NCBI RefSeq assembly: GCF_029531655.1
Contig: NZ_JANRMI010000004.1
Location: 186,001 to 250,000 of the forward strand
Length of the DNA stretch: 64,000 bases
Direction: 5' to 3'
DNA from: Bdellovibrio svalbardensis
GTDB lineage: Bacteria; Bdellovibrionota; Bdellovibrionia; Bdellovibrionales; Bdellovibrionaceae
Part shown: positions 1 through 64,000 of the stretch, piece by piece
How the letters are laid out: every line of letters starts with the position of its first letter
Position numbering within the stretch: the stretch's first letter is position 1
Position numbers and translations under genes: made by a program
The notes under the pieces: generated by a model
Seen by the model: only the letters and a program-made list of their open reading frames with translations
The model's database searches: none
Told to the model about the DNA's origin: nothing

Positions 1-1286
1 TTCGTCATCAAAACTTTGACAAGTTGCGGAGCTTTCAAGCCCATTTCCATAGCCAAATCAGTCAACTTCATCGTGTTGTTAACTTTAACAACACGTTTGT
101 GAGCTGCCGCTGTGGTGATTTGCGTTCTCATAGCATCGCGATCAAGTACGCCTTTTTTCTTTTTAGGCTGGAATACCATTTCACGTTTACGGAACTCAAC
201 CGGATTGAAGACTTTGATCTCTTCTTCTTTTTCTTTTTCACGAGCACTTGGACCTGCGCCAAAACCTGCAGCTGGAGCTGCTGGGGCACCGAATCTCTTA
301 CGCTTGTCGAAATCTCTATTTTGGAAATGACCCGCACCTTCAGTTGGAGGCAATTCGGCTGGAGCAGCTTGCGCTACGAAACCAGGGCGAATGTTACGCT
401 GAGGAGCGCCACCTGCTGGACGGTTGAAACCGCCGGCTTGGTAACCACCAGGACGAGGCGTGTAACCGCCACCTGGAGCACCTGGAGGTGGACGTTCACC
501 TTGAGGGCGAGGAACGTAACCACCTTGAGGGCGATCACCTTGCTGGCGCTGTGGGGCTTGCGTTTGAACGCGGGAAAGATCCATACGTCCAATGATATTT
601 CTTTTTACTGTTGTTGCTGGTGTCGAAGAGCTTGCAACTCCACTTGTACCCACCACGACCTCTTTCTTACGAGCTTGAGGAGCCACATGTTGTTCAACAG
701 GGGCTGCTGGTGCAGGGGCCGCTGGAGCTGGTGTTGCTTCTACTTTTTTGACTGGAGCTTCCACTTTCGCTTCAACTACAGGCGCTTCAACTTTAACCGT
801 TGGAGCTTTTTTAACTTCTTCAACTACCGGCGCCGCTACTACTTCCGGTTCCGGAGCAGGAGCTGCAACTTTTTTAGTTACAACACGAGTTGTTTTTGGA
901 GCAGCTGTCTCTTCAACGGCGGCTGGAGCAGGCTCTGCCACTTCTGGCTTGGAGATTACTTTCACTTTCGTTTCGACAGGAGCTGGCTCCTCTTTTTTAC
1001 GACGAATCACAGGGGCTTTCGCCGATGCAGATTCAGCTTCAGGAGCCGCAGCTACTGGAGCGGCTTTCTTTGCTGGAGCTTTTCTAGTCGCCGCTTTTTT
1101 AGGCTTAGCTTCTTCAGAGGATGATCCTCCACCGCTAAGTTTGATTTTAATTTGCTCAAGAACGCTTGGTTCCAACTCCGCCATGTGACTCTTCACAGGC
1201 AAATTCCACTCGCGGATTTTATCCATGAGGGCTAGCGGGGTCATCCCGACTTCTTTTGCAAATTCAAAAACTTTTGGATTACTCAC
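1..1286 (-). CDS. infB: Translation initiation factor IF-2, N-terminal part (runs off the window)
   Basis: IF-2 is the GTPase that brings initiator tRNA to the ribosome. Only the N-terminal ~428 residues are present; the G domain lies outside the window. The start is a GTG at 1286 giving MSNPKVFEFAKEVGMTPLAL, the usual IF-2 N-terminal helical domain (a second such segment, LTDLAMEMGLKAPQLVKVL, sits next to the window edge). Between them is a long low-complexity linker, first Ala/Pro/Lys/Glu-rich and then Gly/Pro/Arg/Gln-rich, typical of IF-2 in this group. It is the third gene of a rimP-nusA-infB operon. The 142-base gap to nusA is filled by four tandem hairpins. An ATG 42 bases further in is an alternative start, but it would cut the N-terminal domain. 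Confidence 0.93.
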   Translation of the reverse strand, partial: MSNPKVFEFAKEVGMTPLALMDKIREWNLPVKSHMAELEPSVLEQIKIKLSGGGSSSEEAKPKKAATRKAPAKKAAPVAAAPEAESASAKAPVIRRKKEEPAPVETKVKVISKPEVAEPAPAAVEETAAPKTTRVVTKKVAAPAPEPEVVAAPVVEEVKKAPTVKVEAPVVEAKVEAPVKKVEATPAPAAPAPAAPVEQHVAPQARKKEVVVGTSGVASSSTPATTVKRNIIGRMDLSRVQTQAPQRQQGDRPQGGYVPRPQGERPPPGAPGGGYTPRPGGYQAGGFNRPAGGAPQRNIRPGFVAQAAPAELPPTEGAGHFQNRDFDKRKRFGAPAAPAAGFGAGPSAREKEKEEEIKVFNPVEFRKREMVFQPKKKKGVLDRDAMRTQITTAAAHKRVVKVNNTMKLTDLAMEMGLKAPQLVKVLMT

Positions 1287-1302
1287 TCAGTCTCCTACTT
1301 AC

Positions 1303-1412
1303 ACTCCGGCTTTTTGCCGGAGTAGCCTCTTAGACTCCGGCTCCCGCCGAAGTAGCTCTTAAACTCTGATATACACCAGAGTAGCCTCTTACACTCCGGC
1401 AAATACCGGAGT
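1303..1412 (-). repeat. Four tandem stem-loops between nusA and infB
   Basis: Four copies of a ~30-base unit, each a small hairpin built on ACTCCGG...CCGGAGT, lie at 1303-1323, 1334-1353, 1363-1382 and 1393-1412. The spacing is 31, 29 and 30 bases, and the linkers resemble AGCCTCTTA. The third copy has a paired change (C-G to T-A in the stem), which keeps the pairing. The second has one mismatch. The array would be transcribed inside the operon mRNA just before the infB start. Confidence 0.85.
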
Positions 1413-1428
1413 AGCAAAAACAAAAATA

Positions 1429-2832
1429 CTATTCTTCTTCAGCTTCTTGAGAGTTTAATTTCTTCAACTCTTGTTTCAAGAGTGCATCTGCTTGTTCTTT
1501 AGCAGAATTACCCGCTGATTGCTTCGTAGATGCTGACGGCACAGATGCCGTTGGCACCGCCACGCCTTCAGATTCATACTTTTTAACCAAAGCTTTCGCT
1601 TCGCTCAAAAGTTTCTCTGCCTTTTCAGGATCATCGTAACCTGGGATTGTCATGATATCCTGGACTGAAGCCGAAGCCACAGACTGGAATGATCCGAAAC
1701 CAGATTGGAAGATGTTTTGCGCCATTGTGTCGCTCATGCCAGGGATCAACATCAAATTGAAGATTGATTCCGCAGTACGAGACGCCGCTGAAGAGTCAGA
1801 AATAATATCCAACTTCCAAGTCGTCAATTTAGCTGCCAAGCGGACGTTTTGACCACGTTTACCGATTGCCAAGCTCAATTGAGAATCTGGAACAACGATT
1901 TCCATTTCACGGTTTCCGTCATCAAGGAATACGCGGGAAATTTCAGCCGGAGCCAAGGCATTACATGCGAAACGAGTGATGTCTTCGTCCCAAGGAACGA
2001 TATCGATCTTCTCGCCGCGAAGTTCCTGTACGATATTTTGTACACGAGAACCTTTCATACCAACGCAGGCACCTACTGGATCTACAGAATTGTCGTTAGA
2101 ACGAACCGCGATTTTAGCGCGTTGTCCTGGTTCACGAGCCGCAGCCATGATCTCAACAACACCGTCGTAAATTTCCGGAACTTCCATTTCGAAAAGTTTC
2201 ATCAAATAACGTTCATCAGCGCGAGACATGATGATTTGAGGTCCACGAGTTGTTTGACGAACTTCAGACAAGTAACCTTGAATGCGATCGCCCGGCTTGT
2301 ATTGCTCACCAGGGATTTGTTCGCGAGGTGGAATGTAAGCTTCCGTGCGACCCAAGTCGACCACGATAGCGCCTTTTTCCACGCGACGAGCAATACCAGA
2401 TGCGATTTCACCTTTACGTTCTTCGAACTCATTGAAGATGATATTGCGTTCAGCATCTCTTACTTTTTGCATGATGATTTGTTTCGCTGTTTGCGCAGCG
2501 ATACGTCCCAAATCTTCAGCAGCCATTTTGATACCGATTGAATCGTCCAATTGAACGTTTGGATCCAATTTAACAGCTTCATCATAAGGAATTTCAACTT
2601 CCTCATCGATGTATTTTTCACGAGGGACTACTTCTTTGAACTCGAAAAGTTCAACTTCGCCAGTGTCGTCATTGTATGCCGCTTCGATTTCACGGTAAGT
2701 ACCGTATTTTTTACGAGCTGCTACAAGCATTCCTTGAGTGATAGCATCGATAACGACTTGTTTGTCGATACCTTTGTCTTTACCAACTTGCTCAATCACT
2801 CTGGAAAGATCTGAAAACATATTTTCAGCCAT
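1429..2832 (-). CDS. nusA: Transcription termination/antitermination factor NusA
   Basis: NusA binds RNA polymerase and nascent RNA and modulates pausing, termination and antitermination. The protein has the N-terminal polymerase-binding domain (FSDLSRVIEQVGKDKGIDKQ), an S1 domain around residues 130-200, and two KH domains (VGACVGMKGSRVQNI and SLAIGKRGQNVRLAAKL). A C-terminal helical segment contains IPGYDD and an acidic tail. I place the start at the ATG at 2832 (MAENMF), which has GAGAGGG upstream; a TTG nine codons earlier lacks a ribosome-binding site. It lies 44 bases after rimP and before infB in the classic operon order. Confidence 0.96.
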   Translation of the reverse strand: MAENMFSDLSRVIEQVGKDKGIDKQVVIDAITQGMLVAARKKYGTYREIEAAYNDDTGEVELFEFKEVVPREKYIDEEVEIPYDEAVKLDPNVQLDDSIGIKMAAEDLGRIAAQTAKQIIMQKVRDAERNIIFNEFEERKGEIASGIARRVEKGAIVVDLGRTEAYIPPREQIPGEQYKPGDRIQGYLSEVRQTTRGPQIIMSRADERYLMKLFEMEVPEIYDGVVEIMAAAREPGQRAKIAVRSNDNSVDPVGACVGMKGSRVQNIVQELRGEKIDIVPWDEDITRFACNALAPAEISRVFLDDGNREMEIVVPDSQLSLAIGKRGQNVRLAAKLTTWKLDIISDSSAASRTAESIFNLMLIPGMSDTMAQNIFQSGFGSFQSVASASVQDIMTIPGYDDPEKAEKLLSEAKALVKKYESEGVAVPTASVPSASTKQSAGNSAKEQADALLKQELKKLNSQEAEEE

Positions 2833-2876
2833 GGTTCCCTCTCTAACGTACTCCGACAATGTCGAAGTGTATTCAG

Positions 2877-3401
2877 TTACTTTTTCTGACCTTTATTAAT
2901 CTCAAACAAAACTTTAGCTTTTTCGATGATCGCGTAAGGAATTTTAAAATTCACATCGCCAATCACGAATTGCACACCTTCGTCGTCCGCCGCTGAAATC
3001 ACGTTTTCAACCGTTTTCGCAGCTTTCAACTTCTTATCCTCCACACCGCAGCTCTCAAGAGCCTTGGAGGTTTTTAGATAAACTTTTTTTCCAACAGCTT
3101 TTTTAAAGTGCCAAGGCTTTACCAAATGGCGCTCAAGACCGGGACTAGAAACTTCCAAAGTGTAAGAGGCTCCAGGAATAAGATCCTCATTGGCATCCAA
3201 GAAAACGTTGAATGCTTTTGCCACATTCGAACAATCTTCAATGCTAATTGCGCCTTCTTCTTCTTTATCGATGAATAAACGAAGTGTTCTACCCTTGCCG
3301 CCACCAATGAATTCGATATCGTATACGAAACAACCCTCTTGAGTTGCTGCTTCATTGGCAAATTGTTCTACTTTTTCCATCCAAGATGGGACTTCTGACA
3401 T
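2877..3401 (-). CDS. rimP: Ribosome maturation factor RimP
   Basis: RimP assists 30S subunit maturation. The ~174-residue protein shows the family features: an N-terminal alpha/beta domain (CFVYDIEFIGGGKGRTLRLF, then ISIEDCSNVAKAFNVFLD) and the conserved YTLEVSSPGLERHLVKPWHF motif, followed by the SH3-like C-terminal domain. The ATG at 3401 is preferred, with AAGGA ten bases upstream; a GTG six codons earlier is possible. It is the first gene of the rimP-nusA-infB operon. No clear promoter is visible in the ~300-base region upstream. Confidence 0.93.
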   Translation of the reverse strand: MSEVPSWMEKVEQFANEAATQEGCFVYDIEFIGGGKGRTLRLFIDKEEEGAISIEDCSNVAKAFNVFLDANEDLIPGASYTLEVSSPGLERHLVKPWHFKKAVGKKVYLKTSKALESCGVEDKKLKAAKTVENVISAADDEGVQFVIGDVNFKIPYAIIEKAKVLFEINKGQKK

Positions 3402-3474
3402 CTTTAAAAAATCCTTCACTTCATTAAGCCAACATTGCCCAAAAACTGCCCCAAAATAGGGCCCCGATTTACGG

Positions 3475-3648
3475 GTGATTCAGCTTGCTAATGAAGTGAC
3501 TCGTGCTGTGATAAAAAACCTTGGAATTGAATCCATGTTTTCTCAGCATTGTGCCGGCTCAAACGCATATCAAAAAGCTCTGATCGCGTATCTGGCTGAC
3601 ACTGCCCGTGTTCAGGAAAAATCCTGTGGCAAAAAAAAATGGGCCTAG
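3475..3648 (+). CDS. Possible small protein of 57 residues
   Basis: This is an open frame in the otherwise empty 3402-3714 interval, running away from rimP. It starts at a GTG (first available start after an in-frame TAG at 3457) and would encode a polar/amphipathic peptide with IQLANEVTRAVIKNLGIE near the start and KSCGKKKWA at the end; it has two Cys. Codon choice resembles the neighbouring genes. Against it: a weak ribosome-binding site (AGG 14 bases upstream) and a stop codon inside the loop of the opposite-strand terminator at 3631-3657. Function unknown. Confidence 0.4.
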   Translation: MIQLANEVTRAVIKNLGIESMFSQHCAGSNAYQKALIAYLADTARVQEKSCGKKKWA

Positions 3649-3657
3649 AGGGCCCAT
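3631..3657 (-). terminator. Intrinsic terminator of the acetyltransferase operon
   Basis: A seven-base-pair stem (ATGGGCC/GGCCCAT, loop 3646-3650) is followed on the minus strand by a run of nine T. It lies 58 bases past the stop of the RimI-like gene. Confidence 0.85.
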
Positions 3658-3714
3658 TCGTTCGATCTCAAACTAGCAAAAAAATCGAGCAAGCGCAAGG
3701 AGTTATCTCAGTTT

Positions 3715-4158
3715 CTAGGGACATGAGTACAGGAGCGCCGTGGCCCCATCTTTATAATACCGCGGACGCCGCCCCGTCATCGTAAACCCGAGTTTTTCAT
3801 AGAGTTTTTGCGCTGAGTGGTTATCCTGGTGCACTTCCAGCCACAACTCGACCCCTTGACCCTTTGCGGCTATTAGATGCTTTATAAGGGCTTCCATCAG
3901 CCCTCGGCGACGAAATTTGGGGTGAGTTGCCACCAGGGAAATCTCCCAAGCACCTGGGACTTCCCGGTAAAGCACAAAGCCGGCAAGCTCCTCCTCGACA
4001 AAGATCCCCACGGCCTCAGCTGTCGCCATCTCAGCCCCCAACAGGTCCATGGGCCAGTAAAATCCTGCATGCAATCCCTGATCGGCGACGATGGCGTCGA
4101 TCAAAGATCGCATTGCGGCCTTATGGGGAGTGTAAAGAGACTCAATCATTAGTTGCAT
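3715..4158 (-). CDS. GNAT-family N-acetyltransferase, RimI-like
   Basis: A 147-residue single-domain GNAT protein of the size of RimI, which acetylates the N-terminal amine of ribosomal protein S18. Seen in sequence: the acetyl-CoA binding motif VATHPKFRRRGLMEALI (R-x-x-G type loop), then LEVHQDNHSAQKLYEKLGF (the RimI-like 'N..A..LYEKLGF' segment) and RRPRYYKDGATALLY at the end, where RimI normally has RxxYY. This supports RimI rather than a generic GNAT, but substrate cannot be read from sequence. It starts at 4158, one base into the stop codon of the upstream chaperone-like gene (TAATG), so the two are co-transcribed. Confidence 0.8.
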   Translation of the reverse strand: MQLMIESLYTPHKAAMRSLIDAIVADQGLHAGFYWPMDLLGAEMATAEAVGIFVEEELAGFVLYREVPGAWEISLVATHPKFRRRGLMEALIKHLIAAKGQGVELWLEVHQDNHSAQKLYEKLGFTMTGRRPRYYKDGATALLYSCP

Positions 4159-4787
4159 TAGGTGCCCTGACGATCCGCCATAAAGTTACGAACCTTATAT
4201 TTACGCTTAATGACTTCAAACCAATTGCGCAGACGCTCTTCAAGTTGCTGTTGGGCTAAGAAGGTTTTGATATTTTCTTTGAACGAGGCAAAGGGCATAT
4301 TGCCAAATTTCAGACGGTTCTTCTCATAATAAGCTTCCGCCTCTTGATCTGTCACAATTCCTGCCATGGAGTTTGTTTTAAACTTCAGAAAATTTTTGGC
4401 AACGAACTTACGGGTCGTAAACTTCTTCAACTCGGCTTCGGAAACCTCCAGCTGATTCCAATAAGCTTTTCCCGCGACGGCTCTTTGGACTTTAGCAATT
4501 CCTGCCTCGATATCCTTTTCGCTCACACTCGCAACACTGAAAGACTCCGCCTCCATCGCGACAACAATTTCCAAAAGAAGAGCGGTTAAAGCATTTCGAA
4601 ATTCGGGTTGCTCTGGAGAAATCTCCAGGGAAGAAATTTTGCCAGGGAAAACCACCCGTTCAATAACGGTGGAGATTTGCAGCTCCCGACTGGTGGCCAC
4701 GTAATCGGCAACTTGCCCCACAGTCTCGGTCACGACCGGGGCTGCCTGAACATGGACTGAAAAAAGAAGAGATAAAAGAAGATGCAT
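4158..4787 (-). CDS. Exported SurA-N-like protein, probable periplasmic chaperone
   Basis: About 209 residues starting at the ATG at 4787, which begins a signal peptide (MHLLLSLLFSVHVQAAP). The longer frame would bury that signal. The mature part is helical: an N-terminal VADYVATSRELQISTVIERV, a middle with repeated charged helices, and VTDQEAEAYYEKNRLKFG followed by a basic C-terminal helix. 'Q-E-a-e-a-Y-Y-e-k-n-r-x-k-F' is typical of the SurA/PpiD N-terminal chaperone domain, but there is no parvulin isomerase domain. It probably handles unfolded outer-membrane proteins in the periplasm; this is inference. The ribosome-binding site is weak. Confidence 0.6.
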   Translation of the reverse strand: MHLLLSLLFSVHVQAAPVVTETVGQVADYVATSRELQISTVIERVVFPGKISSLEISPEQPEFRNALTALLLEIVVAMEAESFSVASVSEKDIEAGIAKVQRAVAGKAYWNQLEVSEAELKKFTTRKFVAKNFLKFKTNSMAGIVTDQEAEAYYEKNRLKFGNMPFASFKENIKTFLAQQQLEERLRNWFEVIKRKYKVRNFMADRQGT

Positions 4788-4854
4788 GAATTGATCTTCA
4801 CCGAAAGAACTGGCGAAGTCCAGCATCACTGGCCTGCGGCTGATTGACAACGCA

Positions 4855-4882
4855 CAATACCCGCTATTTCTAGCGGGTATTG
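4855..4882 (-). terminator. Hairpin after the Gln-rich outer-membrane protein gene
   Basis: A perfect 12-bp stem (CAATACCCGCTA with its complement, 4-base loop) lies 28 bases past the stop at 4910. There is no clear T-run on either side, so it may be a processing/stability hairpin or a weak terminator. Confidence 0.5.
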
Positions 4883-4909
4883 CCTACCACTAAGACTTTA
4901 TGAAACAAA

Positions 4910-6103
4910 TTAGAAGTTAACGCGTCCAACTACAGACATGACGTAGTATTGGAGTTTTTCGATCGGAGTACCGTATGCAGGCGAATTCACCCATGAGTTT
5001 GTGTTCGCATCGATACGGCTGGACATATTCCACATATATCTAAAGTCCAGACCCAAAGAATATTTAGGATTGAACTCAAGATCCACACCTGCCAAGGCAC
5101 CGAAATCAATTGCATGCGATTTCGCTTCAGAGCTGTTGTAAGCTGAATAGTTCGCATTCGTCATTCTGAATGATCTGTATGAGTAAGAAGCCAAAGCTCC
5201 AAGAACCGGTCTGATCACACCAGAGAACAATTGAACTTTACCAGCAAGTTGTCCTGTGTACTGATTCACATCCACATTAAATGGATTGTTTGCAGAGTTC
5301 ACATTCAAACCATAAAGACCACCGCTTTGATCCACAGTGTAGTTTGAATAAATAAACGCGCCTTCAAGAACGAAGTTGTCATATTTATTACCGAACGCCA
5401 CACCCAAAGAGTAGTTCCCTTTAACATTGCGAACATCTGGCAAGTCAGCAATACCGGCCATCGCGGCAACATACTTAGATTCGATCGGAGCCGCGGCCGC
5501 CACTTCTTCGGACTTCATCGCTGAAGCCAACTCTTCGCGAATAATATCGCGCGTGTTTTCTTTAGGCTCTGCAACTTGTTGTACTTGCACTGGAGCTTGT
5601 ACTTGTTGCACCTGCTGAACTTGTTGAACAGGTTGTGCCTGAACTTCTTGTTGTTGATTATTTAAAGCATTAAATTTATCACCAAACAAAACGCTCGCTC
5701 TCTTCTTTTCGTCTTCCATACGAGACTGTTCGAGCTTTTCTACGATTCTTTGTTCAGTTTGAACTTCAGCATCTTGACGAGAACGACGGATTTGTTCCGC
5801 GCGGGACTCTGTCAATGGAGAGGCTTCAATCACAGTAGTAGGTTGTTTTTGAACTTGTGATTGTTGTACTTGCGCTGAAGCACTTGATGGAGCCTGATTT
5901 AGAATATAAATCGGTTGGCTTCCATTAAGATTCAATGGCTGAGCTTGTTGAGCTTGAGCCGGTGCAGTCGCTTGAGCATTGGATGCTTTTTGATTGGCAT
6001 ACAATTGATCAAGTTCAGCATCCACATCGCTTTCGAGGGTTTGAGCTGCAGCCATAACCGGCGCCATGCTCAATACCGCGAGGATATAAAAATACTTTTT
6101 CAT
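4910..6103 (-). CDS. Outer-membrane beta-barrel protein with Gln-rich periplasmic linker
   Basis: 397 residues with a signal peptide (MKKYFYILAVLSMAPVMAAA) and a Gln/Ala-rich first half, including a VQQ repeat tract around residues 150-180 and a charged helix (EQIRRSRQDAEVQTEQRI). A C-terminal ~190-residue domain of alternating aromatic/polar strands ends in ...YVMSVVGRVNF, the terminal Phe expected of an outer-membrane barrel recognised by the Bam machinery. The Shine-Dalgarno sequence is AAGGAG. Expressed as a single gene; a perfect CRP-type palindrome sits 17-32 bases upstream of the ATG and an AATATA (TATATT on the minus strand) at 6160-6165 could be its -10. Specific function unknown. 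Confidence 0.8.
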   Translation of the reverse strand: MKKYFYILAVLSMAPVMAAAQTLESDVDAELDQLYANQKASNAQATAPAQAQQAQPLNLNGSQPIYILNQAPSSASAQVQQSQVQKQPTTVIEASPLTESRAEQIRRSRQDAEVQTEQRIVEKLEQSRMEDEKKRASVLFGDKFNALNNQQQEVQAQPVQQVQQVQQVQAPVQVQQVAEPKENTRDIIREELASAMKSEEVAAAAPIESKYVAAMAGIADLPDVRNVKGNYSLGVAFGNKYDNFVLEGAFIYSNYTVDQSGGLYGLNVNSANNPFNVDVNQYTGQLAGKVQLFSGVIRPVLGALASYSYRSFRMTNANYSAYNSSEAKSHAIDFGALAGVDLEFNPKYSLGLDFRYMWNMSSRIDANTNSWVNSPAYGTPIEKLQYYVMSVVGRVNF

Positions 6104-6119
6104 AAAGTCTCCTTAATTA

Positions 6120-6135
6120 TGTGACTTTCATCACA
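6120..6135. promoter_or_regulatory. CRP-type palindrome upstream of the outer-membrane protein gene
   Basis: TGTGA-CTTTCA-TCACA is an exact match to the CRP half-site pair with six-base spacer. It lies between the putative -10 (6160-6165) and the start codon at 6103, a position better suited to repression or transcript blocking than to activation. Confidence 0.55.
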
Positions 6136-6490
6136 CGCCCACGATCTTCATCGCGAGCAAATATAGTGGTAGTGGTTAACTTAAACCTTTTTTAGTCAGG
6201 ACTCGCTAAAGCAAGGCCGATGCCAACAGGGCCGATTTTCGTCCACAGCGTCTAAGTCGTTGATATCTGACAATTCTAAGCCCACCCCTGAAAGCGCTTC
6301 CTTCGCGTCCCAGCATAAAGAAGTGACAAGCCACGAGACGCTTTCTGAAATTCTTGCAAAGTGGAGTCATTTTGCCCCGGCCCTCGCTGGCCTCTGATAA
6401 AACCTCTGCTTCCAACGTATTGATCCATCCAAAATTCAAGGATGATGACTATATATAGAGTGCCGGAGCGAGTGCTCTACGGGAGAATTA
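6136..6490. other. Intergenic region with divergent promoters
   Basis: 355 bases between divergent genes. The only long frame (6206-6439, minus) has a Cys/Arg-rich composition unlike the neighbours and no ribosome-binding site, so I do not call it. A TATATATA run at 6447-6456 could be the -10 of the protease gene; nothing else is recognised. Confidence 0.5.
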
Positions 6491-7393
6491 ATGAAGGCTT
6501 CTTTAATCGGAATCACTGGCACACTTGCCCTTTCTTTATCCTTTCTAACTGCCTGTAGTGGCGGCGGCTCTTCGAACGCCAATGACAATGTGGAAGCACA
6601 AAACTGCGAAGTTTCGGGTAGCTCCTACGGAATCATTGGCGGGAATACTCTAGCCAGTAACACTCCTCTTTCTGAAAGCACCGTCATGGTTATTCACCTC
6701 AAAGGCGAAGACGCCGCAATCTGCACGGGCACTTTAATTGATGACGATAAAGTTTTAACAGCGGCCCACTGTACCTCCCGGGACTCTTCAGAAAAAACTA
6801 TCATTGCGTTCTCTAATAATGTGACCTGTGTGAGCAGAGCGATAAAAAGAACGGCTCGTCCGGTGATAGCGCAGGAAATCCATCCTTCTTATAGATATGG
6901 CTGGGAAAGACCTGAGAATGCGACAAATGATTTGGCAGTTCTTAAGTTCAGCGGCTCTGTACCTGCTGGCTATAAAGTGCGCCCGCTTCCATCAGCTTCT
7001 TATGACGCCACCAAGGCCACGGAAATTGTCATGAGTGGGTATGGTAGAACAGACGAAGATAATGGAGACTCGACAGGCACATTGCGCTTTACGACAGCTT
7101 CGCCTTCTCGCCTCAAAAAAAGTTTCTATATGAAGTACGTAAAACAGGAGTTCACCGTCGACAAAACAATCGTCGTCGAGCAGCCGTATAATGGGGTATG
7201 CAGCGGTGACTCTGGCGGCCCCCTGTATGCGAAAGACGCAAACGGCCTGACTTTGATTGGCGTGACCTCCATGGTGGCCGACGTCAATTCAGAACGACGT
7301 GCTGATATGCGCGTTTGCCACGGGATTGGTCTGTTCGTGGATGTGAGAGCTCAACTAGATTGGATTGAAAAATCCATGAGAGCGCTTAACTAG
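6491..7393 (+). CDS. Secreted trypsin-like serine protease, lipoprotein
   Basis: 300 residues of the chymotrypsin fold (S1 family). A lipoprotein signal peptide ends in the lipobox LTAC with Cys at about residue 22, followed by a Gly/Ser spacer. The full catalytic triad is visible: His in VLTAAHC, Asp in NDLAVLKF, and Ser in GVCSGDSGGPLY. Mature-like N-terminus IIGGN.. is present, so activation by cleavage is possible. Cys pairs typical of the fold are retained. The ribosome-binding site is GGGAG. Many such proteases are encoded by predatory bacteria for degrading prey proteins; that role is inferred. It is a single gene followed by a tRNA. Confidence 0.9.
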   Translation: MKASLIGITGTLALSLSFLTACSGGGSSNANDNVEAQNCEVSGSSYGIIGGNTLASNTPLSESTVMVIHLKGEDAAICTGTLIDDDKVLTAAHCTSRDSSEKTIIAFSNNVTCVSRAIKRTARPVIAQEIHPSYRYGWERPENATNDLAVLKFSGSVPAGYKVRPLPSASYDATKATEIVMSGYGRTDEDNGDSTGTLRFTTASPSRLKKSFYMKYVKQEFTVDKTIVVEQPYNGVCSGDSGGPLYAKDANGLTLIGVTSMVADVNSERRADMRVCHGIGLFVDVRAQLDWIEKSMRALN

Positions 7394-7476
7394 TAAGCAA
7401 ATTTCAAAAAAATGCGCCGCATTTAAAAAAAGATCTTGAGGTTTGGCCTCAATATCCGTTAAAAAGAACCCTCACT

Positions 7477-7558
7477 GCGGGTGTGGTGAAATGGTAGACA
7501 CAGAAGATTCAAAATCTTCCGCGAAAGCATGGGGGTTCAAGTCCCTCCACCCGCACCA
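7477..7558 (+). tRNA. tRNA-Leu (anticodon CAA)
   Basis: 82 bases including an encoded CCA. The acceptor stem GCGGGTG pairs with CACCCGC, the anticodon stem GAAGA/TCTTC encloses the loop TTCAAAA (anticodon CAA, reads UUG), and a long variable arm makes it class II, as expected for leucine. GGTTCAAGTCC is the T loop region. Confidence 0.95.
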
Positions 7559-7572
7559 AGTTTTTTATTTCA

Positions 7573-7600
7573 AAAGGTCATCTTCGGATGGCCTTTTTTC
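7573..7600 (+). terminator. Terminator after tRNA-Leu
   Basis: A stem AAGGTCATC/GATGGCCTT with a TTCG tetraloop is followed by a T-run, 15 bases past the tRNA. Confidence 0.85.
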
Positions 7601-7786
7601 GTTTCTGGGGTTCATTCTTCATAATTAAGCGAAACTTCATTACTTGCGGCGCCGGTGTCGCATCCCGCTCTATCTGAATGCTGGATAATCACTAATGGCA
7701 CTCTGAAGCTGAAGACTTTGGTCTACTGCCAAGATGCAACTCCCCGTTTCTTTAAAGAGGGCTAATATTCTTAGTAAGAGGTTTTT

Positions 7787-9139
7787 ATGAGACCCTTTGC
7801 TGTCTTTAAGAATAGAGAGGATGCCGGTCGTCGCCTTGGCGAGAGCCTGTTGCGTTTCAAAAACCAAAATCCTCTTATCCTGGCGATTCCCCGAGGCGGA
7901 GTTCCTATCGGCTACGAAGTCGCCAAAATACTCAAGGCCCCCTTGGATCTGATCATGGTCAAAAAAATCGGGGCCCCTTTAAATCCCGAATTCGCCATCG
8001 GCGCCGTGAGCGAAGATAGCAAACCCCTCTTAAATCACGCAGTCATTCAAACCTATCACTTCAACCGTCATGAAATAGAAAAGACCGCTCAACAAAAAAT
8101 CGCCGAAGTGCGCGAGCAAATACAAAAATTGCGCGGCAATAAAAAACCTGAATTAATTGAAAAACGCGTAATCATTCTGGTCGATGATGGTATCGCCACC
8201 GGAGCAACCTTGTTTGCGGCGATTCAGTTTTTGCGCACTAAAAAACCAGCGAAGATTATTGTCGCCGCCCCCGTCGCCGCCAGAGACACTGTTTACGAAC
8301 TTCAAGCAATGGCTGATGATGTCGTCTGCCTGGAAACCACTGACGATCTTATCGCAGTTGGGATGTGGTATGAATTCTTCAACCAGGTTTCTGACCAGGA
8401 AGTCATACAGCAGCTCAAAGAGATTCACTTTTTGAAATCCCATGGGTTGAGTGACGAAATCACCATTAAAGATGGCATGATCACGCTTTCCGGTATTTTA
8501 ACCCCCGTCGAAAATGCAAAAGCCTTGGTTATCTTCGCCCACGGATCTGGCAGCAGTCGCCACAGTCCTCGCAATCAGTATGTGGCCCGGGAACTCAATA
8601 AAAGACACTTTTCAACGCTTTTGTTTGATTTACTGACCGATGAGGAAGCCAGTGAGCGCCGTTATGTTTTTGACATTGAACTCCTGGCTCAGCGCTTGAT
8701 GAAGGCGACGGATTGGGCCGTGGACCACTTTAAAAAAACACCTTTGCCAATAGCCTACTTTGGAGCGAGCACCGGTGCCGGTGCAGCCCTGATCGCGGCG
8801 GCGAAAACACGTCACCCCATTTACACTGTTGTCAGCCGAGGTGGACGCCCCGATTTGGCTATGGACTATTTGGAACAAGTCGAAGCTCCCACTTTGCTTA
8901 TTGTTGGCGGCAATGACTTTGAAGTTATTAAACTAAATGAACTCGCCAAGAAAAAACTGGGATCTTGCAAATTAGTTTTAGTCGCTAACGCCACTCATGT
9001 CTTCGAGGAGCCGGGCGCGCTGGAAGAAGTCGCGGAACTGGCAATGGATTGGCTGGAAGAGCAACTTCCGCATAAAGCTAAGCAGTCAAAAAAATCGCAC
9101 ATCAGTCATTCTTCGCGGAAATTGGATTTAGGCAGATAA
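7787..9139 (+). CDS. Phosphoribosyltransferase fused to a dienelactone-hydrolase-like alpha/beta hydrolase
   Basis: 450 residues in two domains. Residues ~1-215 form a type I phosphoribosyltransferase with the PRPP loop VILVDDGIATGATLFAAI and the N-terminal IPRGGVPIGYEVAK motif. Residues ~225-435 form an alpha/beta hydrolase: oxyanion region FAHGSGSSRHSPRN, nucleophile elbow GASTGAG (Ser), acid in LLIVGGNDFEVI, and a His in NATHVFEEPG. This fusion is known in many bacteria, but the substrate is not established. It may salvage or degrade a ribosylated metabolite. Followed nine bases later by the solute-binding-like gene, so probably an operon. Confidence 0.85.
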   Translation: MRPFAVFKNREDAGRRLGESLLRFKNQNPLILAIPRGGVPIGYEVAKILKAPLDLIMVKKIGAPLNPEFAIGAVSEDSKPLLNHAVIQTYHFNRHEIEKTAQQKIAEVREQIQKLRGNKKPELIEKRVIILVDDGIATGATLFAAIQFLRTKKPAKIIVAAPVAARDTVYELQAMADDVVCLETTDDLIAVGMWYEFFNQVSDQEVIQQLKEIHFLKSHGLSDEITIKDGMITLSGILTPVENAKALVIFAHGSGSSRHSPRNQYVARELNKRHFSTLLFDLLTDEEASERRYVFDIELLAQRLMKATDWAVDHFKKTPLPIAYFGASTGAGAALIAAAKTRHPIYTVVSRGGRPDLAMDYLEQVEAPTLLIVGGNDFEVIKLNELAKKKLGSCKLVLVANATHVFEEPGALEEVAELAMDWLEEQLPHKAKQSKKSHISHSSRKLDLGR

Positions 9140-9148
9140 GGATGTTCA

Positions 9149-10051
9149 ATGAAACGAGCTGAACTTATCGGGTTTATAGTTCTGTTCGTCAGCTTAGCTC
9201 AGGCAAAGCGCCAAACGGCCTCAGCTCCGACAGTTATCCGCATCAATTATTCAGCAGCACAAAATGCTCCTGAGTTAACTTACGAAGAGGAACTTATAAC
9301 TCTGCTTCTTGATAAAACAAAATCGAAGTACGGCGCCTATCGCTTGCAAAGAACCTTTGTGGGGGCCTCACAAAATCGCGCTATTCTCGAGTTGGATAAA
9401 AATACTTTGGACGTTTTTAGCACTATGACAAGCCATGAAAGAGAGGAACTTGCGCACCCCATCCGTTATTGCATGTACAAAGGCCTTCTGGGTGTTCGCG
9501 CAGCCCTGATCAAAAATGACTCCAACAAAGAATTGGAAAAGATCGCAAGCCTGCAGAATTTAAGAAGATATAAAATTGGCCAAGCCTTCGATTGGCCCGA
9601 CCACTTTATCCAGGAAAGCAGCGGGCTCAATGTCATGAGCTTTCCAAATCTTGATAAAGGCATCCGCCAACTTCGCGAGTCCCGCATCGATCTTTTGCCT
9701 TTGGGAATTGTTGAAATCTATCCGGTCGCCGCAAAAAATCATCTGAAAGTTATCAATAGCTGGGTGCTGGCCTACCTTGCCCCCTACTACTATTTCGTAT
9801 CGAAGAGCAATTCGACTTTAATCAGAAGACTTGAAGAAGGCTTTGAATTGACTATCAAGGACGGAAGCTTTGACGCTCTCTTCAATAAGAAAATTGGCCC
9901 CCTGTTAAAAGAAGCTCACTTAGACCAGAGAAAGGTCATCTATCTAAGAAACCCCATGCTCCCCGACGACCTACCGCTTCAGAATAAAGAGCGTTGGCAT
10001 CCCTTTGTTCGTCAGCAACTGATTCCGCGGGAGCAACGAAGCAGAAACTAA
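9149..10051 (+). CDS. Periplasmic solute-binding-protein-like (family 3) protein
   Basis: 300 residues with a signal peptide (cleavage near AQA-KRQ, residue ~20). The remainder resembles the amino-acid-type periplasmic binding fold: an early VIRINYSAAQNAPELTYEEEL segment, then ...IGQAFDWPDHFIQ, a hinge-like region with LPLGIVEIYPV, and a C-terminal LEEGFELTIKDGSFDALFNK that matches the family's 'aL..l..dG....i..k' motif. No ABC permease is nearby, so it may act as a sensor or a stand-alone protein. The ribosome-binding site is AAGGA. Its stop is six bases from the convergent gene. Confidence 0.7.
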   Translation: MKRAELIGFIVLFVSLAQAKRQTASAPTVIRINYSAAQNAPELTYEEELITLLLDKTKSKYGAYRLQRTFVGASQNRAILELDKNTLDVFSTMTSHEREELAHPIRYCMYKGLLGVRAALIKNDSNKELEKIASLQNLRRYKIGQAFDWPDHFIQESSGLNVMSFPNLDKGIRQLRESRIDLLPLGIVEIYPVAAKNHLKVINSWVLAYLAPYYYFVSKSNSTLIRRLEEGFELTIKDGSFDALFNKKIGPLLKEAHLDQRKVIYLRNPMLPDDLPLQNKERWHPFVRQQLIPREQRSRN

Positions 10052-10056
10052 TATTT

Positions 10057-11154
10057 CTATTGAGAGCTTTCTTCCGCGACAAGCATGCTGGTTATGCACT
10101 TGGTATTAAAAGTGGTTCCAGAAAATGGCGTCGTCATCGAGCGGGTCAAAGTTTTCGACGTTGAATCGAAACTAAATTTTTCAATAGCATTTGCCAAAGC
10201 CGTTGAGCCATTTGCAACGTAAACACTGCCCGTGGAGGAGTCATAGGTCATTGCAGAAATACCTCTTAGCACGGAGGTATTTTCATAGGCCTTTGTAGCC
10301 CCCGTGATCGCTCCCGTACTTTCATTGACGTTGTATGCATAGATATAATCTTGATTGGCTGTACTGCTGGACCAGGCAACCAAAAGATAACCAGTTGTGG
10401 CTCCCGCAGCAGTGGGAATATAGACCATAGCTGTCGGAAAAGTCGTTGTCGCAGGCGCCGCCGGAGGCGCCGTACAATCAGCGCTGGAGTTATAGCCGGT
10501 AGTATTATTTATAAATAGCACGCGATTATTGGGTGTCGCTGCCGCATGGGCAATTATATATTTCCCGTTTGGCAAAGCGACTGCAGAAGTTATCAAAGTA
10601 TTATTGGTGGTCCCACAGTTGGCTCCCCCCGTGGGACTATTTATGAACGGATTGGCTCCGACTGTGACACGCCCTTTGGAAGAAGATATTTTCTCTGCCG
10701 CCACCGATTTTGAAATCAAAAGTCCACCATCCGGCGTGGACATCATGCTGCGAACAACATGGGCTGCGGTATTCGTTAATGAAGCTGAATCGCTGTAATA
10801 AGTGGAGAAAGAGTTTCCACCGGCCTTTTTGACGAGATCAATACGACGAAGATTTGTGCTGCTGTTCTCTACAAGCACCAAAATATTTTCGGAGTCATAA
10901 TCAACAAGTGCTTGAGGACGATCTGCCGCATTCACACTGTTGTAATCAAGAACGACAGAATCAACGACACCTGTATCTAATTTTACTTTTGAAACTGTTC
11001 TTGACGGAGTCTCTGCCGTCAGACCGTTGCCTACATAGCAAGTCCCTGATGAAACAAAAAGATAGCGCGGAGTTTCGACATCGCTGCTATTGGGCTTGCA
11101 AGAAACCAGACCTATGGCTAAACCAAAAACCAAAACATTCCACAAAGCTCTCAT
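10057..11154 (-). CDS. Lipoprotein of unknown function, probable beta-propeller
   Basis: 365 residues. The lipobox is GLVSC (Cys ~19), followed by a Ser/Asp-containing spacer. The body is rich in short beta segments with Asn/Thr/Ser turns (e.g. YDSENILVLVE, PNGKYIIAHAA, YDSSTGSVYVANGS) at a ~45-50-residue period, as in WD/NHL-like propellers. No catalytic motif is visible. The start has a GAGGAG ribosome-binding site. It is transcribed alone, convergent with the solute-binding-like gene and divergent from the barrel gene at 11333. Confidence 0.7.
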   Translation of the reverse strand: MRALWNVLVFGLAIGLVSCKPNSSDVETPRYLFVSSGTCYVGNGLTAETPSRTVSKVKLDTGVVDSVVLDYNSVNAADRPQALVDYDSENILVLVENSSTNLRRIDLVKKAGGNSFSTYYSDSASLTNTAAHVVRSMMSTPDGGLLISKSVAAEKISSSKGRVTVGANPFINSPTGGANCGTTNNTLITSAVALPNGKYIIAHAAATPNNRVLFINNTTGYNSSADCTAPPAAPATTTFPTAMVYIPTAAGATTGYLLVAWSSSTANQDYIYAYNVNESTGAITGATKAYENTSVLRGISAMTYDSSTGSVYVANGSTALANAIEKFSFDSTSKTLTRSMTTPFSGTTFNTKCITSMLVAEESSQ

Positions 11155-11332
11155 ATATTGAAACTCCTCAGTCCCAATTTGATAGATCGGTAAAATGTTA
11201 AGGATTCTTTACTTAATGTTATGAAATGAATCAAAAATAAGCGATATTATAGAAGTATCATGAGATTTATTTTATTTTACCAAAGTTAATCTCTTAATGA
11301 ATCTTTACATCAGCGACCATAGGACGGCCCCG

Positions 11333-11974
11333 ATGCGAGATATTTGTTCAATCAAAGTATGTTTACTTACATTTGCATTAAGTACTTTTGTTGGACCTAA
11401 GTCTTACGCCTCCAGCCCTATTGAATTCAGCTCAACGAAGCTCAATCTCTTTCAGGAAATCTACTCCGGTGAGTCTTACAAATCTCTTGCTCAAGGCTCA
11501 CCTGGCTTCGGAATTGAGTTCTCTCGCGATGCCGGGGGCACCTACTTCCGCACTTACGCCAAAGGCCGCTTTGGCGCTTCCTCTGGAAAACAAAAATTTC
11601 TGGATGGAAGTTCGCAGGTCAACGCCGACTACTCCTACTATTTCACGCAGGGAGAACTGGGTTTGCAGGTCTACCCGATCGCACGCCGCGATGTGGGTGT
11701 TAATCTCTTCATTGGTGCTGGTGGTGTGCTCGGTCTAAACTCTTTGGGCCTCAAACCGATCTCTGGTTCATTCTCTCAACTCAAAGCACAACAACAGGCC
11801 ATTGCCTTCGGATACATTGCTTCAATCGGTCTTGAGATGATTTTTTCTGGAGCTAACAGCCGCCATTTCATGGGCACACTGGAAGCCGCCTATCGACAAC
11901 AGCAGGCCGCATTGGCAGGCCAAGATGAGTTCGACTTGGGTGGTCTGAGTATTTCAGTCGGAATGGGCTGGTAA
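11333..11974 (+). CDS. Small outer-membrane barrel-like protein
   Basis: About 213 residues from the ATG at 11333, which has AGGA ten bases upstream and begins a signal peptide (IKVCLLTFALSTFVGPKSYA). An ATG 36 bases earlier has no ribosome-binding site. The mature protein alternates hydrophobic and polar residues with Gly-rich turns (FGIEFSRDAGGTYFRTYAKG, NLFIGAGGVLGLNSLG) and ends LSISVGMGW, an aromatic terminus typical of outer-membrane barrels of the OmpA/OmpW size class. Function unknown. Confidence 0.65.
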   Translation: MRDICSIKVCLLTFALSTFVGPKSYASSPIEFSSTKLNLFQEIYSGESYKSLAQGSPGFGIEFSRDAGGTYFRTYAKGRFGASSGKQKFLDGSSQVNADYSYYFTQGELGLQVYPIARRDVGVNLFIGAGGVLGLNSLGLKPISGSFSQLKAQQQAIAFGYIASIGLEMIFSGANSRHFMGTLEAAYRQQQAALAGQDEFDLGGLSISVGMGW

Positions 11975-12010
11975 AAAGAAAGCTTTGTCCTTAGAACAAA
12001 GCTTTCTTTT
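11975..12010. terminator. Bidirectional terminator
   Basis: A 14-bp stem (AAAGAAAGCTTTGT and its complement) with flanking A and T runs lies between the convergent barrel gene and the five-gene fibre operon, and can serve both. Confidence 0.88.
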
Positions 12011-12018
12011 CCGATTTC

Positions 12019-12744
12019 TTATTTAGTCTTTTTACATTTTTCCAGGAACTTTTCAGGCACACCATCAAGCTGTCTTAGGTCCACAGTTCCGTCCTTATCT
12101 TTGAAAACTTTGAACTCGTCCATACAAGAACCTGGAGTTTGGAAGGCATACAAAATTCCTGATAGAGATTTCTGCAAACCAGAGTTCGCTCGGGAAATCT
12201 GCTCGAATGCCGGAGTCGAAGAACAAACTTTCTCGCGATTTTTTCTGTATCCATCAAGTTCTGATGAGATCGTGTGAGATTCACGGCGATACTTATCCAA
12301 CGCAATTGAAGAATCGTATTTCACCAGAGTTGCGGAAGCCGCCTGTGAATCCAATTCATCTGAAAGTTTGATCAGCTTTTTTTCAATTTCCACGAACAAA
12401 TCATTCTTATAACGACTGACTTCTGACAAAGCAGCAGAGCGTTTCACTTCGTTGAGCTTTTTAAATTGTTCAGCATTGGCATCTATCAAAAAGGCTCTTT
12501 CATAACCAGCTTTGCTTTTCACCGTGACGTATGCAGAAATACCCGCTTGATCAATGAAAACCGCAAGTTCATCAGGCTGCATCGCCTTCTTACCATCTTT
12601 GGTGACCCACTGACAGTTAAGGTTAATCCCCGAATCACGAATAGAACAATAAAGTTCCGTCATACTTGACTCGGCTGCATGCGCATTCAAGCCAAAACTT
12701 GCAAGTAAACCACTCACCAACAATAAATTGATATAGCTCTTCAT
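12019..12744 (-). CDS. Exported protein of unknown function, last gene of fibre operon
   Basis: About 241 residues from the ATG at 12744, which has AAGGAG upstream and opens a signal peptide ending NAHA-AES. The mature part has a beta-rich first third (ELYCSIRDSGINLNCQWVTKDG) and a long charged helical region, four or more Cys (likely disulfides), and a Lys-rich end. I do not recognise the family. It is the fifth gene of the minus-strand unit starting at 17841, so it is probably a periplasmic accessory protein for the fibre. Confidence 0.65.
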   Translation of the reverse strand: MKSYINLLLVSGLLASFGLNAHAAESSMTELYCSIRDSGINLNCQWVTKDGKKAMQPDELAVFIDQAGISAYVTVKSKAGYERAFLIDANAEQFKKLNEVKRSAALSEVSRYKNDLFVEIEKKLIKLSDELDSQAASATLVKYDSSIALDKYRRESHTISSELDGYRKNREKVCSSTPAFEQISRANSGLQKSLSGILYAFQTPGSCMDEFKVFKDKDGTVDLRQLDGVPEKFLEKCKKTK

Positions 12745-12769
12745 CTTCCCGTTCTCCTTAATTTTAAAT

Positions 12770-13747
12770 CTACAATCCATTATCCCACGTCCATGTATAT
12801 CCGACCGTCAAAGAAAAGCTGGTCGCTTTGGTGCTCCAGTTATCTGTAAAGCTGCCTGTCGTCCCGTGAACTTTGGCATCGCGATAGCTGTATTCGGCAC
12901 CCGCAGTAAAATAGTTCAAACTTTTTTGACTTAAGAAATTAAATTCAATCTTCGCTTTGATCTTGCTGTCTGAATCAACACCCAAATTAGAACTCTGCCC
13001 TTGGCGCAAACCATAGAGATACTCTAGGTTGGTGTTTAGATATGCAAAGGGTCCAAGCTCCCGCTGATAGCCCAACAGCAAACCCAGCACCATGTCTTTG
13101 ATGCTGGTAATTTCCAGGTCCGTTGCATTGGTAAAATTCAACGAAGGAAAAGCATCTAATCCAGCGACCCCACCGTAACAGATTTTATTCAGAGCATGAC
13201 TTAAAACATCACAGTAGATCACTCTTCCCAAGAGAGTATCAATATTTGCGGTGGACTTTTGAACCTGATAAGTTCCCAAGTCTTTACTCGAAACCGAAAA
13301 TGCTGAGTGCGAATATTCAAGCTCTGCATTCAAATTCGGATTCACCAAAAAACGTCCAAAGACATTAAAGCTGTTGTAAGATGCTGAAGAGAAATTCAAA
13401 GGCAAGCTGTTGTACTCTTGCTTGAATCCCGTCGAAGTTGGGGCGTAAAAAAGACCAAACTGAAAGCGAGGATACCCGACATAGCCTGTGAATGGCTGAT
13501 CGTTTTGGATATTGTTGACCGGATCCGCACCGACAGCGCCAGCACTGGTGGGATCCACAGCTTTAAATTGAAGCTGAGTTTTCTCTTTGCCGTAAGAGGG
13601 TTCTGCTGAACTATTGAATTGATACTCCTGGGCTTCCGAGTTTTGCGACAAGAGTAAAAATATTACGATAAAAATTGCTATGATGACGGACTTGTCTAAT
13701 TTATCCAACTTGTCGAACTTGTTGTTGTCTATCATGATGATGTCCAT
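12770..13747 (-). CDS. Outer-membrane barrel protein, fibre operon
   Basis: About 325 residues from the ATG at 13747 (AAAGGT 12 bases upstream; a TTG 33 bases earlier is less likely). A charged N-terminus is followed by a hydrophobic signal segment (SVIIAIFIVIFLLL, cleavage near SEA-QEY). The rest is a series of amphipathic strands with Asn/Asp-rich turns (FGLFYAPTSTGFKQEY, LNAELEYSHSAFSV, YFTAGAEYSYRDAKVHG) and ends SLTVGYTWTWDNGL. This fits an outer-membrane barrel. It sits between the fibre gene and a periplasmic protein gene, so I infer it is an outer-membrane partner for fibre display. Confidence 0.65.
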   Translation of the reverse strand: MDIIMIDNNKFDKLDKLDKSVIIAIFIVIFLLLSQNSEAQEYQFNSSAEPSYGKEKTQLQFKAVDPTSAGAVGADPVNNIQNDQPFTGYVGYPRFQFGLFYAPTSTGFKQEYNSLPLNFSSASYNSFNVFGRFLVNPNLNAELEYSHSAFSVSSKDLGTYQVQKSTANIDTLLGRVIYCDVLSHALNKICYGGVAGLDAFPSLNFTNATDLEITSIKDMVLGLLLGYQRELGPFAYLNTNLEYLYGLRQGQSSNLGVDSDSKIKAKIEFNFLSQKSLNYFTAGAEYSYRDAKVHGTTGSFTDNWSTKATSFSLTVGYTWTWDNGL

Positions 13748-13796
13748 TAGTTGTATTTTACCTTTGTTGAATTTTTTCAAAACCCATGACAGCTTA

Positions 13797-15347
13797 CTAT
13801 TTGAAGCACATGCAGTTTATGGTCGCGCTATTCGCCGTTGTGATCGCAGCCGTTAACTGAACAAAGATGTTACTAGCGGCGGTCGTTGCTAGTGCGCTAA
13901 ATCCTGGTTTAATAGCATTAACAGCATTTGTCGTGGGAGCGGGCCCCAAAGTCGCGTGAACGGTGTTGATATTGCAGTTACAACCCCAACCCGCGCCACC
14001 GGCTGCAATACCTGTACAACCCGTGACAGTTTGTGTAGCCGTAGCTGTAGCGGCAACCGAACAAGTCACAATACCTGTTGTGATCGCCTTCCCGCCAGAT
14101 CCAATTGTAACCCCGCCAGTACCACTAGTGATTGTTGTCGTTGAGGCACCACCGGTATTGCCCAGAGTCACGTTGCCAGAGCTCGTACTTCCGATTTGAA
14201 TTGCGCCCGTACCCGCCGCTACTGGCGCAATAGTAATACCTCCACCCGCACCCGTTGCAGTGATATTTACCGCAGTGGCTGTCGTCCCTGCCGATGTAAT
14301 TGTTCCCGCATTAGGCAACGTCAAAGTACCACCTAATGTCGTATTTCCTGTCACACCCAAAGTTCCACCCACAGTTGCATTATTAGTGACTGCCAAAGCT
14401 GTCCCTGCAGCACTAAAGGTCGTCGCGTTGGATAATGTCGTTGGAATCCGTGCAACGGGAACCGTCCCTGATGCGAGATTTGAAGCATTCAAGTTTGTGA
14501 GGCTTGAGCCATCCAGTGCCGGAAGAGTTCCTGAGATATTTGCGGCGTTAAGACTCGTTAGATTTGCACCGCTGGCTACTGGCAATGTCGCCGGGAATCG
14601 AGCGTCGGGAATGGTTCCACTGGTTAACTGAGTCGCATTCAAACTTGTCAAGTTAGCACCGCTGGCTGCGGGCATTGTTGCCGGAAACCTTGCGTCCGGA
14701 ACTGTTCCAGAAGTCAGCGCGCTGGCATTTAATGACGTTAAGTTAGCACCACTAGACGCTGGCAATGTTGCTGGGAAACTTCCACTTGGAATTGTTCCGG
14801 AAATATTGCTCGCCGTGATATTCGTCAATGCCGAGCCATCCCATGCGGGCATCGTATCCGAAGCTGCCATTTTTGCCGCTGTCACTGCTGAGCTTGCAAT
14901 CGCAGCCGTGTCAACACCACCAGCGACAACTGTATTCGCTTTATCCGCGAGCAATGCCAAAGGAACCGGTGAAGCTTGGACGTCAAAACTCACTGCATTG
15001 CCATCAACGGTCGTTTGCACATTCACTGCCAAACTCCCCGCGGCCGCCGCTGCCAAACTCGCAGAGTCAATGTTTCCACCGTAAGGAGCCGAAGAAGCTC
15101 CGGATAGACCTTGAGAGAAGAAACCTCCACTCACTGCCACCGAAACTGTTTTTGTCCAGAAATAAGTGGCACCGGAGCGAATTGCGAATGTCATGCTGTA
15201 GTTTCCGTCAGAAACCGCAGAGCCTGTCGCTTTTCGCAAGTAACCCTGAACATAAATTGTATTCATAGTAGGTCCCGCGGAAGCGACACCAGAACAAAGA
15301 ACCAACATAAGACTGAAAATATAGTTGAGTGTTTTAATATTGTTCAT
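13797..15347 (-). CDS. Repeat-rich tail-fibre-like surface protein
   Basis: 516 residues. A signal peptide (cleavage near ASA-GPT) leads into the fibre N-terminal module found at the base of many bacterial tail-fibre-like proteins (VQGYLRKATGSAVSDGNY..., GGFFSQGL, then SPVPLALLADKA). Residues ~165-305 form a 30-residue repeat (SGANLTSLNAxxLTSGT.PDARFPAT.P), then a collagen-poor Gly/Thr beta-helix segment (NATVGGTLGVTGNTTLGG). It ends in a Cys-rich tip (WGCNCNINTVHA ... NCMCFK) instead of the S74 chaperone used by the large fibre at 33592. The N-terminal module is shared with that protein. The ribosome-binding site is AGGTGG. Probably a trimeric surface adhesin (inferred). Confidence 0.75.
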   Translation of the reverse strand: MNNIKTLNYIFSLMLVLCSGVASAGPTMNTIYVQGYLRKATGSAVSDGNYSMTFAIRSGATYFWTKTVSVAVSGGFFSQGLSGASSAPYGGNIDSASLAAAAAGSLAVNVQTTVDGNAVSFDVQASPVPLALLADKANTVVAGGVDTAAIASSAVTAAKMAASDTMPAWDGSALTNITASNISGTIPSGSFPATLPASSGANLTSLNASALTSGTVPDARFPATMPAASGANLTSLNATQLTSGTIPDARFPATLPVASGANLTSLNAANISGTLPALDGSSLTNLNASNLASGTVPVARIPTTLSNATTFSAAGTALAVTNNATVGGTLGVTGNTTLGGTLTLPNAGTITSAGTTATAVNITATGAGGGITIAPVAAGTGAIQIGSTSSGNVTLGNTGGASTTTITSGTGGVTIGSGGKAITTGIVTCSVAATATATQTVTGCTGIAAGGAGWGCNCNINTVHATLGPAPTTNAVNAIKPGFSALATTAASNIFVQLTAAITTANSATINCMCFK

Positions 15348-15358
15348 CTTCCACCACC

Positions 15359-16312
15359 TTATGGATTTAATTGCTGAGCACCGACAGCGATAGGACCAAT
15401 TTGTAATTGAACTCTTTGATTTGCTGGCAGAGCGGAATTCAGATCCAATGATCTGCCGCTCACACTTCCTACACTTCCAATCATCGAAGCTGCCGTATTC
15501 ACCGGACCACCCGCAAAGCCGACAGTACCGCCAGCGTTAACAGATGAGGCCAAGGCGCTCGTTGTTGGAGAGTAGGAAACACTTAACAAGCTGGATCCAG
15601 AAGTGTTTCCAGCGCGGTCTTTGACCGTGAAGTCCAAATTTCTGGTTTGCCCTTCAGTAAGGTCAAAGTCATAGGTGAACGTAGTTGCCGTCGGATAGGC
15701 AACTGTTCCACCAGCTGGAAACTGGAGAGATGAAACATCTTCCACCCCGGACCAACTTCCGCTGATCTGAACATGGGCTGAATTACAAATCCAGACACCC
15801 AACGAAAGACTGCAACCTGCCACTGCATTCAAAACAGGCGCTGTTGGCGCATTTGTATCGATGACAACAGTTTCAGTCGCAGTCACTCCGGAAATCGCGG
15901 ATCCATCAGACTTCATACCTCGCACTTCCAAAACATACTGCGTCCCTAATGCTGGTGTGACTGATGAAAAAACTTTATTCCATACAAATCCGCCATCAAC
16001 TCCACAGACGGCAGTTTCAGCAGCGACGACTCCGTCAACGGCCACCGTCACACTGCCAACGCCGCGCGTGCAATGTCCATCGACGCGCACAACTGAAGAA
16101 GTCACATAAACTTTTCCACCAGCGTCGACGACCCAGGATCCTCGGGATACATTTTGAATCTTATCAATCGCAATAGAAACTCCGCTTTGCGCCCCGGGAA
16201 CAATCTGACCGATGTTAATACTTCCATCGCCGTCAAAACAAGAGGTCAGGGACAAAGAGCAAATCAAGACAAATCCCGCTTGAACGAGAGCCTTATGACT
16301 TCTCAAAATCAT
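15359..16312 (-). CDS. Lipoprotein with bacterial Ig-like domain, fibre operon
   Basis: 317 residues. The lipobox is LTSC (Cys ~25) followed by FDGDGS. An Ig-like domain spans about residues 60-155 (SSVVRVDGHCTRGVGSVTVA, then YVLEVRGMKSDGSAI...ATETVVIDTNAPTAP), and a second Ig-like repeat follows (FTYDFDLTEGQTRNLDFTVKDRAGNTSG). The C-terminal ~70 residues are Gly/Ser/Val-rich and fibre-like, ending GAQQLNP. AGGAGG precedes the start, and the ATG overlaps the upstream stop by four bases (ATGA). It probably anchors or caps the fibre at the outer membrane (inferred). Confidence 0.7.
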   Translation of the reverse strand: MILRSHKALVQAGFVLICSLSLTSCFDGDGSINIGQIVPGAQSGVSIAIDKIQNVSRGSWVVDAGGKVYVTSSVVRVDGHCTRGVGSVTVAVDGVVAAETAVCGVDGGFVWNKVFSSVTPALGTQYVLEVRGMKSDGSAISGVTATETVVIDTNAPTAPVLNAVAGCSLSLGVWICNSAHVQISGSWSGVEDVSSLQFPAGGTVAYPTATTFTYDFDLTEGQTRNLDFTVKDRAGNTSGSSLLSVSYSPTTSALASSVNAGGTVGFAGGPVNTAASMIGSVGSVSGRSLDLNSALPANQRVQLQIGPIAVGAQQLNP

Positions 16313-17841
16313 AATTCCTCCTGAGCAGTGGCGCAGTTTTTATTCACAAACATAGGACGCCCTGAAGAGTTCAATAGCTTAATATAAGCACCCGCTACTT
16401 GCCCTGCCAGAGCCTTGTTTTTCTCCATGATGCCCACTTTTTCTGCGGACTCACGAGGTTCTGTACGAAGATAACAACTTTTTTTCATAATCCATTTTGA
16501 AATGGCGCTCTCGTCCAAATCTGAATTCGATGCCATCGAAGCCAAATTTCTCATTTTAACTTTAAGGGTGTCGCTATCCATTTTTGCTTTTTTGTCTTCG
16601 CTATCTAAGCGCGAGATTTCAGTTTTGGTTTTTTCAATCTTCAAGCGAGTCTCTAAAACCATCGCCCGATCCTGCTCCATAGCCATTTGACTTGCTTCAT
16701 TACGTGATCTTGCAGATGCCAATGCTGCCATAAGTTTGACGTTCTCGGCTTCATACTTGGCTTTTTCCGCCTCGAGAGTCATACGAATCCCGTTATTTTC
16801 AGCAATTTGATATTCCATTTTTTTGGCATCAGCCAAAATTTTTGCTTTTGCTTTGGATGTTTGGTTAGCGATTTGAACCATCTCAGCATTCATCGCCACC
16901 AATTCTCTTTTGTGTTCTGCTATTTCATTCTGTTGATTGTTCAGAATGTGATTCGCCTGCCTTAATTCGTCGCTGAGCTCATCTCTTTTTTGTTTTGTCG
17001 CGGCCAACTGATTAGCGACATCTTCAAGTTCTGATTTACTGCGAACCTGTTCCGCCTCAATGCGCGCTTTTCTGTTCATACTTTTTGAGATATCGCCCTC
17101 TGCAGTTGAAATCTCGCGACGCATTTTCTCCATTTCAACCTGCATGTTGTTGATCTTTAACTCCGAATCTCTTTCAGCGATTTTCAGGGCGCGCTCTTGC
17201 TGGGCATATTCATTCTTTTTCTTTTCATAGTCGTTCTTAACCTGAGCGAACTCTTGAGAGTACTTATCGATACTTTCTTTTACCAAAGTATAGTCTCTGT
17301 CGACTTTGGCTTTACTTGCCTGCACTTGAACAAGATCAGCTTCATAAAACTCTTGTTCCTTTTTCATTTTGTCTTGTTCAATTTTTGCATCTTCAATTTT
17401 TCTGCGCTTTATTTGAATCTCGCGTTCAGCATCTTTTTTACGTTGCTCATAGTCTTCTGCATCTTTTACGGCCAGATCCTTAGCGCGCTCTGCCCGCTTG
17501 ATCTCATCTAATTCTTCCTTACGAGCTTTCTGTAAGGCACCATCAGGATAAAGTTCAGTGGGTGGTATATAAGGGCGTGAAGAGTCGGATACGAAGAAGT
17601 TCATTGGCTGACTGGAAGAGGAACGATTAGTAGCAGCCGTCGCACCCTTGATGGAAAGATCCCCGCCATTCGGCGACACTTCAAAGGAGTTTTCATCGGC
17701 CTGAGCAAGCAGAATGTTTTTTCCATAGGATGGCGGTACTAAGACCAGCTCAATAAGAATCCCGGCGGCTAAGACATTACGAATACTTTTACGAAGTATT
17801 GATTTACCAAAATTTGTTGCATCACAATGCTCCACGAACAC
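16309..17841 (-). CDS. Exported long coiled-coil protein with C-terminal SH3-like domain
   Basis: 510 residues, first gene of the fibre operon. The start is a GTG at 17841 with no clear ribosome-binding site. A hydrophobic stretch (VLAAGILIELVLVP) ends near SYG-KN. Residues ~90-420 are an almost uninterrupted coiled coil rich in Lys/Glu/Ala (e.g. RKEELDEIKRAERAKDLAVK). The last ~65 residues look like a bacterial SH3-like domain (KKSCYLRTEPRESAEKVGIM ... AGAYIKLLNSSGRPMFVNKNC) with a Cys pair. SH3-like domains usually bind peptidoglycan or other wall components, so this could be a periplasm-spanning stalk or tether. Followed with a four-base overlap by the Ig-like lipoprotein gene. Confidence 0.65.
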   Translation of the reverse strand: MFVEHCDATNFGKSILRKSIRNVLAAGILIELVLVPPSYGKNILLAQADENSFEVSPNGGDLSIKGATAATNRSSSSQPMNFFVSDSSRPYIPPTELYPDGALQKARKEELDEIKRAERAKDLAVKDAEDYEQRKKDAEREIQIKRRKIEDAKIEQDKMKKEQEFYEADLVQVQASKAKVDRDYTLVKESIDKYSQEFAQVKNDYEKKKNEYAQQERALKIAERDSELKINNMQVEMEKMRREISTAEGDISKSMNRKARIEAEQVRSKSELEDVANQLAATKQKRDELSDELRQANHILNNQQNEIAEHKRELVAMNAEMVQIANQTSKAKAKILADAKKMEYQIAENNGIRMTLEAEKAKYEAENVKLMAALASARSRNEASQMAMEQDRAMVLETRLKIEKTKTEISRLDSEDKKAKMDSDTLKVKMRNLASMASNSDLDESAISKWIMKKSCYLRTEPRESAEKVGIMEKNKALAGQVAGAYIKLLNSSGRPMFVNKNCATAQEEL

Positions 17842-18319
17842 CCCACAATAAGAGAATTTCTCAGCTCATATTGTTAATTATCGGTGAAACAAGACAGTTC
17901 TGGATAAAATTAAGCCAATTTTCGCATTTCTGGACATTTTAACGGGGTTTGATAAGCAATTTTGAAGATTCAAACCAGACTTAGGATATTAAAAATTGCA
18001 GTCATTCAATAAATGAAATTCTTTTACTCACATTTGTATTGTTTATTTCTTATACTTTTATTCAAAATTCATTGTTTGTATAAAACCTCGGTTTTTCCAG
18101 ACTACAAGCTTTAAACAACACACAACTTTTCACATTTGAAAGCGACTAAAGCCTCGCTCAAAGCCTACAACTTCTTAAATTTTCAGGACTTTTTACCCTG
18201 CAAATGTTCGAGAACTTAACTCGATTTTGTTATTTTCTAGTAATATTCGGGTTCCTGCTTGTTTGTTCATACCTATCGTCCGTTAAGACTCTATAAGAAT
18301 TCTTAACAGGAATGTGAAT
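17842..18319. other. AT-rich divergent intergenic region
   Basis: 478 bases, clearly more AT-rich than the genes on either side and full of stop codons in all frames. It must hold the promoters of the fibre operon and of the gene at 18320. TATAAG at 18290-18295 is a possible -10 for the latter. No RNA gene or repeat is recognised. Confidence 0.5.
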
Positions 18320-20080
18320 ATGAGTGAGGATGTGAGGAAGAAATCTTTGTTGATCATCAAGGCCAATCCAGCTGGCCTGACTTCCGTTGAGAATTTCCTG
18401 AGAAATCGCGAGTGGAAGATCAAATCTACGAGCAACCTTAAAGAGGCTATGATCTTTCTGGTTCAAGAGCAGCCTCAGTTTGTTATGGTCAGCACCAATC
18501 ATCCAAATAAGAAGGTGCGCAATCTTCCTAAGATTCTTTCACAAGCATTTCCGGTCTGCGTGATTGCCTTTGCTGAAGAATCAAACGCCCTTTCCTTGAA
18601 GAATCTCAGTGCCGCAGCCACAGAATACCTGCTCTACCCGCCAGTGACAGGGCCTGCTGTAGAGCGAACCGTGAATAAATACTATAAAGATCAGCAAGCC
18701 AAACCCTATTCTCAACAGACAAACCGAATGAGCCTGGGAAAAGGTGACGACAATCACACAATTTCTATTCGCGGTGGCGAAGGCGGCAGTCAAGTCATCG
18801 GTGGACAAGGGTTTTCCGGTGGCGCCTCTGCCGCCAGCGTTCTCGCCCAACTATTAGGAGATGACTCTCAATCCAGCTTCACCTCTGGTGATGGTTCCTC
18901 TTCGAATACGAACGGCTATATACCAAGTCACAATCAAAATTCTGAAAGTGCCAATGGAAGCTATTTGGGTGGATCAAACCAGCCAAAAAACTCTCACTCA
19001 ACTTCTGGATTCAGCGATAATGCGACCGATGGTGATCTGGCGGGAGTTTTGAGAGGCACACTTGATCCCAATAAATCTGCAGTCAGCGATGGCGCCTCCA
19101 ACTCCAGCGGCCCCTTCTCTGCAATGTCAGGGAGTTTAAACCCGAATGATCCGGGCATGGCTGGCGAGGGAATTGGTGCAGGACAAAAACATGCTGGAGT
19201 CTACGATCCCGATCCCTATGGAGATGGAAAAAATCACTCTACTCGAAGCGAGCGAAAAAAGTCTGATGTCGCCTGGGGCCCCATTGAGACCAACAAAAAC
19301 TCAAAGAAACAGCGGCCTGGATTTGAATCTGATTCAGAGAGTGCAAACGAACAAACTGACTCAATCATCTTGCGCGGCACTCGAGAAGCCCTCGAGCAGT
19401 CCTGCGTGCGTGGCTCTGCCATTCACGAAGCCCCTATCGAGCAATCTTCGAACGTGGCCTGCATTGTGATTGAGTCTTCCCGTTTCTCTGGCTACCTAAT
19501 TGCGGCCATGGGTAAAAATAAAATCATTGATGACTCCTTCATTGGCAATGTTCGCGAAAAACTATTTAAATTCCTAAAAACCAACGGCGAACAAATTCAA
19601 GAGCAAGAGACAATGAATATTAACATCAAACAGGTCCCCTTCGAAGATTGGGCCTTGGACTATGCGGAGTTTTTGCGTAAATCAATTCACCAGGGCAATG
19701 AAGTCGCGATGGCCTTTTTTCCTCGCGCCGATATCAACGCTAAGTTTGAAGAAAGCGCCGATCAAGAAATGGCAGCACTGAACATTGAAGATCTGGCGGC
19801 TGATGTCAGAGTGGAATTTAATCTCTATGTTTATCTTCCCCGAAATGGGAAATACGTTCTGTACACTCCCAAAGGAGGCATTTTCTATGGGCACCAGAAG
19901 GATCGCCTGATGAAGCAGAATATTAAGAACTTACATCTTTTGAAAATAGACATTCAGGATTTGGATAAATATCGCGCGCAAAACTACCTGAACGCAAAAA
20001 TCGACGAGTTCGAGAATAAAAAACGTATTGAGCAAATGTTTTCAAATCCACCAGATCTGGCCACCAAAAAAACAGCCTAG
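18320..20080 (+). CDS. Pseudo-receiver protein with Gly/Ser/Asn-rich linker
   Basis: About 586 residues from the ATG at 18320 (AGGA eight bases upstream). Residues ~8-120 fold like a response-regulator receiver (KSLLIIKANPAGLTSVENFL ... EQPQFVMVSTNHPN ... FPVCVIAFAEES ... AATEYLLYPPV). The acidic pair, the phospho-acceptor Asp and the conserved Lys are all replaced, so it cannot be phosphorylated in the usual way. Residues ~130-345 are a Gly/Ser/Asn-rich linker. The C-terminal ~220 residues form a globular domain of unknown family. No signal peptide, so cytoplasmic. The stop overlaps the end of the convergent lplA gene by four bases. Confidence 0.7.
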   Translation: MSEDVRKKSLLIIKANPAGLTSVENFLRNREWKIKSTSNLKEAMIFLVQEQPQFVMVSTNHPNKKVRNLPKILSQAFPVCVIAFAEESNALSLKNLSAAATEYLLYPPVTGPAVERTVNKYYKDQQAKPYSQQTNRMSLGKGDDNHTISIRGGEGGSQVIGGQGFSGGASAASVLAQLLGDDSQSSFTSGDGSSSNTNGYIPSHNQNSESANGSYLGGSNQPKNSHSTSGFSDNATDGDLAGVLRGTLDPNKSAVSDGASNSSGPFSAMSGSLNPNDPGMAGEGIGAGQKHAGVYDPDPYGDGKNHSTRSERKKSDVAWGPIETNKNSKKQRPGFESDSESANEQTDSIILRGTREALEQSCVRGSAIHEAPIEQSSNVACIVIESSRFSGYLIAAMGKNKIIDDSFIGNVREKLFKFLKTNGEQIQEQETMNINIKQVPFEDWALDYAEFLRKSIHQGNEVAMAFFPRADINAKFEESADQEMAALNIEDLAADVRVEFNLYVYLPRNGKYVLYTPKGGIFYGHQKDRLMKQNIKNLHLLKIDIQDLDKYRAQNYLNAKIDEFENKKRIEQMFSNPPDLATKKTA

Positions 20081-21096
20081 ATTTCAACCTGACTGCTAAT
20101 CCAAGCCTCAAGTTCTTTCAATCCTGATGTCAAATCAACAAACTGCGGGTAGAGACCGGCAAAACTTTGCTGAATTGAATCCACTGTATAAGGTTTTCCC
20201 TTAAGCGCCAAAGTCATGGCCTCGATCAAATGAGGATACAAACAATCAGAGAAGATCTGCAAATCCGTGATAACGGCCTCATCGACTTTGAAATGAATAT
20301 CAAAAAATCCCAAAGACAAGTACTCATCCATCTTCTGGTTGAACTCAAGAGTATTTCCATAAAGCCAATTCCAGGAACTTAAAGTTTCGTATTGTCCTTT
20401 AAGTTCTTGATTTTCATGCAGGCTCTTCATGCTCAAGAATTCTGTCTCAGCCTTTCCGCCATAGAAGTTTTCGAAAGACTTGATCATGGCCTCAACGATC
20501 TCTTCGTGTTTAAGATTCGCTGAAATTTCATTCAAGTTGGCAACCCGCGCACGCACGGACTCTTTTCCTTTGGCCTGCAATTTCTTTGGATTTGGAGTCA
20601 GATAGTTACCTAAGCGCATGAGATCTGCATGCAACAACAAAGTTCCATGATGAAACGCGCGATCTTTCTTTTCACGGTAAGCGCTACCGCTGAATTTTCG
20701 GGGGCCATCAGCGAAAGGAATCAACAAATCATTGCGACCAGAAGCCTCTCCTTTGATTCCAAAGGTCTTCAGGGCATCAAAGATGATTTGGATGTTGTTT
20801 TCACGGCGATAAGATTCTTTAGGAGAAAGGAAGGTAAAATTGGTGTTCCCCATGTCGTGAAAGACGGCTCCACCGCCGGTCGTTCTGCGCGCCAATGTGA
20901 CCTGGTCTTCCTTCATTTTCGCCAAATTACACTCAGACCAAGGATTCTGATTGCGCCCAATGACGACTGTATTGTCATTTCTCCACAAAAACAGAACCTG
21001 GCTTGATGGATCCAGATTGTGAAAAATCCACTCTTCCGTAGCTAGGTTTAAGTGAGGATTAAGGCTTTCTGACAGGAAGATCTTTAATTTCGACAT
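20077..21096 (-). CDS. lplA: Lipoate-protein ligase A
   Basis: 339 residues. LplA activates lipoate with ATP and attaches it to the E2 and H proteins of 2-oxoacid dehydrogenase and glycine cleavage complexes. The sequence has the family signature motifs: VVIGRNQNPWSECN, ARRTTGGGAVFHDMGNTNFT (RRxxGGGxVxHD), and KFSGSAYREKKDRAFHHGTLL (lysine-binding region). A C-terminal accessory domain is present, so it is the full-length two-domain bacterial form. No strong ribosome-binding site is visible. Single gene. Confidence 0.95.
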   Translation of the reverse strand: MSKLKIFLSESLNPHLNLATEEWIFHNLDPSSQVLFLWRNDNTVVIGRNQNPWSECNLAKMKEDQVTLARRTTGGGAVFHDMGNTNFTFLSPKESYRRENNIQIIFDALKTFGIKGEASGRNDLLIPFADGPRKFSGSAYREKKDRAFHHGTLLLHADLMRLGNYLTPNPKKLQAKGKESVRARVANLNEISANLKHEEIVEAMIKSFENFYGGKAETEFLSMKSLHENQELKGQYETLSSWNWLYGNTLEFNQKMDEYLSLGFFDIHFKVDEAVITDLQIFSDCLYPHLIEAMTLALKGKPYTVDSIQQSFAGLYPQFVDLTSGLKELEAWISSQVEI

Positions 21097-21297
21097 GGGA
21101 GGAGCTTAGCAAAGGCTGGAGATTCTGTCATCTTCCCGTGCCCAAAGCAGGTCAAAATCTATAAGATGTCATTTAAGTCTTCTTTTTTACTCAGTTTTGC
21201 ATTAAAAAACAGACTCATTGAGTGACCTCTTCCCTTGATATCTAACAAAGTCGAAGCAAAGTCGCCTCATAGCAGCACTAGAAAAAGGTTCTTGAAA

Positions 21298-22137
21298 ATG
21301 GTCGAAATCGGAAAAGTGAATAAACTAAAAATTGTGAAAAAATCTGATTTCGGACTCTTCCTTGATGGTGGAGATGATGGCGAAATTTTGCTGCCGAAAC
21401 GTTACGTCCCAGCAGACTATGACCTAGATGGCGAGCTGGAAGTTTTTATTTATGTCGACTCTGAGGATCGTTTGATTGCGACAACAGAAACTCCCCTTGC
21501 AAAAGTTGGTGAGTTCGCAAGTCTCCGCGTTGTCTCATTATCTTCTGTTGGCGCGTTCTTGGATTGGGGACTTCCGAAAGATCTTTTCCTTCCGTTCGCC
21601 GAAAAAACTCGCGCTTTGCGTGTTGGCGAAAATTGCCTGGTCTACCTTTATGTCGACAACACCGGTCGTATCTGTGCTTCAATGCGCGTCGACCGCTATA
21701 TTGATAAAAATCCAAGCGAATATACTGCGGGACAAAGTGTTGATTTGATAATCGCTCGCCAGACTGAGTTGGGTATCAATGCGATCATCAATGGACGTCA
21801 TTGGGGTATTTTATTTAGCAATGAAGTCTTTGAAAGATTGATCCCAGGACAAAAGATCAAAGGTTATATTAAGCAAGTTCGTACTGATGGAAAAATCGAT
21901 CTCGCGCTTCACAAAACTGGCACTGCTGGTGCTGATGATATTGCAGAGAAAATACTCCGCGCTTTGAATGATGAAGACGGTTATTTGGAAATTAATGACA
22001 AGACCTCTGCCGAAATCATTTATGATTATTTTGGAGTGAGTAAGAAGAAGTATAAAATCGCCCTGGGTGGTCTCTATAAGAAGCGTCTGATCACCGTGGA
22101 TGAAGATGGCATTCGCTTGGTGCCACAGAAGAAGTAA
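21298..22137 (+). CDS. cvfB: S1-domain RNA-binding protein, CvfB family
   Basis: About 279 residues from the ATG at 21298, which has AAAGG upstream; a longer frame upstream lacks conservation signals. CvfB-type layout: three S1-like repeats (KVNKLKIVKKSDFGLFLDGG..., ASLRVVSLSSVGAFLDWGLPKDLFLPFAEK, and GYIKQVRTDGKIDLALHK) then a winged-helix C-terminal domain (AEIIYDYFGVSKKKYKIALGGLYKK and KRLITVDEDGIRLV). CvfB was described as an RNA-binding virulence regulator in Staphylococcus and is widespread; the role here is unknown. Confidence 0.88.
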   Translation: MVEIGKVNKLKIVKKSDFGLFLDGGDDGEILLPKRYVPADYDLDGELEVFIYVDSEDRLIATTETPLAKVGEFASLRVVSLSSVGAFLDWGLPKDLFLPFAEKTRALRVGENCLVYLYVDNTGRICASMRVDRYIDKNPSEYTAGQSVDLIIARQTELGINAIINGRHWGILFSNEVFERLIPGQKIKGYIKQVRTDGKIDLALHKTGTAGADDIAEKILRALNDEDGYLEINDKTSAEIIYDYFGVSKKKYKIALGGLYKKRLITVDEDGIRLVPQKK

Positions 22138-22146
22138 TGGTTTTAC

Positions 22147-22168
22147 AGGCCGGCCTGATCGGCCGACC
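22147..22168. terminator. GC-rich hairpin between convergent genes
   Basis: GGCCG/CGGCC stem with a seven-base loop, ten bases past the cvfB stop and close to the stop of the minus-strand gene at 22185. The T-run is poor, so this is a weak call. Confidence 0.4.
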
Positions 22169-22184
22169 TACCCAATCAATTCGT

Positions 22185-22754
22185 TCAATCAACTTTTGAG
22201 AACAATACAATCAAACCTGTTTTTAATTTGCTACAGGCTTTAAAGGTGGAATCTGAAATCGCTTCCTGCTTGAGACCCGTTCCTACAGCACAAATAAGTT
22301 GCTTGTTGGCGTCGGAAACAACTCTGCAGCTGTAGCTTCCATAAGCTTGATCCGTCATCTCTTTTGCTTTGGTATTTTCATCATAAGCCCAAGAAGAGAA
22401 ATTGCTGAACCTTGAATGGATTTCATAAGGACCCTGGGTATTCGTGGCGATGCCTACATTCAAAAACTTCACCTGGTGTCCTTCAAAGGCCAAAGTGAAA
22501 ACAGAGCCATCCTGATTCCTGATTCCTGAAACATCATAAGCAGGGCCATGCATGATGTCTTTGCAGTCTTCGTGTTCATAGACAGCAATACGCTTCCAGT
22601 TCCCGTTGATTTCTGTCGATGACACCTCTTGCGAATCTTGCCAAAGCTTCTGTGCATCTACAAACGTCGAAGATCTGGTCAGCGAGCTTATTGCCAAGGC
22701 CTTCACGGATACAAAAAGAATGGGAAGAATCGCGAGTCTAGCTATATGATTCAT
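22185..22754 (-). CDS. Exported protein of unknown function
   Basis: About 189 residues from the ATG at 22754 (AAAGGA upstream), starting a signal peptide (MNHIARLAILPILFVSVKAL, cleavage near ALA-ISS). The mature protein is beta-rich with two or more Cys pairs (EHEDCKDIMHGPAYDVSG, YGSYSCRVVSDANKQLICAV, FKACSKLKTG). No family is recognised. Single gene, convergent with cvfB. Confidence 0.65.
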   Translation of the reverse strand: MNHIARLAILPILFVSVKALAISSLTRSSTFVDAQKLWQDSQEVSSTEINGNWKRIAVYEHEDCKDIMHGPAYDVSGIRNQDGSVFTLAFEGHQVKFLNVGIATNTQGPYEIHSRFSNFSSWAYDENTKAKEMTDQAYGSYSCRVVSDANKQLICAVGTGLKQEAISDSTFKACSKLKTGLIVLFSKVD

Positions 22755-22915
22755 GATGGAATCCTTTCTGGTTTCGCTCTTCACGCTAGAAAATAAAATC
22801 TGCTGACTCAAGAGCCCCCTTTACTTGGCGACAAATAACATATTGCTGCCATGGCACTTCGGCCAGTGCTGTCACTCATCTTGACCGCAACTGCGATCTA
22901 TCGCCGAATAAAGTC

Positions 22916-24178
22916 ATGAGAACATGGATAGCTATTTTCATGATCTTTCTAATGACAGCCCCCACTCAGGGGCATGCTTCTGCTGATATTGCCTTCAATG
23001 TTATCACCTATTGGCCCTTGGGATTCCGTACCGACGACAGCCCCCAAGGATTGCGCGTAAAGCGCCTGCTCGCGAAGATGCATTCTCTGGGTGCCAATAT
23101 GGTGATCTTCAATTTCCGTGGAAAAATGATCACGGGAAGAAGCTCGGATATTTATTCCTATGTACCGGAAGACTTGCAAGAACAAGAGGAAGCTCTTCTG
23201 AAACAGACGATTCGCTACGCTAAGGATTTGGGAATGAAAATAGCTTTTCGTCCGATCCTGCTCGTCGTGGGACCTCAAGATGAATTCCCTTTTGTTGAAA
23301 ATGGCTATACCTGGTGGCATGGCAATATACGTCCTGACAATCCGTCAGAATGGTTTGATCACTTCTTTAACTACCACAAGCGGTACATGAAGATCGCCCG
23401 CGAAGTTGGGGCCTCTTGGTATTCCATTGGAGCAGAAATGCATTCTTTAACATCAGGATTGGGCAGTCGCGATCCATCATGGCGTTTCGGATTTCCAGAA
23501 CTGTGGGTGGATTTCGTCGCCAAAGCCAGAAATGTCCTAGGACCCGATGTGGAAATTACCTACGGCGCGAATTACACGGACCAGTATGTCCTGGAAGAAG
23601 GGCAAAAGACTTGGGGTGGAGAATTTGCGCAGTGGTATCACGATCTCACTTTCCTGACGAGAACTCCCGAGGAGATTTTTCATCAAGAGCAAATGCGAAC
23701 TTTCTGGCGCTCTTTGGATTTTGTTGGACTGGACTACTACCGTGCCCTGGGCAGCGCCACCACCGACTACCCCAGTGGCTACTCGGAACTTGTCGGAGTG
23801 CTCAGTAAAAATCCAATGTCCTATGCACAAAACCTCAACGACATGCTCAGCAATCTGGATGAGACACTAGGAATCCGCAGCCGCTTGGCTGTGCAGGAAG
23901 TTGGATATCGCAGTGTTGAAAAATGCTTTGTCGCTCCCTATTTATACGAAGATGATCACACTCCCATCAACTATGAACATCAGGCGGCCGCGTGGGAGGC
24001 TTTACTGCAAGCCATGTGGGAGCCACAATGGCCTTGGATGCAAGGAATTGGAATTTGGCAAGTTCTTGTCGACGATGACTCTGACATGTCAGTGAACGGA
24101 GGATTTTCACCTCTTGGAAAATCCCCCGCTGAGAATGTGCTTAAGAATTTCTTTACCCCTAAGACTGCGCCCCAATAG
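22916..24178 (+). CDS. Secreted glycoside hydrolase, GH113-like TIM barrel
   Basis: 420 residues with a signal peptide (cleavage near GHA-SAD). The fold is a TIM barrel like GH113 beta-mannanases: MHSLGANMVIFNFRG (strand 1), GMKIAFRPILLVVGPQDEFP, WYSIGAEMHSL with the likely acid/base Glu, LDFVGLDYYRAL, AVQEVGYRS with the likely nucleophile Glu, and a C-terminal IWQVLVDDDSDMSVNGGFSP that matches the 'W....d....g.sp.gkpa' ending of such enzymes. Substrate is inferred only; prey or biofilm polysaccharide is plausible. Its stop is two bases from the end of the convergent gene. Confidence 0.8.
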   Translation: MRTWIAIFMIFLMTAPTQGHASADIAFNVITYWPLGFRTDDSPQGLRVKRLLAKMHSLGANMVIFNFRGKMITGRSSDIYSYVPEDLQEQEEALLKQTIRYAKDLGMKIAFRPILLVVGPQDEFPFVENGYTWWHGNIRPDNPSEWFDHFFNYHKRYMKIAREVGASWYSIGAEMHSLTSGLGSRDPSWRFGFPELWVDFVAKARNVLGPDVEITYGANYTDQYVLEEGQKTWGGEFAQWYHDLTFLTRTPEEIFHQEQMRTFWRSLDFVGLDYYRALGSATTDYPSGYSELVGVLSKNPMSYAQNLNDMLSNLDETLGIRSRLAVQEVGYRSVEKCFVAPYLYEDDHTPINYEHQAAAWEALLQAMWEPQWPWMQGIGIWQVLVDDDSDMSVNGGFSPLGKSPAENVLKNFFTPKTAPQ

Positions 24179-24179
24179 C

Positions 24180-24923
24180 TCACACCTGAGTCGATGGCTG
24201 ATGCCACTCGCACCAATTTTGTTCAGGAATGTTCTTGCCTATATTGATAAAATCCAGAACTTCAACAATTCCCTGCCCCACACCGGCGGCAGAGGCTGGA
24301 TTCTGGCCTGTCACTAACCTGCCGCTTTTAATCACATGGCCTGCAAAATTAGGTGCGGTGGTCACTTGAGCTCCCCTTTCCTGCAAGCGCGACTGAAGAA
24401 GAAAGGGAACAACCGATTCAAGTCCCACAGATCTTTCTTCATCGTTGGTAAAACATGACACCTCATGATCACGCACCAGATAGCTTCCATCGGAAAGACG
24501 AACATTCACCAGGCCCGCTGAGCCATGACAAACAGCCCCCACAACTCCATTGTTTTCGAAAATATCAGAGGCCAGCTTTTGCAGGTTTATATTGTCGGGG
24601 AAATCGAACATGGCTCCGTGACCTCCGGCAAAATAGATGGCGCTGTAATCGCGACCGTTGACTTGCCAGGGTCTTAAAGTGTTTTCAATTTTTGAAAGGA
24701 ACTCTTCATCATTCATCCACGTCGCATTGATGGGATCATCCATCATCACTCCGTCCAGAGGCACTTTGCCGCCCAAGGGGCTGATCATATCAACCTCATA
24801 TCCAGCCCGCGAAAACTCCTCGTATGGATGTGTGATCTCGGAAAGATAAGCTCCGGTGAGGTGTCCGCTGTCTCCAAGCTTTTGCGTACTCGTCAGGACC
24901 ACTAGAATTTTCTTTGATCTCAT
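24180..24923 (-). CDS. DJ-1/PfpI-family protein (Hsp31-like)
   Basis: About 247 residues from the ATG at 24923, which has a perfect AGGAGG; a longer frame upstream is not needed. The DJ-1/PfpI fold is clear: KKILVVLTST, GAYLSEITHPYEEFSRAGYE, AIYFAGGHGAMFDFPDN, and the nucleophile elbow VGAVCHGSAGLVN with the catalytic Cys followed by His. Length and the 'Y..E...P...f..AG' segment fit the Hsp31/glyoxalase III class, which handles methylglyoxal damage and misfolded protein. No signal peptide. Role inferred. Confidence 0.88.
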   Translation of the reverse strand: MRSKKILVVLTSTQKLGDSGHLTGAYLSEITHPYEEFSRAGYEVDMISPLGGKVPLDGVMMDDPINATWMNDEEFLSKIENTLRPWQVNGRDYSAIYFAGGHGAMFDFPDNINLQKLASDIFENNGVVGAVCHGSAGLVNVRLSDGSYLVRDHEVSCFTNDEERSVGLESVVPFLLQSRLQERGAQVTTAPNFAGHVIKSGRLVTGQNPASAAGVGQGIVEVLDFINIGKNIPEQNWCEWHQPSTQV

Positions 24924-25081
24924 GGCAAAGCCTCCTGAACTGATTCTCCGGTGCGCTCGGAGTGAACTCAATTTCCCCGAGGTCCCAATGCAAATGAACA
25001 CATTTTCAAACTGTCTATCGCTAGGCTTTGGTGGGACTTTTTAGCTGGTCTTTTTCTTTGGGTTTCTGTAATGTCGCGAAC

Positions 25082-25771
25082 ATGAAACTGCTCTATCAGG
25101 ATGAATACTTTGTTGCCATTGAAAAACCATCAGGTTTTCATGTGCATCCTCCTGAGGATGGCTACCCGGTTCCGCGCGAAAAGATCTGCCTCTACCAAGT
25201 TCGGGATATGCTTGGTCAACATGTCTTCCCCGTTCACCGCTTGGATGCAGGAACAAGTGGCGTGTTACTTTTTGCCTTGTCCTCTGAATCTGCCCGGGAA
25301 GTGTCGCGTCTTTTTGCAGAGCGCTTAACCAAAAAAACCTATCACGCTGTCGTTCGTGGCTACACTCCCGTGGAAGGGGACATTCATATCCCCTTAGAAC
25401 TTGATTCCACAGGGGTGGCAGTCGAAGCGCACACCAGTTTTAAACGTCTGGCCACCATTGAATTCCCGATTCCCGTCGGGAAAAAATTTCCCACAGCGCG
25501 CTATTCAATGATTGAAGCCAAACCCCATACCGGCCGCTTTCACCAGATTCGCCGGCACCTCAACCGCATCACTCATCCCCTGCTGGGCGACTCTTATCAT
25601 GGCGATTCCCGACACAACCAATTCTTCAGAAATCACTTAGGAATCGAGGGGTTGTGCTTAAAAGCCGTTCATTTGGAGTTCATCCATCCTTGGACCAAAA
25701 CGAATATAAGCATTACCGCGCCTGAATGCGAAAAGTGGAATAAGATTCAACTTCTCTTCACCCCTCCCTAG
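25082..25771 (+). CDS. truC: RluA-family tRNA pseudouridine synthase, TruC-like
   Basis: About 229 residues from the ATG at 25082; a longer frame upstream begins in non-conserved sequence. It has the RluA family catalytic motif HRLDAGTSGVLLFA (the Asp is the nucleophile), an N-terminal YQDEYFVAIEKPSGFHVHP and KPHTGRFHQIRRHL near the end. The short length without an S4 domain, and the HPP insertion after the first motif, fit TruC, which modifies position 65 of tRNA. Single gene. Confidence 0.88.
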   Translation: MKLLYQDEYFVAIEKPSGFHVHPPEDGYPVPREKICLYQVRDMLGQHVFPVHRLDAGTSGVLLFALSSESAREVSRLFAERLTKKTYHAVVRGYTPVEGDIHIPLELDSTGVAVEAHTSFKRLATIEFPIPVGKKFPTARYSMIEAKPHTGRFHQIRRHLNRITHPLLGDSYHGDSRHNQFFRNHLGIEGLCLKAVHLEFIHPWTKTNISITAPECEKWNKIQLLFTPP

Positions 25772-25880
25772 CTTTTTTGCTTCTCGGCAGGGTCACAAAC
25801 AAGAACAGTACGACAAACTCAAATCTCTTTGACGGCCTCGATTTCCCGGCGTAAAAAATGCGCCTTCTCAGAGGTAAACG

Positions 25881-27974
25881 ATGTCTAGGTCTAAAGCTCT
25901 TCACAAGCTGATGTTTGTGGCTGGCGTTCTCTTCTTTTTGTTGGTGACACTCCAGGCTCCGGCGCAGGTTTCAGCAGAAGCTCCAACTAAAGCGGCCGCA
26001 CCACTTCATCACAAACTTGATGTCGAAATTTTTCCGACACTCAAAATGATCAAAGCCCAAGACACGCTAACCTTTCCTGCGGATACTCCGCGCAAGATCA
26101 GTTTTCTTTTACATAAAGATCTTCAAGTCGCCGTCATCAGCGCAAACGATTCTTTGGTTGTTCTGCACCCGGCCACCCAAGCTGAGCCTTTTACAGAATA
26201 TGGTCTGACTTTAAGCTCACAAGACAACTCGGCGACATTGGTTTATTCCGGTGTGATCTATGATCCTGTGGTCGACAACGACAGTCGTGGTTTGATTTCC
26301 TTGGAGGGTGCAACACTTTTCGGAAGCACTTACTGGTATCCCGATGTTCTAGGTGCACAAAAAAGTTTTGAATTGAGCATTCGCACCCCGGCTGATTGGA
26401 AATCTTTGTCACAAGGACAAATGATCAGCCTTGAAAATCAAGGTTTGACCAATATCACTCGCTATAAAGAAATATACCCCCAAGAAGATATCTATCTGAT
26501 TGCTGGTCCCTTCAAAAGTTTTGAAACTGAGACTGCATCCGGAAAAAAACTGCGAGTTCTTTTGCGCAAAGATGAACCCGCTTTGGCACAAAATTTCCTA
26601 GCGGTGATGCCCGACTACATTCAACACTTCTCTGAAATCATTGCGCCTTATCCTTATGGAAGTTTTAGCGTCGTAGAGAATCTTTGGGAAACCGGCTACG
26701 GGATGCCGAGCTTCACTTTGCTGGGCTCCACAGTCGTACGTCTTCCATTCATATTAAACTCCTCCCTTCCCCATGAGATTCTTCACAACTGGTGGGGCAA
26801 TAGCGTCTATGTCGATTACGACAAAGGCAATTGGAGCGAAGGTTTAACAACCTACATGGCAGATTACTGGCAACAGGAAAAGATAAACGCAGACCGCGCC
26901 TATCGCATGAAGACCCTCGCTAACTATTCTGATTTTGTTACCACAAATCCAGCAAGCGATTTCCCGCTTCGTCAGTTCAAGGGCCGCCACAATTCCAGCT
27001 CTCAAGCCGTGGGTTATGGCAAATCCATGATGCTCTTCCATATGCTGGAGTTCCGCTTTGGCAAAGAGCTTTTCCAGAAGGCCCTTCAGGATTTCTACAA
27101 CGTGAACATCTTTAAGCGCGCAACTTTTAGAGATATCCAAACAAGTTTTGAGAAAATCACCAATCAAAATCTCGAGAGTTTATTCACGCAATGGCTGGAT
27201 CGCAAAGGGGCCCCGGTTATTGAATTGACTGACGTCAAAGTGATGCGTTGGTTGGACGGATCCAATGCGACGACTTATGTTTTGAGCCAGAAGCAAGAAG
27301 AGGTTTACAACCTCTCAATCCCGGTCATTTGGACTCTAGAATCTGGCGAAGAGGTTCGTCAGGTGGCGAAGCTTGCCGACAAATCGCAGATTTTCACTTT
27401 GGTTTCACGTTCTCGCCCTGTGAAAATCTCTGTCGATCCTGATTTCCATCTTTTCCGTTCTTTGTACACGGAAGAGCGCCCTGCCACCGTATCATCAGTG
27501 CTTGGCTCCCCTTCGGTGCATTTTTATTTTGACGGCAACAACGGCGGAGCCCAAGCCTTTGTTCAAAACTGGAGCAAAACCCTTGAAGGCAAAACCACTT
27601 TGCACAACGTGAGCGACGCCTTTGAGGTTCCTTCTGAAGGGGCCATTGTGCTGGTCGGAGATAACGCAGCCTTTGCAAACTTCATGAAGTCACAGTTGGC
27701 AGATCAGAAATTTCAGATCTCTGATTCTTCAATCACCATCGAGGATCAAGCTTTCGCGCTTTCTGAAGTGAGCACCGTGCTAGTCACACGCTTGAAAAAC
27801 AAACCAACTCAAGCTATCGTTTGGGTTCGTTGGAGTGCTGATAACAATCCAGGAGAATGGGCGAAGCGCCTTACTCATTATGGCAATATGGGTATTCTGG
27901 TTTTCAAGGGCCGTCCGGCTGTCTTGCAATCAAGCTGGCCGGTGACGGAATCGCCGCTTCAACGAAAAATGTAA
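25881..27974 (+). CDS. Exported M1-like gluzincin metallopeptidase
   Basis: 697 residues with a signal peptide (cleavage near VSA-EAP). The zinc site HEILHNWWGN lies at about residue 298, with the third-ligand Glu in NWSEGLTTY about 18 residues later, as in M1 aminopeptidases. An N-terminal beta domain (HKLDVEIFPTLKMIKAQDTL) resembles the M1 N-terminal saddle. The GxMEN exopeptidase motif is missing; the equivalent region reads ENLWETGYGMPSFTLLG. The last ~180 residues form an extra domain (SVHFYFDGNNGGAQAF...). Probably a periplasmic endo- or atypical peptidase; substrate unknown. AGGTAAACG precedes the ATG. Followed by tRNA-Arg. Confidence 0.8.
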   Translation: MSRSKALHKLMFVAGVLFFLLVTLQAPAQVSAEAPTKAAAPLHHKLDVEIFPTLKMIKAQDTLTFPADTPRKISFLLHKDLQVAVISANDSLVVLHPATQAEPFTEYGLTLSSQDNSATLVYSGVIYDPVVDNDSRGLISLEGATLFGSTYWYPDVLGAQKSFELSIRTPADWKSLSQGQMISLENQGLTNITRYKEIYPQEDIYLIAGPFKSFETETASGKKLRVLLRKDEPALAQNFLAVMPDYIQHFSEIIAPYPYGSFSVVENLWETGYGMPSFTLLGSTVVRLPFILNSSLPHEILHNWWGNSVYVDYDKGNWSEGLTTYMADYWQQEKINADRAYRMKTLANYSDFVTTNPASDFPLRQFKGRHNSSSQAVGYGKSMMLFHMLEFRFGKELFQKALQDFYNVNIFKRATFRDIQTSFEKITNQNLESLFTQWLDRKGAPVIELTDVKVMRWLDGSNATTYVLSQKQEEVYNLSIPVIWTLESGEEVRQVAKLADKSQIFTLVSRSRPVKISVDPDFHLFRSLYTEERPATVSSVLGSPSVHFYFDGNNGGAQAFVQNWSKTLEGKTTLHNVSDAFEVPSEGAIVLVGDNAAFANFMKSQLADQKFQISDSSITIEDQAFALSEVSTVLVTRLKNKPTQAIVWVRWSADNNPGEWAKRLTHYGNMGILVFKGRPAVLQSSWPVTESPLQRKM

Positions 27975-27992
27975 TAAGTTTTGAATTGCGAA

Positions 27993-28068
27993 GACCCCAT
28001 AGCTCAACAGGATAGAGCGTTCGTTTCCTAAACGATTGATCCCCGTTCGAGTCGGGGTGGGGTCACCA
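27993..28068 (+). tRNA. tRNA-Arg (anticodon CCT)
   Basis: 76 bases with encoded CCA. The acceptor stem GACCCCA pairs with TGGGGTC, D arm GCTC/GAGC, anticodon loop TTCCTAA (CCT, reads AGG), and T arm CCCCGTTCGAGTCGGGG. Confidence 0.94.
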
Positions 28069-28155
28069 TTTGTGAGCTAACCATCACCTTGACCAGAAAA
28101 TAAAAATGCCGAGCCTCAGTGTGTTCTGCCAGCCTGCAAATATCTCTCGAGCTTT

Positions 28156-28665
28156 TCAAGATTCAGACCACCCTTGAATGCATTCTTTCTGCAATTCATT
28201 CGGAATACCTTCTTGGGAAAGCTTAAAACAGCTAGTGTTTTTATCGACAGATTCAAACTCGAAGGTGATGTATCCAATCTCTGGCCATTCACCTGGCATT
28301 TTAGCTTCTTTAGCCGAAATCGCTCGACCTTGATCATCAGCGAACTGGTCGGTCATTACCAGGCGCTCGTTTTTTACGATCTCTTGAAATTGGCCGGTCA
28401 TTCCCGCGCCACTTTCAGCATGACCTTTCATGTTAATAAAATATCTGCCGCCTTCACGAAATTCCAGATCGATATGGTCAGCATGAAGTCCCGTCGGCCA
28501 CCACCACTCTTTCAGCGCTTCAACGCTGGCGAAGGCTTCAAAAAGTTTTGTTACGGGCACCTTGAAATCCCGATCAATTACCAACAACTTTGCTTGAGGG
28601 GTTGAATTCTTGTGCTCAGAAGTTTGACTTATTTGCGGCGCTGGTGTTGCATTGCATTCCATCAT
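28156..28665 (-). CDS. SRPBCC (AHSA1-type) domain protein with an apparent C-terminal frameshift
   Basis: About 169 residues. The SRPBCC/AHSA1 fold is evident: KLLVIDRDFKVPVTKLFEAF, then EALKEWWWPTGLHADHIDLEF, FREGGRYFINMKG, MTGQFQEIVKNERLVMTDQF and FELSQEGIP. The family normally ends in a helix 'GW...LekLe.yL'. Here the frame stops after QGWSES, while the next frame continues as LEKLERYLQAGRTH and ends at 28116. One missing base near 28158 explains this, so the gene is either recently truncated or there is a sequence error. Start: TTG/ATG/ATG cluster at 28668-28662; ATG 28665 taken. Ligand unknown. Confidence 0.75.
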   Translation of the reverse strand: MMECNATPAPQISQTSEHKNSTPQAKLLVIDRDFKVPVTKLFEAFASVEALKEWWWPTGLHADHIDLEFREGGRYFINMKGHAESGAGMTGQFQEIVKNERLVMTDQFADDQGRAISAKEAKMPGEWPEIGYITFEFESVDKNTSCFKLSQEGIPNELQKECIQGWSES

Positions 28666-28718
28666 CAACTTGGCAGAGCATCATCAAATCTTCGAGATGC
28701 TCCCCGTTCATTTGTCCT

Positions 28719-30551
28719 TTAAGTGCCGACATCCTTGGCTCCGTGGACGACATCCTCCAACTCCAGAGTGACACTTCTTAACACCTGCGCTTTTCGCGTC
28801 ATCACTTCGGCGGTTGCGGAAAGCTCTTCAGCGACTGAGGCATTGTTCTGCGAAGCCGAATCAATTTCGTTCATGGTCGTTCCGAACTGCTGAATCCCGA
28901 TACTTTGCTCTTTTGAAGAGCCCGAGATTTCTGAATTCAGAGTCGCAATTTGTTCCACCAGTTGGAGCATTTCCGTCAACGCAGCTTCTGTTTCTTCTGC
29001 CTTGACCGTCCCGTCATCCACAATGTCGGAGCTTCGGCTGATCAGTTGACTGATGTTTTTTGCGGCTTCAGAGCTACGGGCCGCCAGTGTTCTGACAGCT
29101 TCGGCCACTACAGCAAAACCTTTGCCTTGTTCTCCGGCACGCGCGGCCTCAACTGCAGCATTCAATGCCAGCAGATTTGTCTGAAAAGCAATATCGTCAA
29201 TGACACCGGTGATTTCAGAAATCTCTTTGGCAGATTCATTTATTTTCATAATGGAATCTTTAAGACTTGCCAGGGTTGCGCTGCTGCTCTCGGCTTTTTT
29301 CTGACACTTTTGTGACAGTTCTGCCGCTTTTTCGGCGCCTTCATTATTCTTTTTGGTGACTGAAGAAATCTCTTCCATGCAGGCAACAGAAGTTTCTATC
29401 GTAGCCGCGGATTCCACAGATCCTTTTGAAATAGCCTGACTTGCCACGCTGACTTGCTCACTTGAAGAGGCCACATCCAGTGTGTTTTCCGTAATTTTTT
29501 CTGAGATAGTCTGTATTCTTTTGGCCAGGGTTGCTACGACAAACCAGCACAACGCCAGTGCCAAGAGAGTCAAGACGAGCACACCCACAACGAAGTAAGT
29601 ATTGGCTGCAATCAGAGCCGAAAAAAGATCTTCGGAATTTGCCTGAACCAGGACTCCCCAACCAAGACTTGATATGAACTTTCCGTGTTCCAAGAAATTA
29701 TATCCCACCACTTGATCCTGCCCCGGTCGGCGAGGGTCTGAACCCAGAAAAACACCATGTTGCTTTTGCGTGATTCTGCTGACCGGTTCAAAATTCTTCA
29801 AAGACTGCTGTTTATGCAGGGCTTGATCGTCAGAGACCGACGCAAGAATTTCGCCGTCTTTGTTGACGACAGTCAGAAGAATCGAGTTGAGCTTTTTTGA
29901 TTTGTGATTCTCAAAAGCGGACTTGAGTTCATCCTGTACCCATTTGAAGTGCGCTCGATTCGACAAAACTCCAAGAATTTTGCCATTGTGATCTTTCACC
30001 ACGGAGCTGAAACTGTTGGAAAGACGCTTCTCTTTGTACACTTGATATATGTAAGGATCCTCGTTGGGCTGTTCTACGAAGGTTCCTGTGAATCCTTTAC
30101 CCGGGTCTTCGGTGAATTTTCCCTCAAGAGTGTTTTTGAACCATTCGGCATCTTTGAAGTTGAGATTAAAAAGTGGCTCTACGACAAGAGGATTGCCTTT
30201 AGCATCCTTGGTATTTGCAGCGATCAATTTTCCTTCCGGGGAAACGAACATAATCAAATCATAGATGCCATAAAGAGCTACATAGGAGTTGAATGAATCG
30301 GTGATTCTTTTTGCATCTGTATTCAAAAGGGCTTCGTTTTTTGCAAACGCCTGCACGTCTCCGTAGCGTTCATAAAACTGCGCAGCGATCGAAGCCGCCA
30401 AGGACTCGGAATGAAGATTGAAGCTTTGCATGATGTGTTCGCGTTGCGTGCTAAGTGATTCTTTAAATTGAAGATAGTTTAAGCCTTGAGTGACAATTAA
30501 GCAGAGCGCGAAGACAACTAGGAATTGAGCTTTAAGACTGAAGCGTTTCAT
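28719..30551 (-). CDS. Methyl-accepting chemotaxis protein with Cache sensor domain
   Basis: 610 residues. An N-terminal transmembrane segment ([18 protein letters not shown]) and a second at about residues 320-343 ([20 protein letters not shown]) enclose a ~280-residue periplasmic domain that resembles a double Cache ligand sensor ([52 protein letters not shown]). The cytoplasmic part is a long signalling coiled coil with the conserved tip [20 protein letters not shown] and [20 protein letters not shown], which contacts CheA/CheW. There is little or no HAMP domain. AGGGGT precedes the start. Ligand unknown. A CRP-type palindrome lies ~110 bases upstream. Confidence 0.93.
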
Positions 30552-30573
30552 TTGTACCCCTAAATATGCCTTT

Positions 30574-30601
30574 GGATCGGACAGATGCTTAGGCGCCTTT
30601 A
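30574..30601 (-). promoter_or_regulatory. Possible sigma-28-type promoter of the chemoreceptor
   Basis: On the minus strand, TAAA (30598-30601) then 16 bases then TCCGATCC (30574-30581) resembles the flagellar sigma consensus TAAA-N15-GCCGATAA, but the spacer is one base long and the -10 has three mismatches. Confidence 0.35.
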
Positions 30602-30659
30602 GGAGATATTGAAAACTCGCGCGGACGTAATCTTTTTAAATCAGATTATGTAGAGCTAT

Positions 30660-30675
30660 TGTGAATCAACTCACA
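30660..30675. promoter_or_regulatory. CRP-type palindrome upstream of the chemoreceptor
   Basis: TGTGA-ATCAAC-TCACA is an exact match to the CRP/FNR-family half-site pair, 109 bases upstream of the chemoreceptor ATG and 21 bases past the stop of the RCC1 gene. An activator bound here would sit about 100 bases from a promoter near 30574-30601. Confidence 0.6.
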
Positions 30676-30696
30676 ACAGCCACAATCATCGCAAGC

Positions 30697-33390
30697 TTAG
30701 AAACTTTCGTAGTACTGCTTCGTTGGTTTAGTTCTATAAAGTCCCAAATTACAATCCCAACCGATACAATAGATTTTATTAGTCGAAGTGGTCACAAAAA
30801 GATTTCCGCCACTGGTGATCCTCACTGGACTGCCATTCATCCCCGTGCGATCCACCAACACAGGAGTCGCGCTGTTATTCTCAGTGAGCACTGAATTGCC
30901 TGGAGCCCCCCAACAATAAATATTAAAAGCCGCATCCAAGATTCCACAAGAGCTGCCAGGTCCACCCTTAACTGATAGCGGCGCTGCCGCTGCCGCCAAC
31001 CCTCCCATGGATACCGCCACAGGTGTCGTCGATGTTGCAAAGCTATTATTTCCGAGTTGTCCCTGTCGAGAATCCCCCCAGCAATACACAATATTGTCAG
31101 CTGATACCCCACAGAATGTTTCAGTGGTCCCGTGAATATCAGAGAATAACTGAGAACCTGTCATTCCTGAAGTGTTCAATGCTTGCGGCGTATAGACAGA
31201 AGTGCCACTACTGTTTCCGGTTCGATTGTAATTTGAGTTGCCCCAGCAGTAGACCTTTTGATCTGTCATCAGGCCGCAGACGTGAAAACTCGTTACCACA
31301 ATCTTAGAGAAAAGTTTGGAGCCTGGTATCGCGCCGACACTAATAGGATAAGGTTTGTATTTGGTTGCCGACGACCCATTTCCCAAACCTGGATTATACA
31401 AAATATCCGAAGCACCTGACCCGCCCCAACAGTAGCCGACACCGTCCGTAGCAACGCCACATGCGACGTACTGAGCGATGTCGACATCTGAAAAGGTCGT
31501 CGCCCCCGTCATCGATGAGGTATCTACCGGAGTCAACGTGCTCACAGATGTAACCGTGCCGCCTTGGCCCACTGCTGCTCCCGATCCCGCACAATGAAGT
31601 TTATCGTCAAATGAAATTCCGCACATCGTATAGAAGCCCAAAGCTATTTTCTTAAACTTGGTGCTTCCGCTCATCGTAGAGACATCAATGGGAGTAACCG
31701 ATGCAACATCTGCATTTATACCCGGAACACTTGCACCCCAAACATAACCCGTGCCGTCTGACGAAATCAGCGCCACACCTTTTTTGTAAGAAGCATCGGA
31801 GGTGATCACCTGATCCCAGTACTGACCCATCGGCAAAGCCGATGTGCTGATTTCCTGTGGTTGGTAGGCTGGATTATCCTTAAATGAAGAATCTGCATAA
31901 GGATCTCCCCAGCAGTAAAGTCCCCCGTCACTGGATGTCGCACATGTACGCCCTTCATGCAAAGCGACTCCGGTAAAATAGGCACCACCGGAGAGAGCGG
32001 AACTATCCACAGCAACCGGGGACCACGCATCCGAGGCGCTGCCATTTCCTGTGAGGTAATGCCAGTTATCGCCAAAACAATAAATTTTGCCGAGATTTGA
32101 AATTCCACAACTTCCATTATGGCCGACCGAAGTCATAACGAACTTTTCGCTTGCAACCAGAGCGGCGGTATTGACAGCAATAGGAATGGCACTATCAACC
32201 TGCGTCCCATTGCCGAGCTGCCCAGTACTGTTGTCACCCCAGCAGTACATGACACTCTCTACCGTCACCGCGCAGGCGTGATTCATCCCAAGGGAAACCT
32301 GAACAAACTTTTGGATTCCGGCAACTCCCGAAACATCAACATAGACTGGAGTCACCGAATCCAACATGGATCCATTTCCTAACTGACCCTGATCGTTTTT
32401 TCCAAAACAGAAAAGCCGGCCATCACTTGTAACACCGCACGCGAACTCGCGACCAACTGACACCTGTGCAACTTTACCAGCAGTACCCGACAAACCTGAA
32501 AGATCCACCTTCACTGGGACCAAAGAGCTCGTCGCATCTATAACTCCAGAACAAAATAAGTCACCCACTGCAGACACCGCACAAAGGGACTCAAAATCCA
32601 TATCAAAATCAATAAATCGTTTCTCGCCAGCAACATTGGTCATAGCAACCGGAGTTGGCCGAAGTACTTCCATATCCCCAGTACCGACTCCCAACTCATT
32701 ACTATAGTTGTCGCCCCAGCAGTAAAGAGTTCCTTCGCTCGACAGCCCACAACTTGAGTAACTGGCCCCGGATACTTTATAAAAATCACCAGAGCCAGAA
32801 ATCAAGGAGGTATTCACTTCAAAGCCTCGATACTGCTCACCCTCGCTACTATCGCCTTTTCCCGTTTGGCCTCCGTAGTATGACCCCAAACATCGTACTT
32901 TCTTATTCACATCTGAATAACAAACGTACTCTTCTCCCAAGGCCAGTCTCGAGTGATTCATCGCCAGAGTGTTTGTCAGCGCCGGTGACGTTGTCAGAGT
33001 GTTGACGGAACCATCCTGGAATTCCACACTTCCTTCCGGAAGCTCAAATTCCACAGTTCCTGCCGCAGCTGAAACTGAAACATACAGATCAAACTCACGA
33101 TCGCTCGCAGTTGGCTGCACAATCACAATGAGTCCTTGAGACGTTCCTTTTTGAATAAAGTCGGAACTAGATAGTGAATCTGCTTTAATAGAAAGGTTGG
33201 AGATCAGTTTATATTTCTTTAAGCTGTCAAATTTGGAACTTAGAGCACTGGCATCTTCGACGATAAGAATTTGTTGATTAGAAGACAGACTTTTTTGAGA
33301 GACCACCGACGCGTCAAGAGTACACCCGGATATGGCTAATCCAACAGCAAACGTCGCCAAAGCTTGTAGAAAAGAACGAACCTGAAACAT
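30697..33390 (-). CDS. RCC1-repeat lipoprotein, probable double seven-bladed propeller
   Basis: 897 residues. The lipobox is AISGC (Cys ~23). After an N-terminal region of ~150 residues, the rest is built from RCC1-type repeats with the core CWGDNSTGQLGNG. I count 14 copies from CLGSYYGGQTGKG to CIGWDCNLG, with a period of about 50 residues; most begin with Cys-Trp/Phe-Gly. RCC1 repeats fold as seven-bladed propellers, so 14 suggests two propellers. Bacterial members are surface or secreted. It is divergent from the giant fibre gene at 33592. The start codon is inside an inverted repeat at 33384-33401. Confidence 0.88.
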   Translation of the reverse strand: MFQVRSFLQALATFAVGLAISGCTLDASVVSQKSLSSNQQILIVEDASALSSKFDSLKKYKLISNLSIKADSLSSSDFIQKGTSQGLIVIVQPTASDREFDLYVSVSAAAGTVEFELPEGSVEFQDGSVNTLTTSPALTNTLAMNHSRLALGEEYVCYSDVNKKVRCLGSYYGGQTGKGDSSEGEQYRGFEVNTSLISGSGDFYKVSGASYSSCGLSSEGTLYCWGDNYSNELGVGTGDMEVLRPTPVAMTNVAGEKRFIDFDMDFESLCAVSAVGDLFCSGVIDATSSLVPVKVDLSGLSGTAGKVAQVSVGREFACGVTSDGRLFCFGKNDQGQLGNGSMLDSVTPVYVDVSGVAGIQKFVQVSLGMNHACAVTVESVMYCWGDNSTGQLGNGTQVDSAIPIAVNTAALVASEKFVMTSVGHNGSCGISNLGKIYCFGDNWHYLTGNGSASDAWSPVAVDSSALSGGAYFTGVALHEGRTCATSSDGGLYCWGDPYADSSFKDNPAYQPQEISTSALPMGQYWDQVITSDASYKKGVALISSDGTGYVWGASVPGINADVASVTPIDVSTMSGSTKFKKIALGFYTMCGISFDDKLHCAGSGAAVGQGGTVTSVSTLTPVDTSSMTGATTFSDVDIAQYVACGVATDGVGYCWGGSGASDILYNPGLGNGSSATKYKPYPISVGAIPGSKLFSKIVVTSFHVCGLMTDQKVYCWGNSNYNRTGNSSGTSVYTPQALNTSGMTGSQLFSDIHGTTETFCGVSADNIVYCWGDSRQGQLGNNSFATSTTPVAVSMGGLAAAAAPLSVKGGPGSSCGILDAAFNIYCWGAPGNSVLTENNSATPVLVDRTGMNGSPVRITSGGNLFVTTSTNKIYCIGWDCNLGLYRTKPTKQYYESF

Positions 33391-33401
33391 ATAGATGTTT
33401 C
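33384..33401. promoter_or_regulatory. Inverted repeat covering the RCC1 gene start codon
   Basis: GAAACAT-ATAG-ATGTTTC, a perfect seven-base repeat with a four-base spacer. The ATG (33390) is one half of it. It could act as an operator or as an mRNA hairpin hiding the start codon, which lacks a good ribosome-binding site. Confidence 0.5.
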
Positions 33402-33591
33402 GGGTTTTAGTGAACGATCCTAAATCGAAATATCACAACACTCGCAAAGCTGGCCTCATCATACTTTTGTTCCTTCCCCGCTATCTCATTTTGAGAAAAT
33501 AATTTCAAAACCCAAACTAAAGTAGTACTCATTACATATTTGAAATACAAATCCCATTCAGGTTTACTGTTTCTTGTCCGATAAGAACAGT

Positions 33592-36500
33592 ATGGAACGT
33601 ACCTGCATAGCATTCATATTCACTATTTTATTCGGTCTTGGCGCTTGGGCTACGGGTCCTAGCACAACCAACTCGTTAACTTACCAAGGACGAATTCTAA
33701 AGGCTGATGGTAGCCCTCTAGAACACAACAACGTCAGCTTCCTATTTGAAATCACCAACCCTACTGGATCTTGCATTATCTACCGTGAACAAGTGAACGG
33801 CATCAACATGACCAACTCTGGTGGTGTGTTCGATGTACCTATTGGTTCTGGGACTAAGCTTTACCCTGCTGATCCTTTGTTCAAGATGGTCGATTCATTT
33901 AATAATGATCAAACATTCGTCTGTGATGGCGGAGTCTCTTACACTCCGATGATCGATGCGATCCGTGTTTTACAAGTTCAATTCCATGATGGCACAGGTT
34001 GGAAATCGATCAGTCCTTCAAGCGAAATTCGCAGTGTTCCTTTTGCTGCTTATTCAATCTCTGCAAAAAAACTTGGAACTAACGTCGCGTCTGATTTCGT
34101 TTTAAAAACGAGCATCCCAACTTGTACGGCTGGCCAAGTCCTTTCATCCAACGGAACCACGATTAGTTGCGTGAACGATGCCGGCGCGACGGGTCTTGTC
34201 TCTACTGTTGCGGGAAGCGGTCCAATTACTGTGACTGGAACTTCAAGTGTAACTGTTTCTGCCACGGTGGGAACAACTGCTGGCACCTTAGCTGCCGGAG
34301 ATGATTCACGTTTTAGCGATGCCCGTGCTCCGATGGGGGCTGCGGGTGGCGATCTTTCAGGAACCTATCCCAACCCCACTGTCGGCAACAATGCCATCAC
34401 GACTGCGAAAATCAATGATGCCGCGGTTACGACAGCCAAGTTATTTGCCAATCCCGGAATCAATAGACTTGTCTCCACAGATTCAACTACTGGAGCAACC
34501 CTCACTCATTTAGACTGTGCAGTTGGTGAACTCTTAACTTGGAGTGTTGCCAACGGTTGGCAATGTACTTCACAAAGCTCTTTGACAGTTGGCACCACTG
34601 TTAACTTTACCGGCTCTCTTGCTGGTGATGTTAGCGGAACACAAGGCGCTACTTCCGTAAATAAAATTAAAGGAATCACAGTAGATACGACAGGACTGAC
34701 GACGGGGCAGATTTTGAAGTATGACGGGACAAAGTGGGCCCCTGCTGCGGATAGCAATGCCGGTGGTACAATCACTGGCGTCACTGCTGGCACAGGTCTC
34801 ACGGGCGGCGGAACAACAGGAACTGTGACCTTAAACGTTGATGTTGGTACAAGCGCCAATCAAATTCCGCAACTGGATGCTGGTGGAAAAATTTCTTCTA
34901 GCGTGATGCCAGCTTTCACTGGTGATGCGACCAGCTCGGCGGGTTCAACAGCGTTGACTCTTGCAAACTCAGGAGTCACTGCAGGAACTTATAAATCTGT
35001 GACGGTCGATGCTAAAGGTCGTGTCACTTCTGGAACAAATCCTTCGACACTTGCTGGCTACGGAATCACAGATGCACTGCCATTAGCTGGCGGTACAATG
35101 TCTGGCGCTATTGACATGAATAGCAACAACCTCACGAATCTTGGCTACGTGACTATGTCAGCGAATAAATCTTTGCATCTATCAAACAATGCCGCTGACC
35201 CTGGCGGCTTGACCCTCGCTGACAAAGGTAAAACATGGTACAATACCACGACCAATCAAATTAAATATTGGGATGGAACGGCTGCGATTGCTCTAGGGGT
35301 TGCAGGTGCTGGCTTAACTTCACTTGGCGGGCAAACTGGATCTACACAAACTTTTGCTATCGGCACTTCTGGTGCTACCCCAGCATGGTCTTCTGGTTCG
35401 AACACTCACACATTAAATATTCCGATGGCCTCTTCCGCTGGCACGACTGCGGGGCTTTTAAGTAAAACTGATTATGATTCTTTTGCAGCGAAACAGGCCG
35501 CTGGAAGTTATATCACCGCCTTAACTGGTGATGTAACTGCTGCGGGGCCGGGATCTGCCGCCGCAACGATTGCTGCAAATGCAGTTACAACGGGTAAAAT
35601 ATTAGATGGCACCATTTTAGGTGCTGATTTGAATTTCACCGGAGTCAATAATGCCACATCAGGAATTACTATCGTAGACTCTACTGGTAAATTTAATAAC
35701 TTCTCTTGCGGAACTACGGGTCACGTTGCGACTTGGACTGTCACTGGCTGGGCCTGTCAGGCTCCTGCTACAAGTGGTACCGTAACCAGCGTGGCCACAG
35801 GAACTGGTTTGAGTGGTGGTCCGATCACTGGTTCAGGAACTATTTCATTGGCAAATACCGCGGTGACAGCTGGCACATACGGTTCAGCGACTCAAGTGGG
35901 CACCTTTACAGTGGATGCTCAAGGTCGCTTGAACTCAGCATCAAATGTGACAGTGACTCCGGCATGGTCTTCAATTACAAGCAAGCCAAACACTCTTTCT
36001 GGCTATGGGATCAATGATGCAGTCTCATCAACTTTGGCTTCTGGAAAAATTCTGGTGGGTGATGCCGTTAACGTTGCTACACCACAAACACTATCAGGAG
36101 ACGCAACCCTATCAAATTCAGGTTCACTAACTCTTGCATCCAGTGGCGTGACCGCGGGAACTTATTCTAAAGTCACAGTCGATGCCAAAGGCCGCGTGAC
36201 AGCTGGTGCGAATATCGCATCCGGTGATGTGACGACGGCATTGGGTTTTACACCTCTGAATAAGGCTGGCGATGTTATGTCAGGCCTTTTGGGCCTGAAT
36301 GGCGTAGCTGCCGACCCAGGAAGCCTAGTCGCTGGTGACAAAGGTAAAATGTGGTATCGTACAGATACTAATGAAATCAAGTATTGGAATGGTTCTACTG
36401 CCGTTGCATTAGGCATTTCCGGAGCTGGTTTAACTTCTTTGAACGGCCAAAGTGGTTCCACACAAACATTTGCAATTGGAACTTCAGGTACAGCTCCGGC

Positions 36501-39500
36501 ATTTAGTTCCGCGACGAATACACACACACTTAATATTCCGATGGCTGCAACAGCAGGTACCACTGCGGGTCTTTTGAGTAAAGCTGACTATGATTCTTTT
36601 GTAGCGAAACAAGCTGCTGGGAACTACATCACCGCCCTGACAGGTGATGTGACTGCTACAGGGCCTGGATCTGTCGCAGCGACAATTGCCGCGAATGCGG
36701 TGACGACTGCGAAGATTAACAACCTTGCGGTGACAGATGCAAAAATCAATGACGTCGCGGTGAACAAAATTACCAGCGCTGCTACGAAGTACTTCACTTA
36801 CGCTCCGAACAACGTGGCTTGTACAAATGGCCAAGTCTTAGTTAAAACTGCCAACGGTTGGGAGTGCGGAACTGACGCTGGTGGAACTGTGACGAACATC
36901 ACTGTTGGTGCCGGTCTTACTGGTGGTCCGATCACAACTACAGGGACGATTGGTCTTGGAACTGAGCTCACTGGTGTGAATGGCTTGTCGACAACAGGCT
37001 TTGTGCAAAGAACAGGCGCTGGTGCATATTCAACAGTCACTGGCAACACTGCAGCCTCCAACAACACAGTTGTACAACGTGACGGCACAGGTGTGAGTGG
37101 ATTCTATGGCGTGGGCATTCAAGGTTCCACAAGTGGAACAGCAACGATCAGAGCCCCAACTTCTTTCACGAACTACTCTCTAACACTTCCTGCGGACGAC
37201 GGCCTTGCCAATCAAGTTCTTCAGACAGATGGAGCTGGTGCTTTGAGTTGGGTGAATCAATCTGCTGGCGCCGACAATCTTGGCAATCATACTGCGACAC
37301 AAAATATTAAATTGGGTTCCTTCTGGCTCAGTGGCGATGGCGGCAATGAAGGCATTACTGTTGACGCCAGCGGAAATGTTGGCATTGGTACCGGAACCCC
37401 AGAATTTAAACTTTCATTGATTGGCGACGGTGGAATTCTTTCCACAGGAACATTTGGAAGCGGTGCCTCTCTCGTAACGGCAGGAGCTGGCACAAGAATG
37501 TTGTGGTATCCAAAAAAAGCAGCATTTAGAGCAGGAACAGCAACCGCGACTGGCGAGTGGAACGATGTCAACATCGGAACATACTCTACTGCGTTTGGAT
37601 ATGCGACGCAAGCTTCGGGGCAGTATTCATTTGCAATAGGTAATGGAGCTTACGCGATCGGAAGTAACTCTATCGCGATGGGCGGCGCCTATTCTTCAGG
37701 TGCAAATTCTGTGGGCTTGGGAAGAGTGGCAAATGCAATTGGTTATTCCGCAGTAGCTCTAGGGGATAGTACTTACGCGGGCGGTGACTACTCGACTGCC
37801 ATGGGTGGCACAGCTCGCGCAGAAGCTATGTACTCAACGGCCATTGGCCGATTTAACGTTGGCGGAGGAAATGCGACAACATGGGTTGCCACAGATCCTC
37901 TGTTTGAGATCGGTATTGGAGCCAGCGGCGCCAGCAAAGCCAATGCTGTGACTGTTTTGAAAAATGGCAATGTCGGAATTGGAACAACAAGCCCGAATTC
38001 AAAACTTCATGTTGCCTTGTCTTCAAGCGGTGAAGCACTCACTATGGATGCACCGGCAGCAGGTTTTGTCAGCAGCTCATTCACTGTAGGTGGAGTGACC
38101 AAAGCCAGTATGGGTATAGCCTCTGGCCCTAACACATTCCTAAGTTCAAGCGGCGAATTAGCTGGTGACTTTGTCATGAAATCCACAGGCGGAAACTTCA
38201 TTTTCGGTAACTACTACAGCAACGAAGCTATGAGAATCGATAAAAATGGCCTCGTCGGTATCGGAACTACTACGCCGGGTGCACCTCTTGATGTTAAGGG
38301 TGCTATTCGCATGACCGGAGCCACTTCTGGTTACACAGGCTTTAAACCTGCAGCAGCCGCAGGTTCAACAGTTTGGACTTTGCCAGCCGCAGATGGTACA
38401 GCGAACCAGGTTTTAAAAACTGACGGCGCTGGCAATCTTGGATGGGTGACTCCTTCGGCTGGTGGTATCACCTCTTTGGGAGGCCTCACTGCGGCGACGC
38501 AAACCTTTGCGATTGGGACCACAGGTACTGCCCCAGCGTTTAGTTCAGTAACAAGCACTCATACTTTGAATATTCCGATGGCTTCAACGGCTTCGGTCAC
38601 TGCGGGTTTGATCAGTAAAACTGACTACGATAACTTCAATAATAAATTGTCAGCCACAATCACGACTCCTGCGACAGGACAAGTTATTCGCTATAATGGC
38701 ACAAACTGGGTAAACGCCTTAGTCGCACTATCGACAGATGTGACCGGCACGTTAGCAGTGGCAAATGGCGGTACAGGAGCAACGACTGCGGCGGCGGCAA
38801 GAACAAATTTGGGATTAGGAACATCTTCGACCTTAAACACAGGTACAAGTTCAGGTTCAATCCCTTTGATTGGGGTTTCAGGAATTACAGCAAATAAAAT
38901 GTGTACCTCTGATGGAACAAGTTCAATTATTTGTAATACCAATATTCCAACAGGGTCTCAATGGACGACGACAGGTTCGGATATCTATTACAACACGGGC
39001 AACGTTGGAGTCGGCACTACAAGTCCAACTTCAAACCTAGTTGTGGCCTCTAACGGAATTTTTGGCACCCAATTTGCCCTGGAAAACTCAGATACGGGTG
39101 GACATGTTTGGAAGATTGTAAGTAATGGTTCCGGAAACGCGGGTGGAGCTGGCGGTTTGTTGTTCAGCGATACGACTGCTGGTGCTGCACGCATGTTAAT
39201 TAGCTCAAATGGCAATGTTGGTATCGGCACGACCTCCCCTGCCAGCGCATTGCATGTCGTTGGTGATATTCAGTTTACTGGTACGATCACTGACGTTTCC
39301 GATCGTCGTTTAAAAAAGAATATTCAACCAATAGTTTCTGGTCTTGAGACAGTTCGTAAAATCTCGGTTTATTCTTATGTGATGAAAGATGATCCGAACG
39401 AAAGAATCGAGTATGGTGTAATGGCTCAGGACTTGGTGCAGATTCTTCCACAACTTGTGAAGAACATCGATCCTAACACGGACTATATGGGCGTTAACTA

Positions 39501-39714
39501 TTTAGGTCTGATTCCATGGAGCATTAAAGCTATTCAAGAGGTTGATAAACAAGTTCAACAGGATCATGCTTCAGCTAAGAAAATGAATCGCGACTTAGCA
39601 TCAGTTCAGGATGAAAACAAGAAGCTTCAGGATGCAGTAAAAAGACTTGAAGAGAAAAATAAAAAATTAGAGGAAAAAATCTCTGCAATTTTATCGCGTT
39701 TAGAAAAACATTAG
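33592..39714 (+). CDS. Giant mosaic fibre protein with C-terminal S74 chaperone (MAT-type)
   Basis: About 2040 residues from the ATG at 33592 (a TTG 18 bases earlier is possible; no clear Shine-Dalgarno sequence). A signal peptide (cleavage near WA-TGP) precedes the fibre base module (TYQGRILKADGSPLEHNNVS ... SVPFAAYSISAKK). The long shaft is repetitive: VTAGTYKSVTVDAKGRV / GLTSLGGQTGSTQTFAIGTS blocks, YadA-like head repeats (AIGNGAYAIGSNSIAMGG) around 37580-37860, and five GNVGIGTTSP-x-SKLHV units from ~37370 on. The end is a Peptidase_S74 intramolecular chaperone (VSDRRLKKNIQPIVSG, YGVMAQDLVQILPQLV, YLGLIPWSIKAIQE) with the Ser-Asp cleavage site and a trimeric coiled coil. This matches the chimeric adhesive fibres known from B. 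bacteriovorus, where S74 drives trimerisation and self-cleaves. Probable prey or surface adhesin (inferred). Confidence 0.88.
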   Translation: MERTCIAFIFTILFGLGAWATGPSTTNSLTYQGRILKADGSPLEHNNVSFLFEITNPTGSCIIYREQVNGINMTNSGGVFDVPIGSGTKLYPADPLFKMVDSFNNDQTFVCDGGVSYTPMIDAIRVLQVQFHDGTGWKSISPSSEIRSVPFAAYSISAKKLGTNVASDFVLKTSIPTCTAGQVLSSNGTTISCVNDAGATGLVSTVAGSGPITVTGTSSVTVSATVGTTAGTLAAGDDSRFSDARAPMGAAGGDLSGTYPNPTVGNNAITTAKINDAAVTTAKLFANPGINRLVSTDSTTGATLTHLDCAVGELLTWSVANGWQCTSQSSLTVGTTVNFTGSLAGDVSGTQGATSVNKIKGITVDTTGLTTGQILKYDGTKWAPAADSNAGGTITGVTAGTGLTGGGTTGTVTLNVDVGTSANQIPQLDAGGKISSSVMPAFTGDATSSAGSTALTLANSGVTAGTYKSVTVDAKGRVTSGTNPSTLAGYGITDALPLAGGTMSGAIDMNSNNLTNLGYVTMSANKSLHLSNNAADPGGLTLADKGKTWYNTTTNQIKYWDGTAAIALGVAGAGLTSLGGQTGSTQTFAIGTSGATPAWSSGSNTHTLNIPMASSAGTTAGLLSKTDYDSFAAKQAAGSYITALTGDVTAAGPGSAAATIAANAVTTGKILDGTILGADLNFTGVNNATSGITIVDSTGKFNNFSCGTTGHVATWTVTGWACQAPATSGTVTSVATGTGLSGGPITGSGTISLANTAVTAGTYGSATQVGTFTVDAQGRLNSASNVTVTPAWSSITSKPNTLSGYGINDAVSSTLASGKILVGDAVNVATPQTLSGDATLSNSGSLTLASSGVTAGTYSKVTVDAKGRVTAGANIASGDVTTALGFTPLNKAGDVMSGLLGLNGVAADPGSLVAGDKGKMWYRTDTNEIKYWNGSTAVALGISGAGLTSLNGQSGSTQTFAIGTSGTAPAFSSATNTHTLNIPMAATAGTTAGLLSKADYDSFVAKQAAGNYITALTGDVTATGPGSVAATIAANAVTTAKINNLAVTDAKINDVAVNKITSAATKYFTYAPNNVACTNGQVLVKTANGWECGTDAGGTVTNITVGAGLTGGPITTTGTIGLGTELTGVNGLSTTGFVQRTGAGAYSTVTGNTAASNNTVVQRDGTGVSGFYGVGIQGSTSGTATIRAPTSFTNYSLTLPADDGLANQVLQTDGAGALSWVNQSAGADNLGNHTATQNIKLGSFWLSGDGGNEGITVDASGNVGIGTGTPEFKLSLIGDGGILSTGTFGSGASLVTAGAGTRMLWYPKKAAFRAGTATATGEWNDVNIGTYSTAFGYATQASGQYSFAIGNGAYAIGSNSIAMGGAYSSGANSVGLGRVANAIGYSAVALGDSTYAGGDYSTAMGGTARAEAMYSTAIGRFNVGGGNATTWVATDPLFEIGIGASGASKANAVTVLKNGNVGIGTTSPNSKLHVALSSSGEALTMDAPAAGFVSSSFTVGGVTKASMGIASGPNTFLSSSGELAGDFVMKSTGGNFIFGNYYSNEAMRIDKNGLVGIGTTTPGAPLDVKGAIRMTGATSGYTGFKPAAAAGSTVWTLPAADGTANQVLKTDGAGNLGWVTPSAGGITSLGGLTAATQTFAIGTTGTAPAFSSVTSTHTLNIPMASTASVTAGLISKTDYDNFNNKLSATITTPATGQVIRYNGTNWVNALVALSTDVTGTLAVANGGTGATTAAAARTNLGLGTSSTLNTGTSSGSIPLIGVSGITANKMCTSDGTSSIICNTNIPTGSQWTTTGSDIYYNTGNVGVGTTSPTSNLVVASNGIFGTQFALENSDTGGHVWKIVSNGSGNAGGAGGLLFSDTTAGAARMLISSNGNVGIGTTSPASALHVVGDIQFTGTITDVSDRRLKKNIQPIVSGLETVRKISVYSYVMKDDPNERIEYGVMAQDLVQILPQLVKNIDPNTDYMGVNYLGLIPWSIKAIQEVDKQVQQDHASAKKMNRDLASVQDENKKLQDAVKRLEEKNKKLEEKISAILSRLEKH
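35188..35600 (+). repeat. Internal fibre duplication, copy 1
   Basis: Encodes AADPGGLTLADKGKTWYNTT through TAAGPGSAAATIAANAVTTG; very similar to the second copy at 36304-36715, and its core (GLTSLGGQTGSTQTFAIGTS to LLSKTDYDSF) recurs a third time near 38464-38640. Confidence 0.8.
36304..36715 (+). repeat. Internal fibre duplication, copy 2
   Basis: Encodes VAADPGSLVAGDKGKMWYRT through TATGPGSVAATIAANAVTTA; copy 1 lies 1.1 kb upstream. The copies differ at many silent and some coding positions, so the duplication is not recent. Confidence 0.8.
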
Positions 39715-39772
39715 AACTTTGGATTACAATTGCAGTTTAAGTTTTAACCCAACTTCAGAAAAGCACGTACAT

Positions 39773-42700
39773 ATGGAATGTTCATTAATATCTTACTTCA
39801 AAAAACCATGGGCTTCCATAGCAATCCTGTTCTGCGTTCTATTGCCTTCTATTGGAAATTCTGCCTGCTCATCACCCACAGCTTCTGCCGGAGCTATGGA
39901 ATACTTTGTTGCAACCTCAGAAATGAAATATTGCAATGGCACGAGTTGGATCACTACCAAGTATGGAGGAGTCACGCCGATCACTTCCCTCGTCGATACA
40001 GCTGCCGGCCGCATCACAGCAAACGATGTCGCCGTCGCTGGTAACTACGCTTATATGGTTGGCTCCAATGCTGCAGGCTTGTTCTACCTGACCGCCATCA
40101 ATATCACTAATCTCTCAACTCCCACTTTCGCCGGGGACTACGTTGGTTCGGCGGGTGCTGGTCAATCCATTGCGAGTGATGGAACTTATCTCTATGCAGT
40201 ACAAGGCACCACCCTGCTGGTATTTTCACTTGCCAGCCCCACAAGTCCAACTTTGCTTGGCTCGGTGACAAATGCCTCTATTTCATCAGGAAGAATGGTC
40301 GTTGCTGGTAACTATGTCTATTTGGCATCTGGAAAACTGGTAATAATAGACGTTACAACCAAAAGTTCTCCGGCGGTCGCTAGTACTTTAACAAATAGCA
40401 ATTTTACCTCAGGCTCGGGAATTACGGTCTCCGGTAACTATGTATATATAGCCGGAGCTTCGACGGGCTACCTAGTTATAGTTGATATCTCAAACAAGTC
40501 TTCGCCTGCTGCCGTTGGATCGGTGAAAGAACCTTCCGTATCTATGCCCAGGGGAGTTGCTGTCTATGGCAACTATGCTTACGTTACCAGCGCAAGCGGT
40601 TCGTCAAATCCTCTAGCTATCATAGATATCTCCAACAAATCTTCCCCGACGGCCTTTGGAACAACAACTGTAGTCCAATACTCTAATGATATTTTGATTA
40701 AGGCAAACTATGCTTATGTCACTGACGGCAACGGCAACTTGAATACCCTTGATCTGTCTTCTCCAACATCACCCCAACTGCAGCAAAGAGCTAGTACCCT
40801 CAGTTTTTCATATCCCCTATCAAAAATTAGCTTTGATGGCACAAAGCTTGTGGGACTATCTACGGGCACAGGCCTTTTTGCGACCTTCGATATTGGTCCC
40901 ACATCTATGCCCTTGCTGCCTGAAGCTGCTCAAGTTTTATCGGGAAGTCCTTTAAGTATTGATAATACTTACGCTGCTGGCAACACAGCTGTTTTGGCTA
41001 ACTCTGATGGATCTCTATGGACATTCGATATCACCAATCCAGCAGCGATGACTCCGCTTAGCCAACAACAGATCAAAGTAAGTTCAAATTTATATTTTCC
41101 TGGAGGTGATTTTGATGGCACCTATTTTTATTTTGTTGGTCCGAACCAATCATCACTTTACGTTTTTGATCTATCAAACCCAGCATCACCATTTTTAACA
41201 AAAACCATCAACCACTCGAATCTTTCACAGGTCATGGCTGTTAGACGATCTGGAAATTACATTTATGCCGCTTCTGCAAATGGTTTTTCTATCATTGATG
41301 CCACCACGATGGCTACGGCATCCATGATTGGATTCAACAATACTCCTTTATCGTGGGCAAAAAAAGTGGTGATTAGTGGCAATTATGCTTACGTAATACA
41401 GGCCAACGTTCTTAGCATATTTGATATCACCACCAAAACAGCTCCCACTCTGATTGGGACATTAACAGACTCAACAAATCTAAACGCAGTAACAGACATC
41501 GCAGTTTCTGGAAACTACGCCTTTATCGTAGGCAGTAGCTTCATGACGGTGGTTGACATCACCACTAAGTCATCCCCGACCTACGCGACAAAACTTGCCG
41601 GTTTGTCGACATCAGCAAATATCAAAATTTCCGGCAACTACGCCTATGTCAGCGGATCTTCTCTACGCAGTATTGATATCTCAACTCCAACGGCACCAGT
41701 TTTAAAAAACTCCCTGGTATGTAATTGCCTTGGGGTAGAAGTCCTGGGAACCACTGCTTTTTCAGGCAACACGACCTTACCAGGTATTAATTCATTTAAC
41801 CTCAGCAACCCTTTATCACTTTCCGCAATTAGTAGCGCGGCCTTTAACGGAATCTACGAGTCCGTGAGAAGGTTCGCATTCCAAGGAAACTATGTTCTCT
41901 CTGCAAGCGCGACCTCGAAAACGGTGACCGTGACTGACATCAGCACTCCAACAAATCCCACAGTCAGCAAAGTGATTACCGACACAACTCGCTATACGGG
42001 AATCAATGACTTGGTCGTATCTGGCAACTATGCCTATACAGCTTCTAGCGGTTATTTTACGGTTATCGATGTTACAACACCCGCGACGGCCTCTATCATC
42101 GGCACAATTACTGATGCCACCAAACTTGCTTCCGGAAAAAATGTAAGAGTCTCTGGGAACTATGCCTACTATCTTGGAAGCAGTCGTTTCACAGTTGTCG
42201 ACATCACCACAAAATCAGCTCCTGTCATTTTGGCGAGCATCACGAACGCACTTCTCTCAGGCTGTGAGGGACTTGATATCTCGGGAAATTACGCCTATGC
42301 AGTCTGCGCAACATCCATAGCTTTAGTAGTTATAGATGTTACGACACCAAGCAGTCCAACGATTGTTGGAAATAGCTCATTAGGGGCATCTACCTCATCA
42401 AAATTAGTTAATGTTATTGGCAACTATGCCTTTGTTGCCGATTCAAAAATTAAAGTGATTGACGTTACCAACAAGGCAGCCCCTTTTCTTGCAACGTCGT
42501 TCGATGGAGTTTATAGTTGCTCTGGATGCATTCCCACGGATATGTTTTCAGTTGGGAATAATCTTTATTCTTCAGGCGGTAGCGCCATAGTTATATGGGA
42601 TGTCTCAAACCCATTTTCGCCCGAGGCACTGGGTGCTCCGATAATGAACTCAATCTTCAGAACTCCAAACCGAATGGGACTCTCCTCAAATCGGCTTGTT

Positions 42701-43903
42701 ACGGTTGATGGTTTCGACACGCTGTTTGTTCATGAGGTATTGGGGATTCCAGGTCCTATGAAAGCAAGTTCAAAGACCACTTTTGCCCCGCGCCTAAAGG
42801 GGGCGAACGGGATCGCTCTTTCAGGTAACAAGGCCTTTATTATTAATGGAAATTCAGCCCAGCTAACAGTTCTTGACATATCTTCTCCAGAAACTCCTAC
42901 CCTATTTTCATCGTGGGCAGATCCTTTATTTATAGGGGCAAACTCAATCACAATATCCGGGAACTATGCGTATATTGGAGAGACTCAAACTTACGGACTC
43001 TCCGTCATTGATATCAGTAATCCATCTTCTCCATTTTTTGTTAAAAAAATCCTTTCCAGCTTCACTAACTTTTTTGGAATTCAAAGCATGAAAGCTGTCG
43101 GCAACTATTTGTACGTGGTGGGGGCATCTAGTGGAAAGTTCTCTACTGTCAATATTTCTTCGCCTTCAGCTCCAGCAATCGCCGGCTCAATCTCAGGAAC
43201 CACCGGAGGCTTGGCGATATCAGGTACCTACGCGTTTACGTGCAACGGCGCTGCACTGACAATTGTTGATATTTCTAATCCTGCATCACTTACCAGCTCG
43301 TCATTTTCAAATGCGGCATTATCTGGCTGTAAAAGCATTGCCACTTTAGGCAACTATGCATATGTCCTATCAACCGGAAACAAATCTATGGTCGTCCTGG
43401 ACATCTCGACTCCAACCTCACCTACAATTGTTGGTTCCGTCATTGATACCACCAAACTTTTGAATCCATCAGACATAGAAGTTCAGGGTAATTACGCATA
43501 TGTTACACTCAGTACAGGAAGTATTACGCTCATAGATATTAGCAACCCGGCTGCTCCTGCAATCAACGATGCCTACGCGACTTCCGGCTTTGTAAACAAC
43601 GGGCGACTTCTTTACCCATATGTATTCACAGCGGATTCAACCAACTCTGCAGTAAAGGTATACAAGGCGCTTCCATTAATTACTCAGGGCGCCTGTTCCC
43701 CTGCGGGAAAAGTAGATTATATCACTGCCACTAATGTCTTTGCTTACTGTAATGGCTCTGTTTTTATTCCGATGGGCCCCATTCCGGGAGCTGGAGGCGC
43801 GGGTTGCTCTACCCCGACCGCAAAAGCAGGTTCCTTCAACTACAATTCAGGAATAAACAAAATGACATATTGCGATGGCAGCACCTGGGTTTCAATACAA
43901 TAG
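39773..43903 (+). CDS. Giant secreted LVIVD-repeat beta-propeller protein
   Basis: About 1376 residues from the ATG at 39773, starting a signal peptide (WASIAILFCVLLPSIGNS, cleavage near NSA-CSS); a TTG 54 bases upstream is less likely. The body holds more than twenty LVIVD repeats of ~45 residues (VSGNYAYVA ... LVIVDISNKSSPAAVGS), which form propeller blades. The ends share a Cys-pair module: CSSPTASAGAMEYFVATSEM..YCNGTSW at the N-terminus, and two at the C-terminus (CSPAGKVDYITATNVFAYCN and CSTPTAKAGSFNYNSGINKM..YCDGSTWV). 58 bases after the fibre stop, on the same strand, so probably co-expressed. LVIVD proteins are surface-exposed in several phyla; function unknown. Confidence 0.82.
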   Translation: MECSLISYFKKPWASIAILFCVLLPSIGNSACSSPTASAGAMEYFVATSEMKYCNGTSWITTKYGGVTPITSLVDTAAGRITANDVAVAGNYAYMVGSNAAGLFYLTAINITNLSTPTFAGDYVGSAGAGQSIASDGTYLYAVQGTTLLVFSLASPTSPTLLGSVTNASISSGRMVVAGNYVYLASGKLVIIDVTTKSSPAVASTLTNSNFTSGSGITVSGNYVYIAGASTGYLVIVDISNKSSPAAVGSVKEPSVSMPRGVAVYGNYAYVTSASGSSNPLAIIDISNKSSPTAFGTTTVVQYSNDILIKANYAYVTDGNGNLNTLDLSSPTSPQLQQRASTLSFSYPLSKISFDGTKLVGLSTGTGLFATFDIGPTSMPLLPEAAQVLSGSPLSIDNTYAAGNTAVLANSDGSLWTFDITNPAAMTPLSQQQIKVSSNLYFPGGDFDGTYFYFVGPNQSSLYVFDLSNPASPFLTKTINHSNLSQVMAVRRSGNYIYAASANGFSIIDATTMATASMIGFNNTPLSWAKKVVISGNYAYVIQANVLSIFDITTKTAPTLIGTLTDSTNLNAVTDIAVSGNYAFIVGSSFMTVVDITTKSSPTYATKLAGLSTSANIKISGNYAYVSGSSLRSIDISTPTAPVLKNSLVCNCLGVEVLGTTAFSGNTTLPGINSFNLSNPLSLSAISSAAFNGIYESVRRFAFQGNYVLSASATSKTVTVTDISTPTNPTVSKVITDTTRYTGINDLVVSGNYAYTASSGYFTVIDVTTPATASIIGTITDATKLASGKNVRVSGNYAYYLGSSRFTVVDITTKSAPVILASITNALLSGCEGLDISGNYAYAVCATSIALVVIDVTTPSSPTIVGNSSLGASTSSKLVNVIGNYAFVADSKIKVIDVTNKAAPFLATSFDGVYSCSGCIPTDMFSVGNNLYSSGGSAIVIWDVSNPFSPEALGAPIMNSIFRTPNRMGLSSNRLVTVDGFDTLFVHEVLGIPGPMKASSKTTFAPRLKGANGIALSGNKAFIINGNSAQLTVLDISSPETPTLFSSWADPLFIGANSITISGNYAYIGETQTYGLSVIDISNPSSPFFVKKILSSFTNFFGIQSMKAVGNYLYVVGASSGKFSTVNISSPSAPAIAGSISGTTGGLAISGTYAFTCNGAALTIVDISNPASLTSSSFSNAALSGCKSIATLGNYAYVLSTGNKSMVVLDISTPTSPTIVGSVIDTTKLLNPSDIEVQGNYAYVTLSTGSITLIDISNPAAPAINDAYATSGFVNNGRLLYPYVFTADSTNSAVKVYKALPLITQGACSPAGKVDYITATNVFAYCNGSVFIPMGPIPGAGGAGCSTPTAKAGSFNYNSGINKMTYCDGSTWVSIQ

Positions 43904-43914
43904 AAATTAATAAT

Positions 43915-44400
43915 CTAGGGCTGCTCAATCATTTCCCAGCGTCCGTCATGGTTTTGTAGAGTCATTCGATTCACAATCACTTGCTTTGGATATTTTGAAT
44001 CAATTTGGTTTTTAATAACTTCTTTGATCTGATTTTCATTCAAAACTTTTTTTTGTTCCAACGAATCTAAGGTGACTTTCAATAGCTCTTTTGTGGCATC
44101 AGCTGAAAGCACTTTTATTTCGTAGCTAATCAATTCTTGACTTTCATTTAGGGGCCTTCGCTCACGGACCTCAATCTCACAGCTATCAAGTATCGCCTGG
44201 ATGACGATCTCCCGAAGATATGGATTGAAAGACAACCCCTGCGCCATTGTTACTACTATATTTTGTTGTATGGATTTTTTTGCTGCAGCTTGAACTGCGT
44301 CCTGAAACCTTTGATTGCGTAGCTTCTCGAAAAAGCCCCAAGTACCAAGCATCACCAACATTAATGCGGTTAAAATCGCAATTTTTTTCTTTGGAGTCAT
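43915..44400 (-). CDS. Membrane-anchored protein of unknown function
   Basis: 161 residues. An N-terminal hydrophobic anchor or signal (KIAILTALMLVMLGTWGFFE) is followed by a short coiled-coil region (DAVQAAAKKSIQQNIVV), a mixed alpha/beta part with one Cys, and a C-terminal VIVNRMTLQNHDGRWEMIEQP. No family is recognised. It is convergent with the LVIVD gene, and the ~200-base gap upstream (44401-44603) holds nothing recognised. A possible 18-codon frame there (ATG at 44443) is not supported. Confidence 0.6.
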   Translation of the reverse strand: MTPKKKIAILTALMLVMLGTWGFFEKLRNQRFQDAVQAAAKKSIQQNIVVTMAQGLSFNPYLREIVIQAILDSCEIEVRERRPLNESQELISYEIKVLSADATKELLKVTLDSLEQKKVLNENQIKEVIKNQIDSKYPKQVIVNRMTLQNHDGRWEMIEQP

Positions 44401-44603
44401 AGAAGTATTATCAACTACCTTTTGAAAAAGAGAAGAATTTTATATGTCATCCTGTTTAGATCAGTTTAACTGGATGAATATCCAGAAACATCGGAAGTAA
44501 GCAGAAGTCACTCCCGGAGAACAGGAGTTTCGTCGAGTCTAGAAGCTAATTTCCTGCATCCATTCATATTAAGAATATCCTCACAAGAACCGATAAAATT
44601 CTC

Positions 44604-45440
44604 ATGGTACAACTTTGGATTGTCATCGGATTGGCTTTATCAGCAACAGCGGTTTCCTTCTTAGGGGCGACGTTTTCTATTGTCGGTATCGGTAAATTGT
44701 TTTCCGGTGCTATTGTGGCCGTCTGGCTGATGGCCGGGTCCTTAGAGCTTGCAAAATTTGTGGTCGCCGCTTACCTCCACCAAACCTGGAGAAACATCGG
44801 CTTCATGTTTCGCGCATACCTAGTCAGTTGCGTCATCGTACTCAGCTTGATTACCAGCATGGGTATCTTTGGATTTCTATCTGACGCCTACAGTACTTCT
44901 TCTGCCATCCTCGAGTCTGAAAATATTAAATTACAAAAATTGCAGTCCGAACAAACAATGGCCAATTCTGAAGTGGTTCGCATTACCCGTTCGGTTGACG
45001 AAATTCCGGATCAGCGTATTTCTAAAAAACTCAAAGCTCGCGCTGAAGTCGAGCCAATGATTCGCGAACTTAAAGTAAAGATCTCAACTATTGAATCGCA
45101 AATCGCCGAAGCACGACTTAAAATCATCGAAGTAAAACAAAAAGTAGGCCCTCTTATATACATCTCCAAAGCCTTCAATATGGATATCGATACCGTCGTC
45201 AAATACTTGATTCTGGTTTTCGTGTCGGTCTTTGACCCTTTGGCTATTTGTTTGGTCATTGCATTCAGTGATGCCTTACTAAAACGGTCTCAAGCTTTAA
45301 ATAATCCGGAGGCAGTATCAACTGAAACCTCCCCGAATGTTGAACCGGTCAACCCTAATGAAGTCATCGCCAGCTTGAAAATGGCTTTCGCCGATGACAC
45401 CAATTCAACTGATCCTTCCAAAAAAGAGGGCGCAGGTTAA
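44604..45440 (+). CDS. Integral membrane protein with cytoplasmic coiled coil
   Basis: 278 residues. Three hydrophobic segments in the first 95 residues (LWIVIGLALSATAVSFLGAT, VAVWLMAGSLELAKFVVAAY, YLVSCVIVLSLITSMGIFG) and one near residue 200 (KYLILVFVSVFDPLAICLVI) flank a coiled coil at ~105-180. The 'GsLElaKfv.a.yLh..W' motif and 'vfDPLA..L..a' end resemble membrane proteins seen in cyanophages and some bacteria, function unknown. The stop overlaps the next gene's ATG by one base (TAATG), so the two form a pair. Confidence 0.7.
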   Translation: MVQLWIVIGLALSATAVSFLGATFSIVGIGKLFSGAIVAVWLMAGSLELAKFVVAAYLHQTWRNIGFMFRAYLVSCVIVLSLITSMGIFGFLSDAYSTSSAILESENIKLQKLQSEQTMANSEVVRITRSVDEIPDQRISKKLKARAEVEPMIRELKVKISTIESQIAEARLKIIEVKQKVGPLIYISKAFNMDIDTVVKYLILVFVSVFDPLAICLVIAFSDALLKRSQALNNPEAVSTETSPNVEPVNPNEVIASLKMAFADDTNSTDPSKKEGAG

Positions 45441-46267
45441 TGGGACAAAAAGCAAAGTGGCTTCAAGACGAGCGCTACATTCGTATCGCCGGTGCTTTGC
45501 TTATGGTCTCTCCGATCATGAACCTCTTGGTGAGCGTCGCACTCAACTCGAACGTCGTTGACAAGTGGAGCCTTAAAAATCTTTTTGCTGCATTTATGTT
45601 GGCGTCAGGTCTGGCCTGGCTGGGACGAATCTCCAACTTTGTCGTGGGTTTTTTGATGTTTCGGGGCAAGAACACGGCTTGGGTCCCCGTTTTGGCTATT
45701 TTGGGATTTACGATCGCCAAAAACTTCATAACCTTCAAGCAAGATTATCAAACCAATCACTTTCAAGCTATCAGCTCTTTGCTGATCAATATTTTACTGT
45801 TCCTTCTAGTATTTGAATCTGAATATCGTCTGAATAAGGAACTAAATAATAAGCTACAAGCCGCTCGAGCACGCCAAGGCGGTGCAAATACAAATCCAAG
45901 CACAACCAAATCCCCGACAACAAAGGAAGCCCCTTTGACTGCCTCAGTTGCAGCGAACATAAAAAAGGCAACGCCACTCGATTTCAGTTACCAAAAACCA
46001 GCATCTTCTCCTGCACCTCAGAAAAGCTTTATCATAAAGAAAAGAATGCCGATTGAGTTTGCCGGTCACGGAAAAATTGCCGAAGTTATTCACTGTACCG
46101 AAGATGAACTGTGGCTCAAACCCACCAATCATCTTCCTAACGACATTCATAAAAAAACTGTCACGCTTGAAGATCCAAAACAAGGTGGAAAGATTCGCCT
46201 TAAATTCAGCGGTATCCGCGACGACTCCACTCTTGTTTTTCGATTAGTGCCTGATCAAAAGGCCTAG
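45440..46267 (+). CDS. Polytopic membrane protein with small cytoplasmic C-terminal domain
   Basis: 275 residues. Four probable membrane segments in the first 130 residues (YIRIAGALLMVSPIMNLLVS, LKNLFAAFMLASGLAWLG, AWVPVLAILGFTIAKNF, ISSLLINILLFLLVF), a Ser/Thr/Ala/Pro-rich linker (~140-185), then ~75 residues of a beta-rich domain (KRMPIEFAGHGKIAEVIHCT ... KIRLKFSGIRDDSTLVFRLV). That domain is the size and shape of a PilZ domain, but the RxxxR c-di-GMP motif is absent, so I do not name it one. Pair partner of the gene at 44604. Confidence 0.65.
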   Translation: MGQKAKWLQDERYIRIAGALLMVSPIMNLLVSVALNSNVVDKWSLKNLFAAFMLASGLAWLGRISNFVVGFLMFRGKNTAWVPVLAILGFTIAKNFITFKQDYQTNHFQAISSLLINILLFLLVFESEYRLNKELNNKLQAARARQGGANTNPSTTKSPTTKEAPLTASVAANIKKATPLDFSYQKPASSPAPQKSFIIKKRMPIEFAGHGKIAEVIHCTEDELWLKPTNHLPNDIHKKTVTLEDPKQGGKIRLKFSGIRDDSTLVFRLVPDQKA

Positions 46268-46363
46268 CTTATGAAAAGCTGCAAATAAACAAAAGAACCA
46301 AGCGCTAAAATACAGAATCGACTATCCTAGCCAGGAATATCAACACCAAGGATAATCGTAGGC

Positions 46364-47143
46364 ATGACAATTGAAATTCTATATCAAATCCCTCTATGGA
46401 TCATTTTTATCACGATGGTTACCATCCTCTTGGCTGCAAGTTACTTTTTTTATTACATAGGCCAAAAAGCGCAGAAACAGCATCCTGAAAGAAATGACTC
46501 TATCAACGAGCTTCTCCCGACGAGTATTTTTGGATTGCTGGCTTTGTTGCTGGGGTTTTCATTCTCTATGTCGATTGCCAGATATGACACCAGAAAAACA
46601 TTATCTATGAAAGAAGCCAATGCCATTGGTACAACCTATCTGCGTACAGACAATCTACCTGAAAATACCGGATTTCAAATTCGCCAACTTCTTAAAGACT
46701 ATACTAAGCATCGTTTGATTTTTTTCGAACACCAGCGCATTGGCTTAAAAGGATATAATCAAAGAACTCAAGATTTACAAAATCAGATCTGGAAATTGGC
46801 GGCAGGAGTAACTCGCACTGATCGTGGACCTTTGATTGCCATCTTTATGCAATCATTGAACGAAATGATCGATCTGTCTAGCGAGCGCGCATTTGCCTCC
46901 GAAAACCATGTCCCAGAAATTGTTCACCATATGATCTTCCTCATTGCCTTTATTGGACTGAGCTCATTGAGCTATGTTAGCGGATTCAAAAATCAACGAA
47001 GACTTGCTCCGGTCTTTCTCTCACTACTCTTTCCCTTAGTCATTGCACTTATACTTGATTTGGATCGCCCAGGAAGAGGTCTGATTCGTGTAACTCAAAC
47101 TAATATGTTGGAACTTTACGACAGCATTCACAACCAAGAATAG
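46364..47143 (+). CDS. DUF4239 (bestrophin-like) membrane protein
   Basis: 259 residues with four membrane segments, two at the N-terminus (PLWIIFITMVTILLAASYFF and TSIFGLLALLLGFSFSMSIA) and two at the C-terminus (MIFLIAFIGLSSLSYVSGF and VFLSLLFPLVIALILDLD). The order 'LLGFSFSMSIARYDTRKTL..EANAIGTTYLR' and the DLDRPGRGLIRV ending match DUF4239, distantly related to bestrophins (ion channels). Whether it conducts ions is unknown. The start has AAGGA. It ends three bases from dtd on the opposite strand. Confidence 0.8.
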   Translation: MTIEILYQIPLWIIFITMVTILLAASYFFYYIGQKAQKQHPERNDSINELLPTSIFGLLALLLGFSFSMSIARYDTRKTLSMKEANAIGTTYLRTDNLPENTGFQIRQLLKDYTKHRLIFFEHQRIGLKGYNQRTQDLQNQIWKLAAGVTRTDRGPLIAIFMQSLNEMIDLSSERAFASENHVPEIVHHMIFLIAFIGLSSLSYVSGFKNQRRLAPVFLSLLFPLVIALILDLDRPGRGLIRVTQTNMLELYDSIHNQE

Positions 47144-47146
47144 CCT

Positions 47147-47584
47147 TTAGGCTTCAATGATCAAAGTGACCGGGCCGTCGTTAAGAAGCTCCACCTTCAT
47201 ATCCGCACCGAAAGCCCCACCCTTTGTTTCAATACCTTGGGCTCGACTGATCTCTAAGGATTTATTGTAAAGAGATTCTGCGAGATCGGGAGTTTCTGCA
47301 CCAATAAAGCTGGGGCGATTCCCTTTAGCCGTATCCCCCAACAAAGTAAATTGCGAAACTATTAGATGAGCGCCACCAATATCTTTGAGCGACAAGTTCA
47401 TCTTACCAGATTCATCAGGAAAAATTCTTAAGGATGTGATTTTCTGAATTAACTTCTGCAACTGTTCTTCGGTATCACCTTTGGCAACACCCAACAATGT
47501 AAGAAGACCTTTATCGATAGACGATATCTGTTCCCCATCAACAGTCACGGATGCTCTTAAAACTCTTTGCACAACTGCTTTCAC
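47147..47584 (-). CDS. dtd: D-aminoacyl-tRNA deacylase
   Basis: 145 residues, the normal length, when started at the GTG at 47584 ([18 protein letters not shown]), with GAGGA six bases upstream; the longer ATG frame adds 15 non-conserved residues. Dtd hydrolyses D-amino acids from mischarged tRNA. Both active-site motifs are present: [17 protein letters not shown] and the cross-subunit [11 protein letters not shown] with Gly-Pro. Single gene. Confidence 0.95.
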
Positions 47585-47840
47585 TCGTTCCTCACTTCTT
47601 GCGTCCACAATAACAATAAATTCATTCAATACCCCAGTCTATCCTGTGCTGCTCCATAACCGCTTTTTAACGAATTTTCGAGTGCCTTTTGAGAGCAATA
47701 GAAACGGTCATCTCTCCTCTGAAGTGATCGTTTTTCATTCGAGGAATAGTGCATTTACTCTATTCAAAACTGAAGGTTTTCTATTGACTGAATATCAGCT
47801 TCACAAGTTCTATGAGAACGAATTTTTTATTGGAGGCAAT

Positions 47841-48830
47841 ATGAAAAGAAGCACGCTTATCGCAGGCGCAATTTTGGTATCACTTGTAACAGCGCTTTCA
47901 TCGAGTGCCTTTGCTCAAGAAGAGCAAGCGACACCTAAGATGACAACTACGGTGAAACCACCGAAATACTTTTTAACTTACAGTTATTACAAGTACGACT
48001 TGCAAGGAACAAACTCAGCAAATACCCGCATCTATAAATTCGATGCTTCGACAGTGGACCTCAGCATGGTGACTGCGACCTGGCTCTACAGTCCACAGTG
48101 GACTCTTTTGGCTTTTGTCCCTTATATCAAAAACATGGTTGAAACCGTCTATGAACCACTTCCTGGCGGACTGAACTTTAAAACTCGTGATTACACGCAG
48201 GGTCTCGGGGACGTTCGCCTGATGGGCCTCACGCCCCTACTCGCTGACGTCAATAATCTTGTGATGAGCGATATTAACTTGACGCTTCCGACCGGAAGCA
48301 TTGACGAGTACTTCACGTCCGCTCCCACACAAAGAGCCGCATACAATATACAATTAGGTTCTGGGACTCCGGATTTAATACTAGGAACTACTTATTCCTA
48401 CACCCAATTGAACTGGGTCAGCAGTGTGCGCGGACAAGGAACCGTGCGCATGGGGCGAAACTCCAATGGCTGGGCTCTGGGAAATGAATTCCTGGCTTCT
48501 GCGGGTAGCAAATATCAGTTCACCAAGTCTTTCGAGATGGGCGTCGTTGGAAATTACAAAGCTCGTGACGCCGTTCAGGGTCGTGACGATAAATACGAGA
48601 AAAACAACAACTGGAATGGCACGGCAAAAGGTGATGGTCATCAGTACTATCATGCTCCACAAATTAACTGGGATACTGAATTGGTTGCAAAATTCACCAC
48701 CCCTGCATTCTCGGGCCTCACGGCATCTATTGAAGGGGGCGTTTCATTCTGGAGAGATGCCATCAACAAGGATGATATCCGCCTGGATATGCCTTATTGG
48801 GCTTCAGCCTCTGTAAATGGATCTTTCTAG
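47841..48830 (+). CDS. Outer-membrane barrel protein (MetA-pathway phenol degradation-like)
   Basis: 329 residues from the ATG at 47841, with GGAGG upstream; the much longer open frame before it overlaps dtd and is spurious. A signal peptide ends near AFA-QEE. The rest is beta-rich with Trp/Tyr-rich strands (TYSYYKYDLQGTNSANTRIY, TWLYSPQWTLLAFVPYIKN, LGDVRLMGLTPLL, LGSGTPDLILGTTYSY) and resembles the Phenol_MetA_deg / transporter-like outer-membrane family. The Phe at the end (NGSF) fits a barrel. Substrate unknown. Confidence 0.75.
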   Translation: MKRSTLIAGAILVSLVTALSSSAFAQEEQATPKMTTTVKPPKYFLTYSYYKYDLQGTNSANTRIYKFDASTVDLSMVTATWLYSPQWTLLAFVPYIKNMVETVYEPLPGGLNFKTRDYTQGLGDVRLMGLTPLLADVNNLVMSDINLTLPTGSIDEYFTSAPTQRAAYNIQLGSGTPDLILGTTYSYTQLNWVSSVRGQGTVRMGRNSNGWALGNEFLASAGSKYQFTKSFEMGVVGNYKARDAVQGRDDKYEKNNNWNGTAKGDGHQYYHAPQINWDTELVAKFTTPAFSGLTASIEGGVSFWRDAINKDDIRLDMPYWASASVNGSF

Positions 48831-48880
48831 GCATACCTCAAGCGTAGCTAGTTGAAAAAATAGCAAAACCAGAAATATCC

Positions 48881-48924
48881 GAAGAAGCAATGCAACACCA
48901 GCGTTGGTGTTGCATTGCTTCTTC
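48881..48924 (+). terminator. Perfect 20-bp hairpin after the barrel gene
   Basis: A 20-bp stem without mismatch (arms 48881-48900 and 48905-48924, loop GCGT) 50 bases past the stop at 48830. There is no T-run, so it may be a Rho-linked, processing or insulating element in front of the gliding operon. Confidence 0.6.
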
Positions 48925-48990
48925 AGTTTAGAAAAAGACAAATGTCACATCCTATTTCAGTATTATTTAATTAGACTCAAATCGAAAAAA

Positions 48991-49010
48991 GTGACGCCCT
49001 AGATTGTCAC
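48991..49010. promoter_or_regulatory. Inverted GTGAC repeat, candidate enhancer for the sigma-54 promoter
   Basis: GTGAC (48991-48995), ten bases, GTCAC (49006-49010), centred about 95 bases before the predicted start of transcription. A further GTCAC half-site lies at 48944-48948. Spacing and position fit a sigma-54 enhancer-binding-protein site. Confidence 0.5.
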
Positions 49011-49067
49011 CCCCGTCTAAATACTACACACTCCTACCGTCCTAATCTGACACACGCGTCTTGAGAT

Positions 49068-49084
49068 CTGGCACTACAGTTGCT
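49068..49084 (+). promoter_or_regulatory. Sigma-54 (RpoN) promoter of the gliding operon
   Basis: CTGGCACTACAGTTGCT matches YTGGCAC-N5-TTGCW exactly; the invariant GG (49070-49071) and GC (49082-49083) are 12 bp apart. Transcription should start near 49095, giving a ~26-base leader with GGAGG before the ATG at 49121. Confidence 0.85.
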
Positions 49085-49120
49085 CCTAAGTCTTCCGGAA
49101 AACTAACCGGAGGATTTTAT

Positions 49121-49786
49121 ATGCAATTCCTACTTTCACTTGGTTCTGGCTTCACATCTGGAGATGCGCTTTGGATGTGGACTATTTTGGCAGCTCAGAT
49201 CGTATCTGTAGCTATTATCATTGAACGCTCGCACGCCCTCTTCGTGGCTCGTAAAACGAACCAGAAAGAGCTTTCTAAGCTTTTGGCTGAAGATATCCGT
49301 GCTGGTCATTTGGACAAGGCTCTACGCCGTTCATTGCAAATGGGCGTGAATCAGCCACTGGGCGTTGTTGCCTCTGCAGGTATTCAGGCAGCTCTTGATA
49401 TGGGTGGCAAAGAAGAGATCCAACTCAAAATGGATGAAGTTCTTCTTGAAGAAAACACTCGCGTTGAAAAGCGCATTGGCTTCTTGGCAATGTTTGCCAA
49501 CGTAGCAACTCTATTGGGTCTTTTGGGTACAATCACAGGTTTAATTCATTCATTTGCCGGTATCGCAAATGCGAACCCTGTAGAAAAAGCCACTATCCTT
49601 TCTCAAGGTATCTCTTTGGCGATGAATACAACAGCTTACGGTTTGATCGTCGCAGTTCCTGCTTTGATCATGTATGCAGTTCTTCAAAACAGAGCTTCTC
49701 GTTTAACAGACGATTTGAACAAAGCGGCTTTGAACTTGTTTATCCAGCTTGGCTTCCATTACGAACCAGTTTCTGACAAAAAATAA
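49121..49786 (+). CDS. TolQ/ExbB/MotA-type proton-channel protein, AglR-like
   Basis: About 221 residues from the ATG at 49121 with GGAGG. Three membrane helices (LWMWTILAAQIVSVAIIIER, FLAMFANVATLLGLLGTITG, SLAMNTTAYGLIVAVPALIM) and the cytoplasmic loop between the first two are typical of TolQ/ExbB. The TLLGLLGTITGLIHSFAGIA signature is present. With the two TolR-like proteins downstream it should form a proton-driven motor in the inner membrane. First gene of the ten-gene operon; in Myxococcus AglR has this role in gliding. Confidence 0.9.
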   Translation: MQFLLSLGSGFTSGDALWMWTILAAQIVSVAIIIERSHALFVARKTNQKELSKLLAEDIRAGHLDKALRRSLQMGVNQPLGVVASAGIQAALDMGGKEEIQLKMDEVLLEENTRVEKRIGFLAMFANVATLLGLLGTITGLIHSFAGIANANPVEKATILSQGISLAMNTTAYGLIVAVPALIMYAVLQNRASRLTDDLNKAALNLFIQLGFHYEPVSDKK

Positions 49787-49797
49787 GGACCACTGTT

Positions 49798-50250
49798 ATG
49801 AGCAACAAAGACAAAGAATTAAACTTTGAAATCAATATTCTTCCAATCCTGGATATCCTCTCTGTATTGATCTGCTTTCTGTTGCTTACAGCGGTGTGGG
49901 TTCAGATCGGCACGCTCGATACAAAACAGGCCATTGGCGACAACTCCACTGCTGGGGCGAAAAATCCTCCGTCCTTGTGGGTGACCTTGGCCGCTGATGG
50001 CAGCGTCGAGCTTTCCGTCCGCGATTTGCCAAAATTGCAAACGGTTGAGACTCGCCTGCCAAAATCCAACAACGGTGTGAACTGGACTGGTTTGGAAGCA
50101 AAGCTCGCAGATCTGAAACTAAAATATCCTGAGTTGAAAACCGGCATCGTTCGTCCTGGGGCTCAAAGCTCCTACGGCGACGTGATCAAGATCATGGATC
50201 AATTGAAGCAAAACCAATTTGAAGGTGTGGGCTTGTCCCCTCTTGGGTAA
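49798..50250 (+). CDS. TolR/ExbD-type motor protein 1 (AglQ/AglS-like)
   Basis: 150 residues. One N-terminal membrane helix (ILPILDILSVLICFLLLTAV) with the conserved Asp in PILDILSVL that carries protons in this family, then a periplasmic domain (WVTLAADGSVELSVRD ... RPGAQSSYGDVIKIMDQLKQ, GVGLSP) like TolR/ExbD. It begins 11 bases after the AglR-like gene with AAGGA upstream. Confidence 0.88.
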   Translation: MSNKDKELNFEINILPILDILSVLICFLLLTAVWVQIGTLDTKQAIGDNSTAGAKNPPSLWVTLAADGSVELSVRDLPKLQTVETRLPKSNNGVNWTGLEAKLADLKLKYPELKTGIVRPGAQSSYGDVIKIMDQLKQNQFEGVGLSPLG

Positions 50251-50253
50251 TTT

Positions 50254-50751
50254 ATGAAAACAACTTTTCTGGACACTTCAAAAAAAGCATCTCCTCTTAT
50301 GGACACCATGGTTCTTAAGGGTGGCGGCACAAAGAAGAAAAGCGGACTTCGCCGCGATCTCGCGTTGGCTTTGCCTCTGACTTCTTTGATCGATGCTTTC
50401 TCGATCATCGTTATCTATCTTTTGATTGGTACGCAAAACAGCGGAGTTGAAACCGATGTTCCATCTCGCTTGAACCTTCCACAGGCCTCTCACAGCCAGG
50501 GCTTGGATAAACAGACTGCGACCTTGCGTATCGAAAAAGGAGCTTACTTCCTTAATGACAAAGTGGTGGCTGGCGCTCAGTTGAGCGACAAGTTGGCGGA
50601 ACTTAAGAAACAAGCTCCTGCTGATGAAAAAGTCGAATTGATGATTCAAGCCGATACCGAGATGAAATATGCCGATCTCGATCCTCTTATCAAGGCAGGA
50701 TCTCAAGCTGGCATTGAAAAACTCAAATTTGCGGTAGTGCCTAAACAATGA
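50254..50751 (+). CDS. TolR/ExbD-type motor protein 2 (AglQ/AglS-like)
   Basis: 165 residues. A Lys/Arg-rich cytoplasmic N-terminus, one membrane helix (LALPLTSLIDAFSIIVIYLL) with the Asp in TSLIDAFSIIV, and a periplasmic ExbD-type domain (LRIEKGAYFLNDKVVAG, LMIQADTEMKYADLDPLIKA). Myxococcus likewise has two TolR-like subunits (AglQ, AglS) with one AglR. Three bases after the previous gene; its end overlaps the next gene by four bases (ATGA). Confidence 0.88.
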   Translation: MKTTFLDTSKKASPLMDTMVLKGGGTKKKSGLRRDLALALPLTSLIDAFSIIVIYLLIGTQNSGVETDVPSRLNLPQASHSQGLDKQTATLRIEKGAYFLNDKVVAGAQLSDKLAELKKQAPADEKVELMIQADTEMKYADLDPLIKAGSQAGIEKLKFAVVPKQ

Positions 50752-53711
50752 AAACACCAAAACACATCCTTTTTCTAAATGTAGTTCTAGCGGGTGTTCT
50801 GCTCTCGAATTCCGTCCATGCCGAGAAAATGAACAACGACACGCAAGATTTAGTCATCAAAAAAATGGACCGTGTTTTGGATTTGATGGATCGCAAAGAT
50901 CCCTCTTGGATTCCAACTCAGCAGCGCTTGGCTGACGTTCTTGCTGAAAGAGCTCGCACTCGTTTCATGCAAGAAGTCGAAGCGAACTGTGACAACTGTA
51001 AAGGCTCAAAAGACGATCGCCAGCGCGCAATCAAAATTTATGAGACCTTGCTCAGTGAAGTGAAAATCAACGAACATGGGCCGATCTTATTCCAATTGGC
51101 GCACTTGTATGAAATGGCTGGCCAACAAGATCAGGCCATCTCTCTTTTTGAGCGTATCATCAAAGAAGCCAAAGCCAAGTCTATCGACGCGGGGATCGTT
51201 TCAAGATCTCACGCTTCTTTGGGGGATCTGCTTTTCCAAAAAGGTCGTTTTAAAGATGCCAAAGATCACTATGTGATCGCGCTCAAAGATAAAAATCTCG
51301 AGAACAAGGCTTTAGCTATCTACAACATGGCTTGGTGTGACTTCAACACCGACAAACTTTCATCGGCTATTTCAACTTTAGAAGGTCTTCTCAAAGAGCC
51401 TACTAAAATTACTAAAGACACGGAAACTGGAAGCAACTACGATCCTGTATTCCATACGGACATTGTTCGTGATCTCGGTACTTTCTATGCTCGTAAAGAT
51501 ATCACAACAAAAGAAATCTCGACTTATGAGGGCTTTACTCCTAAGGAAAAACGCAAAGAATTGATTCTTAACTTCGCTCAGGAAGCAGACCGCGTTGGTC
51601 AGAAGCAAGCGGCCCACCAAATCCTGACGCGCTATATGGAGCAACCTGATCTAACTAAGCAAGAGCGTCTTGAGGCTTTTGTGCGTTTAGCGCAAGTGAA
51701 CTATGACCGTGGTGAAACAAATCAGTCGACTCAAGACTTTGCCAAAGCGGCAGCAGCCTTCAAGAATACTGATTGCGATGATTCTTCGAAGTGCGAAGAA
51801 CTTAAAAAAACCATGAAACGTTATGTAACAGAGTTGCATCGTTCTAAAAAAGTAAAACCAGATTTGGATCTGCTGAACGCTTATGCGATCTATGCAGAAA
51901 CCTTCCCTAGCGACAAAGAGATGATCCAACGTGGCGCTCAAGTGGCCACGGATATGGGCAAATACCCTATTGCTATTCAGTTCCACCGCATGATCAGCGA
52001 TGGTCGCTCATATTCTACAAAAGAAAAGAACGAAGCACTTTTGAATGAAGTCGCGGTGGCTGAAAAATCCCAAGATCCTAAATTGCAAAAAGACTCTTAT
52101 GCATTCTTCCTGAAGAAGTCTTCGAAGGATGAAAAATACTTTGAGGTTCGCTATCAGCAAGCTTACCTGCTCTATCAACAAAAGCAGTTAAAAGATGCGG
52201 CGAAGCTGTTTGATGAATTAGCTCGTGATAAAGACGGCAAAGCTGAGCTTCGCAAGAAATCGGCGGATTTGGCTTTAGACAGCTTGGCGCAACTTAAAGA
52301 CGATGAAAACCTGCAAGAATATGCTGCCGACTACGCAGAAATCTTCCCCGCTCACCAGGCGGAGTTTGCCAGCGTCGCTCGCAAAGCCTTGATGAATCAA
52401 GTGGCTACTGTTGCGAACAATCCGAAATCAACTAAGTCTGAGCTGAAGTCCGTGATGAAAACTGTCCTCAAGACAAAACTTGATGGCGCAAAATCTGATG
52501 AGCGCATCTTGATTTTCACCAACTTAAGCATCATCGCCAAAAAATTGGGCGAGGACGAAGTTTACGCGAAATCTTTGTATGCTTTAATCAACACGCCAGA
52601 CACTCCTGAGGCGAAGAAGCAGCAATACTTGGAACAATTGGTTGGTTACTACGAGCGCAAACTTGATTTCAAGAACGCTTACAATGTTGCCTTGAAGATG
52701 GAGAACTCCAAAGTCGCTCCGAAAGAGATGGCTTTCCGCCTTGGAACTTTGGCCGACCTCGCCGACTTGAATCCAGAGAAGCATTACAAGCAAGCTTTGG
52801 ATCTTGGCATCACAGGCGAGCGCGCTTTGATCATCCGTTCTCGTTTGGTTCTTTTGTCTGGCAATCCAGCGAAAGAACTGAAACTTCAATCCGGCGAACT
52901 TCGCAACAGACCTGCTTTGTTGAATGAGACCACCTTATTGGTATACGCAAAAACTGGCAGCAAAGCTGGTATTCAGTCTGTCCTGGAGATGAAGGAAATG
53001 CGTCGTCAATCGGCGGTTCAGTTCATCAACAAACAAGAATTCTATGGCAAGTTGACTGGCTTCCAAGAGCAAATTGCCAAAGCCAAAATGGACGACAGTT
53101 CAGACAAGTTGATGCAAAAAAGCATTCAACAGCGCATGAAACTTTTGGGCAAAGCGGATGAAACTCTAAGCGAAGCAGTTCGCTCAAAAGATATCACTGC
53201 TCAATTAGTGGCTTTGAATATCGTCGCGACTGAAAACACCCGCTTCGTGAAGGATCTTTCCGGCACTGCTATGCCAAAAGGTCTTACTGCAGGACAACAA
53301 CGCCAATACGTTGATGCACTGAAGGCGAAATCCAAGCCTTTCCTTGTGAAGTCTAAGACAGCATCCGCAAAGATGCAGGATTTGTGGAACAGCTCTCAGG
53401 CTCTTGCACAATTGGCGCGGGAATATCGCATTGCCCGTCCTGAGATCCAAAAGTTGCTTTCTCGTGAAATGGAAATGATCGAGCAGCTACCAGGCCGCGG
53501 AAAGATGAAAACCGCCCTTAGCGAAGCGCTTAATTCTTCGGCACCGTCGTCAGGAGACTTGGTTTCTGCCCGTAAATCCGTGGCAGAGCACCCTGAGAGC
53601 ATCAAGGACATTGAAAATCTGAAAATGGTAGAAACAAAAATTGGCCATCCTCTTATGCCGTCTTACCTGGAAGCGCGTTTAAACAGCATCCAGAAAGGAA
53701 AAAGCCTATGA
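50748..53711 (+). CDS. Large periplasmic TPR protein (GltD/GltE-like)
   Basis: 987 residues with a signal peptide (cleavage near VHA-EKM). The mature part is all-helical with many TPR-like pairs (GPILFQLAHLYEMAGQQDQA, ASLGDLLFQKGRFKDAKDHY, ALAIYNMAWCDFNTDKLSSA, RYQQAYLLYQQKQLKDAAKL). In the Glt system large periplasmic TPR proteins (GltD, GltE) link the inner-membrane motor to the outer membrane; this gene's position and size suggest that role, though orthology is not shown. Overlaps both neighbours by four bases. Confidence 0.75.
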   Translation: MKTPKHILFLNVVLAGVLLSNSVHAEKMNNDTQDLVIKKMDRVLDLMDRKDPSWIPTQQRLADVLAERARTRFMQEVEANCDNCKGSKDDRQRAIKIYETLLSEVKINEHGPILFQLAHLYEMAGQQDQAISLFERIIKEAKAKSIDAGIVSRSHASLGDLLFQKGRFKDAKDHYVIALKDKNLENKALAIYNMAWCDFNTDKLSSAISTLEGLLKEPTKITKDTETGSNYDPVFHTDIVRDLGTFYARKDITTKEISTYEGFTPKEKRKELILNFAQEADRVGQKQAAHQILTRYMEQPDLTKQERLEAFVRLAQVNYDRGETNQSTQDFAKAAAAFKNTDCDDSSKCEELKKTMKRYVTELHRSKKVKPDLDLLNAYAIYAETFPSDKEMIQRGAQVATDMGKYPIAIQFHRMISDGRSYSTKEKNEALLNEVAVAEKSQDPKLQKDSYAFFLKKSSKDEKYFEVRYQQAYLLYQQKQLKDAAKLFDELARDKDGKAELRKKSADLALDSLAQLKDDENLQEYAADYAEIFPAHQAEFASVARKALMNQVATVANNPKSTKSELKSVMKTVLKTKLDGAKSDERILIFTNLSIIAKKLGEDEVYAKSLYALINTPDTPEAKKQQYLEQLVGYYERKLDFKNAYNVALKMENSKVAPKEMAFRLGTLADLADLNPEKHYKQALDLGITGERALIIRSRLVLLSGNPAKELKLQSGELRNRPALLNETTLLVYAKTGSKAGIQSVLEMKEMRRQSAVQFINKQEFYGKLTGFQEQIAKAKMDDSSDKLMQKSIQQRMKLLGKADETLSEAVRSKDITAQLVALNIVATENTRFVKDLSGTAMPKGLTAGQQRQYVDALKAKSKPFLVKSKTASAKMQDLWNSSQALAQLAREYRIARPEIQKLLSREMEMIEQLPGRGKMKTALSEALNSSAPSSGDLVSARKSVAEHPESIKDIENLKMVETKIGHPLMPSYLEARLNSIQKGKSL

Positions 53712-53989
53712 AAAACCCATTAATAGTGGCCTCCCTTTTGCTAGTTGTGAGTAGCAGCTTTGGAGCTCCATCCTACGCTAAGACCAGCACCCCCAAGGTG
53801 ACCAAGGTTGCAGCAAATGGGACGAAACTGGGCACTTCCTTTAAGTTCGATGGTTCCGCCCTTAGAGGGAAGTACCAAAGCTCTTTAAGTACCAAAGCGG
53901 CAGTAGAGAACGACAAATTGTTAGAAGATCTTTTGGGCGGAAGAACACAGTTCGAAGACCGCATCCAACAAGATCAGGAAAGAAATTAG
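53708..53989 (+). CDS. Small periplasmic protein in the gliding operon
   Basis: 93 residues with a signal peptide (cleavage near SYA-KTS). The mature 70 residues contain FKFDGSALRGKYQSSLSTKA and a charged C-terminal helix (LEDLLGGRTQFEDRIQQDQE). No family is recognised. The ATG overlaps the TPR gene stop (ATGA) and the next gene starts three bases after its own stop, so it is surely co-translated with the machine; a small adaptor like GltF is possible but unproven. Confidence 0.7.
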   Translation: MKNPLIVASLLLVVSSSFGAPSYAKTSTPKVTKVAANGTKLGTSFKFDGSALRGKYQSSLSTKAAVENDKLLEDLLGGRTQFEDRIQQDQERN

Positions 53990-53992
53990 GTC

Positions 53993-55231
53993 ATGGGAAC
54001 AGCAAAGCTTTTAATACTTCAAAATCAGTTAGGCCAAAAGGTTCGCACCTTTTCGGTCCCTTATTCAACTGATACTGAAGCTTTGAATCTCGTTTACCTT
54101 AAAGACAAACGCAGAGTCGAAGCTTATACCAGCCTTCAATCTTTGGATGACAACAAAGTCGACTACCGCCTTTTGCAAAAAATTGAACTTTCACAAATCA
54201 CTGACGAAGCGTATGTGATCGATGGCGTGGGATCTTTGCGCTTGGCTCCGGCCAATGCGGTGAACAGCCCGACTTACCTCCTTCCCGATCAAACAGATGA
54301 CGAAGATATGAAAACCATCTTGCAAAAGACCACTCTTGGTCATTTGCTTGCAGTCTTCTCTTTGATGATGGGAACTTGGGTTTGGGCTAATTATTTTTCC
54401 AAAAAAGATGAAGCTCCCCTTGTGACTATTGTTCTTCCGAAAGAAGAAACTCCGGTTGCAAAACCAGAAGCTCGTCCTCATGTGAAAGTTTCTGAACGCA
54501 AACTGAAGCAAACGAACAAAGTGTACCGTCCGGTTGTTAACAAAACTTTGAAAACCAAACCCTACCCTGTGAAGACGGCCAAGGCCGTGGACGTTCAACG
54601 TGTGGGAGCTTTGGCCGCTTTGGGTGGCGTTCCTACTGGCAAGCAGGGCTATGAAGGTTTAGATACTAAATCTATGAAAGCCATCCGTGCCGCTGGCATT
54701 GGTTCAGGTGGCGGCGGAGTTGGCAGCACAGGTCGTGGCGGCATCAAAGGTTATATGCCAGGTTCTGGCTTGATCGCCGGCAGCGCTGGTGAAGGTGGTC
54801 GTGCTCAGTCAGCGGGCGGCTATGGCACTCGCGGTGTCGGTGGCGGCAAAGCGGGCTACGGCAAATTGAATATGGTTGGCGGTACTTCCGCAGTCAGTCT
54901 TCCACTCGATGAAGAAGCAACTGTTGAAGGTGGCTTGGATCGCGATCAAATTATTGCGGTGATCAACCGCAATAAAGGTCAAATCATCTATTGCTATGAA
55001 AAAGGTTTGCAAGCGGCTCCACAAATTGGTGGTCGCGTAGCCGTTGATTTTGTGATCGGTCCTGCGGGAAGAATCACGACCGCCAAAGTGGCTCAGTCTT
55101 CATTGGGTTCACGTATGGTGGAAAATTGCATGCTTGAGAGAATGCGCACTTGGCAGTTCCCTCGCCCAGTTGGAAAAGTAAATGTTGATGTTCTTTATCC
55201 CTTTGAGCTGACGCGCGTAAGCAGTCGCTAA
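53993..55231 (+). CDS. AgmX/PglI-type TonB-like energy transducer (GltG/GltJ-like)
   Basis: 412 residues. A ~105-residue cytoplasmic domain (TAKLLILQNQLGQKVRTFSV ... IDGVGSLRLAPANAV, FHA-like in position) precedes one membrane helix (LGHLLAVFSLMMGTWVWANY). A Lys/Pro-rich periplasmic linker and a Gly-rich segment (~230-300) follow. The C-terminal ~95 residues are the AgmX/PglI domain (GLDRDQIIAVINRNKGQIIY, QIGGRVAVDFVIGPAGRITT, MRTWQFPRPVGKVNVDVLYP), a TonB-like fold. Myxococcus GltG and GltJ have this layout and span the envelope to the outer-membrane parts. AGGTC precedes the ATG. Confidence 0.85.
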   Translation: MGTAKLLILQNQLGQKVRTFSVPYSTDTEALNLVYLKDKRRVEAYTSLQSLDDNKVDYRLLQKIELSQITDEAYVIDGVGSLRLAPANAVNSPTYLLPDQTDDEDMKTILQKTTLGHLLAVFSLMMGTWVWANYFSKKDEAPLVTIVLPKEETPVAKPEARPHVKVSERKLKQTNKVYRPVVNKTLKTKPYPVKTAKAVDVQRVGALAALGGVPTGKQGYEGLDTKSMKAIRAAGIGSGGGGVGSTGRGGIKGYMPGSGLIAGSAGEGGRAQSAGGYGTRGVGGGKAGYGKLNMVGGTSAVSLPLDEEATVEGGLDRDQIIAVINRNKGQIIYCYEKGLQAAPQIGGRVAVDFVIGPAGRITTAKVAQSSLGSRMVENCMLERMRTWQFPRPVGKVNVDVLYPFELTRVSSR

Positions 55232-55244
55232 TTGAGAGGTTTTT

Positions 55245-56312
55245 ATGAGTCACATTAAGTCGTTAATCACAATCACTGCAACAGGCTTGGCCTTGGTTGG
55301 CTGTGGTGAGTGGAAAAAAGATCCAGTTCCTAATACGAGCGGTGTGACTCTGCAAGACCTGCGTAAATATGCACAAGACCAAACGAACAATGGCCCTGAA
55401 AAGCCGCGCGTGATCACTGAAACGATCATCGTTGAAAAACCACAGGTCATCGTCAAAGAAGAATCTTCTATCGACGATAAATTCCTGGTGATCACTCCAG
55501 ATTCCCAAATGACATTCAATGAAGGCCAAAGTGCCTCTTTTAAAGTTCGCGCCCGCGTCCTTGTTCCTGGCGTTCAGGTCAAATTGACGGCACAGGGTCT
55601 TCCTGAGGGAGCAACTTTGAAAGCCTCCCAAACAGAAAAAGATCTGTATATGTTGACGTGGAATCCCGCTCTCTACACGGTTCCTTCAAATGCCAGCATG
55701 AAGACCTATACAGTTAAATTACTTGCGGAAGTGATCGTTGCTGATACTGCAAAAAGTGCTGCCCAACTTAAAGGCTTGGTCCGCGAAAAGGAAATTAATT
55801 TATTCCTTTTCAGAAACCAAGAATTGCCTTCAGCTCTTAAAATTGAAGGTTTGGCTTCCGAAGTGAGCGAAGGCCAGCTGACTCCTTTTAGCGTCACAGT
55901 ATTGGTGCCGGGAATTGATGGATCTGCTTCTGCGAAGCCTCGTCTGGTTATCAGCTATGACGGTGTTAGCTATACGGCTGGAAACAGCTTCCTTGAACTC
56001 GATGGTTCACGATACGTCGTTGCTGACCTCAACCACAAGGATCCTGAGTACCTCGGTGACTCTATGTGGAAATTCTCAATGCTATTCGATACAAAAAACA
56101 TCTCGGTTCAACCACAGTTGTCCAAAGATGGAACTATTTTGAAAAACTCCGATGGCACACGTGTCCGTTTGAGTTTCAAAGTGTTCTCACCATTTGGATT
56201 GGCGACTCCTGAAAAGCTGACTCAGATCAAAGTGAACTACCTTGTAGTTCCAGAAAAACCTGCTGAAAAACCTACCGAAAAACCTGCAGAGCAGAAAGTG
56301 GAGAATAAATAA
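55245..56312 (+). CDS. Lipoprotein with Ig-like domain, gliding operon
   Basis: 355 residues. The lipobox is LVGC (Cys ~20), then a low-complexity stretch with TETIIVEKPQVIVKEES. An Ig/cadherin-like domain spans ~80-175 (DSQMTFNEGQSASFKVRARV, LPEGATLKASQTEKDLYMLT) and a second beta domain ~190-330 (SEVSEGQLTPFSVTVLVPGI). It ends with EKP repeats (PAEKPTEKPAEQ). GAGAGG precedes the ATG. Position suggests an outer-membrane lipoprotein like GltK. One-base overlap with the next gene. Confidence 0.72.
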   Translation: MSHIKSLITITATGLALVGCGEWKKDPVPNTSGVTLQDLRKYAQDQTNNGPEKPRVITETIIVEKPQVIVKEESSIDDKFLVITPDSQMTFNEGQSASFKVRARVLVPGVQVKLTAQGLPEGATLKASQTEKDLYMLTWNPALYTVPSNASMKTYTVKLLAEVIVADTAKSAAQLKGLVREKEINLFLFRNQELPSALKIEGLASEVSEGQLTPFSVTVLVPGIDGSASAKPRLVISYDGVSYTAGNSFLELDGSRYVVADLNHKDPEYLGDSMWKFSMLFDTKNISVQPQLSKDGTILKNSDGTRVRLSFKVFSPFGLATPEKLTQIKVNYLVVPEKPAEKPTEKPAEQKVENK

Positions 56313-57064
56313 TGAAAACCACTCAAGCACTTAAACTAGCTGCCTTGGCAACAATTGCCGGTCTGACACTCACTGCGGCCACTTCATTTGCTGCTGGCAA
56401 AGCTTCTGCGAAGCAAATGAATGTCAGCGAAGACATTGACTCTTTGGGCGGCAATCAAGAGCTTATGGAAATGGCTCAAAATATTAAATCTGAAACACGT
56501 TCGCGCATTGTTCAGGACCGCTTGGTCCCAAGAAGAAATCGCGTTGAATTTGGTATGACTTACGGTGGTGTTGTTGGTGGCGATTCCTATTTGAAAACAC
56601 AAAGTGCCGGTTTCTCTATGGACTATCACATCACTCCCCGTTGGTCTGTGGGTGCAAGATACTATGACTTCGGGAATAGTTTGACGGATGAAGGTAAACG
56701 CGTTTTTGAACAAGCTCGTAAGAACTACCAGGCTGGCGGCACAGGCTACGCTGTGGATATCGACTATCCAGAGAACGCAATGCTTGCGGTGGCAAACTGG
56801 TACCCAATCTATGGCAAAACCAGCTTCTTGGATATGGGTGTGACTCAATTCGATCTTTACTTTGTAGGTGGCGCTGGCCAAATCAAACTCTCCAGTGGTT
56901 CAACAAGTCTGATCACAGCCGGTGCCGGTGTGTCCGCTTGGGTGACAAAGCATCTAACTGCCCGTGCTGAAGTCAGATACCAAACTTATAAAGACCAACC
57001 TGTCACTGGTTCACGTCAACTTGATACGGGCGTAGCCACTCTTGGTTTGGGATGGATTTTATGA
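56312..57064 (+). CDS. Outer-membrane barrel of the gliding machine (GltA/GltB-like)
   Basis: 250 residues, signal peptide (cleavage near SFA-AGK), then a short helical region (EDIDSLGGNQELMEMAQNI) and a barrel domain (RVEFGMTYGGVVGGDSYLKT, WSVGARYYDFGNSL, FYFVGGAGQIKL-like strand, ASAEV-like strands) ending ATLGLGWIL. GltA and GltB of Myxococcus are outer-membrane barrels of this size encoded next to a TPR protein (GltC), as here. Overlaps the next gene by four bases (ATGA). Confidence 0.78.
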   Translation: MKTTQALKLAALATIAGLTLTAATSFAAGKASAKQMNVSEDIDSLGGNQELMEMAQNIKSETRSRIVQDRLVPRRNRVEFGMTYGGVVGGDSYLKTQSAGFSMDYHITPRWSVGARYYDFGNSLTDEGKRVFEQARKNYQAGGTGYAVDIDYPENAMLAVANWYPIYGKTSFLDMGVTQFDLYFVGGAGQIKLSSGSTSLITAGAGVSAWVTKHLTARAEVRYQTYKDQPVTGSRQLDTGVATLGLGWIL

Positions 57065-58134
57065 TCAGCCGCAAATCTTTGATCACAGCTTCAATCCTGA
57101 TTACGTGCCTGATGGCCGTGGCCACTTCGGCCCTGGCTGACGAGCAAGGTTTCTCAGTGGAAGCATGGGGTCAGTCTTTCAAATCAGCAGTGAAAGCTAA
57201 AAACTCGCAAGAGATGCTGAACCTGCTGGATATGAAGGTTTTGGAGAAGTCTGCTTTGACTTGTGTGGATTGCTCTACCAAAGAAAAACTGCAAACGGCC
57301 CGTAAGCTTTTCGCAAAAAAACAATTTGATCAGTCTCTGGAACTTTACAATCAAATTCCCAAAGGCACTGACTACTGGTTCCAAGCCGTTGAAGAAAAAG
57401 GTTGGAACTATTTCCGCCAGAATGACTCTGAAAAAGCCCTGGCACAAAGCAAGACATTGCTGAGCCCGCAGTTTTCTGAAGTTGTTGGAACAGAAGCTTA
57501 TTTCCTTCAATCACTGACACAACTCAAAATCTGCGACTATAAAGGCATCTTTGCGACTCATGAAATGTTCAAAGAGAAACAAAAAGGTCGCGTGGTGGAC
57601 GTACAAAAACTGGCGTCGACTGGAATGAATGAGGCTTTTGCCAAAGTCGTGGCAAAAGCAGACCTGTTTCCTCTTGTGGCTAAAGACCTTGGGGATTCGT
57701 TCCTTCATTTGCCGGTTCTTTACTACAAGGACCTCGAGCTTCAAGGTCAGCTTTTGAAATTCAAAGTTTCACAAAAAGCTCTTGAAGTATTGAAAGCCGA
57801 AGATGGTGGCATGCTAAAGCTACAGGCGACTCTTGATAAAATGAATCAAGACAGCTTCAAAAAGATGAAGGCACGCCTGGCAACTTTGGCTGAAGATGAA
57901 ACCAAAGAGAATTCTAAGATCGTACAGAAATTGAACTTGATCGAAGTGGAAGCCATTCAACGCATTCACACGGATCTTTCATTGAGCAAAGATCTTTATT
58001 CAAAAGGTAAATTTAAGGACACTCAGGAAGATCAGCTCGTCTTTATGGATGACGGACGCCCTTGGATTGACGAACTCGATAAGTTTGAGGTTTCAGCGAA
58101 AGCCTGCCCTCAAGGTATCAGGAGGAAAATGTGA
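57061..58134 (+). CDS. Periplasmic helical-repeat protein (GltC-like)
   Basis: About 357 residues from the ATG at 57061, which overlaps the barrel gene stop. A signal peptide (MISRKSLITASILITCLMAV, cleavage near ALA-DEQ) is followed by TPR-like helices (KLQTARKLFAKKQFDQSLEL, AVEEKGWNYFRQNDSEKALA) and four Cys in the first half and end. GltC in Myxococcus is a periplasmic TPR protein that works with GltA/B. The last codons overlap the VWA gene. Confidence 0.72.
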   Translation: MISRKSLITASILITCLMAVATSALADEQGFSVEAWGQSFKSAVKAKNSQEMLNLLDMKVLEKSALTCVDCSTKEKLQTARKLFAKKQFDQSLELYNQIPKGTDYWFQAVEEKGWNYFRQNDSEKALAQSKTLLSPQFSEVVGTEAYFLQSLTQLKICDYKGIFATHEMFKEKQKGRVVDVQKLASTGMNEAFAKVVAKADLFPLVAKDLGDSFLHLPVLYYKDLELQGQLLKFKVSQKALEVLKAEDGGMLKLQATLDKMNQDSFKKMKARLATLAEDETKENSKIVQKLNLIEVEAIQRIHTDLSLSKDLYSKGKFKDTQEDQLVFMDDGRPWIDELDKFEVSAKACPQGIRRKM

Positions 58135-59408
58135 GACATCTAACCGTCGTCTGCATCTATTTGACAGCCTTTGCTTTGCTGAGTGCTTGCAGTCCTGAAT
58201 CCAGTGATATTAAAGCGCAAATGCCTTTCCAGGAACCAGCCAAACCTGAAGTTCCTGTCTATGACAAAGTCGCTCCGCAAGAGTTTAAGTGGATCACTGA
58301 AGATGGTGGCCAAAGCCAGTTCGACTTCAATCCCCAAGTGGATATTTTGTTCGTGATGGACAATTCGGACTCTATGAAGTCCGCCCAGGAAAACCTAAAT
58401 CGCAATATCGACCGCTTTACTGCCGGTATCGTGAAGAATAAGATGATCGACTACCATATCGGAGTCGTGTCCACCTGGGACAGTTCCGAGCGCTTTGCCA
58501 AAGCTAAAAAAGACTCTTTCAATATTGGCGATCTTCGCTATGTGAAAGATGCCAATGGAAAATTCGTTAACAAACGTTTCTACACAAAGGCTGATGGCGG
58601 CAAAAACTCTTTGGCCGCGACATTAGCAATTGGCGTGACACCTTATGCTGAAGGCGGGCCTGAGAATGAGGAATTCTTCTCTCCTCTGGCGGCTGCGCTT
58701 GAAAACGCGGGTCGTGGTGCAACGAATGAAGGTTTCTTCCGAGACAATGCTCAGCTTGTCGTCGTGATTATGACAGATGCCGATGATTCAACCAGCCGAA
58801 TCAGCCCAGAGCAGATGGCGAAAACATTGGTTGATTTCAAAGGTGGCAAAGAAGAAAAGGTTTCTGTTTTTGGTGTTTTGGTTCGTCCCAACGATCCAGA
58901 CCAATACAAGGACTGGGACTTGCGTATTCATCCGAAATATCATCCCGAGTGTTTCGACATCACTCAAAAGGCTGCGAAAAACAATGGCAAATGTACTTCT
59001 GGTTTTGGACCAGACCGTTTGGATCAGTTGATTGTTGCGGCAAATGCGAACTCTGGAACTCCCGAACAAATTCGTGCGAAGTTCATTATGAGCATCGTCA
59101 GTAAAAACTTTGGTTCTGATCTGGCTAAAATCGGAGAAGACATTACTGTCAAAACTTTGGAAAAAGAAATCTTCCTCAGCCAACGTCCTCGCGTTACAGC
59201 TGAAGGAAAATTAATGGTCCGTGTTCGTTACGGTACTGAAAAAGAGTTGTCTGCTGGAAAAGGTCAAATCATCCCGCAAAAACAAGACGGCGGATGGTTG
59301 TATGACCCTGAAAACAACTCTGTTCATTTGTCTGGAACCATCGCTTACAGCTACCAAGATGGGGCTCGTTTTGCCGTGGATTTGATCCCACTGACGATCA
59401 AACAGTAA
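58131..59408 (+). CDS. Von Willebrand A-domain lipoprotein, CglB-like adhesin
   Basis: 425 residues from a GTG at 58131 with a perfect GGAGG; it overlaps the previous stop (ATGTGA). The lipobox is LLSAC (Cys ~20). The VWA fold begins at DILFVMDNSDSMKSAQENLN, whose DNSDS is a perfect MIDAS metal site (DxSxS); further metal-site region at QLVVVIMTDADDSTSR. Only a few Cys. The C-terminal ~100 residues form a beta domain (GKLMVRVRYGTEKELSAGKG). CglB, the gliding adhesin of Myxococcus, is an outer-membrane VWA lipoprotein of about this size; this is the last gene of the operon, so I propose the same role. Assignment is by domain and context, not alignment. Confidence 0.82.
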   Translation: MRHLTVVCIYLTAFALLSACSPESSDIKAQMPFQEPAKPEVPVYDKVAPQEFKWITEDGGQSQFDFNPQVDILFVMDNSDSMKSAQENLNRNIDRFTAGIVKNKMIDYHIGVVSTWDSSERFAKAKKDSFNIGDLRYVKDANGKFVNKRFYTKADGGKNSLAATLAIGVTPYAEGGPENEEFFSPLAAALENAGRGATNEGFFRDNAQLVVVIMTDADDSTSRISPEQMAKTLVDFKGGKEEKVSVFGVLVRPNDPDQYKDWDLRIHPKYHPECFDITQKAAKNNGKCTSGFGPDRLDQLIVAANANSGTPEQIRAKFIMSIVSKNFGSDLAKIGEDITVKTLEKEIFLSQRPRVTAEGKLMVRVRYGTEKELSAGKGQIIPQKQDGGWLYDPENNSVHLSGTIAYSYQDGARFAVDLIPLTIKQ

Positions 59409-59420
59409 CCTTCCTGATGC

Positions 59421-59439
59421 ACTCCGGTCTGGCCGGAGT
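59421..59439. repeat. Single ACTCCGG hairpin, same motif as the nusA-infB array
   Basis: ACTCCGGTCTGGCCGGAGT: the same stem as the four tandem hairpins at 1303-1412, 13 bases past the end of the VWA gene. A second small hairpin (GCGGCA/TGCCGC) follows at 59455-59473. Neither has a T-run. Confidence 0.6.
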
Positions 59440-59530
59440 AAGACAGCCTGCCAGGCGGCATTATTTTGCCGCTTGGACATCCCGGGGCTGAGATTTTGAC
59501 AATCCCAACCTTCCTTGCCATTCTAAGGGC

Positions 59531-60337
59531 ATGAAAAACGCATTTAAATCATCACTTCTTTTAAGCTCTCTTTTGATTATCACATCCTGCGCGACAACCA
59601 CAGATGAAGGCGCCACGGGGGTCAAACGTTCGCAGTTTATGATGGTCTCTTCTGAAGAGATCAACCAACAATCTGCTGCCAGCTATGAACAAGTTAAGAA
59701 GGAAGCTCAAGCCAAGAAGATCCTCGACACCAACAAGGATCAAGTCCACAGAGTACAAACAATTGCGAACCGGATCATTCCGCAAACAGGTGTTTTCCGC
59801 AAAGATGCCTTGCAGTGGAAATGGGAAGTCCATGTTGTCACCAGTCCTGAAATCAATGCTTACTGCATGCCTGGCGGCAAAATTATTTTCTACACGGGCA
59901 TCATCGAGAAGCTAAAACTCACTGACGGAGAAATCGCAGCGATTATGGGCCACGAAATTGCCCATGCTTTGCGCGAGCATGGACGCGAACGCATGTCTGA
60001 GGAATTGGTGAAACAAAAGGGCTTGCAGGCCTTGGTTATGACCAATGTTTTGAGTGAAAGCTATGCGGGCATTGCCAACCAATTCGCCGGTCTTGTGTTC
60101 ACACTCCCCCACAGCCGCGGGCAAGAATCTGAAGCGGACGTGGTCGGAACAGAGCTGATGGCTCGAGCGGGTTACAATCCCCAAGAGGCATTGAGTTTAT
60201 GGAAGAAAATGGGATCCATGGGTGGAGACAAACCACCGGAGTTGTTAAGCACACATCCATCAGATCAAAAGCGTCTGGAGCATCTGGCGTCACTTATGCC
60301 AACCGTGATGCCACTTTATCAAAAGACCTTAAAATAG
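59531..60337 (+). CDS. M48-family zinc metalloprotease lipoprotein
   Basis: 268 residues. The lipobox is ITSC (Cys ~20). A HExxH zinc site lies in [18 protein letters not shown] (~139-143), and the third ligand Glu is in [20 protein letters not shown], typical of M48 (BepA/LoiP/YggG-like) enzymes. [20 protein letters not shown] is the conserved strand before the zinc helix. BepA-type enzymes act on misassembled outer-membrane proteins in the periplasm; likely here too. The AAGGGC before the ATG is very close to the start. Confidence 0.9.
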
Positions 60338-60369
60338 AAGGCTTGGATAAGAAGACCAAATACAAATAA

Positions 60370-60393
60370 AAAAGGGGCTTTTCAGCCCCTTTT
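60370..60393. terminator. Bidirectional terminator
   Basis: A 10-bp stem (AAAAGGGGCT and complement, TTTC loop) with A and T runs on either side, between the convergent M48 and YkvA-domain genes. Confidence 0.9.
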
Positions 60394-60397
60394 CTTT

Positions 60398-61039
60398 TTA
60401 GCCTTTAAACGGCTTCAATTTAATATAGTAATCAACGGCTACACCCAGGACCGCGAGGTCATCCAAGAATCCCACCGCCGGGATTGCATCCGGAATAAAA
60501 TCAAATGGGAATAACAAATAGAACAAGGCACCGATTGCGACATATTTATTTGTTCTTTGTACGTCCGAGCCCTTCAAAACCTTCCACAATGTAGAGACTT
60601 TCTCTCCAATGCCCGAACTTTTCGTTTCGTACTCTTTCAACTTTTCTTCGTTCTGTTGGATGTAAGAAAGACTTTCATCTTTTTGCCCCAACTTCAAACA
60701 AAGATCCACAGTCCCCTCTTCGTCTTGCACGTTCTTTTCAAACTGCTCAACTGTGAGGTCCATCATCATAAATGAATTCTTCGTGCTCAAGCTTTGCATG
60801 AAATCATAGGACTCGAGAACGATTTCGTTCTCCTTAGGAAGCAAGCCATCTTTCACCAAAGAAAGAATTCCTTGATGGAGGTTTGTCTCATACTGAGTCG
60901 GAACTTTATAAGTGATCGGCTTCTTCAACCAACGACGCAAAGTCATGTTGGAAACTTGAAAATAAATAGCCAATTTTTCAGGGCTCAATCCAGTATCTTT
61001 AATGAGTTTGCTAATTTGATGTACTTTCATAAGAGGCAT
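60398..61039 (-). CDS. YkvA-domain (DUF1232) protein with N-terminal HTH-like region
   Basis: 213 residues. The first ~40 look like a small helix-turn-helix (KLIKDTGLSPEKLAIYFQVS, then MTLRRWLKK). The C-terminal ~60 residues are the YkvA/DUF1232 domain with its FPFDFIPDAIPAVGFLDDLA signature, a hydrophobic hairpin thought to be membrane-associated. The HTH-YkvA fusion is unusual. ATG at 61039 or 61030; neither has a strong ribosome-binding site. Confidence 0.75.
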   Translation of the reverse strand: MPLMKVHQISKLIKDTGLSPEKLAIYFQVSNMTLRRWLKKPITYKVPTQYETNLHQGILSLVKDGLLPKENEIVLESYDFMQSLSTKNSFMMMDLTVEQFEKNVQDEEGTVDLCLKLGQKDESLSYIQQNEEKLKEYETKSSGIGEKVSTLWKVLKGSDVQRTNKYVAIGALFYLLFPFDFIPDAIPAVGFLDDLAVLGVAVDYYIKLKPFKG

Positions 61040-61279
61040 TCTATCCCATTCCAGCCCGGATTAAAAGGGAACTTTCCGTTAGTTTTCCCTCTGAAAAGCA
61101 GAGCGCCAATATAACATCTGTTAACTCAAATCGATTTAAACCGCTTAGAGCTACCCTAGAGCTTCAAGGTCCCCTAAAACCAATGCAGCTCATTGTTGCG
61201 CTGAATGCACGATGCTCGACTCGTCACCACTTTCTTATTAAATCCTGAATTGTTTCGAACTTCATATTAAGGAGTCTTT

Positions 61280-61723
61280 ATGAAAGTCCTCATCGCATTG
61301 GTTTTAACGAGTCTCTTAGCTGTAACAGCGATGGCCCATGAGGGTCATGATCATGGCAACAATCCACCCCAAAGCCCTCGCGCTGGAGATAAAACCGCCT
61401 TGATCTGCAACACCGATAAGTCCATCTGCACGCAGCTTCAATTCTTGGTGGACATAAACTCATCTGCTGAAGGCGCGTTCTTCGCGACAATCAAAACACC
61501 CGACAACAAGGCTATCAATAATCTTAAAGTGGATCTCTGGATGAGCATGGGCAACCATGGCGGCCACGGCTCAGCCCCCGTCGAGATCGCGGAAACAGGC
61601 CACAATCAGGTGAAAGTCAGCAACGCATGGTTCGTTATGCCGGGCACTTGGTCAGTCCGCCTCGAATTCGACCTTGAGGGGATCCACCAGCATTTTGAAG
61701 TCCCTGTTTACGTCGCAGAATAA
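61280..61723 (+). CDS. Periplasmic FixH/YtkA-like protein
   Basis: 147 residues with a signal peptide ending near AMA-HEG; the mature N-terminus is His-rich (HEGHDHG), a possible metal site. The domain has LWMSMGNHGGHGSAPVEIAE and WFVMPGTWSVRLEFDLEG, typical of FixH/YtkA-type beta domains found near cytochrome oxidase or copper systems. AAGGAG precedes the ATG. No oxidase genes are nearby. Confidence 0.7.
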   Translation: MKVLIALVLTSLLAVTAMAHEGHDHGNNPPQSPRAGDKTALICNTDKSICTQLQFLVDINSSAEGAFFATIKTPDNKAINNLKVDLWMSMGNHGGHGSAPVEIAETGHNQVKVSNAWFVMPGTWSVRLEFDLEGIHQHFEVPVYVAE

Positions 61724-61737
61724 ATAGCCCCACAAAT

Positions 61738-61769
61738 AAAAAAGCCATGCTGAAGAGCATGGCTTTTTT
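61738..61769. terminator. Bidirectional terminator
   Basis: 14-bp stem (AAAAAAGCCATGCT and complement, GAAG loop) between the convergent FixH-like and ferritin-like genes; strong T-runs both ways. Confidence 0.92.
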
Positions 61770-61793
61770 ATTAAATCTTTTTTCAACATTCCA

Positions 61794-62222
61794 CTAGTGA
61801 GTGGTGTCGAGCATCTTTTTGCAATCTTCAATATGCTCTGTCTCAGTGCGGATTTGCTGGCGCACCAGTTCTTCCAAAGCCACATCATCGCCAACCAATT
61901 TCAAAAGGTCTTTGTATTTATTAAGGGCCTTTTCTTCAAACTCCAGGCTTTCTTTAAGAATGTCCAAAACCTTGTGAGTCTTTGTTTCTGGAACCGGGGA
62001 CACTTTCAAAGAGGGATGACCGCCCAAGGCAGTGATCTTTTCACCGATCAATGAAGCATGCATATAACCTTCATTAGCTTGCTCGTGGAACCATTTTACG
62101 ATGGGAATACGATTAGGCCCCTTGATCATCAAAGCATAGTGAAGGTAGCGAACGACCCCGGAAATTTCCATCTCGATGATTTCATTCAAAGCGGTCACAA
62201 TCTTTTTATTATCTTTAGACAT
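61794..62222 (-). CDS. Ferritin-like (bacterioferritin-type) protein
   Basis: 142 residues, four-helix ferritin-like protein. Ferroxidase-type ligands: Glu in ALNEIIEMEISGVVRYLHYA, the E-x-x-H in HEQANEGYMHASLIGEKI, Glu in LKESLEFEEKALNKYKDLL, and Glu-x-x-H in QQIRTETEHIEDCKKML. Length is somewhat shorter than Bfr (~155), and a haem-ligand Met is not evident, so it may be a bacterioferritin-like iron store or oxidative-stress protein. GGGAG precedes the ATG. Confidence 0.82.
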   Translation of the reverse strand: MSKDNKKIVTALNEIIEMEISGVVRYLHYALMIKGPNRIPIVKWFHEQANEGYMHASLIGEKITALGGHPSLKVSPVPETKTHKVLDILKESLEFEEKALNKYKDLLKLVGDDVALEELVRQQIRTETEHIEDCKKMLDTTH

Positions 62223-62315
62223 TCTTGACTCCCCATTTTCTGAATTCTATTTCAGTCACAATCTTATCTGGGGAAAATCGCACAGAGCAAATCAAAACAA
62301 TTGAAGTCCAAGAAA

Positions 62316-62342
62316 CAAAAAAGAGCAGGTTTCCCTGCTCTC
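62316..62342 (-). terminator. Terminator of the PilR-like gene
   Basis: AGAGCAGG...CCTGCTCT stem with a run of T on the minus strand, 26 bases past the stop at 62368. Confidence 0.88.
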
Positions 62343-62367
62343 TTTTTCAATCGTTAAGTTTTAGAGA

Positions 62368-63774
62368 CTATTCATCATCCAGTTCGTCATCGCCCACGAC
62401 ACCTAGATTGTATTTTTCTATGCGATAACGCATAGATCGGAAGGAGATATGAAGTAGCTTCGCAGCTCTCTTCTTCACGCCCCCCGCAGAGTGAATGGCT
62501 TTAACCAACAACTCTTTTTCGATTTGCCCCATCACCTTGTCCAAATCAACGCCATCATCACCGATCTCGATTTCATTGGATGATGCCATCTTGCGACCTG
62601 AAGCCGTGTTAACCATTGGCGGCAATGACTCTGGTAAAATCGTCGCACCGCTCTCTAGAGCCACCGTGCGTTCAATCATATTTTCGAGCTCACGCACGTT
62701 TCCTGGATAATCGTACTTTTTTAGAATTTCCATCGCTTCGGCACTGATCGCACCGATATTCTTATTCAAACGCTCATTATACTTTTTTAAGAAATGATTC
62801 GCCAACAACGGAATATCTTCACGACGCTCACGAAGACCCGGGGTTTTAATATTGATAACATTCAAACGATAGAACAAATCTTGACGGAAAGTCCCCTTAG
62901 CAACCATCTCTTCAAGATTTCTATTGGTAGCAGCTATGATACGCACATCGACTTTGTTGTCATCTGTGGCACCCACTCTGCGAATCACGCGTTCTTGAAT
63001 CGCACGAAGAAGTTTTACCTGAATCGACATCGGCAACTCGCCGACCTCATCCAGGAACAGAGTTCCCGTATCAGCCACTTCGAAAAGACCGGCTTTATCA
63101 GAAACTGCGCCCGTGAATGAACCTTTTTTATGACCGAACATTTCTGATTCCATCAAATTTTCTGGAATCGCTCCGCAGTTCACAGTGATAAACGGCTTGT
63201 CTTTCAAAGGACCGTTATAGTGAATCGCTTTTGCAACGACCTCTTTACCGGTACCTGACTCCCCCGTAATCAAAACATTCGTAGGAGTTTGCGATACACG
63301 TTTTACCATATCGTAAATAGCGTGCATTGCCGGCGAATTTCCAACCATGTTTTGGAAGGAGTATTCTTTGACCAATTCTTTTTTAAGAGATCTATTTTCT
63401 ACTTCGAGATTGCGTGAACGAAGAGCGTTGTGGATGTTCAGGCGAACTTCATCGATCTTGAACGGCTTCGTCAAATAGTCGTAAGCGCCCATCTTCATCG
63501 CCTCAACTGCAGTCTCCGTGGTACCGAAGGCTGTGATGAGCATGAAAACGATCTCTGGATAAGTCTCTTTAACGAACTTCAAAAGCTCAATACCTGTGAC
63601 ATGAGGCATTTGAAGATCTGAGATAATCATATCGAAAGTTTTTTTAGCAAGAAGGTCTTTCGCCTTTTGACCATCCTCGGCCAAAGTGACTTCATACCCT
63701 TCTTTCTTGAGCATAATTTCTAAAAACTCGCGTATTGATTCTTCGTCATCGACGACCAGAATTCTCGACTTCAT
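62368..63774 (-). CDS. Sigma-54 response regulator, NtrC family (PilR-like)
   Basis: 468 residues in three parts. Receiver, residues 1-115, with DDE and phospho-acceptor Asp53 (IISDLQMP). AAA+ activator, ~140-380, with Walker A GESGTGKEVVAKAIH, the sigma-54 contact loop HKKGSFTGAVSDKAG (GSFTGA rather than GAFTGA), and Walker B GTLFLDEVGELP. Fis-type helix-turn-helix at the end (GVKKRAAKLLHISFRSMRYR), where 'FRSMRYRIEKY' is characteristic of PilR. GGAGCGG precedes the ATG. 38 bases after the kinase gene, so a two-component operon. A candidate regulator for the sigma-54 promoter at 49068, though that is only a guess. Confidence 0.92.
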   Translation of the reverse strand: MKSRILVVDDEESIREFLEIMLKKEGYEVTLAEDGQKAKDLLAKKTFDMIISDLQMPHVTGIELLKFVKETYPEIVFMLITAFGTTETAVEAMKMGAYDYLTKPFKIDEVRLNIHNALRSRNLEVENRSLKKELVKEYSFQNMVGNSPAMHAIYDMVKRVSQTPTNVLITGESGTGKEVVAKAIHYNGPLKDKPFITVNCGAIPENLMESEMFGHKKGSFTGAVSDKAGLFEVADTGTLFLDEVGELPMSIQVKLLRAIQERVIRRVGATDDNKVDVRIIAATNRNLEEMVAKGTFRQDLFYRLNVINIKTPGLRERREDIPLLANHFLKKYNERLNKNIGAISAEAMEILKKYDYPGNVRELENMIERTVALESGATILPESLPPMVNTASGRKMASSNEIEIGDDGVDLDKVMGQIEKELLVKAIHSAGGVKKRAAKLLHISFRSMRYRIEKYNLGVVGDDELDDE

Positions 63775-63812
63775 GTATCCGCTCCCACGTCCTGTGTATA
63801 GACGTTATTCTC

Positions 63813-64000
63813 TCAGTTAGCTTTTGGAAAAGTCAAAATAAACTCAGTACCTACACCCTGTTCACTCTCAACAAAGACCTGCGCTCCGTGACCTTCTAAA
63901 ATCTTATGAGTCACAGCTAGACCAAGGCCCGTACCTTTGGGTTTCGTTGTATGAAAAGGTTCAAACATTTTCTTCCTTGTGGCTTCGCTCATTCCACTGC
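63813..64000 (-). CDS. Sensor histidine kinase, C-terminal end (runs off the window)
   Basis: Only the last ~62 residues are present: FEPFHTTKPKGTGLGLAVTH (the F and G2 boxes of the ATP-binding HATPase domain) and a final GVGTEFILTFPKAN. It precedes the PilR-like gene by 38 bases, so it is the likely cognate kinase (PilS-like). Confidence 0.88.
   Translation of the reverse strand, partial: SGMSEATRKKMFEPFHTTKPKGTGLGLAVTHKILEGHGAQVFVESEQGVGTEFILTFPKAN

Follow-up and report, generated by a model that had tools for sequence, protein, structure and literature searches.

A ten-gene Agl/Glt-type envelope motor operon of Bdellovibrio with a predicted sigma-54 promoter and a terminal MIDAS lipoprotein

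The window, a 64,000-nt stretch of DNA from Bdellovibrio svalbardensis, contains an Agl/Glt-type operon of ten closely spaced genes on the forward strand (49121–59408). At the level of sequence, the new element is a perfect predicted sigma-54 site accompanied by a GTGAC-N10-GTCAC inverted repeat, and the paralogous group-B operons lack the site. With moderate confidence, we interpret the gene products as a proton-driven, envelope-spanning machine, which would be switched by sigma-54 and would act at prey contact or in newly entered prey.

Gene content of the operon

The number, families and order of the genes agree with the first-pass annotation, which had placed the start of the row at 49068. 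The ATG at 49121 is the most likely start codon of gene 1, and 49069 is the first base of the predicted sigma-54 promoter. The spacings at the nine gene junctions are 11, 3, -4, -4, 3, 13, -1, -13 and -4 nt, and the -13 nt overlap between genes 8 and 9 is shared by most of the listed loci. Because these spacings are so tight, the ten genes very likely form a single transcript. Homology to Glt proteins was assigned with the NCBIfam models and the table in PMC3169522.

Table 1. Positions of the genes and of the predicted regulatory elements in the window.
Feature	Position	Strand	Evidence
Perfect inverted repeat GTGAC-N10-GTCAC, candidate enhancer-binding protein site	48991..49010	.	10/10 match
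Predicted sigma-54 (-24/-12) promoter TGGCACTACAGTTGCT	49069..49084	+	11/11 consensus
Gene 1, AglR-like (TolQ/MotA family) motor protein, 221 aa	49121..49786	+	PF01618 103.9 bits
Gene 2, first TolR/ExbD-like protein, AglQ position, membrane Asp19	49798..50250	+	PF02472 72.4 bits
Gene 3, second TolR/ExbD-like protein, AglS position, membrane Asp47	50254..50751	+	PF02472 78.7 bits
Gene 4, predicted periplasmic TPR protein, 987 aa, GltD position	50748..53711	+	TPR_19 E 1.4e-9
Gene 5, 93 aa, signal-peptide-like N terminus, GltF position	53708..53989	+	Size and position
Gene 6, GltG/TonB-like transducer	53993..55231	+	TonB_C (Pfam); AgmX/PglI C-terminal domain 98.4 bits (NCBIfam, cut-off 40)
Gene 7, lipoprotein with two Ig-like beta-sandwich domains	55245..56312	+	Cys20, AF2 fold
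Gene 8, predicted outer-membrane beta-barrel, GltA/GltB position	56312..57064	+	TIGR04565 OMP_myx_plus 100.9 bits (cut-off 60)
Gene 9, GltC-like periplasmic protein, 360 aa	57052..58134	+	NCBIfam GltC 43 bits (cut-off 450)
Gene 10, VWA lipoprotein, 425 aa, MIDAS DNSDS at residues 77-81, lipobox Cys20	58131..59408	+	PF00092 24.7 bits

The motor genes encode an AglR-type TolQ homologue and two TolR homologues, as first annotated, and all three Pfam scores lie above the cut-offs. The membrane aspartate at the AglS position (Asp47) is conserved in 48/48 relatives and that at the AglQ position (Asp19) in 46/48. Membership in Tol-Pal or ExbBD-TonB was rejected, as the scores for TolQ (80 versus 221 bits), ExbB (64 versus 206) and TolR (at most 43 versus 127) fall short of the equivalog cut-offs, and TolA, TolB and Pal match none of the ten proteins.

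Gene 4 is comparable in size and position to GltD of M. xanthus (1191 aa). Gene 5 gives no significant profile match in Pfam or NCBIfam; it is present in all 48 loci and resembles GltF (89 aa, with a signal peptide) in its size and in its position immediately 5' of GltG. Gene 6 consists of a short N-terminal domain, one membrane helix bearing His117, a periplasmic linker and a TonB-like C terminus. It matches NCBIfam GltG with 119 bits (cut-off 650) at model positions 435-644 only; the FHA part of the model is unmatched, whereas the GltG of the canonical cluster matches there. The GltJ match (32 bits against a cut-off of 450) reflects the shared C-terminal domain only. His117 occurs in all 27 group-A operons and in none of the 12 of group B, and a membrane histidine of this kind is the residue by which TonB and TolA bind their motors (PMC12204202).

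The AgmX/PglI TonB-like protein, the barrel and the lipoproteins named in the first-pass annotation were all recovered by profile or motif. Cys20 of the gene 7 lipoprotein is invariant in a 37-row alignment, and its AF2 model (pLDDT 81) has the SraP adhesin as its best VIA match (Z 9.6, rmsd 3.0, 175 residues aligned); no Glt counterpart of this protein was found. Gene 8 encodes the sole barrel of the operon.

The canonical Glt cluster (Bd0828-Bd0838 in HD100) and the Myxococcus AglRQS/GltA-K system share with the window operon the motor, GltD, a GltF-sized protein, GltG- and GltC-like proteins and a barrel. The window operon adds the Ig-like lipoprotein and the VWA lipoprotein. Searches of it found no GltE, no GltH-K, no FHA part of GltG and no second barrel. 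The earlier description of an Agl/Glt-type envelope motor operon with a TonB-like transducer, a barrel and a MIDAS lipoprotein is upheld, but not its description as complete: the ten proteins include no GltE-like second TPR protein and give no match to the GltE, GltH, GltI and GltK profiles at E ≤ 0.1, and such proteins could lie elsewhere in the genome. The canonical cluster occupies a separate locus of this genome, which encodes GltC-, D-, E-, F- and G-sized proteins, two small OMP-like proteins and AglR/Q/S, with no DxSxS lipoprotein among its ORFs. Judged from gene content and location, the window operon is not the canonical gliding cluster.

The terminal VWA lipoprotein

Gene 10 carries a lipobox cysteine as well as the perfect MIDAS ascribed to it in the first reading. 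Across 48 relatives, each of C20, D77, S79, S81 and D216 is retained in at least 97%. The AF2 model (pLDDT 84.6) shows an integrin-I-like domain set into a beta-rich domain and superimposes on the integrin I-domain with Z 15.3 and an rmsd of 3.1 over 190 aligned residues. Bd0875 and Bd1483 have likewise been described as having a VWA domain inserted into a beta-rich domain built from both termini (PMC11003981), and Bd0875 also has a lipobox and a MIDAS.

The protein was first described as a CglB-like adhesin. It shares with CglB the combination of a lipoprotein, a VWA domain and an intact MIDAS, and the predicted fold agrees with this; the likeness to CglB stays at the level of the domain and the MIDAS, and orthology to CglB is unproven. 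The NCBIfam matches are below cut-off and confined to CglD (33 bits, cut-off 400) and the Bd0875-type family MIDASAdhsBdello (24 bits, cut-off 700), and all 23 VWA members match these two families only. The candidate assignment as the Bd0875 ortholog (NF052240) was rejected, since the true ortholog lies elsewhere in the genome and scores 733 bits. A PDB sequence search with the VWA protein returned nothing at E ≤ 1, and a PHROG search with three of the proteins gave no match.

The HD100 counterpart and the predicted promoter

The ten-gene order is identical in 48/48 family loci examined, two of which belong to B. bacteriovorus HD100. One of these, at 388-398 kb, contains the same ten genes in another species with 62-85% identity, shares the sigma-54 site and the inverted repeat, and groups with the window operon in one clade (support of 0.79 in the AglR tree and 0.99 in the GltG tree). 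By position and gene order, it is assigned to Bd0412-Bd0420. The ten-gene order, the HD100 clade and the sigma-54 site before the first gene, which together mark the Bd0412-0420 type, are all present in the window operon. A 2010 study described Bd0412-0420 as a tonB/agl operon whose expression is raised 4-7 fold at 30 min into predation but not under host-independent growth (PMC2797640). The single-transcript layout, proposed at first as new, is therefore neither new nor peculiar to this genome. Nine locus numbers cover ten genes, and the HD100 VWA gene would therefore be Bd0412 or its neighbour; the literature search found no description of this terminal VWA gene or of the promoter.

The second HD100 operon of this order, Bd2368-Bd2377, belongs to group B. 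It also ends with a VWA lipoprotein, but shows only 22-53% identity, lacks the sigma-54 site and the membrane histidine in GltG, and encodes a longer GltC (about 535 aa) and a shorter VWA protein (about 340 aa). Bd1473-Bd1483 shares the AglR-like, two TolR-like, TPR, GltG-like, barrel, GltC-like and VWA (Bd1483) proteins, whereas its VWA gene leads the operon, the Ig-like lipoprotein was not found there and the expression pattern is different. In this genome, the counterpart of Bd1473-Bd1483 is located downstream of the window operon, at a distance of about 37 kb.

The predicted sigma-54 site ends 36 nt upstream of the gene 1 start codon, and the inverted repeat, which occurs once in this genome, is located a further 58 nt upstream. 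The 3.9-Mb genome contains 11 exact sigma-54 sites (5 forward and 6 reverse) versus 1 with the reversed pattern, as well as an rpoN gene. Exact sites also lie 5' of conserved genes in this genome and HD100, including a flagellar-rod-like gene. Among the 27 group-A operons, the site matches at 11/11 positions in 18 and at 10/11 in 5, in contrast to at most 8/11 in group B; the repeat is perfect (10/10) in 9 of the 27, at a distance of 57-60 nt. Both elements occur together once per genome in 9/24 Bdellovibrio, each time before this operon. A sigma-70 promoter scan was uninformative, with fewer sites (6) than in shuffles (13.6). A 44-base palindrome at 48881-48924 was considered as an activator site and set aside, because it was not found upstream of the other group-A operons.

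Proposed role and alternatives

In the proposed mechanism, the ten products may assemble into one complex, in which the proton-driven TolQ-like ring and its two TolR-like partners would power the single-helix GltG-like transducer. The TonB-like end of the transducer would extend toward the outer membrane, where the TPR proteins, the barrel and the Ig-like lipoprotein could relay force to the MIDAS lipoprotein, which is predicted to be exposed at the cell surface and to grip a ligand there. Sigma-54 RNA polymerase would switch the operon through its own promoter, probably with one activator bound to GTGAC-N10-GTCAC. The site of action is most likely the predator-prey contact or newly entered prey rather than a general gliding engine, because the operon is orthologous to an HD100 operon induced early in predation.

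The first-pass annotation had left surface gliding and prey handling side by side; the expression of the HD100 counterpart favours prey handling. We regard it as unlikely that the motor moves the barrel and the VWA adhesin so as to drag the cell over any surface, like Myxococcus AglRQS-Glt-CglB. The motor and the transducer are homologous to the gliding ones, B. bacteriovorus glides by machinery described as unidentified (PMC13104615), and transposon insertions in Bd1481 and Bd1483 of the sister operon reduce predation on biofilms (PMC2277423). However, the canonical cluster at its separate locus is the best published gliding candidate (PMC3169522), surface induction was seen for bd1480 and bd3099 and not for this operon (PMC9140294), and expression of the HD100 counterpart goes up when prey is entered but not during host-independent growth.

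Energised transport or export across the envelope, of a TonB/Tol-like kind or as in the Nfs sporulation version of Glt, in which the VWA and Ig lipoproteins would act on a protein or polymer at the outer membrane, also seems improbable. The expression study itself raised the alternative of energised uptake or secretion across the membranes (PMC2797640), Glt-like duplicates have non-motility roles in Myxococcus (PMC3169522), and gene 6 ends in a TonB-like domain; against this, the ten genes include no TonB-dependent receptor or secretion gene, and the adhesin-type MIDAS protein is last in all 48 loci. It is very improbable that the VWA gene is only carried along in the transcript without being part of the machine: although its product falls to 28-33% identity between groups and the gene comes first in the Bd1473-1483-type operon, the terminal gene is retained throughout the 48 loci, is duplicated in two, and keeps its lipobox cysteine and MIDAS.

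Some points count against the favoured prey-contact reading. The literature search found no mutant of this operon. A B. bacteriovorus transposon screen found AglS of the canonical cluster (Bd0838) to be needed for attachment and killing, and among gene numbers beginning Bd04 the passages covered in its main text name Bd0407, Bd0470 and Bd0474 and no gene of this operon (PMC6561027). The genome that we take to be that of the epibiotic predator P. exovorus has no copy of the operon, which would therefore be dispensable for predation in itself. More tentatively, the Agl/Glt machine may have been duplicated in Bdellovibrio so that one copy became a prey-contact device apart from the gliding machine. 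This copy would be fired at prey entry from a dedicated sigma-54 promoter and activator site, and its motor would pull on an integrin-like MIDAS lipoprotein to drive the predator across, or within, the envelope of its prey.

A 2026 review regards the motor, the adhesins and the transmission of force in Bdellovibrio gliding as a major open challenge (PMC13104615). Deletion of Bd1483, the MIDAS lipoprotein of another agl operon, had no predation phenotype (PMC11003981), which also counts against the favoured reading; HD100 has at least two further agl-linked MIDAS lipoproteins, neither of them covered by the four gene deletions made there, which is one possible reason for the silent deletion. 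Several agl-type operons can now be told apart by gene content, place of the VWA gene and promoter, a conserved unit joins one motor to one MIDAS adhesin, and a specific predicted regulatory sequence is defined that is open to mutation.

Architecture and conservation of the operon

The operon lies on contig 4 of the Bdellovibrio genome (3.9 Mb) and contains ten genes, the first of which most likely starts at 49121. The genes encode, in order, a MotA/TolQ protein, two ExbD/TolR proteins, a TPR protein (987 aa), a 93-aa protein, an AgmX/PglI-TonB C-terminal protein, a lipoprotein, an OMP_myx_plus barrel, a GltC-like protein and a VWA lipoprotein, with spacings of 11, 3, -4, -4, 3, 13, -1, -13 and -4 nt. 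The VWA protein has a lipobox Cys20 and a MIDAS (D77-N-S79-D-S81), which, together with D216, are conserved across 97% or more of the 48 relatives. Its AlphaFold2 model (pLDDT 84.6) superimposes on an integrin I domain (Z 15.3, rmsd 3.1 over 190 residues), and residues 52-425 match an integrin beta subunit (Z 15.1, rmsd 8.0 over 259 residues). By analogy with Bd0875, the protein is assumed to be surface-exposed. The families, spacings, conserved MIDAS and predicted fold uphold the first-pass annotation of a ten-gene operon ending in a MIDAS VWA lipoprotein. The model of the Ig-like lipoprotein (pLDDT 81) shows two beta-sandwich domains and is closest to the adhesin SraP, with a middling score (Z 9.6).

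The layout, which had been regarded as new here, is old and family-wide, because the ten genes occur in identical order, VWA last, in 48 family loci (selected for a VWA or TPR homologue, so that the count measures constancy of order, not frequency) and their homologues are widespread. Of the 66 family genomes, 28 carry TPR homologues of group A (at least 43% identity); 22 of these belong to the genus, which is represented by 24 genomes. The Ig-like lipoprotein, found only in operons of this kind, was detected in 125 of 369 phylum genomes. The loci comprise group A (27; this operon and HD100 Bd0412-0420), group B (12; HD100 Bd2368-2377) and a mixed remainder (9). Two loci carry two VWA genes; in the group B loci L098 and L100, a tandem pair of VWA lipoprotein genes stands at the end in place of a single one. 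The flanking genes are common only to the closest relative, except one upstream gene found in five others, which indicates that the ten genes are the unit.

Features of the operon region and related loci
Feature	Position	Strand	Remark
Palindrome	48881-48924		perfect, 44 bases (22-bp arms, no loop), between upstream gene and operon
Predicted sigma-54 site	49069-49084		TGGCACTACAGTTGCT; 36 nt before ATG 49121
Ten-gene operon	49121-59408	+	
M48-family peptidase lipoprotein	59531-60337		directly downstream of operon; same place only in closest relative (L065)
NtrC-type response regulator	62368-63774	-	3 kb past the operon; has a sigma-54 activator domain
Second agl-type operon (L063)	G000:C4:274000-292000		~37 kb downstream, same contig; VWA lipoprotein gene first, not last; counterpart of Bd1473-1483
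Canonical cluster	contig 3, ~43-55 kb		Bd0828-0838 type
rpoN locus (L064)	G000:C3:30000-48500		rpoN few genes downstream of canonical AglRQS motor genes; likewise in HD100

Counterparts in HD100 and the canonical gliding cluster

We take genome G003 to be B. bacteriovorus HD100, because the motor genes of its four agl operons (0.398, 0.787, 1.403 and 2.282 Mb) scale with Bd numbers, at ~0.95 kb per number for Bd0420, Bd0828-0838, Bd1481 and Bd2377. The gene order at 1.40 Mb (VWA, small gene, AglR, AglQ) agrees with the published Bd1483, Bd1481 (aglR) and Bd1480 (aglQ). The operon at 388-398 kb matches ours gene for gene with 62-85% identity, and both form one clade in the AglR and GltG trees, apart from the other HD100 operons. 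From its position and published description, it is Bd0412-Bd0420, a large operon with TonB/Agl homology that is reported to be 4-7 fold up-regulated at 30 min of predation and not under host-independent growth (PMC2797640). As there are nine locus numbers for ten genes, the VWA gene corresponds to either Bd0412 or the adjacent gene.

The canonical cluster, whose type has been published as the leading gliding candidate (PMC3169522), encodes, by protein size and order, two small OMP-like proteins, GltC, GltD, a GltE lipoprotein, GltF, GltG (697 aa; both FHA and TonB parts match the model), AglR, AglQ and AglS; no DxSxS lipoprotein was found among its ORFs. The AglS of this type (Bd0838) is required for prey attachment and killing (PMC6561027). 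Set against the canonical machine, the ten-gene operon has two extra lipoproteins and lacks GltE, the FHA match in GltG and GltH-K; calling it a complete Agl/Glt operon was therefore too strong. For both types, the comparison with Myxococcus relied solely on NCBIfam models together with one published table.

A candidate sigma-54 promoter

The predicted site matches 11/11 positions of the sigma-54 -24/-12 consensus. Among the 27 group A operons, 18 score 11/11, five 10/11, three 9/11 and one 8/11, mostly at a comparable distance from the gene; group B scores do not exceed 8/11, as seen in shuffled sequence. Across whole genomes, the exact pattern has 11 occurrences in the source genome, which contains rpoN, and 10 in HD100 (reversed pattern, 1 and 0), and it also precedes conserved genes in both, one flagellar-rod-like (24 nt before the gene; L125 and L137). 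With about ten exact sites in each genome, the sigma-54 regulon may be a small one. Nine group A operons, including ours and HD100's and four from close relatives, have a perfect GTGAC-N10-GTCAC repeat 57-60 nt upstream of the predicted site; this repeat was chosen after inspecting the upstream regions of these operons. It occurs once in the source genome; in 9 of the 24 genus genomes its combination with the predicted promoter occurs a single time, always at this operon. Site and repeat are a candidate regulatory signature, and the NtrC-type regulator is a possible activator. The palindrome, 144 nt before the site, was not found upstream of other group A operons and may be a terminator or something else.

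Motor residues and a possible role in predation

The motor aspartates of the two TolR-like proteins are retained in 48/48 and 46/48 cases, and a transducer-helix His in 27/27 group A proteins versus 0/12 in group B. TonB and TolA bind their motors via a conserved His in this helix (PMC12204202). A proton-driven stator-transducer unit would thus act through the periplasmic TPR proteins and the barrel on the MIDAS lipoprotein. No mutant of this operon was found in the main texts of the papers examined. The proposed prey role draws on how the HD100 operon is expressed and on the separate predicted promoter, rather than on genetic evidence. A single genome, presumably P. exovorus JSS, carries the canonical type only, which weakly suggests that the operon is dispensable for attachment-type predation.
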